NCBI GenBank assembly: GCA_029261135.1
Contig: JAJDBX010000046.1
Coordinates: 204,158-268,157, forward strand
Length of the DNA stretch: 64,000 bases
Direction of reading: 5' to 3'
Source of the DNA: Nitrospirota bacterium
GTDB lineage: Bacteria > Nitrospirota > Nitrospiria > SBBL01 > JAADHI01
The notes under the pieces are model-generated. The model worked only from the letters and a program-made list of their open reading frames with translations. It made no database searches and was not told where the DNA came from. This document shows positions 1-64,000 of the stretch, piece after piece. The position numbers and the translations under genes are program-made. How positions within the stretch are numbered: the first letter of the stretch is position 1; each line of letters begins with the position of its first letter.

Positions 1-282
1 GGTACCCCAAGCATGTGTGTGAAGCACATCGGGTTGCCATGATTTTAAGAGCCTGCGAAGCCGAAAAGGCAGCCCAAAGTCATTCCCCGGTTTTTTGTTC
101 AAGTCAAAGAGTCTGGTCTGGGGTGTGCGGACACGTCCTTCTTGCGTGCCCTGGCCGACAAAAGCACAAATTGCACTTTCAATCTTACTCTGATCAATGT
201 GATTAACGATGTTAATGATGCCATTTTCAGCCCCACCTGCACCCAATTGGTGAATCAGGTGCATCACTTTGATTCTCTGCAT
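1..282 (-). CDS. Glycosyltransferase family 4, N-terminal part (cut by window edge)
   Basis: The first 94 codons of a protein are read on the minus strand from an ATG at 282 and run off the window at base 1. It begins MQRIKVMHLIHQLGAGGAEN and continues with a typical GT-B N-terminal fold ending in QPDVLHTHAWGT. The GGAEN stretch and the DVLHTH strand are characteristic of GT4 enzymes, and the pattern resembles the XrtA/PEP-CTERM-associated sugar transferases. The ATG lies two bases after the stop codon of the upstream amidotransferase gene, so the two are probably co-transcribed. The C-terminal donor-binding half is outside the window, so donor and acceptor cannot be judged. Confidence 0.8.
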   Translation of the reverse strand, partial: MQRIKVMHLIHQLGAGGAENGIINIVNHIDQSKIESAICAFVGQGTQEGRVRTPQTRLFDLNKKPGNDFGLPFRLRRLLKSWQPDVLHTHAWGT

Positions 283-284
283 TT

Positions 285-2201
285 TTAGAGAGCCGACTGA
301 GACAGAGCGCTAGATCGGGCCAATTGAATTCTGGGATGCTCTCCGATGAACCAGTTTTCATACCAGAGCTGGAACATCAGAATCATCCACAAAAGTCGTT
401 CATAGTTTCTTTGTCCCGACATGTGTTGTGAAATCACCTTTTGAACAAAACTGGCGTCTAAGATGCCAAAACGCTTGATCCGCGTTTCCGAAAGCGTGTC
501 CATCAGCAAGGGTTTGAGTTCTTGCCGGTACCAGTCGTTCAAGGGAATTGAAAAACCGGTCTTTCGATGACTAAAGACTTCCTCAGGTAATGCGTCTCGA
601 AAGCTTTCTTTGAGGATATATTTTGTGATCTGCTTTGAGAGCTTCAATTCTGGTGGAACCTTCATCGCAAATTCGACCAAGTGATGATCCAAAAAAGGAG
701 CCCGTGTTTCTAGGGAGTTGGCCATGCTCATACGATCCACTTTCGTGAGAATATCATCCGGCATGTAGACCTTCATGTCGAAATACATGCACTGATTGAG
801 CAAGGGTTCTCCCTCAAGAAACACCCTGTTTGCCACTTCATGCGCACTCACCTTGGTCATTCTTTGCAAAAAGTCAATCGTAAAAAGCTCAGACAATATC
901 CCTTCCCGAGCGCCAACGCTGAACAAGGCGTAATCACTGTATTTCAAGGATTGCAAAAAAGCTTTGCCTTTAAACCCAAAGGGAAGTGCCTCCCCAATAT
1001 ATTTTGAAAAGACATTCCGAATGGGTTTCGGAAGATTTTTCATAGCACCACGATCCAAAATTCTAGGGTAGCGATTGTATCCGCCAAAGAGCTCATCGCC
1101 ACCATCCCCTGAAATCGCGACCGTCACGTGTTCTCTCGTCATTTGGGAAACAAGATATGTCGGCAAAGCCGAGGAATCACCAAAGGGTTCATCGAATGAC
1201 CATTGGATTTCATCGATTAGGCTCAAGGCATCTGGCCGTGCTATTAACTCATGATGATCCGTTCCATATTTTTGGGCCACCGCCCGGGCAAAGGGCAGCT
1301 CGCTTATCTCTTGATTTTCGAGACCGATGGAAAATGTTTTTACCCGTGTATTGCTGGCCTCGCTCATCAATGCCACCATAATACTCGAGTCAATTCCTCC
1401 GCTTAAAAAAGCACCCAGAGGCACATCACTGATCAAACGAAGCGCAACAGACTCTTTCAATTTGTGGCGCAGTTCTTCACAAATCACTTCCTTTTTTCGT
1501 GACTCCGGCCGAAGCGCGTCATGGCCATAACGCGCTTCCCAATATAACTTCTTTCTCATTTCGTGATTTTGATAAACAAGATATTCCCCCGGAAAAAGCT
1601 TGTAGACATTTCTATAAATAGATCCCGGAGCCGGAATATAATTAAAAGTAAAATAATGCGAAACTGCGTTTGGAGACAGTTCTTTTTTAAATTTCGGATG
1701 ACACAACATCGACTTTATTTCAGAAGCAAAGAGAAAGTCGCCATCCATTTCAGTGTAATAAAGGGGTTTTTCACCCATTCGATCTCTGGCCAGTATTAAC
1801 TTTTCTTCATTTTTATCCCACAATGCGATCGCAAACATGCCGTTCAGGTGTGTCAAAAAATCATCACCGTAGCTTTCGTAGAGATGGACAATCACCTCTG
1901 TGTCAGAATGGGTATAAAAAGAATGGCCCTTAGAAATGAGCGCCTCTCTCAAAGAGAGGAAATTATAAATCTCACCGTTAAAAACAACGACGATAGACTT
2001 GTCTTCATTAAATATAGGCTGCGACCCCGAAGCAAGATCGATAATTTTAAGGCGTCGCATCCCTAATGCAACCGAACCTTCAGTAAAATACCCCGCTTCA
2101 TCCGGCCCACGATGGTGGATGACATCGCACATGGACTGTAGCACCGAGCGATCATGATCACCCAGGTGCTTGTTTCTAATAAAGCCTGCAATTCCGCACA
2201 T
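285..2201 (-). CDS. Asparagine synthetase-like amidotransferase, XrtA/EPS-associated
   Basis: This 638-residue protein has the full class II glutamine amidotransferase plus synthetase layout. It starts MCGIAGF, so Cys2 becomes the N-terminal nucleophile. The glutaminase domain covers about residues 1-215, and the ATP-pyrophosphatase domain carries the PP-loop SGGIDSS at 267-273. The family normally moves ammonia from glutamine to an adenylated carboxylate. The length and the EPS context fit the exosortase-A-associated amidotransferase subfamily (about 630 residues), so it probably amidates a carboxyl group of a sugar or precursor such as a uronic acid; that substrate is inferred. An AGGAA ribosome-binding site lies about 6 bases before the ATG. 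It follows the polymerase gene by 44 bases. Confidence 0.9.
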   Translation of the reverse strand: MCGIAGFIRNKHLGDHDRSVLQSMCDVIHHRGPDEAGYFTEGSVALGMRRLKIIDLASGSQPIFNEDKSIVVVFNGEIYNFLSLREALISKGHSFYTHSDTEVIVHLYESYGDDFLTHLNGMFAIALWDKNEEKLILARDRMGEKPLYYTEMDGDFLFASEIKSMLCHPKFKKELSPNAVSHYFTFNYIPAPGSIYRNVYKLFPGEYLVYQNHEMRKKLYWEARYGHDALRPESRKKEVICEELRHKLKESVALRLISDVPLGAFLSGGIDSSIMVALMSEASNTRVKTFSIGLENQEISELPFARAVAQKYGTDHHELIARPDALSLIDEIQWSFDEPFGDSSALPTYLVSQMTREHVTVAISGDGGDELFGGYNRYPRILDRGAMKNLPKPIRNVFSKYIGEALPFGFKGKAFLQSLKYSDYALFSVGAREGILSELFTIDFLQRMTKVSAHEVANRVFLEGEPLLNQCMYFDMKVYMPDDILTKVDRMSMANSLETRAPFLDHHLVEFAMKVPPELKLSKQITKYILKESFRDALPEEVFSHRKTGFSIPLNDWYRQELKPLLMDTLSETRIKRFGILDASFVQKVISQHMSGQRNYERLLWMILMFQLWYENWFIGEHPRIQLARSSALSQSAL

Positions 2202-2245
2202 ACTATTTCCTACTTTAGTCGCAAGATGATCTTCACAAAAGCTGT

Positions 2246-3568
2246 TCAGGACAAGCTGTATTCAAGCTGAATGTCCTTTTCCAATCCTTCTTTCGAACTC
2301 TGTTTCAATATTTCATTCTGCTGAATATTGCTTAATGCCGTTGCCAAGGCACAGTACCAGTAGACCCCTTCCCCGTAAATCCGACTGCCGAAGGCCGCGG
2401 AGATCAAAAACCCGATCAGGGCCACTTCAATGGCCACACTTTCGACATAATAAAAATTATCGTGATCCGTACCGACCCGCTTTCTAATTTTGTGCAACTC
2501 CATAAACGTCGCGTAATAGAAGATCATAAATAAAATTAGCCCCTGAATGCCCCAATCGGTCGCCATCAACAAATAGGTATTGTGTACAGATCGGTTTTCT
2601 CCGCCGTGACTGGCCACAATTTCCGGGATGTAGACCGGGCTATAGAACTGAAATCCTCCACCCCCTTTTCCCAAGGGATGGTCTGCAACCATTTCAAGTG
2701 CGCCAAGCCAGGAATCAATACGCCCCATGGCAGAGCCATCCTCCTCGAAGGTCTCAATCGTTTGCATCCGATTCCAAACACGCTCATCGGCCAAAGAAAA
2801 AAAAGCAATACTGCCAATCAGCAGCCCAACCATAATCCGGTTTCTGTTTTCACTTTTACTGAGCACAAGAATGGCCACAAACATGAGACCCACACCCAAG
2901 AATGCACCACGACTATTGCATAAGATTAAGGCATTTAGAATAAAGGGTGCTGCGCCAATCGCAGCCATTTTTTCCCACTTATTACCAAACAACACCAAGT
3001 TTCCGATAAAAGGAATGATCATAATCAGGTGATTAGATAGATGATTGCTACCCTTAATTCCTGGTGCACCGATATTTTCAAGACGGCCACCAACCATATC
3101 TCCCCGGGTAAATGCCATCCACCCCAAAAGAAAATTTCCCCATAGTTGAATCCAAATAAACATCCGATAATGCATTCGGGTTTTAACAATACTGGCAATG
3201 AGAAAGTAGAGAATCACCAACTTAATAAAGTCTATTACTGCTTCTTGGTTTTCTGTCTGATCGGCTGCAAAAAGACTCACAAACAACATATTGATCACAA
3301 TCAGAACCAGCCATTTCATTTGAGGCATTTTTTTGAAACTGAGGTGAGCATCATTACCCCGATTTAAAAATAAGCTCCCCATTAGGACTATAGCGGCGTA
3401 AAATGACCAGCGGGACAAACCAATTTTCACACCTCTGGCCCACGAAAATTGGGTATAAAAAGTAAACATGTAGGCCATCAGACCAATAATGGGACCTTTT
3501 ATAAAGGAAAATCCCAATCCACCGACATAAACTACAAGCCAAAGTATTCCGGTTTTTGATACCGACAT
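2246..3568 (-). CDS. O-antigen ligase/polymerase-like membrane protein
   Basis: This 440-residue integral membrane protein has about ten or more hydrophobic segments. It belongs to the Wzy_C/WaaL class: SRGAFLG at 219-225 contributes the conserved Arg, and a large polar loop leads to SVHNTYL (327-333), where the His is typical of ligases and polymerases. Members near exosortase genes are annotated as O-glycosylation ligases; here it most probably joins EPS repeat units at the periplasmic face. It sits between a GT4 gene and the amidotransferase gene, all on the minus strand. Whether it acts as polymerase or ligase cannot be told from sequence. Confidence 0.8.
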   Translation of the reverse strand: MSVSKTGILWLVVYVGGLGFSFIKGPIIGLMAYMFTFYTQFSWARGVKIGLSRWSFYAAIVLMGSLFLNRGNDAHLSFKKMPQMKWLVLIVINMLFVSLFAADQTENQEAVIDFIKLVILYFLIASIVKTRMHYRMFIWIQLWGNFLLGWMAFTRGDMVGGRLENIGAPGIKGSNHLSNHLIMIIPFIGNLVLFGNKWEKMAAIGAAPFILNALILCNSRGAFLGVGLMFVAILVLSKSENRNRIMVGLLIGSIAFFSLADERVWNRMQTIETFEEDGSAMGRIDSWLGALEMVADHPLGKGGGGFQFYSPVYIPEIVASHGGENRSVHNTYLLMATDWGIQGLILFMIFYYATFMELHKIRKRVGTDHDNFYYVESVAIEVALIGFLISAAFGSRIYGEGVYWYCALATALSNIQQNEILKQSSKEGLEKDIQLEYSLS

Positions 3569-3611
3569 TAGATCAATCTACCCAAAGTATTTGTCAAGTG
3601 AAGCACGATGT

Positions 3612-4820
3612 TCATCGTTGTTGCGCTGTATCAAAACAGATTTGTTGAAAGACCTCTGCGATATGAGGCCAGGAGCAATGTTTACGCACAAAATCAGAAG
3701 CCGCCTGTCCGATGCGGTGCCTTTTTTTATCTTGATTCAAAAGCGCCACAATCTGCTGGCTAAACTGGGAGGCCTCATCTTCAAGTTGAATATTATTCCC
3801 ATCATTTACTTCTAAACCCTCTGCGCCGATCGAGGTTGACAAAATAGCTTTACCCATCGCCATGGCTTCATAAATCTTCATGCGTGTGCCCCCTCCGATA
3901 CGAATCGGTACGATATACAGCGCGGCTTTTGCGATGAAGGGCCGCACATCTTCTACCCAGCCAGTGAGTTCAATTTCAGGCACGGTGGCAAGGTATTTTT
4001 TCAAGCGGGGAGATGGATTTCGTCCGACGACGGTCAGGCGAATCTCCGAGGTTTTTTCCTTCAATATGGGAAGCATCTCTTTTGCAAAATAAAGCACTGC
4101 ATCTTCATTGGGCAACCAATCCATCGACCCGACAAAAACAAGACTGGAAGGTATCTCCGGCTCCTCCTGCGGATAAAAATGTTCAATATCCACCCCCGTT
4201 GGAATCGTGACAACATTGTGGACACCGTATAATGATTGAAACAATTCCCTATCCTGGGCTGAGACGGCAATCACTGTATCAAAATGTTTGCAATTTTTTT
4301 TTTCAAAAAAGAAGAGTTTTTTCCACTGTAACCACCAAAAAAATTTAGCCACGATACCTTTTGCACGATCAAAATGCCGTTTGGAAATCTGAGATTCCAC
4401 ATTATGCTGAAAAAGAATCGCGGGCGTTCCGGTAATACCACAAAAGTTAAGTGCCGACTGCACAAAATCGCAAATCACCACATCGTATTTTCGGGCACGA
4501 TATTCATTCTCGAGCACCCGCTTTAAAGATTGGGATGTATCGTTGAGTACAGAAACAGGATAGATTGAAAACATCTGAAAGACCAGACGCACAAAAAAAC
4601 GAGCGGAAAATTTTGGAATCTCCTTCCAGGGAACAGGGACGAATCGGGTACAAAGTCGGCTGATTTCCGGCAAGTAAGCCTCATCTTTTTCCGCTTCGAT
4701 ATTTGAGACCAGGGTAATCTCATGCGCCTTTGAAAGCTGCTCCAGAATCTTTCCGGTGCGAATCTTCCCACCTGTATCCATAGGGAACAAAAAGCGCTGC
4801 GATAAAAACAGAATCTTCAT
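3612..4820 (-). CDS. Glycosyltransferase family 4, XrtA/EPS-associated
   Basis: This 402-residue cytoplasmic GT-B enzyme opens MKILFLSQRFLFPMDTGGKI, close to the pattern of the PEP-CTERM-associated transferase family stp1. The donor-binding half contains SLVFVGSMDWLPNEDA and, near residues 305-335, the glycine-rich GGGTRMKIYEAMAMG with the catalytic/donor-binding Glu. It would transfer a sugar from a nucleotide donor to the lipid-linked repeat unit; the sugar is unknown. The ATG lies two bases after the stop of the GDP-mannose dehydrogenase gene, indicating one transcript. Confidence 0.85.
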   Translation of the reverse strand: MKILFLSQRFLFPMDTGGKIRTGKILEQLSKAHEITLVSNIEAEKDEAYLPEISRLCTRFVPVPWKEIPKFSARFFVRLVFQMFSIYPVSVLNDTSQSLKRVLENEYRARKYDVVICDFVQSALNFCGITGTPAILFQHNVESQISKRHFDRAKGIVAKFFWWLQWKKLFFFEKKNCKHFDTVIAVSAQDRELFQSLYGVHNVVTIPTGVDIEHFYPQEEPEIPSSLVFVGSMDWLPNEDAVLYFAKEMLPILKEKTSEIRLTVVGRNPSPRLKKYLATVPEIELTGWVEDVRPFIAKAALYIVPIRIGGGTRMKIYEAMAMGKAILSTSIGAEGLEVNDGNNIQLEDEASQFSQQIVALLNQDKKRHRIGQAASDFVRKHCSWPHIAEVFQQICFDTAQQR

Positions 4821-4822
4821 CT

Positions 4823-6169
4823 TTACCAGCAGATCCCCTCATAACCCTGGGGAAGGCCATCAAGACATTCGGATACCCGAACCAAATCATAAATTTTTTG
4901 GTCATCGGGTACCGATTTCAGCACTTCTTCGACTTCTTCCGCTTTGTTTCCAATCACGATCAGATCCGAATGCTGGATGACATCCTGAATCTCTCCGGTC
5001 ATGAGTTTTGAAATATGTGGAATTCCTTTTTCGATGTAGTCTTTGTTGGCCCCCACGAGCCGCGCGAGCGATACATTCCGGTCATATATTTTGATATCGA
5101 ACCCTTTTCCTATGAGTGCTTCGACCAGGATGACCAGCGGAGATTCTCGCAAATCATCTGTTCCCGCCTTGAAACTTAATCCCACAAATCCTACTTTTTT
5201 CGCACCAGAGCGTACAATGTTATCGGTCACACGCTCAATCTGAACCTTGTTACTGGCTATAATTGATGTGAGCAAAGGCACCTCCACATCCTTGGACTTC
5301 GCTTTATAATTCAAAGCGCGTAAATCCTTCGGCAAACAGGAACCTCCAAAAGCAAAACCGGGTTTCAAATAATACGAGGAAAGATTAAGCTTGTCATCCA
5401 TGCAAAAAATGTCCATCACTTTGTGACTATCCACACCTATAGACTTACAAATGCTCCCTATTTCGTTGGCAAAAGTCACTTTTGCGGCATGAAAACAGTT
5501 ACAAGCATACTTCATCATCTCTGCTGTTTTAATATCTGTTTTTTCCAATGGCGCATCCAGGAAATGGTACATTTCTTCAAGTCGATTCCCGCTCCTCTCG
5601 TCATATTGACCAATCACTGTCATTGGCGGATTAAAAAAATCATAGACCGACGTGCTTTCCCGTAAAAACTCCGGGTTCATCGCGACACCAAAATCTTTCC
5701 CAACCTGCTTTCCTGAGGCCGCTTCAAGTTCTTTTAAAATAACATCCTCCACACTACCGGGTAACATCGTGCTCCTGGCCACCACCACGTGATAGCCTGA
5801 TTTTTTTGCGATGCCGACTCCGATATTATTGGCACAACGCCTCACATAATCCAGTTTAAGGCTGCCGTTGTCATTGCTCGGGGTTCCCACACAAATCAGA
5901 GAAATCTCGGATTCACGAACCGCGTACTCCGCGTCGGTCGTGGCCACGAGTTTGCCAGGAGCATAACGATCTGATTTGACGACATCAAAGATAATCCTCC
6001 CGATATCCTTCTCGACGATGGGACTCGTCCCTTCATTCATCAAATCAACCTTCGTGGGGTTTACGTCCACCCCGATCACCTCGTGTCCTACTTTTGCCAG
6101 ACAGGCTGCCGAGACACAACCCACATATCCCAAACCAAAGACCGATATCTTCAAATTTTTCTCCTTCAT
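4823..6169 (-). CDS. algD: GDP-mannose 6-dehydrogenase
   Basis: This 448-residue NAD-dependent dehydrogenase should oxidise GDP-mannose to GDP-mannuronate. The Rossmann motif FGLGYVG is at residues 11-17 and the catalytic Cys278 lies in GFAFGGSCLPKD. Two long stretches, the GFAFGGSCLPKD block and the FKAGTDDLRESPLV block, plus the C-terminus EGICW, match the AlgD type better than the UDP-glucose type also present at 48540-49862. Its start overlaps the stop of the DUF4091 gene (ATGA). Known AlgD enzymes supply alginate precursors; here the product would feed an acidic EPS. The substrate call rests on recalled family resemblance, not on alignment. Confidence 0.85.
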   Translation of the reverse strand: MKEKNLKISVFGLGYVGCVSAACLAKVGHEVIGVDVNPTKVDLMNEGTSPIVEKDIGRIIFDVVKSDRYAPGKLVATTDAEYAVRESEISLICVGTPSNDNGSLKLDYVRRCANNIGVGIAKKSGYHVVVARSTMLPGSVEDVILKELEAASGKQVGKDFGVAMNPEFLRESTSVYDFFNPPMTVIGQYDERSGNRLEEMYHFLDAPLEKTDIKTAEMMKYACNCFHAAKVTFANEIGSICKSIGVDSHKVMDIFCMDDKLNLSSYYLKPGFAFGGSCLPKDLRALNYKAKSKDVEVPLLTSIIASNKVQIERVTDNIVRSGAKKVGFVGLSFKAGTDDLRESPLVILVEALIGKGFDIKIYDRNVSLARLVGANKDYIEKGIPHISKLMTGEIQDVIQHSDLIVIGNKAEEVEEVLKSVPDDQKIYDLVRVSECLDGLPQGYEGICW

Positions 6170-7860
6170 TTTTTTGGACTGAGTATCATTGTTGCCAACT
6201 GTTTTCTGAGTGCCGCATCGTCGGCACCATTACCAGATAGATGAGGACGCAGTAACTTGCGAACATCTCCTTTTTTTGATGCAAGGCGGAGATATTCAAA
6301 ATCCTGCGCTCCACGCCGAACCGCCTTAAGGCGAATGGAGGCAATCGTCTCTGACTTTCCTGAACGGTTTTCGCTGTAGATCAAAAAGTTTCGGCCATCC
6401 GAAACCTCACCTTTATCCTTGACCGAGCGCCAAAAAACCAGACCGTCCTCATGACGTAACCAAGCGTGCCAAGCATAACGGACACCTTTGATCAAGGGGT
6501 CTTGAATCCGGGGCATCCGTTTTCCGGCCATGTATTCGTATATTTTTTTCCCCTTGCGTTTTAGATTCAGCACTTTTTTCTGAGCAAAACGATCATCCAT
6601 CGAATGTTTTGAAATGACCCAAATATCAACGGGCGCCAAAATCTCCTCGCCCCGGTTCTCTTCAAAATCTTTTTGGGGATGACCCCGATGTTTTTCACAA
6701 TAAAAGTGGGAGATATCCAAGCGAAAACCAAACAAGGGGTCATCCTGAAATGCATGATGCGTTAAATCGACATAATACCGTAAGGCATTAAAATCTTCCG
6801 TCCCCTTTGGCTCATCTAAATTCCAGAGAATCCGGTTGTTTTTGTTCGGCTTTTGATTTAGAAAAATCTGAAAGATCGTCTGATCCCAGCCTTTTTCTTT
6901 AAAATGTTTGAGAAAAGCTTCGGCAATCAAGCGCCACTCTGTTTCGTATTTTTTCCGGTCATTTAAATAATTCCCAAAACTAGAAGGCCATTCCGGATTA
7001 AAGGGTAAATATTGATGTGCAATAGGAATTTTATTTTCAAACAAGGTTCCATCAAACAACAGACTGTAACGCTGGTCGTATTCCGTCCAATTCTTCACAC
7101 GTATCTCCTCACCCTCACCAACAAGTTCCGGGGCCATTGTAGGATGAGGACGCCCTCTCTGACTTTTATAGGGAAGAGGGTTAAAGATCATCCGATGTTT
7201 TCGAGCGAGACGATAAATTTCACGTTCATAAATATAAGCATCATGAGTTCCAACCTGAAGCCCAACCTTCTTCAAAAAACTGACACCATAATTATTCAAA
7301 TCTACTTCAAGACTTGGTCGCTCAGGCAAAGTAAAGTCGTACACTTCCAAAACAATGGGAATAGCAGAAAAAGGCTCTCGGCCTTGCCTTAACGCAATCT
7401 CCCCCACATAACGTCCTGCGGCAATCACGCGAGGCACAGAGATATCCACCCACATCACCACGGGTGCTGTTCCCTTCAAAGACCATGTTGAATCATCCAG
7501 CATCGGCATCAAGCAGTCGGGGGCGAATGCAGTCTGACAATTTTCCAAACGGAAAAACGTAATGTGTTTCACTTGAAAAACTTCGGGGCCACTCAAGCGC
7601 GGTTTTAAAATCTGAATCGGTTTTTTAGTTTTACTGTCTTCCGTCAAAACAAGTTGAAATGAGATGGTCTCATTTTTCGCAGAAAAGAGTTGGATAGGGG
7701 TCTTCCCACTCAGTCGATCAAAATGCCGAAGGTTGTGTGCATCGGCCTTAAGCATACTCAGGGAATAACGAATGTCGAGACCTGCCACATCTTGGGGCAA
7801 GAGGGCCAGAACAGTCAGAAATAATATGATAAAAGTCTTAAATCTTCGTTTACTTTTCAT
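6166..7860 (-). CDS. Secreted DUF4091-domain protein (glycoside hydrolase-like)
   Basis: The 564-residue product starts MKSKRRFKTF followed by a hydrophobic stretch ending near VAG, a probable signal peptide. I chose the ATG at 7860 rather than the upstream one at 7902 because it puts the signal sequence at the N-terminus and overlaps the ligase stop by only 11 bases. The C-terminal third contains YAWHAWLRHEDGLVFW and SIRLKAVRRGAQDFEYLRLA, hallmarks of DUF4091, a domain linked to carbohydrate-active proteins. It may trim or bind the exported polysaccharide; the activity is not established. Confidence 0.7.
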   Translation of the reverse strand: MKSKRRFKTFIILFLTVLALLPQDVAGLDIRYSLSMLKADAHNLRHFDRLSGKTPIQLFSAKNETISFQLVLTEDSKTKKPIQILKPRLSGPEVFQVKHITFFRLENCQTAFAPDCLMPMLDDSTWSLKGTAPVVMWVDISVPRVIAAGRYVGEIALRQGREPFSAIPIVLEVYDFTLPERPSLEVDLNNYGVSFLKKVGLQVGTHDAYIYEREIYRLARKHRMIFNPLPYKSQRGRPHPTMAPELVGEGEEIRVKNWTEYDQRYSLLFDGTLFENKIPIAHQYLPFNPEWPSSFGNYLNDRKKYETEWRLIAEAFLKHFKEKGWDQTIFQIFLNQKPNKNNRILWNLDEPKGTEDFNALRYYVDLTHHAFQDDPLFGFRLDISHFYCEKHRGHPQKDFEENRGEEILAPVDIWVISKHSMDDRFAQKKVLNLKRKGKKIYEYMAGKRMPRIQDPLIKGVRYAWHAWLRHEDGLVFWRSVKDKGEVSDGRNFLIYSENRSGKSETIASIRLKAVRRGAQDFEYLRLASKKGDVRKLLRPHLSGNGADDAALRKQLATMILSPKK

Positions 7861-9397
7861 GGGCTGCGGCAAGCTTCCGCTTGAGAATCTTCCCAGACTC
7901 ATTTTTGGGGAGACCCCTCATAAACGTGATCTCTTGTGGGATTTTATAGGCTGGAAGATACTGCTCACAATGTTCGGTGATCTCCAATGGCTCCAAGTGT
8001 GTTTCATCTTTTAAGACGATATACGCTTTAATGGCTTCACCCAAAGTCTCATCAGGAATGGCAATGACTGCGACCTCAAAAACATGCTTGTGACGGGACA
8101 GAACCTCTTCAATTTCCTTCGGGCTGACTTTGTGGATGCCCGTTTTAATCATGTCTTTTATTCTACCGGTCACATAAAAATACCCGTCCTCATCCATCCG
8201 GCCCAAATCGCCCGTGTGATACCATCCGTTTTTTAAGGCCTGTTTTGTCTCAGCCTCGTTCTTCCAATATCCAGACATGAGATTACTGCCACGGGCTGCA
8301 ATCTCGCCTTCATCTCCGACGGAGGCCTCTGAGCCGTCTGGCTTCAATATTTTCATTTCGACATTCGGGATAGGATGCCCGATAGATCCCATCTTCTGAC
8401 GCAACATGTCCGGCGGCAAGTAGGAGAGACGTGCGGAGGCTTCAGTTGCACCATACATGACGAATATTTTCTTATCCGGAAACTTCTCTAATAGGACTTC
8501 TTTGATCTCCATCGGCATGTGTCCACCGGCTTGAGTGAGGTAGCGTAAATGAGGAAAGGACATCTTTGCGATAGAGGATTTGTTGAACAGAATTGAATAG
8601 GTCGAAGGGACACCCGCAAAGCCCGTCACTTTTTGTTCAATCATGGTTTTGAGTACCGCATTGGGAAAGGTAAAGCGATTATCGATCACGATGGAGCCAC
8701 CCACAAAAAAATGTAGATTAAGCAGGGTCTTTCCATAAACATAATAAAAAGGCAGGATCACCATACCATGATCTTCGTGGCTTACATCCAAATAGCTCAC
8801 GATCGACCGTGTATTGCTCACGACATTACAATGGGATAACATGACCCCCTTGGGCCTCCCCGTACTACCAGATGTGTATATGATTGATGCCAAATCGATA
8901 TCAATAGATCCGACCTCGGGTCGCTCTAAAACATCCCCGGCATAGAGTTCAGCCAAGGCCTCGAAGATTTTCCAATCATATCCCTCTTCCCCTCTGTTCA
9001 CATCACTCAGCAGACCCTGCTGAAGCGAGGTCTCAGGATCATCCAACAATTCCTGAACTACTTTTTGAAAATGTTTTTCTGTGACCAACACCCGGGGGCC
9101 AGCGTCTTGTACAATTTGCCGCAGCTCTTCAACGGAAAGCCCCGTATTGATCGGAACAGCAACACATCCTGATTTGAGAATGCCATAATAAGCCGACACG
9201 TATTCCAGGGAATTTCGAAGCAGAAGCGCGACGCGTGCCCCTTGGGTCATCCCTTGTTCGATAAGCCAGTGCGCGATTTTGTTCGCATTGCCTTCGACCT
9301 CTTGAAATGTTTCGGATCGGCGACCCTGCACCAGAGCCGTTTTTTCTGGAAAACGATCGGCACTGTTTTCTAAAAAATGATGAATTAAGTAGGGCAT
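7850..9397 (-). CDS. Acyl-CoA/acyl-ACP ligase (AMP-forming), XrtA-associated
   Basis: This 515-residue ANL-superfamily enzyme would adenylate a carboxylic acid and pass it to CoA or, given the neighbour, to an acyl carrier protein. The phosphate-binding loop YTSGSTGRPKG is at 174-184, the motif YGATE lies mid-protein, and the C-terminal catalytic lysine lies in PKNESGKILKRKL. Size and context match the exosortase A system-associated acyl ligase family. The start MPYLIHHFLE at 9397 was preferred to the longer frame because it gives the usual family N-terminus; it overlaps the LarA-like gene by 13 bases. The acid substrate is unknown. Confidence 0.85.
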   Translation of the reverse strand: MPYLIHHFLENSADRFPEKTALVQGRRSETFQEVEGNANKIAHWLIEQGMTQGARVALLLRNSLEYVSAYYGILKSGCVAVPINTGLSVEELRQIVQDAGPRVLVTEKHFQKVVQELLDDPETSLQQGLLSDVNRGEEGYDWKIFEALAELYAGDVLERPEVGSIDIDLASIIYTSGSTGRPKGVMLSHCNVVSNTRSIVSYLDVSHEDHGMVILPFYYVYGKTLLNLHFFVGGSIVIDNRFTFPNAVLKTMIEQKVTGFAGVPSTYSILFNKSSIAKMSFPHLRYLTQAGGHMPMEIKEVLLEKFPDKKIFVMYGATEASARLSYLPPDMLRQKMGSIGHPIPNVEMKILKPDGSEASVGDEGEIAARGSNLMSGYWKNEAETKQALKNGWYHTGDLGRMDEDGYFYVTGRIKDMIKTGIHKVSPKEIEEVLSRHKHVFEVAVIAIPDETLGEAIKAYIVLKDETHLEPLEITEHCEQYLPAYKIPQEITFMRGLPKNESGKILKRKLAAAHEK

Positions 9398-10632
9398 GAC
9401 AAGAGTTGCAAGGGCGCGTAAGGAAGAACGGTCACATCGCATTTTGTACCAAATCGTGACTTTAAAACCGACAAGACATCCTCCCAACGACCCAGCAATG
9501 GATACTCCGGGCTAAAAATCATCTGGTATTCCGCAGCATTGATATTTGGTGAGAAAAAAAACAGTTCTTTGTTTTTGAGAAATCGACGCTTGCCAGGGGG
9601 TTTGTACAAGCGCATGCCCGGTCCAAACAAGGAATGGTGCCCGATCCCATTAGAACAACTGCTACACAATACAATCACGCCATTTTCCTTCAGTAGGTCT
9701 TTCTTGATGGACTTCAGCGGGGTAAAGGCAGTATCGGCCTGGAGCAACTCCGAATCTTTTGGATAAGCGTTTAGAATGAGTACATCGGCTAAAAGAGGAA
9801 CCGCAGTCTTGTAGATTTTTCGTCCATACTCGACCCCACTTCGGTGGGCCTGGATAAGATCCCCGGCAAAAACTCCTGCGGCTTGCCTTTTTGAGTTCGG
9901 AACAACCCCGATAAAAAAATCAACCCCCACTTGCCTGACGACGCCTTCCAGCTCTGAGCGGAATTTATTGTTTTCCACGTCATTCACACCGCCGCGAAGC
10001 CCCATCATGACAAATTTATGGCTCCGCTGGAGCGTTGCAATATCGGACAAACCCGGTAAAACTAACTTTCCTCCGGCGCTGAAACCGGCAAAATGATGTG
10101 GCATCACGCTGCCAATCGTGATTTTTAAGTCTGCCTCGTAAAAATACCGATTCACTTTAAAAGGTGTTTTCCCCAACAAGATGCCTGTATCCACCAAGTT
10201 GTCATAGGGATTGTGATTGAGTACGACATAGTCTTTGAGTATCTCTTCGCCAAACTTTCTGAGTAAATCTCCTCTCAGCATCGGCGCATGCGCACCGTTG
10301 CACACCAGAAATTGAATGGCCTCTTTGGGTACGCCGGCTTGACGTAATTTAGAAAGAACAAGATTGAGAACAAGCTCAATACGGGATGGCCGGGTAATAT
10401 CTTCGACCGCAATCACGACCTTGGATTTCCCAATTGCAATTTTTTCAAGACCCGGAGTCCCGATCGGAGAGGAGAGCGCGGAGGCAATTTCATCCTGTGA
10501 CAAGGCCTCAGCATCCACCATGACACAATGTGAAATATCCCAGGAATCGGGCATTGGGAGCGATACCTGGCATTCTTCATACCAGGCACTCCAAGGCAAT
10601 TGAAGCACATTTTTTGTCTCGGAATCAGCCAT
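9385..10632 (-). CDS. LarA-like (DUF2088) nickel-pincer racemase family protein
   Basis: The 415-residue product resembles lactate racemase LarA, which epimerises alpha-hydroxy acids using a nickel-pincer nucleotide covalently held by a lysine. Landmarks that line up with LarA are His115 in GAHAP, His179/180 and Lys189 in HHFAGFSAGGKLVLPG, and His205 in QRSHK; Lys189 corresponds to the cofactor-binding lysine. I use the ATG at 10632, overlapping the ACP stop by 8 bases; a TTG lies five codons upstream. Cofactor-maturation genes (larB, larC, larE) are not in the window. Its place between an ACP and an acyl ligase suggests it sets the stereochemistry of an acid that decorates the polysaccharide (inference). 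Confidence 0.7.
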   Translation of the reverse strand: MADSETKNVLQLPWSAWYEECQVSLPMPDSWDISHCVMVDAEALSQDEIASALSSPIGTPGLEKIAIGKSKVVIAVEDITRPSRIELVLNLVLSKLRQAGVPKEAIQFLVCNGAHAPMLRGDLLRKFGEEILKDYVVLNHNPYDNLVDTGILLGKTPFKVNRYFYEADLKITIGSVMPHHFAGFSAGGKLVLPGLSDIATLQRSHKFVMMGLRGGVNDVENNKFRSELEGVVRQVGVDFFIGVVPNSKRQAAGVFAGDLIQAHRSGVEYGRKIYKTAVPLLADVLILNAYPKDSELLQADTAFTPLKSIKKDLLKENGVIVLCSSCSNGIGHHSLFGPGMRLYKPPGKRRFLKNKELFFFSPNINAAEYQMIFSPEYPLLGRWEDVLSVLKSRFGTKCDVTVLPYAPLQLLSCPT

Positions 10633-10870
10633 TGCGTTTTTCGTCAATATATTCCTTTATTGCAAACAACGAATCAAAATTGTCTGGCATCAAGTCATCT
10701 TCATCAACGGTAATCCCATACTGCGATTCAATAAATGAAACGAGTGTTTGAATACCCAGGGAATCGATAACACCCTCCTCAAGCAAAGAATCGGTCTCAG
10801 TCAGGGTCGCATCCGAATCCATCAATTTTTCTTCGATTAGGAAGGACCTTATTTCATCAATGACATCCAT
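10625..10870 (-). CDS. Acyl carrier protein
   Basis: This small acidic protein of 81 residues from MDVIDEIRSF has the four-helix ACP signature. The phosphopantetheine-accepting serine is in GVIDSLGIQT (Ser37 from this start). An upstream in-frame ATG at 10885 would add five residues, but AAAGGA placed about 7 bases before 10870 favours the shorter form. It overlaps the LarA-like gene, and with the ligase and GNAT genes forms a tight acyl-transfer cassette. It is separate from fatty-acid synthesis genes, so it is probably a dedicated carrier. Confidence 0.85.
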   Translation of the reverse strand: MDVIDEIRSFLIEEKLMDSDATLTETDSLLEEGVIDSLGIQTLVSFIESQYGITVDEDDLMPDNFDSLFAIKEYIDEKRNG

Positions 10871-10897
10871 AGATTTTCCTTTCATCTTTTTTCATCA

Positions 10898-11947
10898 TCA
10901 CACATCTCGATCGCCTACCGTCATATACCAGTTTGCGCCATCAATCCAAATATCATGTATTGCATCCCCTTTCTTCGCGTAGGCATACACAGACGATTCA
11001 TCCGGCCTCAATTTAAAACCGACCGATTCAAAGAGGGGTCGTATGGGATTTTGATCCATGAAAATAGTGGAAATCGATTCAAATCCTTCATTTCTTAAAA
11101 AAGCGATCCATCTTTCAATAAGGCAGCACTCTGTGTTTGTTTCGGAGACACAGAGCATGTCTTTGAAGACGACCACCTTGTCTTTAAGGGTATAGAGAAT
11201 ATATCCTTTCAAAATACCCGCCTTTCTGATTTCAAAACGGTCTGTTTTATAGAGGGGATTCTGTGTGTAACGCCAGTTCAGGTAAGCAGAACTCCGATCC
11301 CCAATCACACGGTAGCGCGGTGACACCCGATCAAAAAGTGTATCGTATTCCGAAGAAAATGATTCATTTTTCAGACAAGCTACCGCATACTCCTGATCAT
11401 TGTTTTGAATCATCAAATCATTCATCCGGAGCACGAAGTTGCCAAGGGGGCGCGCGAAACGGCGAAAGCCCTCGTTTTTAATCCGTTTATTGACTTGCGC
11501 ATCGACACGCAATAATTTGACATAACGCTTCATTTTTCCGATGCAATAATGTCCGACAGATTCATGAATTGTAAGCATGCGGTCATTCGGGTGTGCATAG
11601 AAGGCCAAAACACGATCCTGCTCAACGGCTTCTTTCGCTTTTCTGCGAAGTTTCATCGCCACACCCAGTGTTCTAAATTTTTTGTCGACTGAAAAATCCC
11701 CACAATTCCAGGCAAGAATTTCTTTACCATCGACCTTCATCTTTCTGGGCAGAACGCAAGTAAAGGCGACTTTTTCACCACTTTTTTCATCGACGACAAA
11801 CCAGGCTTTAGCTTGGCCGTGCGGGTTTTTAAGATAGAGCCATTCAAAGCGCTCCGGTGTAACAAGGTGCTCCCTGTTTCGATTTAAGAGTGCTGTAAAC
11901 TGAGCAATATCCTGTTCTGGATTGGCCTCGAAAATGTGAATGGGCAT
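10898..11947 (-). CDS. GNAT-family acyltransferase
   Basis: The 349-residue protein has a GNAT fold in its first half: a strand ending in AFTCVLPRKMKVDG, then NCGDFSVDKKFRTLGVAMKLRRKA, which is the acyl donor pyrophosphate-binding loop region, and YAHPNDRMLTIHESVGHY. The second half (about 170-349) is a further domain resembling a second degenerate GNAT fold. GNAT enzymes transfer acyl groups to amines or hydroxyls. The adjacent ACP suggests an acyl-ACP donor and a sugar acceptor, but neither is shown by sequence. It lies 8 bases downstream of the deacetylase gene. Confidence 0.7.
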   Translation of the reverse strand: MPIHIFEANPEQDIAQFTALLNRNREHLVTPERFEWLYLKNPHGQAKAWFVVDEKSGEKVAFTCVLPRKMKVDGKEILAWNCGDFSVDKKFRTLGVAMKLRRKAKEAVEQDRVLAFYAHPNDRMLTIHESVGHYCIGKMKRYVKLLRVDAQVNKRIKNEGFRRFARPLGNFVLRMNDLMIQNNDQEYAVACLKNESFSSEYDTLFDRVSPRYRVIGDRSSAYLNWRYTQNPLYKTDRFEIRKAGILKGYILYTLKDKVVVFKDMLCVSETNTECCLIERWIAFLRNEGFESISTIFMDQNPIRPLFESVGFKLRPDESSVYAYAKKGDAIHDIWIDGANWYMTVGDRDV

Positions 11948-11955
11948 GGATAAAA

Positions 11956-12969
11956 CTAAGATTTCTCTGAGATGAGACGTTCGATATCCATCTGATAAAT
12001 AATCTCAGACAGATGGTCCGTCACTCGAATGCGTCTCAGTTCAAATCGATCTGCATTGCACCTCACAATACCATTATTCGATGTCGTGGATGTCAGGTAC
12101 CCCGCATCAATGACCATCTGCTTTACCTCGCGGTTGTAATAATCATAGTTCCCTCCGTTGGGATATGAAAAATGACAAACCGCTTCACCCAATTCTTTTT
12201 CTAAACGTTTTTTACAAAGCACAATTTCATTTCGGGCATCCTCTGCCTCTGCATTCGGAAGATTCAAATGTGTCATCGTGTGTGAGGCAATGGTCATCCC
12301 ATTCTGATGCATTTCTCTCACCTGATCCCAGGAGAGCATTACAGTCTCAGATTTTTCGTCGATATCCTCGACATCGTTGAATGAGGTACGCAAGCGCTCC
12401 CGTATCAATTCTCTCACTTCTAGATTGTTTGACTTAATCAGGGCTGTAACTTTACGAATGACACGGTTCTTGTCGTCGGGTGTTTTTAATAAGAAACTGA
12501 TTTCTTCTCCATTCAGCGTTAAAGACAAACTGTGTTTCCGGGTATTTTGAATCAAGTAAATCACTTCAAACAACCAGAGCGGCTCACCTTCACCAATACA
12601 ACCTGCCGCCACATAAAAAGCCCCAGTCACACCATACTTTTTGAGTATCTTATAGGCACGATAGTTATCCCTGTAACCATCGTCGAAGGTGAGAACAACA
12701 GATCGTTTTTGGAATTTTCGTCGATTTTGGAGCGTGTCCGCCACTTCATCAAGATCAATAATATTATAATGTTCACTCAAAAACCGTATCTGCGCTTCAA
12801 AGATATCTTCTCTGAGGCAAATAGAGGGGCTGGCATAAAAATTATCTTCCGAATTAACAATGGCGTGATACCGCAAAATAGAAACAGATTCTTGACTTTG
12901 AAGGCCTCGAAAAAGAGACATCACACCAGACTGAAATAGTAGTTTTTTTATGGCAAGCGATTGTTTCAT
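11956..12969 (-). CDS. Polysaccharide deacetylase (NodB homology)
   Basis: This 337-residue carbohydrate esterase family 4 protein has motif 1 TFDDGY at 94-99 and motif 2 SHTMTHL near residue 226, giving the metal-binding Asp and two His residues; FSYPNGG follows as motif 3. Such enzymes remove N-acetyl groups from hexosamine polymers. No clear signal peptide is seen, so it may be cytoplasmic or membrane-associated. It is one of three deacetylases in the locus; the downstream GNAT could re-acylate freed amines. Confidence 0.85.
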   Translation of the reverse strand: MKQSLAIKKLLFQSGVMSLFRGLQSQESVSILRYHAIVNSEDNFYASPSICLREDIFEAQIRFLSEHYNIIDLDEVADTLQNRRKFQKRSVVLTFDDGYRDNYRAYKILKKYGVTGAFYVAAGCIGEGEPLWLFEVIYLIQNTRKHSLSLTLNGEEISFLLKTPDDKNRVIRKVTALIKSNNLEVRELIRERLRTSFNDVEDIDEKSETVMLSWDQVREMHQNGMTIASHTMTHLNLPNAEAEDARNEIVLCKKRLEKELGEAVCHFSYPNGGNYDYYNREVKQMVIDAGYLTSTTSNNGIVRCNADRFELRRIRVTDHLSEIIYQMDIERLISEKS

Positions 12970-12998
12970 CTTATCCCAATAGGACTTTAAAACTGCAG

Positions 12999-14711
12999 CT
13001 ACTTAATATATCCATTATTTTCCAGATAAAGGAGAACTTCCTGAGCGGCTTCTTCAGGGCTGAGTGCTGAGGTATCCAGTTTCAATTCAGGAGACTCGGG
13101 AAGTTCATAAGGGTCATCAATCCCTGTAAACCCTTTAATCAAACCGGCCTTTGCTTTTGCATACAAACCTTTCCGATCTCTTTTTTCACAGACTTCTAAG
13201 GGGGTCGATACATGCACTTCGACATATTTCCCATACCTTGAAATCAATGCCCGGTTATATTCTCTCGTGTTTTTGTAGGGAGCAATCGGCGCACAAATCG
13301 CAATTCCACCATTTTTAGTAATTTCACTGGCGACAAAACCAATTCGTTTCACATTGATATCACGGTGTCCCTTTGAAAAACCCAATTCACTCGAAAGGTT
13401 TTTTCGCACAATATCACCATCAAGCAAGGTCACCGGACGACCTCTCATCTCCAGTAGCTTTACGAGAAGCACATTGGCAATGGTTGATTTTCCCGCCCCG
13501 GATAAACCCGTAAAAAAAATCGTAATGCCTTGTTTGTCTTTTGATCGGTATAACTCCCTTAGTTCTCGAATCACCTCAGAAGGGGAAAACCATTCTGATA
13601 TTTGAAGCCCCTCTACCAGACGCCTACGAAGTTCTTTATCTGAAACCTGCCTTGTCTTTTCTCCTTGAACAATTTCCTCAATCGGGAGGTACTGCGCTTT
13701 GTCCTCAACATAAAGCATCTCTTTGGCGGGGATCTTTTTTATCCCAACTTCATTTTCATACTGATCAAAGAGTTCTGACAAATTATTGTTAGAATTATCA
13801 GATTGAACAAAACTGAAAGAATCTGACTTACGACCTCCTGATATAGACATATAATAGCAACAACCATAATTCCTTCGTATAATCCCTTGCAGAAGATCTT
13901 CCTTTTGTCCCCCATTCTTCGTTGCAAAAGGCAAGAGACTCAGCATGATTCTATTAGAAGGGTACTTTTTTTCAATCTCAATAAAACACCGGATTCTCGC
14001 GTGAAAATCCTTATCGGCTGGTTTTGTCAAGCCGACAGCAGGATGAAGCAGCAAATTGGCATCCAATGATTTAATCGCATTTAATGTCATTTCTTGCTCG
14101 GCACGATGTAGCGGCGTATTTGTCTGGAAAGCCACAACGCGACGCCATCCGAGCTGCTTAAATTTTATTCTGACTTCCGCTGGTGGCAATCGAAGCATTT
14201 TATAATCATAATGCACGGGGAGTTGAATCCCTTCCAGTTTTCCACCAATATAGTGCGTATTTGTCTTTTGATAGAGTGACTTCACGCCCCGATGGGCTTC
14301 GTCAATGGTTCCAAAAAGCTCTTGGGCCTCTCTCTTCTTATCAATTTCCCATATTTCTTCCACTGAAAGGATCGCAAGCAAACAGCCCTCTTGATCACGC
14401 AGAGATATCCGATCGTGAATAGAGATTGATTTGGCTTTTTCTTCTGAAATATCCAAGGTAATCGGTAAAGGCCACACCATTCCATTTTTCAATCTATTCT
14501 GATCTAAAACAGACTCATAATCCTCTTGAGTCATGAACCCTTGTAAGGGGGAAAATCCGCCATTCAACAATAATTCAAGATCACAGATCTGCCTTGAAGA
14601 AAGATCTATAGAGTCAAAAGAAAGTGACTCCATTTTCAAGTCAGCCACGCGACCTTCTTGAGCAAGTAACTCACATAGAACGCCTCCATAAGGAGTGATC
14701 ATTTGTTCCAA
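12999..14711 (-). CDS. Bifunctional ATP sulfurylase-like/APS kinase protein with degenerate sulfurylase motifs
   Basis: The 570-residue protein fuses a sulfate adenylyltransferase-like domain (about 20-385) to an adenylylsulfate kinase (about 393-570). The kinase looks intact: P-loop GLSGAGKST at 402-410, then LLDGDIVRKNL and KGLYAKAKAG. In the sulfurylase half, however, the usual QTRNPxHRAH reads QTNTPLHRAE (196-205), the GGPRE block reads GGQKE (267-271), and VGRDHAG is replaced by ISGGRKSD (290-297). These changes remove residues normally used for ATP and sulfate chemistry. The kinase would make PAPS, the donor for sulfotransferases; no sulfotransferase was recognised in the window. Confidence 0.8.
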   Translation of the reverse strand: MEQMITPYGGVLCELLAQEGRVADLKMESLSFDSIDLSSRQICDLELLLNGGFSPLQGFMTQEDYESVLDQNRLKNGMVWPLPITLDISEEKAKSISIHDRISLRDQEGCLLAILSVEEIWEIDKKREAQELFGTIDEAHRGVKSLYQKTNTHYIGGKLEGIQLPVHYDYKMLRLPPAEVRIKFKQLGWRRVVAFQTNTPLHRAEQEMTLNAIKSLDANLLLHPAVGLTKPADKDFHARIRCFIEIEKKYPSNRIMLSLLPFATKNGGQKEDLLQGIIRRNYGCCYYMSISGGRKSDSFSFVQSDNSNNNLSELFDQYENEVGIKKIPAKEMLYVEDKAQYLPIEEIVQGEKTRQVSDKELRRRLVEGLQISEWFSPSEVIRELRELYRSKDKQGITIFFTGLSGAGKSTIANVLLVKLLEMRGRPVTLLDGDIVRKNLSSELGFSKGHRDINVKRIGFVASEITKNGGIAICAPIAPYKNTREYNRALISRYGKYVEVHVSTPLEVCEKRDRKGLYAKAKAGLIKGFTGIDDPYELPESPELKLDTSALSPEEAAQEVLLYLENNGYIK

Positions 14712-14757
14712 ACGAACCTCCAGAAATCAGAAATCTTTCTTCTAATGTCGAATCTGA

Positions 14758-17148
14758 TCATCCTCGCTCAACCTTTTCCCATGTGACTGGCTGAAGGTTT
14801 GCCAAACCTTTTATGATTCCAAGCAAGGCCGCCAGATTCACCATACAAAAATAAAAAGGAATGGAGATCAAACCCTTTGCTTCAATATTTGAAAAAATGG
14901 CGAATATTGCAATCAAATAAAAAATGACCTGTAAAACGAATGCAATCTGATAAAAGGGTTCATTGAGCAATGTCATATTTGAAATAAAGATCACGATGAG
15001 ATCGATCGGGACAAACCAGCGCATCACTTTATGAAAAAGAAATTGCATTGAAAAACAAGGTTGATTTAAAAATCTCGGAAGTCCCTCTCCTTGTTTCATG
15101 GCCTGAATCGCTCCGGCGATGACACGAACCTTTCTCTTGAACTCATTTTTTGTCGTCGTTGAACCCGATTCAAATGCGATCGCTTCCGGTTCGTAAACAA
15201 CCCGATACCCTTGCCGCGCGATATTCATGGATATCACAAAATCATCTAAAATAATATTATCGGATGGGGCATCAAACAACTGTGTCCTGATCGCATACAT
15301 TGCGCCATCGACACCCACCATACAACCCACTTCCGTCTCTTTCTCCTGAAGATATCGTTCATATCGATAATACGCACCTTCTGACTTCCCCAAATACAGA
15401 TCGTCATTTTCCAAAATGACATCCCCGCTGACCGCACCGACTGATGTATCCGCAAAATTTTCAGCCAGCTTTTTTATTGCAAGGGGATCATACATTGTAT
15501 TGGCATCTGACAATACGGTAATTTCGGATTCAATCACAGGAATCGTTCGATTCAAAACCGAAACTTTGCCTCGTCTCGGTTCATATTTATGCAAAAGAAT
15601 TCCGTCTCGTTCATATTCTTGAATGATTGCGTTTGTTTGATCCGTGGAGCCATCTGAGGCGATCATAATTTTTAGCTTGTCTTTGGGATAATCCAAAGAT
15701 AAGGCATTTTGAATCTTTTCCTCGATGACCTTCTCTTCATTGTAGGCAGCAACAAGTAGTGTCACGGTCGGAAGAAACGGTTTTTTTTCGACGGATCTCT
15801 TCCGGATTTTGGTCAAGAGGGTTAATCCGAGAGGATATCCTGCATAGACCATGGTCAAGAAGAAAGCACTTCCCCAAAAAAAATACTTAGAAATAGAATC
15901 ATGCTTGACTAAAAGTTTAGAACCAAAGCTCAATATGATGGTCAACAAAATCAATCCTAATGGCAAAGCCGAGGTCATTTTCACCATGCGTCTTTTTCTC
16001 GCCTTTTGCCGTTCAGGCTCCCATACACTCTGCGTGTTCCCCATGAGCCCTTTGTAAATACCAATCAATGAGGCCAGGTTTGCAAGACAGATGTAATACG
16101 GAAACAGAAACAATTTACCTTTCCATTGGGCGACAGAAAAAATCACACCGACCAGCGCAAACGATAAAAATAAAAGCTGTAAACCCAAGAAAATTTGATA
16201 CAAAACCCCTTCTCCAGTAAGTGCAAGATTGCTTAGAAAAGCGAACATCATCATCACCGGGATCAACCATCGGAGGAGTTTATGGGAGATTAAGGCAATT
16301 GAAAAAGCACCATAACGGAATGGATTTAACAACTGTGACACACGAAACAAGCCTCGCCAACTTCGGCCAATAATTCTAACCCTTCTTCTAAATTCGCCTC
16401 GAAAGCTTGAAGCCGTCTCTTCATAACAAACCGCCTCCGGCTCATAAATCCCACGAAATCCTTTCGCAATAATCTGGAGAGGATTTACAAAATCATTGAT
16501 ATCTGTTGCTTGAAGCGGTTCATATAATTCTTTTCGAATCGCATAGATCGCGCCATCGGCACCCACCATTGATCCGAGTTGAGATTCTAATTTTTTTACA
16601 TTGATCTCATAGGTCCAATAGAGGTTTTCCATCACACCCACAGAAGAAGTGGCTGAAGTCATATACCGAGATTCTCCTGTCACATACCCAATTTTGGGAT
16701 CAGCAAAATTTCGCACCAGTTTATGGACGAGATCCGGTTCATACATGGCATTGGCATCTGAAAACAGGACGATTTCTCCTTTTGCTTGACGAAGTGCTTC
16801 ATTCAGGCCGACGGTTTTACCGCCACGCTCTGGCATTCTAAGCAGTCTGATCCCATCACCTTCGTAATGCTTTGTGATTTCATCACTCTTGTCTGATGAC
16901 GCGTCGGAAACAACCAGCATTTCAAGATGGTCTTTTGGATAATCCAAAGCCAAGGTATTTTTTAACTTCGCGTCTAAGGTCGCTTCTTCATTGTAAACAC
17001 TGATGATCAATGTCACATTCGGTTCTATGCTCCGCCTTGACACCTTTCTATTCGGGAGAATCAAGCCGAGCAGGAAGAGGCCTAAGGGATAACCAACATA
17101 AACGTAGGCGATCATTCCGATTGAAAACCAAAAAACAAAAACAATCAT
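14758..17148 (-). CDS. Tandem-duplicated membrane glycosyltransferase family 2 protein
   Basis: This 796-residue protein contains two complete GT2-plus-membrane modules in a row. Each has an N-terminal transmembrane segment, a GT2 domain (VTLIISVYNEEATLD and VTLLVAAYNEEKVIE), a SDANTMYDP/SDANAMYEP acidic motif, a VGADGAIYAIR/VGVDGAMYAIR motif and a C-terminal set of membrane helices ending in near-identical GIYKGL/GIIKGL blocks. GT2 enzymes of this class build beta-linked chains at the inner membrane. I chose the ATG at 17148, which overlaps the stop of the FemAB gene by 4 bases, over the upstream in-frame start. The duplication is an unusual feature. Confidence 0.85.
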   Translation of the reverse strand: MIVFVFWFSIGMIAYVYVGYPLGLFLLGLILPNRKVSRRSIEPNVTLIISVYNEEATLDAKLKNTLALDYPKDHLEMLVVSDASSDKSDEITKHYEGDGIRLLRMPERGGKTVGLNEALRQAKGEIVLFSDANAMYEPDLVHKLVRNFADPKIGYVTGESRYMTSATSSVGVMENLYWTYEINVKKLESQLGSMVGADGAIYAIRKELYEPLQATDINDFVNPLQIIAKGFRGIYEPEAVCYEETASSFRGEFRRRVRIIGRSWRGLFRVSQLLNPFRYGAFSIALISHKLLRWLIPVMMMFAFLSNLALTGEGVLYQIFLGLQLLFLSFALVGVIFSVAQWKGKLFLFPYYICLANLASLIGIYKGLMGNTQSVWEPERQKARKRRMVKMTSALPLGLILLTIILSFGSKLLVKHDSISKYFFWGSAFFLTMVYAGYPLGLTLLTKIRKRSVEKKPFLPTVTLLVAAYNEEKVIEEKIQNALSLDYPKDKLKIMIASDGSTDQTNAIIQEYERDGILLHKYEPRRGKVSVLNRTIPVIESEITVLSDANTMYDPLAIKKLAENFADTSVGAVSGDVILENDDLYLGKSEGAYYRYERYLQEKETEVGCMVGVDGAMYAIRTQLFDAPSDNIILDDFVISMNIARQGYRVVYEPEAIAFESGSTTTKNEFKRKVRVIAGAIQAMKQGEGLPRFLNQPCFSMQFLFHKVMRWFVPIDLIVIFISNMTLLNEPFYQIAFVLQVIFYLIAIFAIFSNIEAKGLISIPFYFCMVNLAALLGIIKGLANLQPVTWEKVERG

Positions 17149-18197
17149 AAGCTGATGTGTCTCCTGATCACCGGCCCGATTACCTGGGTCAAGGCAAGCG
17201 GCAACTTCCGCCAAATCTGTTCTACACCTGCCCGATGCATCGAATCATTCTCTTCGACTTCGGGCGTTTTGCCATTCAACATGATCCTGTGCCAGTAGAG
17301 TGGCACAGGCTGGGCCCCCCATTGTGCTTTAAAGTTATAGGTGCCTTCATTGGGTGATGAGCGTCCAAAATCAAACCGATGATAGCCATGATCTGCCGCA
17401 TATTTTATAAAATGCCAATAGAGCAACATATTTGGAGAAAGGTGGTTGTGACTTCTTAAAGTCGAAGCCCAGGGAATAGACAGCCCTGTTCCATTGCATA
17501 AGATAATCCCGGCACCGATCGACTGATTGCCCACATGAATCAAACCCATACGTGCATCGGAACCGTAATATTCCAGAACAGCTTTTATCCAACTCTTCGA
17601 ATGAACGGGGGAACCAAGATCTCTCATGTTGAGGCTAAAAACCTGATAAAAGAGATCAAGCTGCTCAATCCCTCCCCAAGTAAAACAACATCCATTTTTT
17701 TCAGCTTTTCGAACCTGACTCCGTAATTTTGCTTTGAAATTTTTCCAAAGGACCTCAGAAGAGTTGGGTAATTCCAAGATCATACTCACCTTATGAGACA
17801 AGGTACGCATCGATGTGATCGGCACTTGCGGTAAAGAAAGGACAGGTACTCGGCTTCTCAGCTCTAAAAAGCGTGCGTTGATCGCTTTGGCAAGCGAAAT
17901 GGCTTTCGCCAAAAGAGCCTCTTCCACTTCCCGATTTTGCGAAAGCTGATCACCCAAATCACAAAAAGGAAGGGAAACCATCTGCCCCGCGCTCCAAAAT
18001 GGCTTCATGTAAACCAATGGGAATATCCCGACGATCTGCCCCTGTTTCTCTGCGATCAGATAAAATGCCTTATGACTGTAAGCCGTTTCCACGGCCTTCC
18101 CCCATGCAAAAAGGAGATAGGGGGAAGATTTTATGTGCTTTTGAACGAAACAGTCCCAGCGCTTTTGATCCGAATTTATTGCAATTTTTATTTCCAA
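17145..18197 (-). CDS. FemAB-type GNAT protein, XrtA-associated
   Basis: This 350-residue protein resembles the FemAB-family proteins found in PEP-CTERM/XrtA polysaccharide loci. An N-terminal half contains YLIAEKQGQIVGIFPLVYMK, and a C-terminal GNAT-like half contains LIHVGNQSIGAGIILCNG and the block YHRFDFGRSSPNEGTYNFKAQW. FemAB proteins of peptidoglycan synthesis transfer amino acids from tRNA; the polysaccharide-associated branch is thought to modify sugars, but the substrate is unproven. It overlaps the following GT2 gene, so the two are translationally linked. Confidence 0.8.
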   Translation of the reverse strand: MEIKIAINSDQKRWDCFVQKHIKSSPYLLFAWGKAVETAYSHKAFYLIAEKQGQIVGIFPLVYMKPFWSAGQMVSLPFCDLGDQLSQNREVEEALLAKAISLAKAINARFLELRSRVPVLSLPQVPITSMRTLSHKVSMILELPNSSEVLWKNFKAKLRSQVRKAEKNGCCFTWGGIEQLDLFYQVFSLNMRDLGSPVHSKSWIKAVLEYYGSDARMGLIHVGNQSIGAGIILCNGTGLSIPWASTLRSHNHLSPNMLLYWHFIKYAADHGYHRFDFGRSSPNEGTYNFKAQWGAQPVPLYWHRIMLNGKTPEVEENDSMHRAGVEQIWRKLPLALTQVIGPVIRRHISL

Positions 18198-18214
18198 TAT
18201 GAAACCTTACAATC

Positions 18215-19138
18215 TTATTCTATAATTTCTTCTATCGTGTATTCTCTTGTCTCTCTTGCGTGGGTAAAAATGATGATTTCCCCGATCAAACCGATGGCGA
18301 AAATCTGAATTCCGAGCACAATTAAAAGAATACCAAAAAGAAGCATCGGCCGGTCTCTCAACGCCAGCCCACCGAATAAACGACCGGCAACAAGATAAGA
18401 CACCAATGAAAAACCAGAGGCCAATATTGCTGAGCCTGTCAGACCAAAAAAACGGAGGGGTTTCCGCGTAAATTTCACCAAAAAGAAAACCGTTAACAGG
18501 TCAAGCAAACGCCTGATATAGACGCCAAATGAATACGTCCGGACTTGCTTTTCTTTGGAAGATTGCTGAAGCGCTATTTCCTTTATTTTAAACCCCCGCT
18601 TATGAGCAAGAAGCGGGAGAAAACGATGCAAATCACCATACAAGCTGATTTCCTCCAGGACTCTTTTTTTCATCAACCTCACGCTGCATCCAAGATCACG
18701 AAAAGAGATCCCCGTCATGGACTTTACGATTCCATGGAACAATTTGGTCTGGATTTGATTTAACTTTGAATCGATCCTCGGCCAGCGATAACCAATGACG
18801 AGATCAGACACATCCAAACATGAAAATAGTTTATAAAGGTCAGCGGTCTCGACCTGATGATATGCAGGTAAGGTCATGATGTAATCCCCTGATGCAACTT
18901 GAATCCCTGCAGTCAATGCGACCGCTTCCCCAAATGTTCGGGCAAGTTTGACAATGACAAGCGGCTCACCTTTTTCTTTCAGTGTTTTAAGGGATTCGGA
19001 GGCCTGATCAAAATCACCATCAATCACAAATATAATTTCATATTTCATACCGACATTCGATAATGCTTTTTTGTAAGCCTCATAGAGCTCACAAATATCA
19101 TCATGCCGCTCTGTAATCGGAACAACCAATGAAACCAT
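18215..19138 (-). CDS. Dolichol-phosphate-mannose-synthase-like GT2 with atypical catalytic motif
   Basis: This 307-residue protein has a GT2 domain followed by two transmembrane helices (DPM1/GtrB-like layout). It begins MVSLVVPITERHDD at an ATG four bases after the preceding stop. The segment GDYIMTLPAYHQVETADLYKL occupies the place where its neighbour at 19143-20096 has GEIIITMDGDLQNDPTDI, so the usual DXD-type acidic motif is absent. It may be a non-catalytic partner or use another metal site. Its paralogue directly upstream has the normal motif, which suggests the two work together or arose by duplication. Confidence 0.8.
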   Translation of the reverse strand: MVSLVVPITERHDDICELYEAYKKALSNVGMKYEIIFVIDGDFDQASESLKTLKEKGEPLVIVKLARTFGEAVALTAGIQVASGDYIMTLPAYHQVETADLYKLFSCLDVSDLVIGYRWPRIDSKLNQIQTKLFHGIVKSMTGISFRDLGCSVRLMKKRVLEEISLYGDLHRFLPLLAHKRGFKIKEIALQQSSKEKQVRTYSFGVYIRRLLDLLTVFFLVKFTRKPLRFFGLTGSAILASGFSLVSYLVAGRLFGGLALRDRPMLLFGILLIVLGIQIFAIGLIGEIIIFTHARETREYTIEEIIE

Positions 19139-19142
19139 TAGA

Positions 19143-20096
19143 TTAGGACTCCACTTGCATCTTGACAGAAGCAAGATTTTTAATATTACCTGTTTTGATC
19201 ACCAACTCACAGAGCACACCGACAGACAACATAAAAAGCGACAAGACATACAATAATAAACCACTTGATGCCATCATGAAATCAAAGTGCTGCATTGAAA
19301 AATAAGATAAAAACGAAAAGGTCACGATCCCTACGCCCGCAATCATAGAGATCAAAGCAATAAGACCAAAAAGACGAAGCGGCTGCGTCGAAAAAGAGAG
19401 GATCATTTTAATGGTCACTAAATCAATTAAGACCTTATAGGTTCTAGAAATCCCATATTTTGATACACCGAACTGCCGCGCATGATGCTTTACTTTTATT
19501 TCAGAGACGCTTGCACCGGAAAGAGAAGCCATCGCTGGAATAAAACGATGCATGTCGGAATAAAGACTCACCGATTGAATCACTTTTGCCCGGTAAGCTT
19601 TAAGCGAACAGCCGTTATCTTTGATGGGCACGCCAGTCATTTTCCCGATGATCCAATTGGCAATTTTTGAGGGAATTTTGCGTGAGATCAGTTTATCTTT
19701 GCGTTTCTGCCGCCATCCACAAACAATATCATTACCTTCATCAATTTTTTGAATGAAATGTGGAATATCAGTAGGGTCATTCTGAAGATCACCATCCATG
19801 GTAATGATAATCTCTCCGCGAGATTGGTCAATCCCTGCCTGCATGGCTGCTGTCTGGCCAAAGTTCCGGCGCAAGCGGACAACTTTCAGTTCTGGAAGCT
19901 CTTTTTTCTTCGTGCAAAGTGCCGCGGCCGTTTTATCCGTGCTGCCATCATCCACGCCGATAATTTCAAAGCGAAGCCCTAATTGGGACAACACGGATAC
20001 GATACGATCCACACACAAAGCAATGTTTTCCTCTTCATTGAAAAAAGGGACAACGACACTTAAAATGATAGGATTTATTTTTGTCTTTTTAAGCAT
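19143..20096 (-). CDS. DPM1/GtrB-like glycosyltransferase family 2
   Basis: The 317-residue protein has a cytoplasmic GT2 domain with LSVVVPFFNEEENI near the N-terminus and an intact acidic motif ITMDGDLQNDP, then two membrane helices at the C-terminus. Enzymes of this kind move a sugar from a nucleotide donor to polyprenyl phosphate, supplying periplasmic transferases such as the GT39 enzyme encoded immediately upstream. The ATG at 20096 shares one base with that gene's stop; a GTG at 20099 is the alternative start. Confidence 0.85.
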   Translation of the reverse strand: MLKKTKINPIILSVVVPFFNEEENIALCVDRIVSVLSQLGLRFEIIGVDDGSTDKTAAALCTKKKELPELKVVRLRRNFGQTAAMQAGIDQSRGEIIITMDGDLQNDPTDIPHFIQKIDEGNDIVCGWRQKRKDKLISRKIPSKIANWIIGKMTGVPIKDNGCSLKAYRAKVIQSVSLYSDMHRFIPAMASLSGASVSEIKVKHHARQFGVSKYGISRTYKVLIDLVTIKMILSFSTQPLRLFGLIALISMIAGVGIVTFSFLSYFSMQHFDFMMASSGLLLYVLSLFMLSVGVLCELVIKTGNIKNLASVKMQVES

Positions 20097-21904
20097 CACT
20101 TGAGTCCAGACATGGCTTGGTTTCCCTTGGGAACAAACTTAAAGATCTTCACCGTTGGCCCTACATAATCACCCGTTTCGACAGAGATGGTTTTCAGCAG
20201 CACCGCGTGTTCAAAGAGCGCGGCATACAAACGCGCAAAAGCAGGAAAACGTTTCGCCTTCCTAGAGTTTTCTCTAAAAAAACCACCGTATTCGTTGCTC
20301 TGTACAATGGCGTAGTCAAAACCCTGCGCAACATAGTCTTCGTAGCGATCCACACCCACGGGCCGAAGAGGATTTCCCATATCTCGATCTCTCTCTGAGG
20401 TGAGCGACTGAACCCCACTGTCCTTATAAGATTCACGCCACCATGGAAAACGAATGTAGCTTAAATCATAGGCGACGACCCCTTTGGCGGCTATCAACTG
20501 ATAAGACAGATATGTATCGTAGTGCGCGGTAAACTGTCCCTCCTGATCCGCTTCACTTGCACCCTCCATTTCAGTGAGCAAGCGTATCTCGTTTTTTAAG
20601 AGCTGAGGGCCATTTTCATCTAACAATAATTTTGTGCCAGACGACAAGTTCGACTCAATCCAAACTTTCGCTACATTTCTCGTGTCCGGCTTCGAAACGT
20701 CATAACCATGAGCCAAAATTTCCAGTAATGGAACCACGAGCAAGACACAGAAACCAAGACTTACAACTTGCCGATATCTTTGCCGCCAATGGGCAAGCGT
20801 CGTCACGAAATAGGCTGCAAGAATACTTAAAAATGGGAAAAGTGGTAGTTGGTGTCTTGTGTCAGCACTACTTGGCGATGCAATATTTGAAATCAGAGTG
20901 AAGAGAAAGGGAAATAATAGAAAAAGAGTCATTTTCTTATTTAAGCGGACTATAGAAAACGCCAAGCCTAAAAAAGAGAGCGATCCAATAAACCATCCCA
21001 AACCTGTTCTAGAAAAAAGCAAAGCAATATATCGGACAACGGAGGAAAAAAAGCTGGGGTTCTCAGAGAGGGCAAGTGTTGCCAGCTTCGCTTCCGGCGT
21101 TCCGAATAGTTTAAAAAATACTTCCAAGGCTTTTGTGGATTTTCGCCCGAGTGGATCTAAAAAATTATAGGGAGAACAAATAAAGAATACCAGAAAAAAC
21201 ACCACAAGAATGAGCAATCCAGTCAGAAATAACCTTTGAAACAAGTCCACCTTATTCGGAATCTCTTTCGAAAAAACAAAAGCCATCCCAAGCATGATTG
21301 ACGGCAACATGACAAGCGAGTATTCCTTTGTGGCTGTTCCTATGCCTGCCATCACAACAGACGCAAATAAAGCACCCCATTTTTTTTCATCAACATAGTT
21401 CAAAAGAAACAACATTGACGCAATCGTAAAAAAAACCGTGGGGGTATCCGCCTTGATATCCTGGCTTGAGACGACATGTCCGAAGGTCAGGCTTAAAATC
21501 AGAGCCGAGGCGAGTCCGACCCCAGGTTTAAAATGACGCTTGCCGATTTGATAGACCAGCCAGATGCTTCCGACACTAAACAAGACCGTCGTAAAACGAC
21601 CAATCATGTAAAATGGCCCCGGATTCCGCACATACTGAACAGCAAACTCGCTTGTCGAGACCCACAGACCCGCGATCTTTCCAAGAAAAAAATAGAGCCC
21701 ATACTCAAAAAAAAGAAGGTACATATAAAATGCCGGTTTATGAAACCAGTGCGGATTAAAATCGAAGGAGCCGAAAGATAAAGCCCGTTTCACAAAATGT
21801 GCCTCGTCAGGATAATAGGAATAGGGGTACCCGTGCTGCACACCATATAATCGTACTGCCAGCCCTAAGATGAGGACAAATAATATCCATGATTTTTGTT
21901 CCAA
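20096..21904 (-). CDS. GT39-type (ArnT/PMT-like) membrane glycosyltransferase
   Basis: The 602-residue protein has about a dozen hydrophobic segments and an early acidic loop, SYYPDEAHFV near residue 32, which holds the Asp-Glu pair expected of polyprenyl-phosphate-sugar transferases in the first periplasmic loop. The C-terminal quarter is a soluble domain. It probably transfers a sugar from the lipid donor made by the adjacent DPM1-like enzymes to EPS or another acceptor. The frame has no early ATG; a TTG at 21904 is the apparent start. It is preceded by a 410-base spacer, so it may begin a separate transcript. Confidence 0.8.
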   Translation of the reverse strand: MEQKSWILFVLILGLAVRLYGVQHGYPYSYYPDEAHFVKRALSFGSFDFNPHWFHKPAFYMYLLFFEYGLYFFLGKIAGLWVSTSEFAVQYVRNPGPFYMIGRFTTVLFSVGSIWLVYQIGKRHFKPGVGLASALILSLTFGHVVSSQDIKADTPTVFFTIASMLFLLNYVDEKKWGALFASVVMAGIGTATKEYSLVMLPSIMLGMAFVFSKEIPNKVDLFQRLFLTGLLILVVFFLVFFICSPYNFLDPLGRKSTKALEVFFKLFGTPEAKLATLALSENPSFFSSVVRYIALLFSRTGLGWFIGSLSFLGLAFSIVRLNKKMTLFLLFPFLFTLISNIASPSSADTRHQLPLFPFLSILAAYFVTTLAHWRQRYRQVVSLGFCVLLVVPLLEILAHGYDVSKPDTRNVAKVWIESNLSSGTKLLLDENGPQLLKNEIRLLTEMEGASEADQEGQFTAHYDTYLSYQLIAAKGVVAYDLSYIRFPWWRESYKDSGVQSLTSERDRDMGNPLRPVGVDRYEDYVAQGFDYAIVQSNEYGGFFRENSRKAKRFPAFARLYAALFEHAVLLKTISVETGDYVGPTVKIFKFVPKGNQAMSGLK

Positions 21905-22314
21905 GTTACTCTATTTCCGGATAGAGGTGGGCGCTATTGTTGTCAAATATCGAATACATCAACAAGCAAAACCTCATTCACCCTAACTACTCTACCGATT
22001 GGATGTGGACACGCTTATCGTCATCTCTTAATGGGTTGTATTTCGGAGTCAACCTTTTGACTAAGGATTCTCGATCTTACTTCAGATCTGTTTTTCAAGC
22101 AGAGGGATGCAATTCACCTCAGCCCTGAGACAAGTCACAACGAATAGAATCAAGCTCCTTAGGATCGGGCGACTTTCGGGTCTGCATGACAAGAGGCCTC
22201 ATTCCTCTTAATCTATCTCAAGGAATTAATCAATTATTGCCATCATTCAATATCCACGCAGAGCAAAACAGAGAGATACATATAATAAATGGCCTGAGAA
22301 CAACGCGCATGCCG
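21905..22314 (-). promoter_or_regulatory. 410-base intergenic spacer with a weak promoter-like sequence
   Basis: This gap lies between the secreted FN3 protein gene and the GT39 gene. On the minus strand a TTGACA hexamer (21946-21941) is followed 17 bases later by TATCCG (21923-21918), only a weak -10 match, just before the GT39 TTG start. A short imperfect AAGAGG/CCTCTT hairpin is near 22190. No convincing gene is seen in either strand. Confidence 0.35.
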
Positions 22315-24468
22315 CTATTGTTCCTGATCAACACTTAGGCCCGTCGGAGCTTCAGGAGAGGTTCTGTCTAGCGTCGGGGCATTCCCCAGTTTATAGATGA
22401 CGACGCTATACATATTCCCCGAAGACAGCTCATTTCCTCCGAGGGTCACGCTTCCCGCCCCATAATCTTTCCGCCACAAGCTGTGTGGTTTATCGGCTAT
22501 TATCACGGTTAAGCCAGTATTTCCAAAATCACCCATCCAAGCGGGTTTTAAACTTAGACGCTCATCATGAGCGATATAAACGGCCACGTCTTGATTGACA
22601 TCAAATGATAGAAAATTACTCCCGGTCGAACCCTTGTCATCATTCGATGTTTTGACATACGTTCCGCCTGAAAAACCATTGGGAACAGCCGAAAAAATAT
22701 AGCTTCGATCGATATAAACCAATACGCCATTGTTAAAGCCATTTTGTACAACTTCATAAAGTTTCGCATTGCTCACACTCAAATTATTGATCACCAAGCC
22801 GGCCAAAAACGTGTAGTCAACTGTGCTGTTGGAAGCGATCACATTGGGTGTGCTTGCCCGGTCTCGCACATTGTTGACCAACAACTGATAACGACCTCCA
22901 TCCGTCTGTGGTGAAACCGTCAGTGTTACCGTCTTGAGGTCTCCGGCCAAAGATCCACTGGAGATAACAATCCCATTGTTGACAGAATAGTTTCCAGCAT
23001 TGCTTGCGCTGGATTCTTCCAGCGCCTCACTGAAAACAACAACAATTCGTGAAACGGAAGGGACACTCACGGAAACAATTGTTGGCGCGGTGGTATCCGC
23101 GACTGTGCTTTTGGAAACCGAAGGACTCTTAGCCCCTTCCAGCCCTACCCCATTTACGGCGGAAATTTCATAAAGATAATTTGTGCCTTCCGAAAGACCG
23201 TTATCCATATACGTGGTACCCGATAATGAAACCACAAAAACACCGTCCCGATAAATTTTGTAACTGGCAACACCCGATTCAGGATCACTCGCAGGCGACC
23301 AAGTGAGGTCGATTCTGGAATCACTGATCGTCGTCGCAGACAACCCAGAAGGCGCGTTCGGACTCGTTGAATCGGACATCAAGGTTACGACCCCTTTCAT
23401 ATGCTGATACGCGTCTTTTGCAATAAGATCACTACCGTAACCCGTAAACACCATCCAGAGCATCAAACCGTCAGAACTAATCCAATTTGTCGGAAACTGA
23501 CAAAAATACATATTGTCGCTGCCCATCCAGTCATCCACATATTCTACGGTTGTCCACGGCCCCCACGGATCAGGCGCATCGAATACCCCGAGTCCTCCCG
23601 AAGCCCCGGATGAGGGGTTCAAATCATGCGTCTTGCACATAAGATAACGATTCAAACCCGGATTATAGATAACGGAAGGACTATCCGTGACCTTACCGTT
23701 TGTGTCGACAAACACCGCTTGACGTTGACTGACATCACTCGTCCACATGGGATTGCCATCACGATCCAATCCCTTAAAAAATTCGTAGGCCGCACGATTA
23801 TCAATCTGGTCCTTCGGCACCCTCCCCATACTCACACGAGTTTGCGGAAGCGATTCTCCGCCTGAAGCGTCCGGCGCATAAACATAAACATAGGCATCCC
23901 GAGCACCCGCATAGTCTTGACCGAAATTTAAAAACGTGGGTTTGCTAAATCCGTCTGTGTAACGGAAAAAAGATGAGCTGCTAAGCTCCCAAGTCACTCC
24001 CATGTCCACAGATTTTGCAAGCCAGGTTTCCTCCCAGGCCGTCCAACCGGAACCTGTCCCCCGCCACATGTAAAGGACGCCATCCACAGAAAGCATGCCG
24101 ACCGACTTTCCGTCAAAGGTCGCCGGATTTTCGCCATTTTTGCCCCCCCATACATTCTGAGCCGTAAAGCTTTCAGGAGGTCCAATGATACGCGCCACAC
24201 CAAGGCTCACACGTCCATCTGAATTTGTTCCGCCCATACCACCGCCATCGCCCCAGGTGGCATACATATTTCCGTCTTGAGCCCAAGTCGATGCCCAGTT
24301 GTCGCTGCCCGGAGCAAGCCTCAACAAAGAGGAGGCATCGAAAGTAATACCACTAATCATCGTACTCGGGGGGTAAGGGGGACTTCCCTCGGCACTTCCG
24401 AACAAAAAAACAGCCACCACGGCGGGGACAACTAAAAAAACCATGGCCATTTTAGATAATGCTTTCAT
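22315..24468 (-). CDS. Secreted DUF4185-like protein with fibronectin type III and Ig-like domains
   Basis: The 717-residue product has a clear signal peptide (hydrophobic MAMVFLVVPAVVAVFLFG, cleavage near residue 28). Residues about 35-365 form a DUF4185-like beta-propeller region (TWAQDGNMYATWGDGGG, WLAKSVDMGVTWELS, DPWGPWTTVEY), related to glycosidase-like folds. A fibronectin type III domain spans about 372-460 (PSGLSATTISDSRIDLTWSP), an SbsA/Ig-like domain about 463-555, and a C-terminal beta-rich region follows. There is no PEP-CTERM tail or membrane anchor. It probably acts outside the cell on or with the EPS; no enzyme activity can be assigned. Confidence 0.7.
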   Translation of the reverse strand: MKALSKMAMVFLVVPAVVAVFLFGSAEGSPPYPPSTMISGITFDASSLLRLAPGSDNWASTWAQDGNMYATWGDGGGMGGTNSDGRVSLGVARIIGPPESFTAQNVWGGKNGENPATFDGKSVGMLSVDGVLYMWRGTGSGWTAWEETWLAKSVDMGVTWELSSSSFFRYTDGFSKPTFLNFGQDYAGARDAYVYVYAPDASGGESLPQTRVSMGRVPKDQIDNRAAYEFFKGLDRDGNPMWTSDVSQRQAVFVDTNGKVTDSPSVIYNPGLNRYLMCKTHDLNPSSGASGGLGVFDAPDPWGPWTTVEYVDDWMGSDNMYFCQFPTNWISSDGLMLWMVFTGYGSDLIAKDAYQHMKGVVTLMSDSTSPNAPSGLSATTISDSRIDLTWSPASDPESGVASYKIYRDGVFVVSLSGTTYMDNGLSEGTNYLYEISAVNGVGLEGAKSPSVSKSTVADTTAPTIVSVSVPSVSRIVVVFSEALEESSASNAGNYSVNNGIVISSGSLAGDLKTVTLTVSPQTDGGRYQLLVNNVRDRASTPNVIASNSTVDYTFLAGLVINNLSVSNAKLYEVVQNGFNNGVLVYIDRSYIFSAVPNGFSGGTYVKTSNDDKGSTGSNFLSFDVNQDVAVYIAHDERLSLKPAWMGDFGNTGLTVIIADKPHSLWRKDYGAGSVTLGGNELSSGNMYSVVIYKLGNAPTLDRTSPEAPTGLSVDQEQ

Positions 24469-24608
24469 GAGCGTAGTATCCTTTTCTCTAACAAAATATC
24501 AAGCCAAACGCTTGCTCCATTTTTTGCGTCACATAGAAATAAAATGTCACAAAAATACTGAAAAAACAATTGAATAGAAAGATAAAAGATTAATGAATCG
24601 ACTGACTT

Positions 24609-25385
24609 TTACGATGGGTTCACCTCTGTCGGCACAGAAACAGTTTTGCCCAATATCATGCCTGGTTTCGGCATGTAAATCGAATATTCGGGAATGTTCT
24701 GCATGACCACACTGCCCGCGCCAGTCATGCAGCCTTTTCCAATGGTAACTCCATCCATGACCAGGGTGTTGCCGCCAAGATAACTTTTTTCTTTGATCAC
24801 GATATTTCCTTTAGTATATCTCGAAAAAGCAACTTCGTCCTTGTCGGTCATATGGAATGTGAAAAGTCCACCGGAAATTTTACATCCGCCCGCAATTTGA
24901 ACCCAGTCTTCGATTTCGATGCCGCCTTGCGCGACAATATTTGTAAAAGCACCAACATTGCAGTGTCTTCCTATGGATATTCCCCCAACTTTTGAAAGAA
25001 TAACCGTGTATCGTCCGACGATGGTTTCGGCACCAAGACGAATACCCTTATCTCCGGAACCACGTCCATCAATTAAAGCATAGTCATCAATGATGACCCG
25101 ATCGCCGAACTCGATTTTCTCTGGATGGCGGATCGTGAGACTTTTGCCAAAAACCACTCCTTTCCCAATTTTTTTAAACAACAAAGGATAAAACTTTTTA
25201 CGAAGAAACAAACCCAAAGCCCCGGGAATGGATCCAAAAAGGCTCGTAATCAGCTCATACTTGATAAGCTTGAGCACCGAAAATTCCCCGATGACAAAGG
25301 CCGCATACTTTTGGAGCAGGGAGGTTTTATCGCTGTAAATTTTCTCACGGACAAAACTACTTTCATCCAGATCACGCTTATTCAC
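24609..25385 (-). CDS. Hexapeptide-repeat (left-handed beta-helix) acyltransferase
   Basis: The 258-residue protein is built largely of hexapeptide repeats such as IRLGAETIVGRY, ISIGRHCNVG, VIKEKSYLGGNT and VTIGKGCMTGAGSVV, the fold of O-acetyltransferases of the WcaF/maltose-acetyltransferase type. I chose the GTG at 25385 because AAGGA sits 6 bases upstream; the longer open frame would run into the SDR gene. It is the last gene of a cassette ACP - ligase - SDR - acyltransferase, so its donor may be an acyl-ACP rather than acetyl-CoA (inference). Confidence 0.8.
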   Translation of the reverse strand: MNKRDLDESSFVREKIYSDKTSLLQKYAAFVIGEFSVLKLIKYELITSLFGSIPGALGLFLRKKFYPLLFKKIGKGVVFGKSLTIRHPEKIEFGDRVIIDDYALIDGRGSGDKGIRLGAETIVGRYTVILSKVGGISIGRHCNVGAFTNIVAQGGIEIEDWVQIAGGCKISGGLFTFHMTDKDEVAFSRYTKGNIVIKEKSYLGGNTLVMDGVTIGKGCMTGAGSVVMQNIPEYSIYMPKPGMILGKTVSVPTEVNPS

Positions 25386-25416
25386 AGTGCGTCCTTCTTG
25401 AAGACATTTGCTTTGC

Positions 25417-26157
25417 TCAGCATGAGATCCCCCCATCCACCAAGATTGTTTGGCCCGTAATAAAACAGGCATCATCCGACAATAAAAAGCGAAGCAAAGG
25501 AAGCACGTCTTCCAAATCAGCCAATCGATGCATCGGCGTTCGCCGGATAATCTGTTGAAGCTGTTTGTCGTTCAAACTGGAGGACATCTCTGTTTTCATA
25601 TAGCCGGGAGCAATGGCATTGACTGTAATATTTTTTCGACCCACTTCTCGGGCCAAACTTCTCGTGAAACCATCCAGACCCGCTTTTGTGGCTGAATAAA
25701 CGGTTAAACCATTGTAGCCTCGGGTGCCAATAATCGAACTGATGTTCACCACCCGACCCTTTGCGGACATCAACATCCGGCCCATGCAGAGCCGGGTCAA
25801 GCGAATAGCCCCTTCTAGGTTGACCGCGATCATTTTGCCGACCTCAACTTCAGGCAAGGTCGCCAATATCCCCTCTTGGACAACAGCCGCATTGTTGACC
25901 ACACCGTAAAGTGTGCCATTGCATTGCACGGCTTTTTTTACAAAATTTTTGAGTGCTTCCGTCTGTGTGATATCCAGAGGTTCAAAATAGAACCTGCCCT
26001 CATACTGCACCGACAAAAGGTCCATTTCCTCCGTTCGTCCTCGGCTGAAACTCGAGACGCGATATCCGTGCCGAAGCAGAGAGGATACGATCCCGAGACC
26101 CAGTCCTCTGGCACCGCCGGAAACGATGATGTGGTTATTTTCGGATTTTTTTACCAT
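25417..26157 (-). CDS. SDR-family oxidoreductase (FabG-like)
   Basis: This 246-residue short-chain dehydrogenase has the cofactor motif GGARGLGLG at 14-22, NNAA at 88-91 and the catalytic set Ser140/141, Tyr154 and Lys158 (YSATK). It resembles 3-oxoacyl-ACP reductases. The ATG lies within the end of the ligase gene (23-base overlap in another frame), which signals translational coupling. In this cassette it could reduce a ketoacyl group while bound to the neighbouring ACP; a sugar substrate is also possible. Confidence 0.85.
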   Translation of the reverse strand: MVKKSENNHIIVSGGARGLGLGIVSSLLRHGYRVSSFSRGRTEEMDLLSVQYEGRFYFEPLDITQTEALKNFVKKAVQCNGTLYGVVNNAAVVQEGILATLPEVEVGKMIAVNLEGAIRLTRLCMGRMLMSAKGRVVNISSIIGTRGYNGLTVYSATKAGLDGFTRSLAREVGRKNITVNAIAPGYMKTEMSSSLNDKQLQQIIRRTPMHRLADLEDVLPLLRFLLSDDACFITGQTILVDGGISC

Positions 26158-27409
26158 TTTCCGAGACAGGAATTTTATCTACAAAACGAATGTACTGAGG
26201 GACTTTGTAGGGTGGAAAGTTTTTGAGCAGCGCCTTTTTTATGGCCGCAATCATCCCAGGCTGCTGATTTAAGACGACTACATCTGAGGCCAGGAGCGCG
26301 CCCACCATGGGATTTTTTTTCTCATAAACGATACAATCCTGAATATCCTGCAATGCAAGTAGCGCCGCCTCAACTTCTTCGGGCAAAACCTTACTTCCTC
26401 CGACGTTGATCCGACCATCTTTCCGGCCCACAAAAAAATATCGCCCATCCTTCATCTCAAGCACATCGCCGGTGGAAATCCATCCTTCCGAGTCCACTCC
26501 CTTCATCCTTTCATTGCCACTTGCCATTGCCATTGCCGAAGGAGACTTGACCTCCAAGACATCTTCACAAATTCTGAATTTGACCTTTCTCGTTTGATCG
26601 AAATAATCTGAAGGGAACCCGGCCTTTTTATCCGAAACAATTACTGCAGTCCCCACTTCCGTTGAAGCATAAATATGGGTTAGTTTAGACGGCTTAAAGA
26701 AGTGATCGACGAGATCCAGAACATCCTGTGTCACAATTTCTCCACCTAAAGTTGCTTGATCAAGCCTTGGGGCCGAAACATCTGCGGGCCAACCACTAAT
26801 GAGGAGTCGCCAAAAAGTGGGGGTCGCACTCACAATGTTGACCCCGTGTTGCACAATGGCTCTACAGTAACCTTCAAACCCACTCTTACGAACATAGACT
26901 ATTGTCCCGTCATTTTTTATGGCAGAAAAAAAAACCTGAAGTCCAGCATAGCCCGTTGGGACATATGACATTAGCCAGGTTTTTCCTTGTAAGTTCCTCC
27001 CCACAGAAGTCGAAGCGACAGAGATTGAAGCCCAGGTATGTTTAACTGCTTTGGGTGTTCCCGTTGTGCCCGTCGTGAACATAATAAGACAAGATTCTCT
27101 ATTTTCTTCTCTTGAACACGAGAATTCCGTAAAGCGGAGGTTTTCGATTTCGTCGTCTGTAACCAGCAAATCGATCTGATGGACTTTGAGAAGAGTCACA
27201 AGCCGGGTCTCCGTAAAATGAGAGGGACACAAAATGAGCAGGGCTCCAACTTGTTCACAAAGCAGCAAGCAAATGTTCTGTGTTAAGGGATTGTCGGAAT
27301 AGACTAATATTCTATTGTGTTTTTGGAAAAGGGGAGCATATTGCGACAAGCGCTGATCCAGTTGAGACGATGTGATCATTCTATCGTCAATGATAAAACT
27401 AGGCCTCAT
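26135..27409 (-). CDS. Adenylate-forming (AMP-binding) ligase
   Basis: The 424-residue ANL enzyme is shorter than usual (about 500 or more), mainly at the N-terminus. The phosphate loop FTTGTTGTPK is at 111-120, YASTEVG lies mid-protein, and a C-terminal SENGKKIRK carries the catalytic lysine. I start it at the ATG at 27409, overlapping the ACP stop by 11 bases. It probably activates a carboxylic acid and loads it on the adjacent ACP. The specificity is unknown. Confidence 0.8.
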   Translation of the reverse strand: MRPSFIIDDRMITSSQLDQRLSQYAPLFQKHNRILVYSDNPLTQNICLLLCEQVGALLILCPSHFTETRLVTLLKVHQIDLLVTDDEIENLRFTEFSCSREENRESCLIMFTTGTTGTPKAVKHTWASISVASTSVGRNLQGKTWLMSYVPTGYAGLQVFFSAIKNDGTIVYVRKSGFEGYCRAIVQHGVNIVSATPTFWRLLISGWPADVSAPRLDQATLGGEIVTQDVLDLVDHFFKPSKLTHIYASTEVGTAVIVSDKKAGFPSDYFDQTRKVKFRICEDVLEVKSPSAMAMASGNERMKGVDSEGWISTGDVLEMKDGRYFFVGRKDGRINVGGSKVLPEEVEAALLALQDIQDCIVYEKKNPMVGALLASDVVVLNQQPGMIAAIKKALLKNFPPYKVPQYIRFVDKIPVSENGKKIRK

Positions 27410-27638
27410 ACAGGGCAGCCAATTCACCAATCGTATTAAAAGTGACAAAACCTTCAGAAAAGGGATCTTTATTGGTTTTTTCCTCGAGTTTTACGAGTAC
27501 GACGGCCAAACCGAGCGAGTCCAGCGGGGTGTCTTGAAGGATGTTCGTGGTTTCATCCATCACAACACCCTCCAAACCATTTTCCTCCATGGCCTCTAAT
27601 ACCGTTTCTTTCACCAACTCAACATAATTATGACTCAT
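27399..27638 (-). CDS. Acyl carrier protein
   Basis: The 79-residue ACP begins MSHNYVELVK; GGGAG-type ribosome binding sequence (AGGGAG) about 5 bases before this ATG decides the start over a longer frame. The phosphopantetheine serine is Ser41 in DTPLDSLGLAV. It overlaps the ligase gene and starts the second acyl cassette in the locus, separate from the ACP at 10625-10870. Confidence 0.85.
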   Translation of the reverse strand: MSHNYVELVKETVLEAMEENGLEGVVMDETTNILQDTPLDSLGLAVVLVKLEEKTNKDPFSEGFVTFNTIGELAALYEA

Positions 27639-27747
27639 ATTGCTCCCTATTTTCGATCTGTAAACGGAAAAATTTATGTTCAGCAATGGCATTATTCGTA
27701 AGATTCATTCTCACTCGAAGCAGTCCTCTCTGAAATTTTTTTCTCGC

Positions 27748-29265
27748 CTAAGACGCATGTATTCGGGAAAACTTCATTCGTAATTGATCCAAAACAAGTC
27801 TGTCTTCCTGATCAATCCCCAGCATCAACAATGTAATCCCGTAGGAGGTCAAAAACAGGCTAATGCCAATCGCGGTAGCGAGAAAAGTATTTTGGATTTC
27901 CAAGGCACTTGTCGTTGCGTAGACTAAACTTAACGAAATAAGGCTCGATAAGACAGGTTTTGAAAAACCCAGATTGAAAGGATGAACTTTAACCAAGCAG
28001 AACACTTCGCTAAGTCGTATCGTATTAATGCAAACGATTGAAATCCCGGTCGCCATGGCGGCCCCCAAAATTCCGTATTTTGGGATCAAAAAATAGTTGA
28101 GTCCGATATTGAGCAGACAGCCAAAGGTGTTCGTTGCCATATTAATCCATGATTTACCTGTCATGAGCAAGACATAGCCAGCCAAGCCCGTGAGAGAATA
28201 AAAAATGTACGCAAGACCTAAAATAACCAAAGCAGGCGCACCAAGCATAAACCCTTCACCATAGATATTCAGCAGCGGTTTAGCATAATAAATTAGGATC
28301 AAGTAGAAGGGACAGCTTGTCACAAAAATCCACTTGGAAACCATTTTGTAGAGTATTTCTAATTGGCGTGTTTCACCGCGATTAAAAAAATCGGAGATTA
28401 TCGGATTGAATACGGTTGCAAAAGAATCGACAAAGAGAACGCCGAGAACGGCAATCCCCGCAACCACATAATAAATCCCGATGTCGGCTGATTTTGAAAA
28501 ATATCCCAACATAAAAATATCAGTCCACATGGTCAAACGAATGGTAACTTCAGAAATTGAATTCGGAAGAGAAAATAACAACAGCCGTTTAAATTCATTT
28601 CGTTTTTGGGATTCAACCTGGTAGTTCGCCAGAACTTTATTCACAAAATAATAGGCGAGGACGGCGACGAGTAGAAACGAAATCACGTTTGCAAAAATGA
28701 CACCAGGAAGCTTCCAGCCGAGCAGTAAAAACAAAGGCGTTAAGATATATTTGAAAAGATTCTCGGACACCTCCCTGGTGTAGACTTTATACTGAACTAG
28801 CCTGAGTGATTGCATCACGGCAAGAAAAATCATCGTCGCGGTGAAAAAAGGAATTGCAAAAGAAAAGACCTGTAATACTATTTTCAAATCCGGCTTATCA
28901 AAAAAATCTGTTGCGAGCATTTCTGAAAAGGAAAAAATTGCGACACTCACCAAAAGACTCAAGGGCATGCTCACCATCAGCGATGTTTTTAGCGTATCTT
29001 TCATGCGTCCGAAATCTTTTTCTCCGCGATACAATGCGATAAACCTGAGAATGCCTGTATCGAGCCCGACTAAGGACACGATAACAAAAAACTTTAAAAT
29101 CGTTAAACCGAGAGAATAGAGTCCCAGTTCTGCCTCTGACAGCGCTCTGGCAAGAAAAAAAAGGTATAAAAATCGTAGGCCGCTTCCCAGCACAGAACCA
29201 AAAAAGCTGATGCCCGCTCCCTTGACAACCTGCACAACATCCTGTGGGTTTACTTGATTACTCAT
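27748..29265 (-). CDS. Wzx-type polysaccharide flippase
   Basis: The 505-residue protein has about 12-14 hydrophobic segments in the polysaccharide-synthesis (MATE/PST) pattern, with a typical N-terminal block GAGISFFGSVLGSGLRFLYL. It should move lipid-linked repeat units across the inner membrane, before polymerisation by the protein at 2246-3568. Its ATG overlaps the stop of the GT4 gene upstream by 8 bases. It is the only flippase recognised in the locus. Confidence 0.9.
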   Translation of the reverse strand: MSNQVNPQDVVQVVKGAGISFFGSVLGSGLRFLYLFFLARALSEAELGLYSLGLTILKFFVIVSLVGLDTGILRFIALYRGEKDFGRMKDTLKTSLMVSMPLSLLVSVAIFSFSEMLATDFFDKPDLKIVLQVFSFAIPFFTATMIFLAVMQSLRLVQYKVYTREVSENLFKYILTPLFLLLGWKLPGVIFANVISFLLVAVLAYYFVNKVLANYQVESQKRNEFKRLLLFSLPNSISEVTIRLTMWTDIFMLGYFSKSADIGIYYVVAGIAVLGVLFVDSFATVFNPIISDFFNRGETRQLEILYKMVSKWIFVTSCPFYLILIYYAKPLLNIYGEGFMLGAPALVILGLAYIFYSLTGLAGYVLLMTGKSWINMATNTFGCLLNIGLNYFLIPKYGILGAAMATGISIVCINTIRLSEVFCLVKVHPFNLGFSKPVLSSLISLSLVYATTSALEIQNTFLATAIGISLFLTSYGITLLMLGIDQEDRLVLDQLRMKFSRIHAS

Positions 29266-30466
29266 GGCTTATGGCAGCACTCGATGAGTCATGCTTCAGA
29301 CTGACCTCATCAAAGAGAACTTCAATTTTATTAACCATGGCTTCGATGCTAAAAACATTGACCGCACGTTCTTTTGCGGCTTTGCCCAGTTTTTTAGCAT
29401 AAGGAGTATCTGTCAATAGTTTTACAATCCCATCGGCAAGTGTCGCGGGGTTCCCCGGTTCAACCAGCAAACCCGTTTCACCATCAACAATGACCTCAGG
29501 AATCCCCCCAACCTTTGTTGCCACAATCGCTTTTTCCGAAATCATGTATTCCAAAAGGGAAATCCCAAATATTTCCGATTGAGAACAGAGCACCGCAACG
29601 TCAAAAAGGGGAAGAAGTTCAGGAATATCGGTTCGAGTCCCCAAAAAATGAACATGCGTTTGAATATTCAACTTTTTCGACTGCAATTCAAGAGAGTCTC
29701 GCTCTTGTCCGTCGCCGACAATAAGAAAATGCGTGTTCGGGCGTTTTTCAATGATAAGCCGCGCGGCATCCAAGAGGACTGAATGTCCTTTCATCGGAAC
29801 AAGTCGGGCAACGATCCCGACAATCTCATCCCCCAAGCTCAAATCAAAACCCTGCTTGGAAAGAGAGGACGTAACACACTTGAAACGATTCAAGTCACTA
29901 CCATTATGCATAATACTTATTTTGTCGGCAGCAATTTTTTCGCTATCGACGAGCTTTTTTTTGTGATAAGCGGATGTCGCCGTTACCTTATCGACAAAGC
30001 GTAGTAAAAGTTTGTCCAACAGAGTTAAATAACGATTTTGTTTCAAATCATAAGGATCATAGTGGCTGGATAAAATCAGTTTAATGCCGGGAGAAAATAC
30101 GCTCGCGATCAGTCCCGTTGTTCTCTCCGGTTGCGTATCGAGGCAAAAAACAATGTCCACTGCTTTTTTTTTAATGAGCCGATAGATGTCTACAATTGCA
30201 CTGACACTCAGCATTGTCTGCATATCAATTTTAAACATCGGGGTATTATTTTTTGCTAATATTTCGGAAGCGATGTTTCCCATATCAAGGATTTGGGCTT
30301 TTGTGTACTTCCCCTTGTATCGTCTCGCCTTGTAAAAAGGGAGCAGACAGCAAACAAGGGGCTGATATCTTGTGCGGTTCATCTTCTTTGTAATATCGAA
30401 AATCAGGCGCTCGGCACCGCCCATTTCTGTAAAGTGGAATATGAATAGCACATTGACCTTTTTCAT
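29258..30466 (-). CDS. Glycosyltransferase family 4
   Basis: The 402-residue GT-B enzyme starts MKKVNVLFIFHFTEMGGAER; the upstream extension in the frame lacks similarity to the family and lies over the preceding gene's end, so the ATG at 30466 is preferred. The GGAER motif, VGIVARLVPMKGH and the donor-binding EIFGISLLEYMISEKAIVA are typical of GT4. It should add one sugar of the repeat unit at the cytoplasmic face. Sugar identity is not predictable. Confidence 0.85.
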   Translation of the reverse strand: MKKVNVLFIFHFTEMGGAERLIFDITKKMNRTRYQPLVCCLLPFYKARRYKGKYTKAQILDMGNIASEILAKNNTPMFKIDMQTMLSVSAIVDIYRLIKKKAVDIVFCLDTQPERTTGLIASVFSPGIKLILSSHYDPYDLKQNRYLTLLDKLLLRFVDKVTATSAYHKKKLVDSEKIAADKISIMHNGSDLNRFKCVTSSLSKQGFDLSLGDEIVGIVARLVPMKGHSVLLDAARLIIEKRPNTHFLIVGDGQERDSLELQSKKLNIQTHVHFLGTRTDIPELLPLFDVAVLCSQSEIFGISLLEYMISEKAIVATKVGGIPEVIVDGETGLLVEPGNPATLADGIVKLLTDTPYAKKLGKAAKERAVNVFSIEAMVNKIEVLFDEVSLKHDSSSAAISHE

Positions 30467-30524
30467 ATCAGCTTGCTTGTCTTTACAAAAAATAAATATA
30501 AGGTCAGTTTCATCGAATCCGATT

Positions 30525-31628
30525 TCAGTTTTTCGCCAGTTCCCGGTACACATCCAATGTTTTTCGCGCCGTTTCGTGCCATGAAAATTTTTCCACCCGG
30601 GCCAAGCCCTTTTTTTTCATCTCTCGCTGAAGGGACTTGGACGCAAGAACCTTTACAATGGCTTCACCGAAACCCTCAACATCCGCGGGGGACACGGAAA
30701 TGGCCGCATCTCCCACAACATCGGGGAGTCCACCTGCATTCGATGCGATTACGGGGACGCCACAAGCCATCGCTTCCAAGGGCACCGCAGGGAAAGCCTC
30801 ATAGTGTGAAGGAAAGAAAAAGAGATCAGCCAGGTTGTAAACGGTCGGCAGATCCTCAAATATCGGGCCTGTAAAAATGACCGCTTCTTCCAGTTTCAAT
30901 TCCTTCAGCAAAGAGACCATCGTTTTAAAATACCAGGTCTCTTTTCCAACAATAACAAGCTTGTGTTTAATCCCCTGTTTTTTGGCCAGACCGAAAGCAC
31001 GAATGATCGTTTCAATATTTTTAACGGGTAAAATCCGTCCCACAAAGAGAATAAAATGATCTGGTAGCGTGTAGCGTGTTTTTACTTTTTGTAAAATATT
31101 TGAATCTTCGATCACCCGAAAACGACTGTCTGATGCCAGATGGATCACTCGAAACTGATCCTCTGGAATGTTGAGATGTTTCGCATAGTGTTCTTGCTCT
31201 TTTTCAGAGACCACGATGAACAAATCATAATACCTGGCGGCAAGAGGAAGTGTCATTTTCCAATATAAAATGTCATACCATTTATACTGTTCCGGCAAAA
31301 GAAATAATCGGGCGGAGTGAAAGGTGATGACCTTTTTGCATGGTCCGCGAAACAAGGAGATATGTTTAAAGGAATGATAGACATCGACCCCTTCCCGTTT
31401 TAAAAGGTCATTCAGTCTCGTATTGCTCCATACCGTCCATGCCAGAGGATTTTTCGATGGAATAATGACTTGCTTTGCATTGTCAAATGACCACTGCTTG
31501 TCCTTTTTAGTCGATACAATCAGGTATTCATTCTCCTGATCCCTCTCACACAAAGACTTTAATAAACATTTTGTATAATTAAATATACCTGCGTAGCCTG
31601 GGCTTCTGACATCAAGACAAATTTTCAT
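30525..31628 (-). CDS. Glycosyltransferase family 4
   Basis: The 367-residue GT-B enzyme has LFVGRILPVKNIETIIRAFG in the linker strand and SHYEAFPAVPLEAMACGVPV with the donor-binding Glu, followed by ASNAGGLPDVVGDAA. It is a standard GT4 of the mannosyl/glucosyl type. It is transcribed with the deacetylase upstream (23-base gap) and the GT4 gene downstream. Confidence 0.9.
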   Translation of the reverse strand: MKICLDVRSPGYAGIFNYTKCLLKSLCERDQENEYLIVSTKKDKQWSFDNAKQVIIPSKNPLAWTVWSNTRLNDLLKREGVDVYHSFKHISLFRGPCKKVITFHSARLFLLPEQYKWYDILYWKMTLPLAARYYDLFIVVSEKEQEHYAKHLNIPEDQFRVIHLASDSRFRVIEDSNILQKVKTRYTLPDHFILFVGRILPVKNIETIIRAFGLAKKQGIKHKLVIVGKETWYFKTMVSLLKELKLEEAVIFTGPIFEDLPTVYNLADLFFFPSHYEAFPAVPLEAMACGVPVIASNAGGLPDVVGDAAISVSPADVEGFGEAIVKVLASKSLQREMKKKGLARVEKFSWHETARKTLDVYRELAKN

Positions 31629-31651
31629 ATTAAATTAATAAGGAGAATCGA

Positions 31652-32416
31652 TTATCGGACAAGGTTTTTCAGTCGCATCAAGCTGGTCTTCAGTGAGAGA
31701 TACCCGCCAAAATCACCCATCGCAAGAAAATTCAAGGGCAACACCCGGAACATTTTTGCAGCCGCGTTGATCCGCTCCAAAGCAAAGGGGTCACTCGTAT
31801 GACTCGGTCGACCCGGAATGGTAGAAATCGCCCCCTGAAAGGTTTTCTGGACTATCGCTCGAATACGATCATCAAAATTTCCATAAGGGTAAGCAAAGTG
31901 CGGAATAGCACGGCCCAGTTTATCTTCCAATATTTTTTGCGATCCATAAATTTCTTCTTCAGCCACCTCCTGCGACACTTCAGTCAAATGTGGATGATTT
32001 TGTGTATGGGCCCCGATATCGATACCTGAGTGATCCAATTCGAGTATTTCATCCCAAGAGAGCATGGTCAAAGACGGAATGGAGCTGTGCTGATTCGGCC
32101 AATCATTCATCTTGCCGCATCGGCTCGTCGTGATAAAAATCGTTGCCGTAAAACCATATTTTTTTAAGAGGGGTAGCGCATGACTTAAATTGTTCTGATA
32201 GCCATCATCAAAAGTAATGACCAGTCTTTTTTCAAGAATGTCCTCCGAGCTTTTCAAGACAAGCAACGCATCCCTCAAAGCGAGGGATTCATAACCATGC
32301 CCTTTTAAAAATCGTAACTGCTGTTCAAACATCGCAGGCGAAACAGAAATTACGGAGCGGCTGTCATCCACAGAATGATAAGTCAAAACCACGATGGGAT
32401 GCGAGCTTTTCCCCAT
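31652..32416 (-). CDS. Polysaccharide deacetylase (NodB homology)
   Basis: The 254-residue CE4 enzyme has ITFDDGY at 67-73 and HTQNH at 137-141, giving the metal triad, and FAYPYGNFDD as motif 3. I use the ATG at 32416, which has GGAAGGGAAG just upstream, rather than the frame start inside the methyltransferase gene. It is expected to remove acetyl groups from N-acetyl sugars of the polymer or precursor. The third such enzyme of the locus is at 37150-38007. Confidence 0.85.
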   Translation of the reverse strand: MGKSSHPIVVLTYHSVDDSRSVISVSPAMFEQQLRFLKGHGYESLALRDALLVLKSSEDILEKRLVITFDDGYQNNLSHALPLLKKYGFTATIFITTSRCGKMNDWPNQHSSIPSLTMLSWDEILELDHSGIDIGAHTQNHPHLTEVSQEVAEEEIYGSQKILEDKLGRAIPHFAYPYGNFDDRIRAIVQKTFQGAISTIPGRPSHTSDPFALERINAAAKMFRVLPLNFLAMGDFGGYLSLKTSLMRLKNLVR

Positions 32417-32418
32417 AC

Positions 32419-33138
32419 TTAACTTCCCTTCCGGCAAATGCCCGCAATTTTTTTTGTAAAAATCTTATTCGACTTGCCATAGAGTTTAAAATTAAAACGG
32501 AAAAAAAGCGTATTGAGTCGGTCTACGAACATCGCCACATAGTTTAAAGGGTTCATAAAGAAAACATAGAGATTCAGAGGAATGATGATGATGTCTTTGA
32601 ATCCTTTGAATTTAAGGATCTGGTGCAAGCTAATTTCAGTTAAAGTATTATAATGGTCAATGTTCTGAGAAAGGGCTTCCGACCCTGTAATAGGATTTGC
32701 CCCATTGAGCGAATGGACGATTAGACGTCCTTTTGGACTCAGATTTTTGTTGGCCAAGTCGAGAAAAACAAAGATCTCATCCTTGGTCAAGTGATTCAGT
32801 TCTTGCTCGGCAACAATGAGATCGTAGTTTTCTTCATTGGATTCTAGAAAAGGGAAGGCGGCTTCGACACGACAATTCAGTCCCTTCTTTTTTGCGTGTG
32901 CTATTTTACCTGGCCCTGAGTCAATACCCAAAACATTGTCGTAACCTTCTACTTTTAATAAATTAACAAAATAGCCCGGCCCACAGCTAATGACCAATAT
33001 ATTGATTTTTTTATCCTCTGGAACATGCTTGAGATAGTTGTTTTTATAAAATTTATAGAAGGTTCCATAGCCTTTTTCAACATCATCCGGCCCTTCCCAA
33101 AAGGAATCAAAGGGTTCTATCTTTCCAGTCAACTGCAT
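32419..33138 (-). CDS. Class I SAM-dependent methyltransferase
   Basis: The 239-residue protein has the SAM-binding glycine motif INILVISCGPGYFVNLLK, then the acidic loop VLGIDSGPGKI and the YDLIVAEQELNHL segment of motif IV. Such enzymes near EPS genes usually O-methylate a sugar, but the acceptor here is unknown. It has no membrane segment except a hydrophobic stretch near residues 193-210. Confidence 0.8.
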   Translation of the reverse strand: MQLTGKIEPFDSFWEGPDDVEKGYGTFYKFYKNNYLKHVPEDKKINILVISCGPGYFVNLLKVEGYDNVLGIDSGPGKIAHAKKKGLNCRVEAAFPFLESNEENYDLIVAEQELNHLTKDEIFVFLDLANKNLSPKGRLIVHSLNGANPITGSEALSQNIDHYNTLTEISLHQILKFKGFKDIIIIPLNLYVFFMNPLNYVAMFVDRLNTLFFRFNFKLYGKSNKIFTKKIAGICRKGS

Positions 33139-33173
33139 TCGATTATCCTTTCAAAGATCTGATCACACATGAT

Positions 33174-34376
33174 TCAGCATGCACCCACAACGCGGGATTC
33201 AGCATTCCCGGCCTGACATTGGGCCTTCAGTCTCAAGTAAGCTTCTAAAACCTCTTCCGGAGAGATATCTTTGATACACTTTCTGCCATAAGGGCAGGCC
33301 GGGAATTCACCCAAACGGCTGTAATTGACACAGGGGATACAGGCATAGTCCTTTCTAATTCCGAGATGCTTTTCTCCCGGCGGCTTGAAGCGCTCCATCA
33401 CCCCGGGCCCCCAAATTGAGACCGTGCGACAACCCATTGCGGCCGCCATGTAAACAATCCCGCCATCACAGGCCACCATGACATCACAAAAAGAGAGAAT
33501 AGCCAAGGACTGAGAATAACTTGTTTCACCCACAAGATTGACTGGTTTGCTGGATCCAGAAACATGGGCCAATACTTCTCGGGCATCCGGAAGGTCAGCC
33601 ACAACACCCATCAGTAGTATTTTTACCATGGCATCATTTTGATACATCAGCTGAATGAGGCGAGCAAAAGATGACATACGCCAGCGGTGGTGTTTTTTGA
33701 GCACCCCAGGCACCACGACAACAACGATATCCTTTTCCGGCTTCACTCCTTTGGAGATGAGTGAAGCCCTCGCCTCTTCGACCTCACTCTCGGGCAAAGG
33801 AAAAGAAAGATCTTGTGTTTCGTCCTCAGGAAAAAATAGACCCAGAGCTTGGAGTTGACGGATCATATTAAACGATTCGTAATATTTCTCATTTGGGTAA
33901 GAAATCAAATGCGTGTAGAGTGCACGCCGCTCATTGGTGTCAAACCCGATCCGAATCGGAGCACCGGAAAAATAGGCAAGAATACTACTCACTTTTCGAA
34001 AAGGTTCCAAATCAAAAACCACGTCAATCGCCCGTGTCGAACATAGCTGAAACATTCGAAACAATCCACCCATCGTGTCCAAGACAATCTGTTCGTCATA
34101 ATAAGATACATGTTCATAGGCTTGTTTATTTTTCTTGAGACATACGAGGGTCACCTTGTTTCTGGGAAAGTGTTGTCGCATCGTTCTCAAAAACGGCATA
34201 CTCATCAGAGCGTCACCCATCCCTCCGGGGCGAATGACCAAGAAGTGTTTTCCCACATCGTCTGACTGTGCCAGATCTGCGTCTTCAGGGACAGAAGGTC
34301 TCGCAAAAAGGGCCAGGACGTAAAATAGGCACTGAAATACCGTTTTATCTAAGAATATAAGCAAGTGGCGATTCAT
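33174..34376 (-). CDS. Glycosyltransferase family 9 (heptosyltransferase-like)
   Basis: The 400-residue protein has the GT9 hallmarks FLVIRPGGMGDALMSMPFLR near the N-terminus and CDGGIVYMAAAMGCRTVSIWGP near residue 317, matching heptosyltransferase donor-site blocks. A cysteine-rich tail CIPCVNYSRLGEFPACPYGRKC is common in GT9 homologues. It may add heptose or another sugar to LPS core or to the EPS unit. Confidence 0.85.
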   Translation of the reverse strand: MNRHLLIFLDKTVFQCLFYVLALFARPSVPEDADLAQSDDVGKHFLVIRPGGMGDALMSMPFLRTMRQHFPRNKVTLVCLKKNKQAYEHVSYYDEQIVLDTMGGLFRMFQLCSTRAIDVVFDLEPFRKVSSILAYFSGAPIRIGFDTNERRALYTHLISYPNEKYYESFNMIRQLQALGLFFPEDETQDLSFPLPESEVEEARASLISKGVKPEKDIVVVVVPGVLKKHHRWRMSSFARLIQLMYQNDAMVKILLMGVVADLPDAREVLAHVSGSSKPVNLVGETSYSQSLAILSFCDVMVACDGGIVYMAAAMGCRTVSIWGPGVMERFKPPGEKHLGIRKDYACIPCVNYSRLGEFPACPYGRKCIKDISPEEVLEAYLRLKAQCQAGNAESRVVGAC

Positions 34377-34394
34377 ATTGTTTGTTTCTTCGAG

Positions 34395-35384
34395 TTATAA
34401 AAGCCCTTGAGCCTGATACCATTTCATGGTTTTTTCGACACCCGATTTAAAATCAATTTTCGGCTCGAATTTCAAACCCTGTGTTGCGGCTTCCGTCGAA
34501 AACGAAAAGCTCTTCCGAAAGAAATCTATCCGTCTTCGATGCAGCGGCGGTTGAATCCCCAGCGGTCGCAGGCTCAACTCCATCACCGTCGCGGCAATAA
34601 GAAACAGGGACAGTGGGGCATGTATTTTCGGAACACGACTGCCGAGTTCCTTCGCGATGACTTCGGCCATTTCATTGGTTGTGGCCGTGTCTTTTCCAGC
34701 GAGCACAAAGGTTTGTCCTATGGCAGATTCTTCTTTCGATGCCAAAAATAAACCATCAATTAAATCATCAATGTAAATCAGGTGATGGACATTTTTCCCG
34801 TTCCCAATAATGAAGAAGACCTTTTTTTTTATGGCGCGAAAGAGCTTCAAGAGCCTTCGGTCTCCGGGGCCGTAGGTTTCGGAAATACGAATGATCGACA
34901 CAGGCAATTGTCCCTGAAAAGAACGCACGAGCTTCTCACCTTCGAGTTTCGTCACGCCATAAATATTGTTCGGCTCCAGGGAAGACTTCCCGTCAATGTC
35001 ACCAGACAAGGCCTCGCCGTACACCCCAATGGTACTACCGTGCACGAAGCGTTTCACCCCTGCGTCCCGGCTTGCCTCAAGCATGTTTCGTGTACCATCG
35101 ACGTTGACATCCCAGTAACGTTGGTCGGGCACATTCATTTCATGTTGTGCAGCCGCAAGATGAAAAACAATATCGATCCCTTGAACAACTTTCGCAATGG
35201 CATATTTGTCCGTGACCGAAGCAAACACAAGCTCAGCACCACTTTCACGAATCTGTTTCGTATTTTGTGATTCAGCCTCTGTGTTCTCTTTCCCTAATAC
35301 CCGCACGTCATCGCCACGCTTTATACAGCGGAGCGCCAATTGAGAACCAATAAAACCCGTTCCCCCCGTAATCAAAACCTTCAT
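34395..35384 (-). CDS. NAD-dependent epimerase/dehydratase (extended SDR)
   Basis: The 329-residue protein has the extended-SDR cofactor motif GGTGFIG at 7-13 and the catalytic pair Tyr142/Lys146 in IYGVTK, with Ser117/Thr118 as partner. It should epimerise or dehydrate a nucleotide sugar for the locus, or act on a sterol/hydroxyketone-like substrate as some relatives do. The exact substrate cannot be deduced. Confidence 0.85.
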   Translation of the reverse strand: MKVLITGGTGFIGSQLALRCIKRGDDVRVLGKENTEAESQNTKQIRESGAELVFASVTDKYAIAKVVQGIDIVFHLAAAQHEMNVPDQRYWDVNVDGTRNMLEASRDAGVKRFVHGSTIGVYGEALSGDIDGKSSLEPNNIYGVTKLEGEKLVRSFQGQLPVSIIRISETYGPGDRRLLKLFRAIKKKVFFIIGNGKNVHHLIYIDDLIDGLFLASKEESAIGQTFVLAGKDTATTNEMAEVIAKELGSRVPKIHAPLSLFLIAATVMELSLRPLGIQPPLHRRRIDFFRKSFSFSTEAATQGLKFEPKIDFKSGVEKTMKWYQAQGLL

Positions 35385-35426
35385 ACTTATCCTTCTTTAT
35401 TCGATCCTGAAGTTACAAGACCCCCT

Positions 35427-37115
35427 TCATTGTCGAATAAACCCCTTTTTATCGAAAAGGGTCTTCACTTCTTTCAGCTCAGCACCCAATTGATCCGCTG
35501 TCCATCCAAATCCGTCCCCTGCCAAATCCGCACATTTTTTTAATGCTGCGTCTCCGGGACTTCCACAAGTTCCCAAATCTGTACGGCGGAAAACGATATC
35601 GCCCAAATTCTGGGCCATTTCTTCCTCAATGGCATATTTTACTTCGGCTTTAAGACAGGTGGTCTCCCCAATTGTTCCATGAGATGTCCCCATTTCATCC
35701 CCGTATTTCAATACACTGGGATATTCGGAACCGTAATTTTTCACAAATGCAGTCATCGTCTTTTCATTGACAGATGTAGGCCGTTTTTCCAAGGCTTCTG
35801 TCAGAAAGGGTTTAAAATACTCGATCTCGCCACCCCACACTGCCGTGCAAGCCGTAAGGCTGTCCTGTGTTTTTCTGCCCAGTTTTTTTAATACCAAATT
35901 GATGGTCTTTTCGGCCATGCCACGTGCTGTCGTGGCACGAACACCAATCAAAGTGAGAAGCCCTTCGATTTTATCGGTCTCTTGATGATCAACAAGGCGA
36001 GATCGCTTGGCAAAGCTCATTTTATTCTCGCCCTGTTTCTCTTTATCCCCAAACAAGGTCAATCCCGTATTCACCCAAGTAATATCATCCAGGGAGAGAT
36101 TCAAAGCAGGATACCCTCGATTCACTTCATCAATATAGGACTGAAGCTCTTGCGGTTTCACATATAGTGCTTCCGGCGGCGCATCAAAAACCTTGTGCCA
36201 TACACCAATTAAGGTATGATCCCGCCAGGGAGTCAGAAAAACATGTCGGCTGCCACGGTCGATAATGGCATCTTGATCACCTGAAGGAACAGGACAGGCC
36301 AGTGCGTACTTGTCCGACATCTTTCGGGAGACAACAAAAGCCAAATCTCTTGAATAGGTGGGTTTCGGTTTCAAAGATTTTCCCACGCTTTTTTCAAACA
36401 ATCGGTGACTCCAAGGCCCACAGGTTAAGAGAACTAATTTTCCTCGAATATCAAAACATTCGCCCTTCAAACAATCCTTGACCTTCACGCCAACGACATT
36501 TTCTCCCCGCCTCAATAAATCCGTCACTTCGAGGTAGTTCGCCGCAGCTGCTCCCGCTTCCACAGCCGACCTTAAAAACGAGATGGCAAGACGCGGCGAG
36601 TTGAAATACTGGGCCTCGTGCAAGATGGCAGCCCCCGTCAATCCACCCGTATCTAAATCGGGAAAGTGTCTCAAAACTTCCTCTTTTCTCAAAAAATCAC
36701 CATCTGGAATACGTCGCTCAGGGTCTTTAATCTCACGGTTTCGATCCAGGGTCAGCATATCGTAAAGCGAAAAACCCGCGCGCATAAATGCGAGGCCTCT
36801 TGTTCCGTAGCCGTAAGTCGGAATCATAATCGGAATTGGCTGAATAAGATGTGGAGCGATCCGGAGTAAAACAGCACGCTCCCGACAAGATTCACGCACA
36901 CGGGACAAGTCGGCATGCTGTAGATATCGGATGCCCCCATGCACAAACTTGTAATGGTTCGCAGACGTTCCCTGACAAAAATCGTACTTCTCGACGATGG
37001 CCACCCGTAACCCCCGCTGGGCGGCATCCCAGGCTGCGCAAACACCAAAAATACCGGCCCCGACAATGATAAGATCGTATTCTGTTTTAGTGAGTGTTTG
37101 TAGGACGCGTTTCAT
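35427..37115 (-). CDS. glpD: FAD-dependent glycerol-3-phosphate dehydrogenase
   Basis: The 562-residue flavoprotein has the FAD dinucleotide motif GAGIFG at 19-24, the family block HGGIRYLQ and a C-terminal alpha-helical domain with the CGSPG motif. It would oxidise glycerol-3-phosphate to dihydroxyacetone phosphate at the membrane. No glpK or glpF is nearby, so its presence inside an EPS locus is odd; it could be recruited for a glycerol-phosphate or related modification, or simply sit in the neighbourhood. Confidence 0.85.
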   Translation of the reverse strand: MKRVLQTLTKTEYDLIIVGAGIFGVCAAWDAAQRGLRVAIVEKYDFCQGTSANHYKFVHGGIRYLQHADLSRVRESCRERAVLLRIAPHLIQPIPIMIPTYGYGTRGLAFMRAGFSLYDMLTLDRNREIKDPERRIPDGDFLRKEEVLRHFPDLDTGGLTGAAILHEAQYFNSPRLAISFLRSAVEAGAAAANYLEVTDLLRRGENVVGVKVKDCLKGECFDIRGKLVLLTCGPWSHRLFEKSVGKSLKPKPTYSRDLAFVVSRKMSDKYALACPVPSGDQDAIIDRGSRHVFLTPWRDHTLIGVWHKVFDAPPEALYVKPQELQSYIDEVNRGYPALNLSLDDITWVNTGLTLFGDKEKQGENKMSFAKRSRLVDHQETDKIEGLLTLIGVRATTARGMAEKTINLVLKKLGRKTQDSLTACTAVWGGEIEYFKPFLTEALEKRPTSVNEKTMTAFVKNYGSEYPSVLKYGDEMGTSHGTIGETTCLKAEVKYAIEEEMAQNLGDIVFRRTDLGTCGSPGDAALKKCADLAGDGFGWTADQLGAELKEVKTLFDKKGFIRQ

Positions 37116-37149
37116 CGCAACGAAAGATTAGGAGAAAAAACAAGTTACA

Positions 37150-38007
37150 TCAAGCAGGGACAACCGCTGCCATAGGGGACACCTCTGCAGAAAGTTCACG
37201 CATCGGCACAAACTGAAAATCGGTCAAAAGATTTTTTACCACCTGCTCGGTCTTTCTCAAATTGACGTAGTGACGGAACTTAGACAAAAAACTCCCATCG
37301 ATGCGAGGTTGATCTGGATCCACTTCCCAGGGATGAAGATAAACAATCGCAGGATGTTTTTCCTTGATATTCAAATGGCCAATGGCCCACTTCGTCACGG
37401 GATAAGGAAAAAGCCGAAGGTAACCTCCCCCTCCGACTGGAAAATTGTTTGAGCAAAAACGAACTGTAGACAGGGGAAACTCCAAAATTTCACCAGAGGC
37501 TCTTTTGATCACATGGGAAAATCGTTCTCCACTTGGGATTCCGTAGCGATCATGCATAATGGGAAAGATACTCGAATCGTACAAATAACCTTCTTCTATC
37601 AGAATATCTAAGGCCCAAAGGCTCTTCTCCGTAATGGAATAACTGGCCGCACGATAGCCTGCGATCAGTTTCCCAGTTGTGTCTTCCAGAATCCTTTTAG
37701 AAAGACGTGTCTCCTCCCGGAATTTTTCCGGGGACTGCGTGTAGACCCGCTGATGGCTATATCCATGCGATGCGACTTCATGGCCTCTTGCGTCGATTTC
37801 TCGAACAAGACTGGGATGCCGCTCCGCAACCCAACCCAGAACAAAAAACGTCCCCTTCGTTTTATATTCATCCAAAATATCTAAGAGGCGGTATGTGTTT
37901 CGTTCGACTCGGCTCTCAAAATGATCCCATTCCGCACGCTGAACAACTGTCTCAAAAGCCGAGACTTGGTAATAGTCTTCAACATCAATTGTGATTGCAT
38001 TCATCAT
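37150..38007 (-). CDS. DUF3473-type polysaccharide deacetylase, XrtA-associated
   Basis: The 285-residue protein opens MMNAITIDVEDYYQVSAFE, the signature of the PEP-CTERM-associated deacetylase family that ends in a DUF3473 region (YLHPWEVDPDQPRI). Motif 1 is IDVED at 7-11 and motif 2 is SHGYSHQRV. The frame can extend to an ATG at 38049, but that would overlap the end of the barrel gene and adds residues outside the family; the double ATG at 38007/38004 is preferred. It lies directly downstream of the outer-membrane barrel gene. Confidence 0.85.
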   Translation of the reverse strand: MMNAITIDVEDYYQVSAFETVVQRAEWDHFESRVERNTYRLLDILDEYKTKGTFFVLGWVAERHPSLVREIDARGHEVASHGYSHQRVYTQSPEKFREETRLSKRILEDTTGKLIAGYRAASYSITEKSLWALDILIEEGYLYDSSIFPIMHDRYGIPSGERFSHVIKRASGEILEFPLSTVRFCSNNFPVGGGGYLRLFPYPVTKWAIGHLNIKEKHPAIVYLHPWEVDPDQPRIDGSFLSKFRHYVNLRKTEQVVKNLLTDFQFVPMRELSAEVSPMAAVVPA

Positions 38008-38030
38008 CTTTATTCTATTCTTTTTCGGCA

Positions 38031-39248
38031 CTAATGAAAAATGCGCCATGAGGAGCCGATGGCGGTTAAAGCAAACGAAAACGTATTACGCTCACCATCT
38101 CCGCCAATGTGTCCTCTGGCTCTCTGCTTCAGATATCCATAGTTGATACTCCCCTTCAACCACTCTAATAACCGGAACGTCAGTCCCATGCTTACGGTCG
38201 TCGACACATTTACTTCAATTCCTGAGACCGAACGGTTTTCCGTGTAAGTCCCTCTGAGAAAAGAACTGACGCGTTCACCCAGTGTTTTATTACCCGTTGC
38301 AGCAAGGCTCTGGATCCGGGTCACACTTTGAATCACACCAAGCCCTGAGACAACTTTACTTGAATAGCGAAGTGAGAAAGTACCGGTACGAAAATATCTT
38401 GAAAGACTCCCGAGAGCGGTCAGATAGAAAGATTCTCCTTTCAGATAGGAAACACCCAGTCCTGCGGCACCTGAAAGTACTTTGGTAAACTTATAATCAA
38501 TATCCATCTTGGCACCATGGATCAATTGATCCTTGCCCTCACCCGTTGTTAATGTTGCCTTGTAACTCGAATTCAATCCTTTGCGCAAAGAAATCGGATA
38601 GCGATAGGATCCTCCTAAATTTGTTTGGTGAGTTTCTCTGTCTGGAAATGTGTTTTCTTCATATCGCGTCACAATATTTGTATAATCTGTAAGAATATTA
38701 AGGCGTTTAGTCCAGTCATAAGATAAGGAAATTCCCGCGTGGTTCTGAAACGAATCAACCCGTCTCAGCTGAACCCCTTGTCCAATACCTTCTGGTGTTT
38801 GATTCTGCCGACGCAGCTCCTCTTCTCCTGACGCGTCACCTCCGAAAGTAAATCCCGGAAGTTCGGGTGAAAATGTCATTACCTCTGTCACACGAACATA
38901 AACACCCTTAATCTGACGATTCAAAATAGGAAAATCAAGATCGATAGAAAGATTTTGAAAATAACCATCCTCGCCGGAATTTTTTTCGTAAAATTGCGCT
39001 GCACCATGGTACCCGAGTCCCAAAGTCACACTTTTACTTGTAAACGTAAAATTAATATTCGGGGAAAGAGTTGTTACCAGATCCAATTTTTCATCTGTGG
39101 AACTAAAAAAAATATTATCGTTATAGGTTTCAGACAAAGACAGAGAGGAGTCCAGAATCATAGTTGCCGGTAATTCATTGACAGAAAGGCCAAAAACAAT
39201 CAATGCACAAAAAAATCCGAAGAGAAATAGAGAATATTGCTTCAACAT
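38031..39248 (-). CDS. Outer-membrane beta-barrel protein of the XrtA/EPS locus
   Basis: The 405-residue protein has an N-terminal signal peptide (FLFGFFCALIVFGLSV, cleavage near PAT) and a series of alternating amphipathic strands, for example SYNDNIFF-like TYNDNIFF, FTFTSKSVTLGLGYHG, GTFSLRYSSKVVSG and SINYGYLKQR. This matches the outer-membrane proteins found in PEP-CTERM EPS clusters. It probably acts as an export channel or anchor for the polymer. A 251-base leader with a hairpin lies upstream. Confidence 0.75.
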   Translation of the reverse strand: MLKQYSLFLFGFFCALIVFGLSVNELPATMILDSSLSLSETYNDNIFFSSTDEKLDLVTTLSPNINFTFTSKSVTLGLGYHGAAQFYEKNSGEDGYFQNLSIDLDFPILNRQIKGVYVRVTEVMTFSPELPGFTFGGDASGEEELRRQNQTPEGIGQGVQLRRVDSFQNHAGISLSYDWTKRLNILTDYTNIVTRYEENTFPDRETHQTNLGGSYRYPISLRKGLNSSYKATLTTGEGKDQLIHGAKMDIDYKFTKVLSGAAGLGVSYLKGESFYLTALGSLSRYFRTGTFSLRYSSKVVSGLGVIQSVTRIQSLAATGNKTLGERVSSFLRGTYTENRSVSGIEVNVSTTVSMGLTFRLLEWLKGSINYGYLKQRARGHIGGDGERNTFSFALTAIGSSWRIFH

Positions 39249-39397
39249 CTTTCCCTGTTTCTCTGCCAGAATTTTCCAAAAAAAAGCAGGCTACCGCCCT
39301 TCCGGTGCAAAGACCGTAACTCTTTCATTCTCCAAATCTTAACCCAGACAAAGTGGCCGCTCAAATCAATGAAAGCTGCTCCTCGCTTGCATGATTC

Positions 39398-39420
39398 ACT
39401 AGCACTGAAGCAGTGCTAGT
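39398..39420 (-). promoter_or_regulatory. Perfect 10-bp stem, 3-base loop hairpin
   Basis: The arms ACTAGCACTG (39398-39407) and CAGTGCTAGT (39411-39420) pair perfectly around a 3-base loop. The hairpin lies between the NusG-paralogue gene and the barrel gene, in the leader of the latter. The RNA after it has no U run, so it is not an ordinary intrinsic terminator. A NusG paralogue recognition element is a plausible role. Confidence 0.45.
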
Positions 39421-39499
39421 CTACATTCAGTTTCCTGGGTTTTCACTAATAAAATAAACAAAACCCGCCCACTATAGACTCTCGATCAAGTCGGGTCGC

Positions 39500-39997
39500 T
39501 TAAGAGTGGACGGACGAAATAATTTCTCGATCAACAACAATGCGTGCTTTATACTCAAGTGAGTTCAGAAGCAACACAACACGATCCTTTGAATTCATCT
39601 CTCTTTCAAAAATGGCCTCAAATCCTTCAAAGGGACCACTTTTTACACGGACAGCTTCACCAAGTCTGAATCCGGGCGGGGTGTGCGGGACAACCCCCTC
39701 TTTTAATCGTGACCGAATAAAAAAAATTGCAGAATCATCAATTGCCGTGGGGACGGTACCATAAGTGATCACGTCACGGACGCCATGTGCATAACGGACC
39801 GCTCGGTAGTGTCGATCTACATCAAAGCTCACAAAAAAATACCCCGGAAACAAAGGGCCCACAAGCCTCTGAGGTTTCTTTCGAATCACGCGATTTTTCT
39901 GAATGAGGGGTAAAAAAGTTTTTAATTCTAGGTGCTGTAAACTCTTTTCCGCCATTTTTTCTTGACGGGGTTTTGTGTGCACAACATACCAATTCAT
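39500..39997 (-). CDS. NusG/RfaH-family transcription antiterminator paralogue
   Basis: The 165-residue protein has a complete NGN domain (MNWYVVHTKPRQEKMAEKSL ... LFPGYFFVSFD) and a C-terminal KOW motif (VKSGPFEGFEAIF). It is the specialised NusG class (RfaH/UpxY/LoaP) that travels with RNA polymerase to let it read through long polysaccharide operons. It sits at a natural switch point: core export genes upstream, the long chain of sugar-modifying genes downstream. A good promoter-like sequence precedes it. Confidence 0.9.
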   Translation of the reverse strand: MNWYVVHTKPRQEKMAEKSLQHLELKTFLPLIQKNRVIRKKPQRLVGPLFPGYFFVSFDVDRHYRAVRYAHGVRDVITYGTVPTAIDDSAIFFIRSRLKEGVVPHTPPGFRLGEAVRVKSGPFEGFEAIFEREMNSKDRVVLLLNSLEYKARIVVDREIISSVHS

Positions 39998-40043
39998 CTA
40001 AAAACCCATCAATTTATTGGTTGCTGAAATCATTCCTCTCCAA

Positions 40044-40072
40044 AGCTTATCGTACGGTATTTACCTTGTCAA
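40044..40072 (-). promoter_or_regulatory. Putative sigma70-type promoter of the NusG paralogue
   Basis: On the minus strand a perfect TTGACA (40072-40067) is followed after 17 bases by TAAGCT (40049-40044), a weak -10. A start about 40037 would leave a leader of about 40 bases before the NusG-like ATG at 39997. Confidence 0.4.
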
Positions 40073-40138
40073 TTCAGCGACAACAAAACATGACCTCCCT
40101 TTAATATCGTCCACTAAAGTCAGCACTCTACTTGAAAG

Positions 40139-40177
40139 TTGTAGGACAAAAATATGATTTTTTATTTTGTCCTACAA
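40139..40177. repeat. 13-bp perfect inverted repeat upstream of the NusG paralogue
   Basis: The arms TTGTAGGACAAAA (40139-40151) and TTTTGTCCTACAA (40165-40177) are perfectly complementary with a 13-base AT-rich spacer. It lies between the glycosylphosphotransferase stop and the NusG-like gene's promoter. It could be a terminator of the upstream transcript (no clear U tail on the minus strand) or an operator. Confidence 0.5.
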
Positions 40178-40262
40178 TGAAGACTTCTCAATAAAAAATC
40201 GTGGAAAAAAACCGAATGAGGAGACCTCGACTTTAAGGCTCAATCGTTTGGAGTATATAAGG

Positions 40263-41603
40263 CTATCTTGCACCTTTCCCAAGTAAAACGACACGAATTG
40301 TATCAATCACTATGGTCAGATCAAACAAAGGTGAAAGATGTTTGACATAATAAAGATCATATTGGAGTTTTTCTAACGCATCTTGTTCAGTCGCACCGTA
40401 TTGGTACTTCACCTGAGCCCAGCCCGTCAGCCCCGGTTTAACCGTAAAACGAAGATCATAATAAGGGATTTTCTTACGAAGTTGCTCAACAAAAAGCGCC
40501 CTTTCAGGCCGAGGCCCCACAAAGCTCATTTCACCCTTTAACACATTGATCATTTGAGGGATTTCATCGATTCGGAGCATCCTCATTATTTTACCCAGAG
40601 GTGTCACACGCGGATCATCTTCAAGCGCCCAAACCGGTCCACTTTTTGCCTCGGCATCTTGTTGCATTGACCTAAATTTCATCACCATAAAGGGGCGACC
40701 GTTTTCACCCACACGTTCTTGAAGATAAAATACCGGGCCTTTAGAGCTTAACTTAATTAGTAAGGGGATCATCAAGAAAATTGGCAAAGAAACCAATAAT
40801 CCAATTACCGAGAAAAAAACATCCGACACTCTCTTCGCAATACGAATGAGGTTGATCCGATTAAATCCCTCACTAAAAATCAAGGTACTTGGTTTCAACC
40901 AATCGACACGGAGCTTGCCTGCAACCCGTTCGTAGAAGGAAACAGCTTCAAAAATTTCAATCCCTTGCACTCTCAGATGAAGAAGCGATTCAACGGGGAG
41001 TTGGCCACGCCGATCACTTAATGCAACAACAACTTGTTTGATACGTTGCCGACTGACAATGCTGTTGAGATGCTCCAATTGATCTACAGATTTATTCGCA
41101 GCATTCAAATCCCATTGAAAATGAAAAATACGATATCCCAAGTTTCGGTCATTTGAAAGAAATTCCTTCAGAGCAGTTGACACTGCGCCAGAACCAATAA
41201 TCAAAATTGGCGTATCTAATCTGTGGGTTCGATTGATTTTCTGATATCCTAAACGAAGCCCAATGAGAAGTAAGGGGAAAGATGCCAAACGCCACCAAAT
41301 CATCCCTCCCGCTTCTGTCCTTGGTGGAGGAACCAAAAGAAAAAAAACAAGTAGAACGCCTGCCGCAAACAACATCGCCGGCAGATGCTTGACCAAAAAC
41401 TGTTTAATCGAAATCCGTGGTAAAGAAGGGAAAAGCTCACCATAATAAAAACAAACTTGACAGACAAGCAAGGCCAACATCATGTAAGCCCACTGTCCGC
41501 CAATGACGGTTCCCCACATCAGGAAAAGAAAGACGAAAGTATTTTCAAATGCCAAATAAAAAGCATGCCTTATTGAAAAATATCTATTAAATAACCGAAA
41601 CAT
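40263..41603 (-). CDS. Polyprenyl glycosylphosphotransferase (EPS initiating enzyme)
   Basis: The 446-residue protein has an N-terminal set of membrane helices, a central CoA-binding-like Rossmann domain (TPILIIGSGAVSTALKEFL) and a C-terminal bacterial sugar transferase domain with GPVFYLQERVGENGRPF, KFRSMQQDAE, RIDEIPQMINVLKGEMS and VGPRPE. It transfers a sugar-1-phosphate to undecaprenyl phosphate, the first step of the repeat unit. It fits the PEP-CTERM-associated EpsB/WbaP-like family. Confidence 0.9.
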   Translation of the reverse strand: MFRLFNRYFSIRHAFYLAFENTFVFLFLMWGTVIGGQWAYMMLALLVCQVCFYYGELFPSLPRISIKQFLVKHLPAMLFAAGVLLVFFLLVPPPRTEAGGMIWWRLASFPLLLIGLRLGYQKINRTHRLDTPILIIGSGAVSTALKEFLSNDRNLGYRIFHFQWDLNAANKSVDQLEHLNSIVSRQRIKQVVVALSDRRGQLPVESLLHLRVQGIEIFEAVSFYERVAGKLRVDWLKPSTLIFSEGFNRINLIRIAKRVSDVFFSVIGLLVSLPIFLMIPLLIKLSSKGPVFYLQERVGENGRPFMVMKFRSMQQDAEAKSGPVWALEDDPRVTPLGKIMRMLRIDEIPQMINVLKGEMSFVGPRPERALFVEQLRKKIPYYDLRFTVKPGLTGWAQVKYQYGATEQDALEKLQYDLYYVKHLSPLFDLTIVIDTIRVVLLGKGAR

Positions 41604-41667
41604 CTGACAACCTATTCCACTTCAACAAAGTTCAATAATGAATGGGAACCAACAATAATATGATCAA

Positions 41668-42396
41668 TTAATGATCATATTTATATTTATATTGACCATA
41701 CCCATACTTCCAGCTTGTCTTTGCGCAATTCAGAACACTTCCTATAATTTTATTTGATCCAAGAGTCTTGACCGCCTGAGATAACACAGCTTCCGGCGTC
41801 ACTCCTGTCTTTACAACAAGCACAATCCCGTCAACAGCTTCTGAAATCACACTCATATCGAAGAGCGGTAAAATGGGAGGCGCATCAATCCAAATATAAT
41901 CGAAAGAGAGACGGGCTTCCTTCAATATTTTTTGAATCCCATTTTCGGTCCAAATGTGCGCATTTCCTTTTATGGCCAATTCAGACTCACCACGACGCAC
42001 CTGACGTCCCATGGTTAACAGACTTAAATTTTCGACTGGGCCTGTGGTCAATCCCTGAGTTAAATCACATTCTCCTGAAATCACATTCAACAATCCAAGT
42101 GAACCCTTTACCCCAAAACGAATCGCCAACGAAGGGTTTTTGTAATCACCATCAATGATCAGGACACGTTTTCCAAAATCTCTCGCCGCAATAACAGCAA
42201 GGTTGGATGATGTCGTCGTTTTGCCTTCGCCTTTAACTGCACTCGTGATGGCGATTACTTTTTTATCTTCTTTTCGACTAATCAAGTCAATCTTGGCAAA
42301 AAGAAGACGGTAACGATCAGACACAAATGACGCGGCTTTATTCAAGACAATCACGCCTTGTTTAGAAATATCCTTTTTGTAAGAAGAACCGATCAT
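41668..42396 (-). CDS. BY-kinase (CpsD/CapB-like tyrosine kinase)
   Basis: The 242-residue cytoplasmic P-loop kinase has Walker A SAVKGEGKT at 52-60, Walker A' LIIDGD at 79-84 and Walker B YIWIDAPP. Its C-terminus SWKYGYGQYKYKYDH is a cluster of five tyrosines, the autophosphorylation tail. It should control chain length and export with the GNVR protein encoded immediately upstream (4-base ATGA overlap). This is the split two-protein form rather than the fused Wzc form. Confidence 0.9.
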   Translation of the reverse strand: MIGSSYKKDISKQGVIVLNKAASFVSDRYRLLFAKIDLISRKEDKKVIAITSAVKGEGKTTTSSNLAVIAARDFGKRVLIIDGDYKNPSLAIRFGVKGSLGLLNVISGECDLTQGLTTGPVENLSLLTMGRQVRRGESELAIKGNAHIWTENGIQKILKEARLSFDYIWIDAPPILPLFDMSVISEAVDGIVLVVKTGVTPEAVLSQAVKTLGSNKIIGSVLNCAKTSWKYGYGQYKYKYDH

Positions 42397-44036
42397 TGAC
42401 TTCCACCGCCTCGTCTAAGATGACGGTTGCGACCGGAAAATTGATCAATATCGACCACTTTGTGTTTTTTCTGCTTTCCCATCTGTCGAAGTTCATCCTC
42501 AAAATCAGGGATGACGGATAAAACAAGCACCGATGTGATACGTTCAACTTCTTCGGCGTTTCGAATAGAGTTATCAAGCTGTTCCCGGATAAAAGCCAAA
42601 CCACACCCTACGCCCAATCCCAATACACTTCCAATCAGCAAGACCAACATTTTATTGGGTTTGATGGGTTTTTCAGGTAGGTTCGCAGGATCGATCACTC
42701 GAAACTTTTCTCCTTTTTGCCTCTTTTCAAGATTTTCGGAGATTTCTGCACTCAGTTTTTTCTCCAAAAGAGACTGATAGCTTTTTGCAATGTTATTGTA
42801 GTCACGACGTAGGACAAGCATTTCTTGTTCTCGTTTTGGGGTGTTTTCCACCCTGATCTCATAAAGTCGAATTTGTGTCCTAATTTCATCTTCTCTTTTT
42901 TTAAGATCTTCCAACTCCTCGCTCTCACTGCGAATTTGAGCCACATATACCATCGCTTGCCCAGAATCAGCTGAGTTCAAGGCACCATCGGCGAGTTCAT
43001 TCAATGAACCTTCCCTACTCCCAGTGAGCCTTCTTTGAGCCTTGAGAACCTCTCTTTCCAAATCTTTAACTTTTCTCTTTAAAGTCACCACATCTGGGTA
43101 GATGTCATTATATTCAGTCAATAGGTTCGAAAGTGCCTCACGGCTAAGCTTGAGTTCTTGTAAGAGCGATTGCGGGAGTAGTGCATCTCCTTGAATGGGG
43201 CTTTCCAAAATAATTCCCGTATCGACTTGACCTTGCTGTTGAGAAAGTGCCTGATAGGCCTTCTCTAAATCTGAAATCCTGTCATTCACACCTCGCCTTG
43301 AAAGATGTATTGCGTCCAGACTGACTTGAAATCGGCCAAGTGCCCTTAGATTCGAGTCAAGTTGCTCAGGAAGTTCTCCAAGATATTTCCGCTTATACGC
43401 TCCAAATCGATTTTCCTGTCTTTCGAGCTCCTGCTTCAAATTATCCAATTCACCATTGAGGAAATTTGTAGCCCCTTCTATAAAACCTTCCCGAATACGT
43501 AGGTTTTCTTCAATCACAAGGGAGGCCAGTTCGTTGGTCACTTTCATCACTGTCACAGGTTCCCGTCCCATAAAAGAGATCGAAAAACTCTCGAGTTGTC
43601 TCCTCCCCTTAGTTTGAACCAATATAGCCTTTCTCATACGCTCTATTTTTTCACCCGATGTTGCGGGTTTGTTTTCTTTTCCAAACCGACTCATGAGTTT
43701 ACGAAAAGGGGACGGCGTATTTTCCTGATACAGGTTGAACTTATCTATAATTTTCATGAGAAATGAGCGACTTAAAACTTGCTGCTTGATACTAGAGAGC
43801 CGTTCTTGTGCGCTTCCAGTCACTGCGGACTGAACAATCGACTGCGGCACCTTCTGAGCTTCTACCATAATAAGGGTATTCGACTGATACACCTTAGGAA
43901 GCGCAAAAAATAGATAAACGGAAGCCATGACCCCTACAACAAGGGGGACGATCACCCAAAACTTCCTCCGCCAGGCGATGCCGACAAACTCCCAAAACAT
44001 TTTTTGATAATCTTGCTTTTTACTTGCTAATTCCAC
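42393..44036 (-). CDS. GNVR/Wzz polysaccharide chain-length determinant, XrtA-associated
   Basis: The 547-residue inner-membrane protein has a transmembrane helix near residues 29-48, a long periplasmic coiled coil (about 170-410), the characteristic C-terminal block DPANLPEKPIKPNK and a second membrane helix (LVLLIGSVLGLGVGCGLAFI). The cytoplasmic tail continues to the overlapping BY-kinase gene. It sets polymer length and joins the kinase to the Wza pore. Confidence 0.9.
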   Translation of the reverse strand: MELASKKQDYQKMFWEFVGIAWRRKFWVIVPLVVGVMASVYLFFALPKVYQSNTLIMVEAQKVPQSIVQSAVTGSAQERLSSIKQQVLSRSFLMKIIDKFNLYQENTPSPFRKLMSRFGKENKPATSGEKIERMRKAILVQTKGRRQLESFSISFMGREPVTVMKVTNELASLVIEENLRIREGFIEGATNFLNGELDNLKQELERQENRFGAYKRKYLGELPEQLDSNLRALGRFQVSLDAIHLSRRGVNDRISDLEKAYQALSQQQGQVDTGIILESPIQGDALLPQSLLQELKLSREALSNLLTEYNDIYPDVVTLKRKVKDLEREVLKAQRRLTGSREGSLNELADGALNSADSGQAMVYVAQIRSESEELEDLKKREDEIRTQIRLYEIRVENTPKREQEMLVLRRDYNNIAKSYQSLLEKKLSAEISENLEKRQKGEKFRVIDPANLPEKPIKPNKMLVLLIGSVLGLGVGCGLAFIREQLDNSIRNAEEVERITSVLVLSVIPDFEDELRQMGKQKKHKVVDIDQFSGRNRHLRRGGGSQ

Positions 44037-44080
44037 GCCTTTTCTACCTTTTTTTTAAAAAATACAAACACCGTAACCTG

Positions 44081-44755
44081 CTACGGGACGAGTATTGTAT
44101 CACCTCGTTTGAGCATCAGATTACTATCTGACTTCTCTCCACTCAGGATATCTTTGTAATTAATTCTAATTCTTCGTTCTTGTCCGTTCTCTCTTCTCAA
44201 TAAAACAATCTTTTTAACATCGGCAAACTCAGTAAAGCCTCCGACCAAGGTCATGGCTTGAAGAAAACTGGTTTCACTCCTGAGTTTAACCTTTCCAGGC
44301 TGAACAACTTCTCCCACAAAAAAGATAGAAAAGCTATTAATCTCTCGAACGATTACAGAAACTTCTGGCGTTTTTTTGTACCGCCTTAAAAGCACTTTAA
44401 TGGAATCCCTTAATTCTATGGGTGTCAGTCCCGATGCCTGCAAATCACCAATGAGCGGGAGAGAAATTTTCCCATCGGGTCGGACAGATACATTTGTCGA
44501 TAGATCAGGATTCTTCCACACCATCACTTCGATAATGTCTTCAGCCCCAAGTAGATAGTCAGACGTGCCTGGCTCTAAAGCCACCGGAGGGACGGAAGGT
44601 AAAATTGAAACCACCATATTACTTTTTCCAGAATTAACCTTCTCAGAAAGCAGTCCTCTTTTATTTGCTTTTGGCAAGACACGAACGACACCACAAGCAC
44701 TCAGCCAAAAAGAGACTAGTATAAATACTGCGAGTATCCGCTTGCTTGTCCTCAC
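44081..44755 (-). CDS. Wza-like polysaccharide export lipoprotein
   Basis: The 224-residue lipoprotein has signal sequence ILAVFILVSFWLSAC with the lipobox LSAC, then a Poly_export domain (YLLGAEDIIEVMVWKNPDLS) and a SLBB-type domain (FVGEVVQPGKVKL). It forms the outer-membrane exit for the polymer. The GTG start follows AGGAGG by only 4 bases. It is smaller than classic Wza (about 380), as expected for the XrtA-type export proteins. Confidence 0.9.
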   Translation of the reverse strand: MRTSKRILAVFILVSFWLSACGVVRVLPKANKRGLLSEKVNSGKSNMVVSILPSVPPVALEPGTSDYLLGAEDIIEVMVWKNPDLSTNVSVRPDGKISLPLIGDLQASGLTPIELRDSIKVLLRRYKKTPEVSVIVREINSFSIFFVGEVVQPGKVKLRSETSFLQAMTLVGGFTEFADVKKIVLLRRENGQERRIRINYKDILSGEKSDSNLMLKRGDTILVP

Positions 44756-44853
44756 TAAACCTCCTTAGATATCAATTTGAAATAACTCATTTTTTGGTAA
44801 TAAATTAAGAACTTAAATCAACTGTACGTACTTTAGGGGATCAAAAGGAAAAA

Positions 44854-44880
44854 TTCAAGCCCCTCAAAAGAGGGGGGATA
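44854..44880 (-). terminator. Putative intrinsic terminator after the LuxR-type gene
   Basis: CCCCTC (44860-44865) pairs with GAGGGG (44870-44875) around an AAAA loop; on the minus strand the stem is followed by CTTGAATTTTTCC, a moderately U-rich tail. It would end the regulator transcript before the Wza gene. Confidence 0.6.
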
Positions 44881-44933
44881 GGAAAAACACACGATAGAAC
44901 AACAACTTAACTTTGAGGGAACTTTCTTTTTTT

Positions 44934-46196
44934 TTAAGATTGGAAGTGATGCCGCAAGACTTTGGCAACAATACCTGCCCGCGTTGTGACCTCGAGTTTT
45001 TTCATAATCCGCTTGATGTGATCTTTCACCGTGTATTCTCCGATATTAATACAGACCGCGACCTCTTTATTTGTCTTTCCTTCCAACAATAATTGCACAA
45101 CCTCATTCTCCCGAGGTGTCAATTTGGCTGTCCAATCAATCTGATCGATGCGAAGCCCTTGAGAGACCCTTTCAATCAAAATCATGAAATGATCCTGTTT
45201 TTTGTGGTTTTTTTGATTTTCCAGAGACAAGGCGCGAAGCAAGTAGACCACCCCGACATGAATACAAATTCGATTTACGGTTGGCACCGGTTCTTCGGAT
45301 GCTGATTCATAAAGTATCAGCGCTTCGGTAAATTGCTCATAAAGCTGGCAAATAATTTCAGGCAACACCATCTGCTCATTTCCCGCTTCATATTGAGGAG
45401 AAGGAGAAATTCCCTCATCTTGAGGTGCTAAGCGCGATTTTTCTGTCAAACCCGCTAAAAAAACTTTAGCATCAAGATTTAAGTAAATCACCTTCATTCT
45501 TTTATCTAAGATAAGAATCCCAGGCTGAGCTCTCCTTCGGATGAGGGAGTAGAGCTCAGCCTCGTTGATTCCAGTCAATTGCTCAATGGGGTCAAACAGG
45601 TTCGTTTCGGGTCGCAAGGGCTCTTCATCTAACTTGGATTTGATGACCACCGTCCCGTTCTTTGGCTTTTTTTGTAACAATGCACCCACCTCGGGCAGGA
45701 GCCCGGTAAACAAATTTAGATCTTGGTCTAAAAATTGCCCATTTTGTCTTTTTTTCCACAATACGATATAAGCGATACAGTGTTTTTTTTCATCATATAA
45801 TGGCGCAATCATCGAAAAAAAGAGCTCTTCCGGTTCTAAGACCTTTTGGTAAAACGTGTGTGTCATCAGTTCAGCATGGGTCCACCACGCTTCGCCCCGG
45901 ATAGAGACCTTGCCTTGTTCTTCAAAATCAGAAACACTTGGAAACAAATCCTCATCCAGGAAGAGCGGTCCGGCTTCAATCTGAGAAAAGGCCCCGCTCC
46001 AATATTGGAGGCTCTCATCCATCCGCTTCAGAGAACTCGGATCCACAGGAAAAAACCATCCCAAATGAAAAGCAATTTCTTCTTGAAGAATCGAAAATAT
46101 ATTTTTAAGAAGGAGGCTTCGCTCATGACGAGAATCAACGATAGATCGAATCTTTTGGCTTAGGGTTGCTAAGCGTGATCTAGATGGTCTATTCAC
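44934..46196 (-). CDS. LuxR-type transcriptional regulator with sensor-like N-terminus
   Basis: The 420-residue protein has a C-terminal LuxR helix-turn-helix (LTPRENEVVQLLLEGKTNKE ... VKDHIKRIMKKLEV, about 350-410). The N-terminal part includes a GAF-like region and a PAS-like segment (GILILDKRMKVIYLNLDAKV) near residue 230. It is probably a cytoplasmic signal-responsive regulator of the EPS genes, being encoded just before the export core. The signal is unknown. Confidence 0.8.
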   Translation of the reverse strand: MNRPSRSRLATLSQKIRSIVDSRHERSLLLKNIFSILQEEIAFHLGWFFPVDPSSLKRMDESLQYWSGAFSQIEAGPLFLDEDLFPSVSDFEEQGKVSIRGEAWWTHAELMTHTFYQKVLEPEELFFSMIAPLYDEKKHCIAYIVLWKKRQNGQFLDQDLNLFTGLLPEVGALLQKKPKNGTVVIKSKLDEEPLRPETNLFDPIEQLTGINEAELYSLIRRRAQPGILILDKRMKVIYLNLDAKVFLAGLTEKSRLAPQDEGISPSPQYEAGNEQMVLPEIICQLYEQFTEALILYESASEEPVPTVNRICIHVGVVYLLRALSLENQKNHKKQDHFMILIERVSQGLRIDQIDWTAKLTPRENEVVQLLLEGKTNKEVAVCINIGEYTVKDHIKRIMKKLEVTTRAGIVAKVLRHHFQS

Positions 46197-46235
46197 TTTT
46201 GAAATTTACAAAACCTCCGGTTACCCCTACAAATG

Positions 46236-48524
46236 TCAATTGAGTGCTTTCAATGTTTTTTCTGCCTCTCCAGCACTAGGAAACTGAGGATCTAGTTTGA
46301 GTGAGGCCTTTAATGCTGCCTTTGCCAAGTCAACCTGGCCATCTTTAGCATAAGCCATGCCAAGATGGAACTGAACCGTTGGGTTCTTGGGAAGCTTTTC
46401 AGCGCTGTCCCTTAAAAGAGAAATCGCCTTTAAGTACACATTTTTTTTATAATAAATCCATCCCAAGGTATCAGAAACCCCTGGATTATTGGGGAGGATC
46501 TCTTTTGCTGTTTGAGCCAAAGAGAGGGCCTTGTCAATATTCCCTCCATGGTCAATATAAAGCCAAGCCAAGTTATTTGCTGCAGGGCCGAATTCAGGAT
46601 CAATCTCGAGGAGTTTTTCATATTCGATCTGTGCTTCCTTAAATTTCTTCTGCGATTCGTAGATCACACCTTTTAACATGTAGAGTTGAGGCACATTTGG
46701 ATTTTTCTTAATCCCTTCATCCAATTCTTGAATTGCACGCTGATATTCCTTTTGACTGCCATAGAGTTTGGCTAAATCAAGATAGGCCCCAAGTTGATTG
46801 GGTGCAAGGGAGATGGCCTTTTTTAAGTCGGACACAGCCTCCTGATGCCTTTTATCCGCCACATAAAGACTTCCCCTCAAGCGATAAAACGCCCCATGAT
46901 TTGGAACGGTTTTAATTTGCGTCGTGACCCGTTGAATGGCCGCTTTCATCTCACCTTTCCTCAAATGAATGCCGACAATTTGAGCTAAAACTTCCGCACG
47001 ATTCGGATCCAATGAAAGTGTCTTTTCAAAAAAAGAAAACGCTTCAGAATTCTTCCTCCGGGAAAGGTTCAAAAGTCCCAAGCGATAGAGGACAATCACA
47101 TTTTCCGGGTGTCTTTTTATGACACGCTGATAACTGCTCTCTCCTTGACCCGAATCCCCCAAACCCAAAGAAGCATCCCCATGTAAGATCAGGGCTCTGA
47201 CATTTTCCGTTTCTTTTTCTAAAACAGGCCCTATTGTTTCCAAGACCAGCTTAAAGGATCGAGAACGAAGATAAATATCCGCAAGAGAGAGCCGAGAAAG
47301 CTTATGGTCCGGTTCCAATTTGACCGCTTCAAGCAATTCAGTTCTCGCGGGTTTGACCTCGCCCGCCAAAAGATGTATTTGAGCCAAATAATAATGAACG
47401 GTAGGGTAATCTTGTTTAATTCGTACGACTTCTCGAAAAAGCCCCGCCGCGCTTTCTGGCTGCTTCTCTGAAAGCAATAACCTCCCTTTATAAAATAAGG
47501 CATCAGGATCTTTAGGTGCCTTTTCGAGAATGCGATCTAAGGTCGATCTTAGTTTTTCTTTTTTTCCCTGAATCAGATACAGCTTCGCAAGATGTTTTTG
47601 GCTCAAAAACCCATCTATTTCTAAGTTATTCGCTTTTATATAGGTCGATTCCGCTTCTTCTAATCTCTTCTGAATTGTGTAAAGTTCACCCAGCATAATG
47701 TAAGGCTCCACATCACTGGGATCAATTTTTGCCACATCAATGAGAACCTGCTCTGCGTCATCGAAACGTTCAATGCTTTGATAAAATTTGGCAATGGACA
47801 TGTAAGGCATCTTTTCTTTCGGAGACAAAGAAATGGCTTTTTTGTAGGCTTCTTCAGCCTTCTCTTTCTTTTTTGTGATCTGATAAAACCGTCCAAGACC
47901 CAAATGCGTTGTTGCATTATCCGGTTCTACGGAAAGCGCCTTGATCAGCACCGTTTCTGCTGAATCAAACTCCTTTCTAAAAATATAAAAATCTGCAAAT
48001 TCATAATAGGTGTCCAGCATCTCCGGGTTTATAGATAAGAGCTGGCGAAATCCTTTTTTTACGGCCCCAAACCGTTTTTCTTTCACAGCAATTCTGGTTC
48101 GAATCAACAGCGCCATGGTGTTCTCCGGTTCCTTTTCAAGAACAAACCTTGCCTTTTCTTCTGCATTTTTCAAGTTATTCGACATCAGAAAAAACATGCC
48201 GATACGGACTTGCGCATCCATCAAGTCCGGTTTAACGGATACGGCTTCGTTGAGCAGCTTAAATGCATTCCTCAGGTTAGCCATGCCCCCTTGTTTCATA
48301 TAGACGAGCGCAAGTTGATATTTTGCATCTGCATGATCTGGAGCCAGCTGAATGACATTCCGAAATTCAATACTGGCTTCTTTCAATCTTTCTTGCGAAA
48401 AATATTCAAGCCCCTTTTCATAATGTGCTGTTTTTTCTTCCTCTTCCGAGGTACAAGAAATAAAAAGAACAAGAAAGGTCACCACAAAAAATAGCGAGAG
48501 AAAAGAAGAAAAACGAATCGCCAT
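46236..48524 (-). CDS. Large TPR-repeat lipoprotein (PrsT-like)
   Basis: The 762-residue protein has a lipoprotein signal ending in LFISC and then a nearly continuous array of about twenty TPR repeats (for example ASIEFRNVIQLAPDHADAKY, AEEAYKKAISLSPKEKMPY). It matches the TPR lipoprotein family that accompanies PEP-CTERM EPS systems. It probably scaffolds the export or synthesis machine in the periplasm. It lies 15 bases downstream of ugd, so both share a transcript. Confidence 0.85.
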   Translation of the reverse strand: MAIRFSSFLSLFFVVTFLVLFISCTSEEEEKTAHYEKGLEYFSQERLKEASIEFRNVIQLAPDHADAKYQLALVYMKQGGMANLRNAFKLLNEAVSVKPDLMDAQVRIGMFFLMSNNLKNAEEKARFVLEKEPENTMALLIRTRIAVKEKRFGAVKKGFRQLLSINPEMLDTYYEFADFYIFRKEFDSAETVLIKALSVEPDNATTHLGLGRFYQITKKKEKAEEAYKKAISLSPKEKMPYMSIAKFYQSIERFDDAEQVLIDVAKIDPSDVEPYIMLGELYTIQKRLEEAESTYIKANNLEIDGFLSQKHLAKLYLIQGKKEKLRSTLDRILEKAPKDPDALFYKGRLLLSEKQPESAAGLFREVVRIKQDYPTVHYYLAQIHLLAGEVKPARTELLEAVKLEPDHKLSRLSLADIYLRSRSFKLVLETIGPVLEKETENVRALILHGDASLGLGDSGQGESSYQRVIKRHPENVIVLYRLGLLNLSRRKNSEAFSFFEKTLSLDPNRAEVLAQIVGIHLRKGEMKAAIQRVTTQIKTVPNHGAFYRLRGSLYVADKRHQEAVSDLKKAISLAPNQLGAYLDLAKLYGSQKEYQRAIQELDEGIKKNPNVPQLYMLKGVIYESQKKFKEAQIEYEKLLEIDPEFGPAANNLAWLYIDHGGNIDKALSLAQTAKEILPNNPGVSDTLGWIYYKKNVYLKAISLLRDSAEKLPKNPTVQFHLGMAYAKDGQVDLAKAALKASLKLDPQFPSAGEAEKTLKALN

Positions 48525-48539
48525 TTTTAATACTTCTCC

Positions 48540-49862
48540 TTAACCGGGTCGAAGCGTCTCTCCGGGCCTTCCCACGCTAACATATTGGAAACCCAAATCC
48601 AGCATACGCTTTGGATTATAGATGTTCCTCAAATCAATGACGATGGGGGCTTTGAGGGTTTTCTTGATCCTTTCAAGATCAAGATTACGGTAAGGATTCC
48701 ATTCTGTCATGAGAACCATGGCATCCGCCCCTTCAATCGCAGTATAAACGTCTTCAGTAAATTGGACATTGGTGAGCACTTTTTCCGCCTCATCGATTGC
48801 AGCCGGGTCACAAGCCACAATCTCAACACCCCTCTCCTGAAGCGCTTCAATAATGTCAATTGAAGGCGCATCACGCATATCGTCTGTATTCGGCTTAAAA
48901 GCAAGCCCAACGATGGCAACCCGTTTCCCTTTTAAATCTCCAAGGGCTTGTTTTATTTTTTCAACCATATATCTTCTTTGGTTTTGATTCACTTCCATGA
49001 CGGCGTCGATAATTTTAAATTCATAGCCATTTTGCTCTGCAATTTTAGATAAGGCTGAGACATCTTTTGGAAAACAGGAACCGCCATAGCCCGGACCCGG
49101 ATGCAAAAATTTTGAGCCGATCCGGCGATCAAGCCCCATACCCTTGGCAACTTCTTGAACATTCGCGCCTACCGAATCACATAGGTTTGCAACCTCATTA
49201 ATAAACGAAATTTTGGTCGCTAAAAAGGCATTGGAAGCATATTTAACCATCTCAGCGGTTTTGACATCTGTAACCAACATCGGGGTTTCGATGAGATAAA
49301 GCGGACGATAGAGATCCTTCATAATCGCGGCAGCCTGCTGTCCACTGGTTCCAATGATCACACGATTGGGACGAAGAAAATCCTCAATCGCCGAGCCTTC
49401 TCTCAAAAATTCCGGGTTGGAGACGATATCAAAATCAAAGTGTTCTTTCAGGCGACCGCCAATAATCTCTCGAAGTCGCTCTCCCGTTCCAACAGGAACC
49501 GTGCTCTTTGTGACAATCACCTTGTAACCATTCATGTTGTCTGCAATCGTCTCGGCCACTTTTTCAACATAAGAAAGATCCGCAAAACCATCTCCTCGTG
49601 GAGGGGTTCCCACAGCAATAAAGATAACAAGGGAATCTTGAATCGCCTGACCCAAATCAGTCGTAAAAGAAAGCCGATCGGCTTCAACATTCTTTTTAAC
49701 CAGCTCTTCCAATCCCGGTTCGTAAATCGGGATAATCCCTTTTTTCAATTGAGAAATTTTCTCTTCTTCTTTATCGACGCAAACCACATTCACGCCAAGC
49801 TCAGAAAAACAAGCCCCTGTTACCAGGCCGACGTAACCACTCCCGATCATGGCAATATTCAC
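48540..49862 (-). CDS. ugd: UDP-glucose 6-dehydrogenase
   Basis: The 440-residue NAD-dependent enzyme has GSGYVG at 7-12 and catalytic Cys263 in PGPGYGGSCFPKD, typical of UDP-glucose dehydrogenases. It produces UDP-glucuronate. Start: GTG at 49862, preceded by GGAGGG at 6-base spacing. It is the first gene of a transcript from a strong promoter-like sequence at 49888-49917. With the GDP-mannose dehydrogenase it gives the locus two uronic-acid donors. Confidence 0.92.
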   Translation of the reverse strand: MNIAMIGSGYVGLVTGACFSELGVNVVCVDKEEEKISQLKKGIIPIYEPGLEELVKKNVEADRLSFTTDLGQAIQDSLVIFIAVGTPPRGDGFADLSYVEKVAETIADNMNGYKVIVTKSTVPVGTGERLREIIGGRLKEHFDFDIVSNPEFLREGSAIEDFLRPNRVIIGTSGQQAAAIMKDLYRPLYLIETPMLVTDVKTAEMVKYASNAFLATKISFINEVANLCDSVGANVQEVAKGMGLDRRIGSKFLHPGPGYGGSCFPKDVSALSKIAEQNGYEFKIIDAVMEVNQNQRRYMVEKIKQALGDLKGKRVAIVGLAFKPNTDDMRDAPSIDIIEALQERGVEIVACDPAAIDEAEKVLTNVQFTEDVYTAIEGADAMVLMTEWNPYRNLDLERIKKTLKAPIVIDLRNIYNPKRMLDLGFQYVSVGRPGETLRPG

Positions 49863-49887
49863 AAAGCACCCTCCAATAAAAAGTCAA

Positions 49888-49917
49888 ATTATATGTTTAA
49901 TGAATGAACGATATCAA
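49888..49917 (-). promoter_or_regulatory. Strong sigma70-type promoter of ugd and the EPS export genes
   Basis: On the minus strand TTGATA (49917-49912) and a perfect TATAAT (49893-49888) are separated by 18 bases. It lies just upstream of ugd, with a start expected near 49881 and a leader of about 20 bases to the GTG. Confidence 0.65.
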
Positions 49918-49949
49918 GACAAGATCGACGACGCATGTTTCGTCCCTTC

Positions 49950-51197
49950 TCAAGGACTCACCGCACTTAAGCGATCCAAGAGATTAAAAGGGGACATCTG
50001 AATCCCCGCAACCGTCCTGAGTAATTTATCATGTAGAATTGTTCTTTTCCCTACTTTTTTAAACACCCGATCCCGCAGCCAAACAATGGGGGGCAGGGCA
50101 CTGTTCCAAAATAAGACCATCTCATCCCCAAGCGCTTGCAGCTTCTCAACATTCACTCTGCGCTTCATTTCATAATCACTGAGCGCTTTATCCGAAAAAT
50201 CACCTGATTGAAAACACGATTCTAATACATGGGAAAGGATCATCGCATCTTCCATCGCCGTATTTCTCCCCTGGGCGACATGTGGATTCATCGCATGCGC
50301 TGCATCACCCAGTAACGCACCGCCATTGACCACCCAACGATCACAGCGCACACGAAAACAACGCATATAGGCGGTTTGATCCCATGAGGCAATCTCTTTG
50401 AGTGGAGCAGCCCACTGTAATCCCCTTTCTGAATGCAGCGATAAGATCTTTGCCTTTAGCCATTTAATCCCTTTGTCTCTCACCACCTCTAATTTGTTCT
50501 TCGGAACGAGATAAAAAAGATAGACCTTTTGACTTGAAACGGGAAAAGCACCGAAAATCATCTCTTTGCCAAGAATGTAAGATGAATCCGACTCAAACCC
50601 CGGAGGACGATCAACAACCATTGTAATATAACCGTCGGCATAGGCATGCGACTGATGTTTTATTTGAAATGCATCTCGCACACGCGATCCTGCCCCATCC
50701 CCGCCAACCACCATTTTACACTCAAAATGAATCGGCTCAGCCGCGCGCTGCGCTTTCGCACCCGTCACCCGTATGCCCTCCCGGCAAACATATTTGAACG
50801 CCGTTCCCCAATAGGTTTCAATATTCGGCAGCTCAGCCACTTCCCTTAACAAAAGGCCTTGCAAGACTTCGGGCAATAAAACCAAGGCATAATTATACGG
50901 AGATGGGAGTGTTGAATAATTGATCGTACAGAGATGATTTCCAGACGCTTGCTGAAAATGAACCTTTTTATTGTAGTGGACATCAGCTTTTAAAAGGTCT
51001 TGTAGTAGACCCAGCTGATTGAGAATCTTCAACCCGTTGGGTTGAAGAATTTCACCACGCGGAAGCGGCATCGGAGATAGTTGTTGATCAAGAATGGCAA
51101 CCTTCAAGCCTTTTTTTGCCATTAACAAAGCGAGAACAAGCCCTCCTGTGCCCGCCCCGATAATCAGCACGTCATATTTTCTAGACAAATCGCTCAA
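49950..51197 (-). CDS. FAD-dependent monooxygenase (UbiH-like)
   Basis: The 415-residue flavoprotein has the FAD-binding GAGTGG at 14-19, PRGEILQPNGLKIL, and the distal motif GDAAHAMNPHVAQGRNTAMED. It belongs to the class A aromatic hydroxylase family that includes quinone and chlorophenol hydroxylases. The frame starts TTG; a second TTG three codons on has better spacing to GGAG, so the exact start is uncertain. It does not look part of the EPS pathway; it may act on a quinone or similar ring. Confidence 0.8.
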   Translation of the reverse strand: MSDLSRKYDVLIIGAGTGGLVLALLMAKKGLKVAILDQQLSPMPLPRGEILQPNGLKILNQLGLLQDLLKADVHYNKKVHFQQASGNHLCTINYSTLPSPYNYALVLLPEVLQGLLLREVAELPNIETYWGTAFKYVCREGIRVTGAKAQRAAEPIHFECKMVVGGDGAGSRVRDAFQIKHQSHAYADGYITMVVDRPPGFESDSSYILGKEMIFGAFPVSSQKVYLFYLVPKNKLEVVRDKGIKWLKAKILSLHSERGLQWAAPLKEIASWDQTAYMRCFRVRCDRWVVNGGALLGDAAHAMNPHVAQGRNTAMEDAMILSHVLESCFQSGDFSDKALSDYEMKRRVNVEKLQALGDEMVLFWNSALPPIVWLRDRVFKKVGKRTILHDKLLRTVAGIQMSPFNLLDRLSAVSP

Positions 51198-51397
51198 GCT
51201 CCATTCTCAAAATGTTACTCTACGTTAGCGATGAAAAGAGGTCAAGTTCTCCGGAATGATGTGAGCACGTCCATATTGAAAAAAATGTTTCAAAACCGCT
51301 TTGCGAGATTGACTTCAGATGACAATTTCAGTAGTAAAGGGGCAGATTAACTATTTACTGGGACAATTCACCTTTATTATCAAGAGAGAGAGGCTCT

Positions 51398-51703
51398 ATG
51401 GCAGACCCACAACCCGTTCAAATTCAGATTGAGATTGACGATGCAACATCGCAAGGAATCTACAGCAATCTTGCGCTCATGGCCCATAACGAAACCGAGT
51501 TTGTCCTCGATTTTGTGTACATCCAGCCTCAGGCACCCAAAGCAAAGGTTCGCGCCCGTATTCTTTCAAATCCGATACATACCAAACGGCTTTTAATGGC
51601 TTTGCAAGATAATATCCGGCGCTACGAAGAAAAATATGGCAAGATAAAAATGAGCGCGGAACCTGACAAAGAATCTTCGCAATATCAGGGACATTACTTA
51701 TAA
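51398..51703 (+). CDS. DUF3467 protein
   Basis: The 101-residue cytoplasmic protein contains the DUF3467 pattern (GIYSNLALMAHNETEFVLDF and ARILSNPIHTKRLLMALQDN). Function is unknown; the family is widespread. It has AGAGAGG just upstream of the ATG. It diverges from the monooxygenase gene, with a 200-base spacer between them, and is followed by the long non-coding stretch that contains the hairpin pair. Confidence 0.75.
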   Translation: MADPQPVQIQIEIDDATSQGIYSNLALMAHNETEFVLDFVYIQPQAPKAKVRARILSNPIHTKRLLMALQDNIRRYEEKYGKIKMSAEPDKESSQYQGHYL

Positions 51704-52052
51704 TCCGCGTACATTGAACTGAAGCGCTCCACCTAGGATCCCGGGACACAAACCTCAATGACACGCTCTGCCCAAAATCCATTGCATATTAGGAAAGGCC
51801 TTTCACATTCTGTCTGTAAATCGCTACACATCAAGCCTAAATCAGGCAATCGATTCAAAGGCAGTTCGCTTATTTCCCAAAACCTGATTCAGAAGTAATT
51901 CAATATTGATATAAAATATTCCTGTTCTAAGTCCTTATTCTACGGGGAAAATGAGATCTGAGCCATTTGATATAAAAGTGGCATCTTCCTTGCGTTAACT
52001 CCCGACAAAACAAGGTTCTCGGGATAAAAAACCCTTGAACAGACCCTGTAAA

Positions 52053-52109
52053 TGAGCGGCGTCCCCTCGTTTCTCCCGACTCCCTACCCCTAGAGGCGGG
52101 CGTCGCTCA
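52053..52109 (+). repeat. C-rich-loop hairpin, copy 1
   Basis: A 16-bp stem (left arm 52053-52068, right arm 52093-52109) with one bulged C and two G-U pairs that form only in plus-strand RNA. The 24-base loop GTTTCTCCCGACTCCCTACC followed by CCTA is almost identical to that of the second hairpin although the stems differ in sequence. Confidence 0.7.
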
Positions 52110-52143
52110 AATGGGGTCAGCATCACCATAAAGTATTTTGATT

Positions 52144-52204
52144 CTCAGCAACGCCTTTTCCGTTTCCCCCGACTCCCTACCCCCTAGGAAAAGGCGTTGC
52201 TGAG
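52144..52204 (+). repeat. C-rich-loop hairpin, copy 2
   Basis: A perfect 18-bp stem CTCAGCAACGCCTTTTCC (52144-52161) pairing with GGAAAAGGCGTTGCTGAG (52187-52204). Its 25-base loop GTTTCCCCCGACTCCCTACC plus CCCTA differs from copy 1 by one substitution and one extra C. GGTCAG follows both hairpins. Confidence 0.8.
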
Positions 52205-52289
52205 GTCAGATTCAGCCCCCTCTTAAAAAACCACATTCCACTTCTGAGTGAAAATATGTTACAAAAACATCACTTCACTTGGAATCTGC

Positions 52290-53636
52290 ATGGAATCACG
52301 ATCAAAACCATTAGCGACCCCCTCAAACCAACGGGAGCAAATCGGTTGGTATTTTTATGATTGGGCCAACTCCGCCTTTGCAACCACCGTCATTACGGTC
52401 TTTTTAGGCCCCTATCTCACCTCCATCACCAAAGCTGCTTCGGATGCTTACGGATTTGTCACGCCCTTCGGTTTAGAAATCAAAGCGGGTGCCTTCTTTC
52501 CTTATGTGGTTTCACTCTCTGTTCTGCTCCAAGTCCTGACTTTACCGATCCTCGGTGCCATTGCGGACAATACGCATTGCAAAAAAAAGTTCTTGGCCAT
52601 TTCAGCTTATATCGGCGCTTTTTCAACCATGAGCCTGTATTTTCTAAAAGGAGACAACTACCTCCTCGGCGGTTTCCTCTTTCTCATCGCCAATCTCAGC
52701 TTTGGAGCTTCTATTGTGTTTTATAATGCTTTTCTTCCTGAAATTGCCTCCCCCAAGGAACGGAATATCACCTCATCTCGTGGCTGGGCCTTAGGCTATC
52801 TTGGCGGCGGATTGCTGTTGGCCATCAACCTCGCTCTCTTTTCTCAGGCGGAAGACCTCGGTCTCACCACAGAACATGCGGCCCGAATCAGCCTCGGCTC
52901 CGCAGGACTTTGGTGGGCCATCTTTACATTGATTCCACTTGCGACCCTTAAAAATCGAGAACCCGTTCAACAACTTGCACCCGGAGAACATTACCTCAGC
53001 ACCGGTTTTAAACAACTCCGAAAAACACTGCGCGATATCAAAAAATATCCGCACACTTTCCTTTTTCTTGCGGCTTATCTGCTCTACAATGATGGCATCC
53101 AAACGGTCATTGCCCTCTCTTCCCAATTCGGGCAAGAAGAGCTGGGCCTTCCGATGGCCACCCTCACTACGGTTATTTTGATGGTGCAATTTATCGCCTT
53201 TTTCGGGGCCATTATTTTTGAATTCATCGCCAGAAAGATCAATACAAAACGAGCGATTATGACAAGCCTTCTTATTTGGGGAGGGGCGCTCTGCTATGCC
53301 TACGCCTTTTTAAAAACCGAAGTGCAATTCTTTTTTTTAGCTGCAGTCATTGCCATCGTACTCGGGGGAAGCCAAGCCCTCAGTCGATCCCTCTATTCGT
53401 TAATGATCCCCAAAGGGCAAGAAGCAGAATATTTCAGCCTTTACGCGATCAGCGAGCGTGGGACCAGTTGGATCGGACCGCTTCTTTTCGGGCTTGCATT
53501 GCAATTCACCGGCAGTTATCGCATCGCACTTTTTTCTCTGATCGTTTTTTTTATTACAGGTTTGCTTTTGCTTGTACGGGTCGATATTCAAAAAGCCATC
53601 GTTTCCAGTGGCAATAAAGTCCCCAGCCTCGAATAA
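52290..53636 (+). CDS. UMF1-type MFS transporter
   Basis: The 448-residue membrane protein has about 12 transmembrane segments and the signature IGWYFYDWANSAFATTVITV of the UMF1/Atg22-like family, proposed permeases of unknown substrate. I prefer the ATG at 52290 (MESRSKPLATPSN) to the GTG at 52248, since the shorter form begins close to the family motif. The two C-rich hairpins lie within about 240 bases upstream and may affect expression. Confidence 0.8.
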   Translation: MESRSKPLATPSNQREQIGWYFYDWANSAFATTVITVFLGPYLTSITKAASDAYGFVTPFGLEIKAGAFFPYVVSLSVLLQVLTLPILGAIADNTHCKKKFLAISAYIGAFSTMSLYFLKGDNYLLGGFLFLIANLSFGASIVFYNAFLPEIASPKERNITSSRGWALGYLGGGLLLAINLALFSQAEDLGLTTEHAARISLGSAGLWWAIFTLIPLATLKNREPVQQLAPGEHYLSTGFKQLRKTLRDIKKYPHTFLFLAAYLLYNDGIQTVIALSSQFGQEELGLPMATLTTVILMVQFIAFFGAIIFEFIARKINTKRAIMTSLLIWGGALCYAYAFLKTEVQFFFLAAVIAIVLGGSQALSRSLYSLMIPKGQEAEYFSLYAISERGTSWIGPLLFGLALQFTGSYRIALFSLIVFFITGLLLLVRVDIQKAIVSSGNKVPSLE

Positions 53637-53660
53637 GTGGGTAAAAATATACACATTTGA

Positions 53661-53690
53661 TTGACGAAGGTCGATCTCCCAACTTATCAT
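53661..53690 (+). promoter_or_regulatory. Putative promoter of the rhodanese gene
   Basis: TTGACG (53661-53666) and TATCAT (53685-53690) are spaced 18 bases apart, each one mismatch from consensus, 35 bases before the rhodanese GTG. Confidence 0.55.
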
Positions 53691-53724
53691 CGAACGAATA
53701 GAAGTAAAAACAATGGAGGAAAGT

Positions 53725-54051
53725 GTGGGCAACGATCAAATTTCACCGCTTGAGGTCAAACAAAACAGAGATGCAGGGGAATCCTTTATTATTTTAGATG
53801 TGCGGGAACCTATCGAGTATCAAACAGCAAAAATCTCAGATTCGATTCTGATTCCACTCGGAGAACTCCCAGGAAGAATCGGAGAGCTTGATCCAGAACA
53901 GGACATTGTGACTTTGTGTCATCACGGCATGAGAAGCCAAGCTGCCTTGGGGATCTTAGTCCAAAATGGCTTCACAAAGGTAAAAAATCTGACCGGGGGG
54001 ATTGATGCCTACTCACAAGTGGCAGACCCCGGCATCCCAAGGTATCGGTAA
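53725..54051 (+). CDS. Rhodanese-domain protein
   Basis: This 108-residue single-domain sulfurtransferase has the active-site loop CHHGMRS (Cys65) and LDVREPIEYQ at the N-terminal signature. Start: the GTG at 53725 has GGAGG five bases upstream, better than the ATG at 53713 that overlaps that binding site. It is convergent with hemE. It may carry sulfane sulfur; the physiological acceptor is unknown. Confidence 0.85.
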   Translation: MGNDQISPLEVKQNRDAGESFIILDVREPIEYQTAKISDSILIPLGELPGRIGELDPEQDIVTLCHHGMRSQAALGILVQNGFTKVKNLTGGIDAYSQVADPGIPRYR

Positions 54052-54073
54052 TTTCAGTTTTAAAAAAAGTGGA

Positions 54074-55108
54074 TTATGTTGCGAGGATCTTCGCGCTTTT
54101 TTCATGCACCATTTGGATCACCGCCTCAACACTTTCAAGCGGCGTTTCCGGCAGGATGCCATGACCGAGATTGAAGATATGTCCCGGATGTTTCCCGGCA
54201 CGCCTGATAATATCATCAACACGTTTTTCAAGTTCTGAAATCGGGCCAAACAGGGTCAAGGGGTCAAGATTCCCTTGAACAGCAACTTCATGTCCGAGGT
54301 GATCCCAGGCCTCATCCAAATTCACCCGCCAATCCAAACCGATCACGTCACCTCCGGCCTCTTTCTGCATTTGAAGCAGCGTGGCCGTTCCTGTGCCAAA
54401 ATGGATCAGGGGTACGCCAAAGGCCTGCAACGCTGAAAAAAGTCGCTTCATATGCGGAAAAACATAGGTTCGATAATCTCCCGGAGAAAGCGCCCCGATC
54501 CAACTATCAAAAACTTGAAGTGCCTGTGCGCCCGCATCTACTTGCGCCGAAAGGTAATCGGCCAGCACGCGCGTGAGTTTCATCATGAGCCGGTTCCAAG
54601 TTTCCGGCGCCCCATACATCATCTTTTTTGTATAAAGATAATTTCGTGACGCGCCGCCTTCAATCATATAACTGGCGAGCGTAAAAGGTGCCCCGGCAAA
54701 ACCAATCAAAGGCACATTCAGATTGGCGCGTGCCAGTTTAATCGCCTCCATCACATAAGCCAGTGATTCCTCTGGCACCACAGGTTTTAAGGCCTCGACA
54801 TCTTTTTCAGAACGCAGCGGATTATAAATCACCGGGCCTTCCCCTTTGACAAACTCTAGCTTCAAGCCCATCGGCTCCAAAGGCAAAAGAATGTCGGCAA
54901 AAATAATCGAGGCATCAAAATCAAAGCGATTGATCGGCTGGAGGGTCACCTCACAGGCCAACTCCGGCGTTTTGCAGACGGTCAGGAGGGAGTGTTTCTC
55001 CCGAATATCACGAAAGGCCTTCATATATCGCCCCGCCTGCCGCATAAACCAAACCGGCGTCGCATCCACGGGCTCACGGCGACAGGCCTTTAAAAATCGA
55101 TCATTCAT
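54074..55108 (-). CDS. hemE: Uroporphyrinogen decarboxylase
   Basis: The 344-residue enzyme has the UroD signatures PVWFMRQAGRYMKAFRDIRE near the N-terminus and GFAGAPFTLASYMIEGG. It decarboxylates uroporphyrinogen III to coproporphyrinogen III in haem synthesis. I use the ATG at 55108, preceded by AGGAG at 6-base spacing, instead of the frame start 15 bases upstream. A good promoter lies about 45 bases upstream. No other haem gene is in the window. Confidence 0.93.
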   Translation of the reverse strand: MNDRFLKACRREPVDATPVWFMRQAGRYMKAFRDIREKHSLLTVCKTPELACEVTLQPINRFDFDASIIFADILLPLEPMGLKLEFVKGEGPVIYNPLRSEKDVEALKPVVPEESLAYVMEAIKLARANLNVPLIGFAGAPFTLASYMIEGGASRNYLYTKKMMYGAPETWNRLMMKLTRVLADYLSAQVDAGAQALQVFDSWIGALSPGDYRTYVFPHMKRLFSALQAFGVPLIHFGTGTATLLQMQKEAGGDVIGLDWRVNLDEAWDHLGHEVAVQGNLDPLTLFGPISELEKRVDDIIRRAGKHPGHIFNLGHGILPETPLESVEAVIQMVHEKSAKILAT

Positions 55109-55151
55109 AAAAGCTCCTGACATCCATAAAAAAGGGGGTAAAAAAATGCGG

Positions 55152-55180
55152 ATTTTACCATTCCATCAAAATGGAGTCAA
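55152..55180 (-). promoter_or_regulatory. Promoter of hemE
   Basis: TTGACT (55180-55175) and TAAAAT (55157-55152) on the minus strand are 17 bases apart, each one mismatch from consensus. The expected start is near 55145, about 37 bases before the hemE ATG. Confidence 0.65.
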
Positions 55181-55302
55181 ATATCTTAAACTGAAGACCC
55201 AAGATGGGAATGCATTTTCAACTTTGCTTGAAACATTGAATAAATCCTATCAAACAAAATCCCGTTACTGAGAATAGAAAACCCATGGATATACATGCTA
55301 AA

Positions 55303-55373
55303 AAATAACATGATTCAAAAATTTTATTTTTCTCAAGTATTAAATTTGCTTCAATTTTTGAATCATGTTATTT
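55303..55373. repeat. 71-base element with 21-bp perfect inverted repeats
   Basis: Arms 55303-55323 and 55353-55373 (beginning AAATAACATGATTCAAAAAT) are perfectly complementary, with a 29-base AT-rich centre. It lies between hemE and the DUF3332 gene, which are divergently transcribed, so it is not placed as an ordinary convergent terminator. It could be a small mobile repeat, an operator or a terminator of an unrecognised short transcript. The rest of the 358-base gap holds no clear gene; a 41-codon plus-strand frame at 55146-55271 overlaps the hemE promoter. Confidence 0.6.
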
Positions 55374-55466
55374 ATCCACGAGAGCAATCCCATTCTTGCT
55401 ACATCATTCTAATTGTCGCAATGAATAGTGGCAAGATCTCTTAAACCTGATGTAAAGGAGGAAAAA

Positions 55467-56090
55467 ATGAAGAGAAGACGTTACAACATTACGGGTGTGT
55501 CTGTACTTCTGCTTGTAGCACTGATCGGAACAGGTTGTGTCGGTCGATTTGCAGCATTTAATAAGCTTTCAGATTGGAATCAAAAAGCCCACGACAACAA
55601 ATATGTGAATGAGGTCATTTTCTTGGCCCTCAACATCATTCCTGTTTACCCCATTGCCCTCCTTGCGGATGCCATTGTCATTAACTCCATCGAGTTTTGG
55701 ACAGGGGACAACATTATCTTATCAGAAGGGGAGACTCAAAAGGTCGTTGAAGCCGGCAAAGATAAAGTCATCCAAACGTTTTATCAAACGGATGATCTTA
55801 AAAAGGTTGTCATAGAATATTATCACGAGAACCAACTTGTAAAGACAGTAAGACTTTCACAACACATTGAATCTCCAACCTTCCAAGAAGTCGTAACCGA
55901 TGCGAATGGGATTGTTGATCAATATGTTATTCAGCCAGAAGCATCAAAGATTATGGTTTCTCATATCAGCCATCAAGAAAAAATTCACAATTCAAATGTC
56001 ATCACAGGAACTGAATTGGCATCTTTATCTGAACAAGTTTCAAAGTTGATTGACTCACCTGAAATTCAATTAGCCTCTATCCACGAATAA
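55467..56090 (+). CDS. DUF3332 lipoprotein
   Basis: The 207-residue protein has a lipoprotein signal (MKRRRYNITG ... ALIGTGC) and the DUF3332 core NIIPVYPIALLADAIVINSI with IEFWTG following. A strong AAAGGAGG five bases before the ATG at 55467 fixes the start. The function of the family is unknown; it is membrane-anchored with two hydrophobic stretches. A hairpin immediately follows the stop codon. Confidence 0.8.
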   Translation: MKRRRYNITGVSVLLLVALIGTGCVGRFAAFNKLSDWNQKAHDNKYVNEVIFLALNIIPVYPIALLADAIVINSIEFWTGDNIILSEGETQKVVEAGKDKVIQTFYQTDDLKKVVIEYYHENQLVKTVRLSQHIESPTFQEVVTDANGIVDQYVIQPEASKIMVSHISHQEKIHNSNVITGTELASLSEQVSKLIDSPEIQLASIHE

Positions 56091-56095
56091 TTTTT

Positions 56096-56145
56096 CGACA
56101 AAAGAGTGCTTCGTGAATCAAAATATGCGGAGTACTCTTTTGTCG
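56096..56145 (+). terminator. Hairpin after the DUF3332 gene
   Basis: CGACAAAAGAGT (56096-56107) pairs with ACTCTTTTGTCG (56134-56145), a 12-bp perfect stem with a 26-base middle, six bases after the stop codon. No T tract follows, so its strength as a terminator is uncertain. Confidence 0.5.
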
Positions 56146-56224
56146 GACAAGAAGCTAATTTCCCTTTGACCTCATTGAAAAACCAAAGAATAAAAACTTA
56201 CAAAATCAACTCATTAGAATCTAG

Positions 56225-56523
56225 TTGTGTTCCAATTTTTTTGTTATTCTCTTTAGCGGATGTGGCTCTCCTCCCGAAGAAGGGATAATCGGGACAGATG
56301 GCGAGTTGCTACGTGCACTAAATACAAATAAAAACAATAGCAACTCTATTCGCTTTGAATCTAATACAATAAAAGTTTATATAGAAAATGGCCCAAATGG
56401 CAAGGAAGAAGCAGAAGAATGGATCTGAGTGGCGGGAATGGGACCATCTCATCACAGGTTAAAAAGATAATAACAGCCCTCTACAGACAAACCCCAAACA
56501 CAGATATTACCCTCTCAGAATAG
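56225..56523 (+). pseudogene. Probable degraded small lipoprotein gene
   Basis: From a TTG at 56225 the frame encodes a short signal-like sequence with a lipobox (FFVILFSGCGSPPEEG) and about 45 further residues, ending at a TGA at 56426-56428. Directly downstream another frame, beginning around 56419, carries on for 35 residues (MDLSGGNGTISSQVKKIITA ...) with similar composition, as expected if one frameshift split a single lipoprotein gene. There is a stop codon just before the TTG and no binding site, so an intact gene is unlikely. The reading as one broken gene is an inference. Confidence 0.35.
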
Positions 56524-56689
56524 GTTGGAAACCAGACGCCCTTTCTAAATTAGAATATCACAGCATACCTTAATTTTATTCTTGATATTTATACAATTAA
56601 CACCTAGGCTTTTTCCCAGAGCAATCTGCCTACACGAGAATCACCAAACTGCCCAACGATATAGCCCAAAATCCAAATGGAGAACTAAC

Positions 56690-57116
56690 ATGAACTCAAG
56701 AAATACTGATCATGATTGTTATTTTAACACTCAACGTTGGTTGTGCCACCGGATTAAACTCTATTTAAAAAAGAGAGTATATGGCATTCCAAAATAACCG
56801 CGTTCTTGTAGAAGAAAAATCCCCAGGAACGGGAGCAGCATTCGGAATTTTACCAGGGGGTGGTTCCTTTTATGCACGTGAGCCTGTACTAGGCGTTGTA
56901 AATTTGTTGCTTTGGCCCCTTTCAGTGCTTTGGGATCCTCTCAGTGGCTACCAAGGTTCTATGGCAATAAATTATGATATGACAAAGTTTAAACTTAGGA
57001 AAGACAAAGAAAGTGAGACAACAGAGTTAGATGATAGGCTTGCTTCAGGAGAAATTGATGAGAAGAAGTACATAGCGCAAAAGCGAAAGATTGATCAGAA
57101 ATATAATTTCGAATAA
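56690..57116 (+). pseudogene. Lipoprotein gene broken by a frameshift and a nonsense codon
   Basis: An ATG at 56690 with GGAG upstream begins MNSRN; after a one-base frame change near 56705 the sequence reads LIMIVILTLNVGCATGLNSI, a lipoprotein signal with lipobox, then an in-frame TAA (56766-56768), then KREYMAFQNN and the rest. As I recall this family, homologues read NS-hydrophobic-Q-KREY, so the TAA stands where a CAA codon is expected. The downstream part from the ATG at 56781 is a 111-residue frame with PGTGAAFGILPGGGSFYARE and LLLWPLSVLWDPLSGYQGS. Re-initiation there would give a protein without a signal peptide. Function unknown. Confidence 0.6.
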
Positions 57117-57122
57117 CCGCTT

Positions 57123-57170
57123 AAAGCATCCCAAAACTCTATTTGATCAAATAGAGTTTTGGGATGCTTT
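57123..57170 (+). terminator. Perfect 24-bp palindrome, probable bidirectional terminator
   Basis: The sequence from AAAGCATCCCAAAACTCTAT to its exact complement (57123-57170) is a perfect palindrome centred on GATC. It lies a few bases after the stop at 57116, in the convergent gap before the HAD gene. The tail ATAATAG is poor in T, but the stem is very stable. Confidence 0.6.
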
Positions 57171-57205
57171 ATAATAGTTCTATTTCTCGCGTCCTCCAAT
57201 AAAGA

Positions 57206-57234
57206 GGGCCTCGGGACTAACTATACTGAGGCCC
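57206..57234. terminator. Second hairpin in the convergent gap
   Basis: GGGCCTC (57206-57212) pairs with GAGGCCC (57228-57234), followed by TTTCAG. With the preceding palindrome it may stop transcription from both sides. Between 57235 and 57516 only short frames are seen; a minus-strand frame at 57260-57415 has a protein-like composition but no start codon. Confidence 0.45.
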
Positions 57235-57516
57235 TTTCAGATTTTCTTAAACTTCTTAACTAGTTTTGTTCGATAATCCGACCTTGAAGCGGCTGGACAG
57301 GGCGAACGTTGTCGTTAATCACTGCTCTAAACTCGGCAGGGTGGTCAATGAGCCGGGATAATAAAAGTATGAATGATTCTTTGGGAGAAATTTTGCCACA
57401 TTTAACTTTACTTTCTTAACACTATTCGTATCCCCAGGCTTTCTTAGGCAGATGCTTCCATAATTTCCCAAGCAACTTGTTTTTCTTGCCTTCTTTAAAC
57501 ATGACGCCGATCACCG

Positions 57517-58203
57517 CTAATGACAGAGCACCTCTAAATCTTTGGGTTCGATTTCAATCAGGCTGTCCACAACACGGTCGGCCTTACCTTCCAACATGTG
57601 ACGCGGATACGAGCTGGTGACGGCAAGACAATGCATTCCTGCTGAGACGGCTGATTCGATGCCGTGCAGGGAATCTTCTATCACGACACATTCCGAAGGT
57701 TTAATAGGAGATTTTTCTGGCGTCAATGCATTCAACTTATTTAAAGCCGTCAAATAAGACTCCGGATGAGGTTTCCCATTTCTAACATCCTGAGCGCTGA
57801 CAATGATCGGAAAGGCCGAGCGGATACCGCCTTTATCCAGCGCAAATTTAATTTCACCTCGAAAAGCTCCGGATGCAATGGCCAGGCGGTAATGACCTGA
57901 GGCTTTATTGACAAAATCCACCACACCGGGATAAATAAAAAGTTCCTCTCCCGAAAGCTTTTTATAAACGGGCATCTTCTGTAGAATCAGTTTCTTCAAA
58001 ATTTGATTGTCCACCGGACGTTTGTGCGCGGCAAGTACGGTTTCAAAAAGCCCCTTGTCATCAAGCGCCAAATATTTTTCGTAGTATTCTTCCTCAGTCA
58101 GAATAATGCCCTCTGTTTTCAGAATCATTTGGAAGGCTTTCAAATGATGCGGTTCACTGTCCACAATGACCCCGTCACAGTCAAAAATAATCGCTTTGAG
58201 CAT
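57517..58203 (-). CDS. HAD-family phosphatase/phosphoglucomutase-like
   Basis: The 228-residue HAD hydrolase has the nucleophile motif FDCDGV (Asp8, Asp10), motif II ASGAFR, the lysine in GKPHPESY and motif IV EDSLHGIESA. It resembles beta-phosphoglucomutase and related sugar-phosphate phosphatases, with a helical cap after residue 15. The ATG at 58203 has AAGGA upstream; the extended frame lies outside the family. It diverges from the proteasome ATPase gene. Confidence 0.85.
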   Translation of the reverse strand: MLKAIIFDCDGVIVDSEPHHLKAFQMILKTEGIILTEEEYYEKYLALDDKGLFETVLAAHKRPVDNQILKKLILQKMPVYKKLSGEELFIYPGVVDFVNKASGHYRLAIASGAFRGEIKFALDKGGIRSAFPIIVSAQDVRNGKPHPESYLTALNKLNALTPEKSPIKPSECVVIEDSLHGIESAVSAGMHCLAVTSSYPRHMLEGKADRVVDSLIEIEPKDLEVLCH

Positions 58204-58384
58204 GTTTTGTTTCCTTAATTTTGAGTGAGTGAGATTAATCGGATTAAAAAAAAATCGCAAGGGAAATCACCTGTCCGGCTCTATTCTAATCCTCTATTTC
58301 ATCATCAAACCGCAGGTCTCATTAATATCGCGGAATCAGCAGTTTCAATTCATGATATTCTCAGATTTTAGATAAAGCCATAAA

Positions 58385-58414
58385 TTGACAAAGGAACAAG
58401 AGGGCGTCTACTAT
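58385..58414 (+). promoter_or_regulatory. Putative promoter of the proteasome operon
   Basis: A perfect TTGACA (58385-58390) and TACTAT (58409-58414) are 18 bases apart. If this is the promoter, transcription starts near 58420 and the ATPase start codon must lie downstream of the first TTG of the frame. Confidence 0.45.
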
Positions 58415-60160
58415 TTCTTGACCTGTAAAAACAGATTGACTATTGAAACAAACTTTCAGAGGAGTCTTAATATCAGCGACCACACCGTCTATCCAGAAAG
58501 TACGGAAGAGGAGCAACCGGGCCCATCAGAACGTCAGTCTGCCCTGCAATTAATCGACACCCTGCTTTTAGATGTCGTAGAGGACGCACCGCGCAAGGTG
58601 CTCGTCGCCCTGCGTGAACGGGTGATGCAGACGGATTTGAGCCTGCTGCAGCAGCAATCCGAGCTTAAAAAACTCACGGAAGTCGTCGAAAAGGTCACCG
58701 CACCTGCCAACCGGATTGGCACCTTACTCAGCTTGCCGACGGCAGAAACCGCGCACATCGTTGTGGGGGGTGCGGAATATTATGCCAACATCGATCCCCG
58801 CCTGAAAAACGAACAACTTGAAATCGGGGTACAGATCTTGGTCAACGAAGCCTTTGTCGTCATTGAAACACTCGACTACGACAAGAGTGGGGCGGTGATG
58901 AAAATTAGCGATCTCTTGCCGGATGGCCGCATTCGCGTCGGACAGGAAACGGGTTTAAATGCCACCCTCTTGATCCCTGCCGCCGTGCTGGCCGATGTAA
59001 AGTTAAAAGTGGGCGACGAAGTTCGCACAGACTCTAGTCATCGTGTCGCCGTTGAGCGTGTGGATCCTGCACAAAAGAAAAACTATTTTTTAAAAGAGAC
59101 ACCCAAGGTGAGCTGGAACAACATCGGGGGACAAAAAGAAGCCATCGAAGCCATCCGGGATACTTTGGAACACCCTCTGCTTCACCCGGAACTCTATGCG
59201 CGTTTTAAATATTCTCAGCCCAAAGGATTCCTGCTGTATGGACCACCGGGTTGCGGCAAAACCCTGATCGGAAAAGCCACCGCCGCCAGCCTTGCCCATC
59301 GTTTGCAGGAAGAAAAAAAAGAAAAGGTCGAGGAGTATTTCCTACATGTGAAAGGGCCCGAAATTCTCAATATGTGGGTGGGCGAATCGGAGCGCATGGT
59401 GCGCGACATCTTTGCGCAGGCCCGCGAAAAACGCGACTCCGGCTACTTGCCCTTTGTCTTCATCGACGAAGCGGAATCGATTCTCGGTACCCGGCACTCC
59501 TCCCGCTCCAGCAATATTTTGAGTACCCTGGTCCCGATGTTTTGTGCCGAAATGGACGGCGTGGCCTCTCTCAAAGAAATGGTCATCATTTTGGCCTCCA
59601 ATCGCCCGGATTTGATTGATCCTGCCATCTTGCGGCCCGGCCGGATTGATCGAAAAATAAAAGTCGGCCGACCCGATAAAGACGCGGCACGAGAAATTTT
59701 TTCGATTTATTTCGACCCGGAATTACCCTTGGCTAAAAACCTATTAAACGAAGCTGAAGGCGATCAGGCCAAGGCACGAACACGCTTGATCGACACCGCC
59801 GTAGAAGCCTTGTTTCACCCCGGAGCCGAAAATCGCATGATCGAAGTCCGTTTGCGCAGCAGCCGCCGCGAAATCTTATCCCGCAAAGACCTGCTCAATG
59901 GGGCCATCATCGCGTCTATCGTAGAACGGGCTAAGGAAAAAGCCATTAAACGTGCGATTGCAGGATTGGCTGAAGGCATTACCACAGAAGACCTGCTTGA
60001 CGCGATGAGCGAAGAATACAAAGAAGGGGAAATCCTTCCGCCGACCAACATCCTGGAAGACTGGCTCACCCTTATCGACCACGATCCTAAAAATGTCGTC
60101 GATATTTCACTGTTGCACGAAAAGAAACAAAACCATTGGCCGCGAAAAAGCGTGATTTAA
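58385..60160 (+). CDS. arc: Proteasome-associated AAA ATPase (ARC/Mpa)
   Basis: The 591-residue frame has a coiled coil (about 50-110), OB-fold region (about 115-235) and one AAA domain with Walker A GPPGCGKT at 286-293, Walker B FIDEAE at 359-364 and the second-region arginines RPGRIDR at 417-423. It is the unfoldase that feeds UBact-tagged proteins to the 20S core. The C-terminus is RKSVI, without the Tyr-containing docking tail of actinobacterial Mpa (GQYL). The start is uncertain: no ATG lies near the N-terminus; TTG codons are at 58385, 58418 and 58436, and the best Shine-Dalgarno (AGAGGAG, 58458-58464) stands 7 bases before an ATC. Confidence 0.9.
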   Translation: MTKEQEGVYYFLTCKNRLTIETNFQRSLNISDHTVYPESTEEEQPGPSERQSALQLIDTLLLDVVEDAPRKVLVALRERVMQTDLSLLQQQSELKKLTEVVEKVTAPANRIGTLLSLPTAETAHIVVGGAEYYANIDPRLKNEQLEIGVQILVNEAFVVIETLDYDKSGAVMKISDLLPDGRIRVGQETGLNATLLIPAAVLADVKLKVGDEVRTDSSHRVAVERVDPAQKKNYFLKETPKVSWNNIGGQKEAIEAIRDTLEHPLLHPELYARFKYSQPKGFLLYGPPGCGKTLIGKATAASLAHRLQEEKKEKVEEYFLHVKGPEILNMWVGESERMVRDIFAQAREKRDSGYLPFVFIDEAESILGTRHSSRSSNILSTLVPMFCAEMDGVASLKEMVIILASNRPDLIDPAILRPGRIDRKIKVGRPDKDAAREIFSIYFDPELPLAKNLLNEAEGDQAKARTRLIDTAVEALFHPGAENRMIEVRLRSSRREILSRKDLLNGAIIASIVERAKEKAIKRAIAGLAEGITTEDLLDAMSEEYKEGEILPPTNILEDWLTLIDHDPKNVVDISLLHEKKQNHWPRKSVI

Positions 60161-60180
60161 TGTTTGAGAATTAAACGTTA

Positions 60181-60250
60181 TTCCGGAAATGCTTAAACCG
60201 GAATCCAGTATCTTCAAGAGGATGGATTCCCGCTAAAAACATGCGGGAAT
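60181..60250. repeat. Inverted repeats of the ATTCCCGC type between ARC and dop
   Basis: ATTCCCGC (60226-60233) pairs with GCGGGAAT (60243-60250), and TTCCGG (60181-60186) with CCGGAA (60198-60203). The wording GGAATCCAGT ... GGATTCCCGC ... GCGGGAATGAC is a common type of small dispersed repeat in bacterial genomes (dRS3-like). It separates the ATPase from dop by 125 bases. Confidence 0.6.
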
Positions 60251-60285
60251 GACGAAGTAGAAGATTAAAGGAAGAGACCCAGTCT

Positions 60286-61788
60286 ATGCAGCGACTCATC
60301 GGTATCGAAACGGAATACGGCATCATTCGCGAAGATGTGGACGAAAGTGATCCCGTGGTGGAGTCGATGGAATTGGTGCGCTGTCACCGACGTCCCTTTC
60401 GCGCCGACTGGGACTACAGCGAAGAAGATCCCAAACAAGATGCCCGGGGCTTTCGTGCCGAGACCCTGCAACAGGAACAAGAGGAACTGGATTTTGAAAA
60501 ACACGACCGAGAGCGGCCTTTTTCTTTTCATGAAATGAAGAGCGACCTCATGCTCGGCAATGGCGCGCGTTTTTACAACGACCACACCCACCCCGAATAT
60601 TCGACCCCCGAATGCCTCACCCTCAAAAGCTTGATTGCGCATGATCGCGCCGGAGAACGTATTTTGCACGACTGCGCAAAGCGGCGGAATCAGATTTTAG
60701 GCATCGAAGGAGCGCTACAGCTCTACAAAAACAATACCGATTTTCACGGCCACAGCTACGGTTGCCACGATAACTATCTATTACCGCGCACCCTTCCTTT
60801 TGCCGATCTCGTCACCCATCTCATCCCCTTTCTGGTCACCCGTCAAATCTTCGCGGGTGCAGGAAAAGTGGGTGTTGAAACGGGCCATCACTATACACAA
60901 AAGGGTTTTCAGCTTTCACAACGGGCCGATTTTTTTGAGGTGGAAGTCAGCATCGATACCATGCACGCCCGACCCATTCTTAACTCCCGCGATGAACCAC
61001 ATGCCGATGCCACTCAATACCGCAGACTACATTTGATCCTGGGCGATTCCAACATGTCGGAATATACGACGGCGCTTAAAGTCGGGACGACTTCCCTCGT
61101 GCTACAGCTCATCGAACAAGGGCTTGCCCCAAAAGAAGCGAGACTTGAGGCCCCCGTCTCGACACTACGCGCCGTCTCCCGTGATCTCTCTTTAAAACAA
61201 AGCGTCACCTTGAGCGATGGCCGAAGCATTTCTGTAATTGACCACCAGCGGCTGTATCTTGAAGCGGCACAAAAAGCCTTTTCAAAGGGCGATGCGGAAA
61301 CCCAGTGGATTCTATCGCACTGGCAATCCACCCTTGATGCCTTGGAAAAAGACCCCATGCAGCTCGCAGATCGCATCGATTGGGTGACTAAACTTTGGCT
61401 CTTAAAAACCTTTATGGAGGCCGAAAGCTGTGCATGGGACGATGCGCGCCTACCCGGCTTGGATTTGGAATATCACAACATCGACCCGGAACGCGGTTTG
61501 TTTTTAAGCCTCGAAGCCGAGGGAGAAATCCAACGCTTTGTGACAGATGACGCCATTACACAAGCCATGGACATGCCACCGATGGATACCCGCGCGGGCG
61601 TTCGAGGCTTGATCGTACAAAAATTTTTGAAAAACATCCATAAAATACAGTGGGAAAAAGTAATTTTTAAAGGCAATCAAGCGCAAGGTGTTTACCGTTT
61701 TGATGACCTGTTTGATGACAAGGCCATCAAAGCAGAAATTCATCGGCTCAATCAATGTACACAGGTCGCATCACTGCTCGCACATTGA
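60286..61788 (+). CDS. dop: Depupylase/deamidase Dop homologue
   Basis: The 500-residue carboxylate-amine ligase-fold enzyme has IGIETEYG (metal-binding Glu8 and Glu10), the Dop-type insertion around residues 41-80 (DWDYSEEDPKQDARGF), and NGARFYNDHTHPEYSTPEC with the catalytic Asp99. The start MQRLIGIETEYG and this insertion match Dop rather than the PafA encoded after the proteasome genes. Dop removes Pup-like tags from proteins. The UBact here already ends in Glu, so deamidation of a terminal Gln would not be needed. Confidence 0.9.
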   Translation: MQRLIGIETEYGIIREDVDESDPVVESMELVRCHRRPFRADWDYSEEDPKQDARGFRAETLQQEQEELDFEKHDRERPFSFHEMKSDLMLGNGARFYNDHTHPEYSTPECLTLKSLIAHDRAGERILHDCAKRRNQILGIEGALQLYKNNTDFHGHSYGCHDNYLLPRTLPFADLVTHLIPFLVTRQIFAGAGKVGVETGHHYTQKGFQLSQRADFFEVEVSIDTMHARPILNSRDEPHADATQYRRLHLILGDSNMSEYTTALKVGTTSLVLQLIEQGLAPKEARLEAPVSTLRAVSRDLSLKQSVTLSDGRSISVIDHQRLYLEAAQKAFSKGDAETQWILSHWQSTLDALEKDPMQLADRIDWVTKLWLLKTFMEAESCAWDDARLPGLDLEYHNIDPERGLFLSLEAEGEIQRFVTDDAITQAMDMPPMDTRAGVRGLIVQKFLKNIHKIQWEKVIFKGNQAQGVYRFDDLFDDKAIKAEIHRLNQCTQVASLLAH

Positions 61789-61812
61789 CTCGGGGCGATT
61801 TCAGGAGGTCCA

Positions 61813-61986
61813 ATGAAAATGCAATTTGAAAGACGCGAAAAACCGATGGATCCGGTCGAACGCCCCCGGAAAGAGGACGGGCCCAAAAAACCCGATACCG
61901 ATCGTTCGAGGGACAGGCTCCTAAAAAAGATGAGAAAAGTCGATCCGAAACAATCGGAAAAATATCGCCAGCGAACGGGGGAATAG
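61813..61986 (+). CDS. ubact: UBact/Pup-like protein modifier
   Basis: This short gene, below usual size limits, encodes 57 residues: MKMQFERREKPMDPVERPRK continuing through a basic, disordered region to KYRQRTGE. The C-terminal Gly-Glu is what Pup-family ligases couple to target lysines. Charge, length, lack of structure and position between dop and prcB all fit UBact, the Pup-like modifier of Gram-negative bacteria. AGGAGG lies 4 bases before the ATG at 61813; a second ATG at 61819 has a 10-base spacing and is the alternative start. Its TAG shares one base with the prcB GTG. Confidence 0.88.
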   Translation: MKMQFERREKPMDPVERPRKEDGPKKPDTDRSRDRLLKKMRKVDPKQSEKYRQRTGE

Positions 61987-62765
61987 TGAGCGGAGATTTT
62001 CTGAATTTACTCAAAAAAAGCGATTACACACTCGGGGAAACTAGACTTTCCGGCAACCCAATCCACAACATCCCTCCCACATCCGCGACGACCATTCTCT
62101 CATTTAAATATCGAGACGGAGTGCTCGTGGCCGGAGACCGGCGCGCAACGGCGGGCATGACCGTCATGCATGACCGCGCAGACAAAGTCATCGACATCGA
62201 CCGGCACAGCGTCATGGCCATTGCGGGTTCGCCTGCCACGGCCTTTGAAATGGCCCGTGTTCTCGCGCACAGTTTTAAGTATTATCGCCGCAGCCAGCTC
62301 CAAGACTTGTCGCTTGAAGGCAAGGTGCGTGCGCTTTCCCGTCTGCTGAAAGAGAATATCCCCATGGCCTTGCAGGGCGTGGGTGCCGTGGTTCCCATCT
62401 ATGCGGCCATCGATCCCAAAACAAAGGAGGGGCGCATCTATTTTTACGACATGCTCGGTGCAGAATTTGAAGTCGTCGATTTTGCCACAACGGGTTCAGG
62501 CTCTCCCGGTATTCGCGGTGTGCTGCACTATCATAACCGATGGAATACGCAGACTGTGTCCAAACTACCCGAGGAGGATGCCGTAGTGCTGGCCATGCGT
62601 TTATTAGAAACAGCGGCGGAGTTCGATGTCGCGACAGGCGGGGTAAAAGAAAAAGCCCAGGTGTTTCCCATTATTAAAACCATTGACGGAGAAGGGGTTC
62701 GAGAGATTCCTTTTGATCGCTTGACCGCACTTTATTCCGAGAAAGTGGATATCCCCCATGTTTGA
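61986..62765 (+). CDS. prcB: 20S proteasome beta subunit
   Basis: The 259-residue protein carries a 34-residue propeptide; processing before TTILSF exposes Thr35 as the N-terminal nucleophile. Asp51 in AGDRRAT and Lys67 in HDRADK correspond to the conserved Asp17 and Lys33. It forms the proteolytic inner rings of the proteasome. The GTG start shares one base with the UBact stop, and the end overlaps prcA by 8 bases. Confidence 0.92.
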   Translation: MSGDFLNLLKKSDYTLGETRLSGNPIHNIPPTSATTILSFKYRDGVLVAGDRRATAGMTVMHDRADKVIDIDRHSVMAIAGSPATAFEMARVLAHSFKYYRRSQLQDLSLEGKVRALSRLLKENIPMALQGVGAVVPIYAAIDPKTKEGRIYFYDMLGAEFEVVDFATTGSGSPGIRGVLHYHNRWNTQTVSKLPEEDAVVLAMRLLETAAEFDVATGGVKEKAQVFPIIKTIDGEGVREIPFDRLTALYSEKVDIPHV

Positions 62766-63492
62766 AGAACCGTATCGCTGGGTCGAAGCCGTCTCCAATC
62801 GCCGGGAGTATTTGGAAGATCAGCTCAAGAATGGCAGCCCCGTCGTGGCCCTGCCCTGCATTGAAGGCATTCTGCTCTTCTCGGTTAGCGCCGGCACGCA
62901 AAAAATATATGAAATTTACGACCGCGTCGCCTTAGCTGCTATGGGCCATCCGGCGGATGTGGAGCGCTTACGAAACATCGTGCTCGACATGGCCCATTTA
63001 GAAGGATTCAACCGTTCACCTTCCGATGTGACGGCACGCCGCCTCGTACAATTTGGCCTCGCGCCACCCGTCAAACAGGCATTTGAAGAAATCGGGCATG
63101 CACCTTTTATTGTACGCCTCTTGATTGCGGAGTTGGATCATGACAATCGGCCGGTTTTTTACACACTTCACTACGACGGTGTTTTTAAAGAAGAACACCG
63201 GGGTATTGTACTCGCACCGCCGGGAGAGGCGACAGAACGCACGGAGACCGCGCTCAAGGCCTTAGGCGATTCCAGCACCCAAACAATGTCTGAGGTGTTT
63301 GCGGAGGCCTTCAAATTGTGGGGATTGGCCGAAGTCGAAGAAGAGACGCTGACAGCCCACCTTAAAGAAACCTTGGAAACCCGGAAACTGGAGGCCACTC
63401 TGCTTTCAGATGAACGACCCGGCACATCAAAGTATCGCCAGCTGACACAAGACGAGCTGAGCGAACTCACGCGCCCCTGGAGCGATGCGTGA
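62758..63492 (+). CDS. prcA: 20S proteasome alpha subunit
   Basis: The 244-residue protein is the non-catalytic outer-ring subunit, with the Ntn fold but no catalytic Thr: LPCIEGILLFSVSAGTQKIYEIYDR is the first-strand region, and the C-terminal part continues into a helix. It gates the proteasome and would be docked by the ARC ATPase. It overlaps prcB at the start and pafA at the end, which shows tight coupling of the proteins' synthesis. Confidence 0.9.
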   Translation: MFEEPYRWVEAVSNRREYLEDQLKNGSPVVALPCIEGILLFSVSAGTQKIYEIYDRVALAAMGHPADVERLRNIVLDMAHLEGFNRSPSDVTARRLVQFGLAPPVKQAFEEIGHAPFIVRLLIAELDHDNRPVFYTLHYDGVFKEEHRGIVLAPPGEATERTETALKALGDSSTQTMSEVFAEAFKLWGLAEVEEETLTAHLKETLETRKLEATLLSDERPGTSKYRQLTQDELSELTRPWSDA

Positions 63493-64000
63493 GACATCCC
63501 CACCTTTTTGGCATCGAAACCGAATACGGTTTACTGTATCACGATCCGAAAGATCCCTATGCTGCAGAACGTTTGGTACACCGTGTGCGAGATCACCTTT
63601 TCGAAACCCGGCGCGTCGGCTTACTGGACTTACATCATCGGGCACATGACGAACCGCCGGGAAACGGCGGTTTTTTGTTGAACGGCGGCCGATTTTACAT
63701 CGACATGGGTCACATCGAATATGCGACTCCGGAATGCACACGACTTTCAGAGATTGTGGCTTATGATCGCGCAGGAGACGTCCTCTTACAGGAAGCGCTT
63801 CAAAAAATGGGGCTTTCGGAAGACGCCAGCTTTATCAAAAATAATATCGACTACGAAACCGGCGCAACCTTCGGCGCGCACGAAAACTACCTGGTCTCCC
63901 GTGATTTTCCTTTTACGCAGGAAGGATTGGGACGGTTAGTGCCTTTTTTGGTCACACGTCAAATTTTCACCGGTACCGGTCGACTGGGTGCAAACTTTGT
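63489..64000 (+). CDS. pafA: Pup/UBact ligase PafA, N-terminal part (cut by window edge)
   Basis: A GTG at 63489, overlapping the prcA stop by four bases (GTGA), opens a frame of 170 codons that runs off the window. It reads RHPHLFGIETEYGLLYH, then NGGRFYIDMGHIEYATPEC with the catalytic Asp72 from this start, IKNNIDYETGATFGAHENYL and LVPFLVTRQIFTGTGRLGAN. It lacks the Dop-type insertion, which identifies it as the ligase that joins UBact to lysines. The C-terminal half lies beyond the window. Confidence 0.9.
   Translation, partial: MRHPHLFGIETEYGLLYHDPKDPYAAERLVHRVRDHLFETRRVGLLDLHHRAHDEPPGNGGFLLNGGRFYIDMGHIEYATPECTRLSEIVAYDRAGDVLLQEALQKMGLSEDASFIKNNIDYETGATFGAHENYLVSRDFPFTQEGLGRLVPFLVTRQIFTGTGRLGANF

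Follow-up and report, generated by a model that had tools for sequence, protein, structure and literature searches.

Two plus-strand hairpins that carry almost the same C-rich loop lie upstream of an atg22 transporter gene in the window, the 64,000-nt stretch of Nitrospirota DNA analysed here. We lean towards the view that they originated as 3′-UTR hairpins of a sigma54-transcribed gene for an FN3-repeat surface protein, now stand alone, and probably act in trans via their C-rich loops. A more specific proposal, which we put forward tentatively, is that the locus holds a small RNA caught at birth, in that deletion of a riboswitch and a coding region joined a sigma54 promoter to a duplicated, loop-conserved 3′-UTR element. 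The origins of bacterial small RNAs are as a rule reconstructed in retrospect; the five related genomes would present both the before state (an mRNA 3′ UTR) and the after state (promoter and hairpins, with the gene gone), and with both states visible one can test directly whether an sRNA arises when an mRNA loses its coding part. We know of little sRNA work in Nitrospirota, to which the element adds a conserved C-loop RNA, one tied to the control of a surface protein by sigma54 and c-di-GMP. If the proposal is true, the stand-alone RNA would link this control (sigma54 in the window genome, with c-di-GMP in its relatives) to trans regulation through C-loops, and would do so in a bacterium in which Hfq was not found.

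A conserved loop on drifting stems

Hairpin 1 (52053–52109, plus strand, with an outer stem reaching about 52042–52118) has a 24-nt loop (GTTTCTCCCGACTCCCTACCCCTA, 52069–52092, plus strand) on a 15–16 bp stem that contains one bulge, and the core of the hairpin has two G-U pairs on the plus strand. Hairpin 2 (52144–52204, plus strand, outer stem reaching about 52137–52209) has a perfect 18 bp stem and a 25-nt loop (GTTTCCCCCGACTCCCTACCCCCTA, 52162–52186, plus strand). The loops, which bear CCC and CCCC runs within mixed sequence, are the same but for one T/C substitution and an extra C, and the spacing between the hairpins is 34 nt; this arrangement had been described in an earlier sequence-only reading of this DNA, and folding confirms it. 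The predicted fold of the hairpin region has an energy of −81.6 kcal/mol (z = −7.05), with 0 of 200 shuffles as good. Within the 3.2 Mb window genome the exact loop core occurs twice, in the two hairpin loops and on the same strand, and in the 446 kb of that genome on which our hairpin census and target tests are based, only a handful of hairpins combine at least 14 Watson-Crick pairs with a loop of more than 20 nt. GGTCAG is indeed present 3′ of both hairpins, as had been pointed out, but it is partly paired in the outer stem and is not kept in relatives. No U-run was found after hairpin 1 or hairpin 2, and a terminator scan returned none after hairpin 2, its sole match being a weak site at 51962–51982; lacking a U-tract, the hairpins are not intrinsic terminators.

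The architecture is shared by four congeners, the Nitrospirota MAGs G001–G004 (OFTM211, FO_M_Nitrospirota_01.1, 128-326_metabat2 and M_MetaBat.18; the window genome is G000). A search for the loop yielded exact copies in two of them and BLAST added a third genome, the hairpins of all three having the same architecture and altered stems. A covariance-model search of related genomes, which the sequence-only reading had suggested, was run with a model built from seven hairpins, G004 being left out of the building; it matched all five genomes of the genus at one locus each (G004 at E=1.7e-12) and, among 53 genomes from the rest of the class, none. Two hairpins are present in the window genome, G001 and G003, and one in G002 and G004, which the Atg22 tree groups at 94/96 support. 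We did not find the element outside the genus. Across GTDB species the loop pattern occurs in the four congeners and in two further bacteria, a cyanobacterium and a Chitinophagaceae bacterium, where the matches do not fold into the hairpin and were rejected as chance-like; one-mismatch 16-mer matches elsewhere in the class had no hairpin of this kind in the flanking sequence that was read, and a phage collection gave no homologue, its sole match being a 27-base one by chance.

Covariation supports the stems. Among the 18 pairs of the seven-sequence alignment, 12 carry double compensatory changes. Pairing holds in 91.7% of cells as compared to 73.6% after shuffling, and the covariation score is 0.627 as compared to 0.303; in all slid versions of the alignment the pairing collapses. 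When ten hairpins are scored under strand-neutral pairing, there are 20 G-T appositions against 6 A-C ones (p=0.009 if the cells are treated as independent, which they are not fully), an excess that favours plus-strand RNA. The earlier suggestion of a plus-strand structured RNA with a conserved loop is thus supported. Rfam gave no relevant match in the window at the gathering score, nor at relaxed thresholds across 51650–52350: the hairpin pair is a real RNA element, genus-restricted and, again as proposed, undescribed in Rfam.

Three species have the same loop 1 (GTTTCTCCCGACTCCCTACCCC) on differing stems, the first 22 nt of the window's copy being those of G001 and G003. In these two congeners loop 2 has drifted while loop 1 stays canonical, and in the single-hairpin genomes G002 and G004 the loop is near-canonical, such that no locus is without a canonical or near-canonical loop. 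As the stems drift with compensation while one canonical loop is always kept, it seems likely that function resides in the loop and that the stems only display it.

An FN3 gene in relatives, a promoter and hairpins in the window

In G001–G004 the hairpins begin about 15–25 nt past the stop codon of an FN3-repeat surface-protein gene and precede atg22. Comparison shows that the locus order in these four congeners is a sigma54-type promoter, a c-di-GMP-I riboswitch (in three), the FN3 gene, the C-loop hairpin(s) and atg22. Upstream, synteny is anchored in every congener examined for it by a DUF3467 gene (51398–51703 of the window, plus strand; Pfam PF11950, E=4e-26; synteny with G001–G003). The downstream anchor is the Atg22/UMF1-type MFS transporter gene (52290–53636, plus strand, with the ATG start likely at 52290; PF11700, E=3e-110), which is 74–78% identical in the four congeners and has the element upstream in all five genomes. 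The intergenic region on the DUF3467 side is a variable spot in the genus; G001 has a dehydrogenase-like ORF (L019:9012-9962) between the DUF3467 and FN3 genes. The FN3 protein ends in a GGGGCG...KK tail that includes a hydrophobic stretch, which by sequence looks like a surface-anchoring signal; it had no NCBIfam sorting-signal match. In G004 the FN3 gene reads as two overlapping frames.

The c-di-GMP-I riboswitch (RF01051) scores above gathering 5′ of the FN3 gene in G002 and G003 and of an FN3 paralogue on contig C35 of the window genome; G004 has a sub-threshold match to the related RF03167, and no riboswitch was found before FN3 in G001 or before a second paralogue, on contig C13. Upstream of FN3, each of G001–G004 has a sigma54 motif and, after it, an initial transcribed region that is similar; the motif is perfect in G001, in G003 and before the C35 paralogue, one position off in G002 and G004, and was not found before the C13 paralogue. 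The two paralogues of the window genome also have post-stop hairpins (L115:11956-12020 on C13; C35:25337-25359, L066 and L074), with unlike stems and one common AU-rich loop, TTTATCATA-YTYTTCATAA-YTTA, which was not found elsewhere in the genus and is absent from the congeners. Taken together, the C-loop and AU-loop hairpins indicate that a hairpin placed after the stop codon, with a constant loop on drifting stems, is a recurring feature of this gene family.

The 3′-UTR location thus holds in G001–G004, the window itself being without such an ORF: between the end of the DUF3467 gene (51703) and hairpin 1 we found no FN3 gene and, by tblastn, no FN3 remnant, and a relaxed Rfam search of 51650–52350 found no riboswitch. 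What is kept are the two hairpins, with their pairing intact, and a sigma54-type promoter, TGGCAT-N5-TTGC (51979–51993, plus strand), homologous to the FN3 promoter of relatives. This motif is a perfect −24/−12 match, one of three in 446 kb counting both strands; another of them is the promoter of the C35 FN3 paralogue. In the window the motif precedes TTAACTCCCGACAAAACAA, which resembles the FN3 initial transcribed region of G002 (TTATCCCCCTTCAAAACAA) and, less so, those of G003 and G001; the homology beyond the motif is a short one, of 34 nt (79% as compared to G002, E=0.026). The window genome has rpoN, and TGGCAY-N5-TTGC together with rpoN makes this a predicted sigma54-dependent unit.

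The simplest history would be a deletion that fused the FN3 promoter to the gene's own 3′-UTR hairpins. The apparent deletion may reflect misassembly of the MAG, and retention of the hairpins could mean that the gene loss was recent instead of that they function. If the fusion is genuine, the promoter would now drive a noncoding RNA of ~205 nt that includes both hairpins, predicted at 52005–52210 on the plus strand (start placed 12 nt past the −12 element, end at the foot of hairpin 2) and folding at −86.0 kcal/mol. As there is no intrinsic terminator after hairpin 2, the transcript may end by processing or by Rho, or may continue into atg22.

Proposed action in trans and its alternatives

The predicted RNA would display two copies of one C-rich loop on RNase III-type stems, and the loops would pair with G-rich mRNA sites, probably without Hfq. 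No Hfq match was found in the window genome, which fits chaperone-independent C-loop RNAs. The sequence-only reading had cast the loop as an anti-Shine-Dalgarno sequence, a proposal that gains no specific support: over 330 translation starts the loop pairs no better than shuffled loops (mean duplex energy −9.99 vs −10.46 for shuffled loops; start-minus-control difference −2.0 vs −1.9 ± 0.4), and at FN3's own ribosome-binding site its pairing is no better than background. A scan for loop-complementary mRNA sites, also suggested earlier, revealed no genome-wide enrichment of long complements, with 23 sites (two self sites included) as compared to 27 for the reversed control. One 18-mer, GGAGCAGGGAGTCGGAGG, a loop complement with three mismatches, occurs on two different contigs (G000:C44:12231-12248, L138; G000:C75:2458-2475, L145).

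That the hairpins adjoin the FN3 stop codon in relatives and have no U-tract, hence are not intrinsic terminators, also suits a purely cis-acting role, in which they would block 3′-5′ exonucleases and, by way of C-rich loops and a tail that resemble rut sites, help Rho to stop FN3 transcription short of atg22; the copies in the window would be a leftover or an insulator of atg22. Between 52020 and 52260, several 78-nt windows are in the genome's top 2–10% for C over G, which makes a rut element possible and not exceptional, and other long hairpins of this genome lie directly 3′ of stop codons. We nevertheless regard an exclusively cis-acting role as rather unlikely. It leaves unexplained the near-identity of the loops, across species and between copies, despite the change in the stems; the AU-rich loops of the C13 and C35 paralogues would not serve as a rut site; and in the window the hairpins have outlasted the FN3 gene. 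Elsewhere in the window, very long and nearly perfect post-stop hairpins without U-runs are seen at 56091–56150 and 57121–57172, as if the lineage used long hairpins as mRNA 3′ ends, and a 22-bp hairpin with a 29-nt loop (55301–55375) is intergenic, upstream of a lipoprotein-like gene (55428–56090).

The sequence-only reading had also offered a leader of the UMF1-type transporter. As a 5′ leader of the atg22 mRNA, reached by read-through of the sigma54 transcript, the loops would regulate the transporter in cis; this is geometrically possible in the window, where no gene separates the hairpins from atg22, and the two stay together in all five genomes, the FN3-less one included. In the four relatives, however, the hairpins are the 3′ UTR of the upstream FN3 gene, adjoining its stop codon and not the atg22 start, an origin that was missed earlier because the window genome has lost the FN3 gene from this locus. 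Moreover, a more distant relative (G005) carries atg22 without the element, and in G002 and G004 a promoter-like TGCTATAAAA lies within a dyad between the hairpin and the start codon, and we consider a leader role improbable. Least credible of all, to the point of being very nearly dismissed, is an element that works as DNA, be it a single-strand recombination site, a mobile hairpin or a minus-strand G-quadruplex. A constant loop on variable stems and a G-rich complement would suit it, but there are only two copies in the window genome, in one orientation, at a location that is fixed in five species; the G-U bias points to plus-strand RNA; and the conserved loop has only three G-runs of at least 3, so that there is no conserved canonical quadruplex. 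A REP/MITE-type mobile repeat, which the sequence-only reading had considered in the form of copies all over the genome in both orientations, was checked and rejected, the two copies being on the same strand at one locus and relatives having a single locus per genome. The dyad upstream of atg22 is also present in the window (52231–52290), where its arms, like those in G002 and G004, enclose a promoter-like sequence of the TATGTTA/TGCTATAAAA kind; it may be an operator that overlies the promoter of the transporter itself.

Relation to known C-loop and 3′-UTR-derived RNAs

In its working the element is probably akin, by analogy, to 6C, RepG and CJnc190, being a member of none of them. The actinobacterial 6C RNA (RF01066) is about 100 nt long and has two stem-loops, each with a cytosine run; the mycobacterial sRNA B11 represses its targets through a C-rich loop (PMC4046766, PMC12395582), and 6C acts through its C-rich loops without RNA chaperones according to a study cited in PMC12395582. 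The window element likewise consists of a pair of stem-loops, each loop having C runs. Unlike 6C, its loops are 24–25 nt long with a fixed mixed sequence, its stems are 15–22 bp, it is without an intrinsic terminator, its predicted promoter is of the sigma54 type and its host belongs to another phylum; 6C itself gave no match in the window at the gathering score, nor at E<=5 in 51650–52350. In RepG of Helicobacter pylori and CJnc190 of Campylobacter jejuni, the latter matured from precursors by RNase III, a C/U-rich loop targets G-rich mRNA sites (PMC8295292, PMC8687705), and pairing with such sites via C-rich loops is reported for B11, RepG and CJnc190 alike (PMC4046766, PMC12395582, PMC8295292, PMC8687705). 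RepG and CJnc190 differ from the window element in having a single loop, no tandem duplication and no link to the 3′ UTR of an FN3 gene; their targets are known.

Small RNAs derived from 3′ UTRs are either processed from the mRNA or made from their own promoter (PMC8687705). The C-loop element, which in relatives lies in an mRNA 3′ UTR, would by its sequence context be an RNA of this 3′-UTR-derived, C-loop kind. Most of the examples described come from Gammaproteobacteria, and Hfq is often involved; unlike them, the element has in one species lost the parental coding region, so that the promoter of the mRNA now immediately precedes the 3′ UTR.
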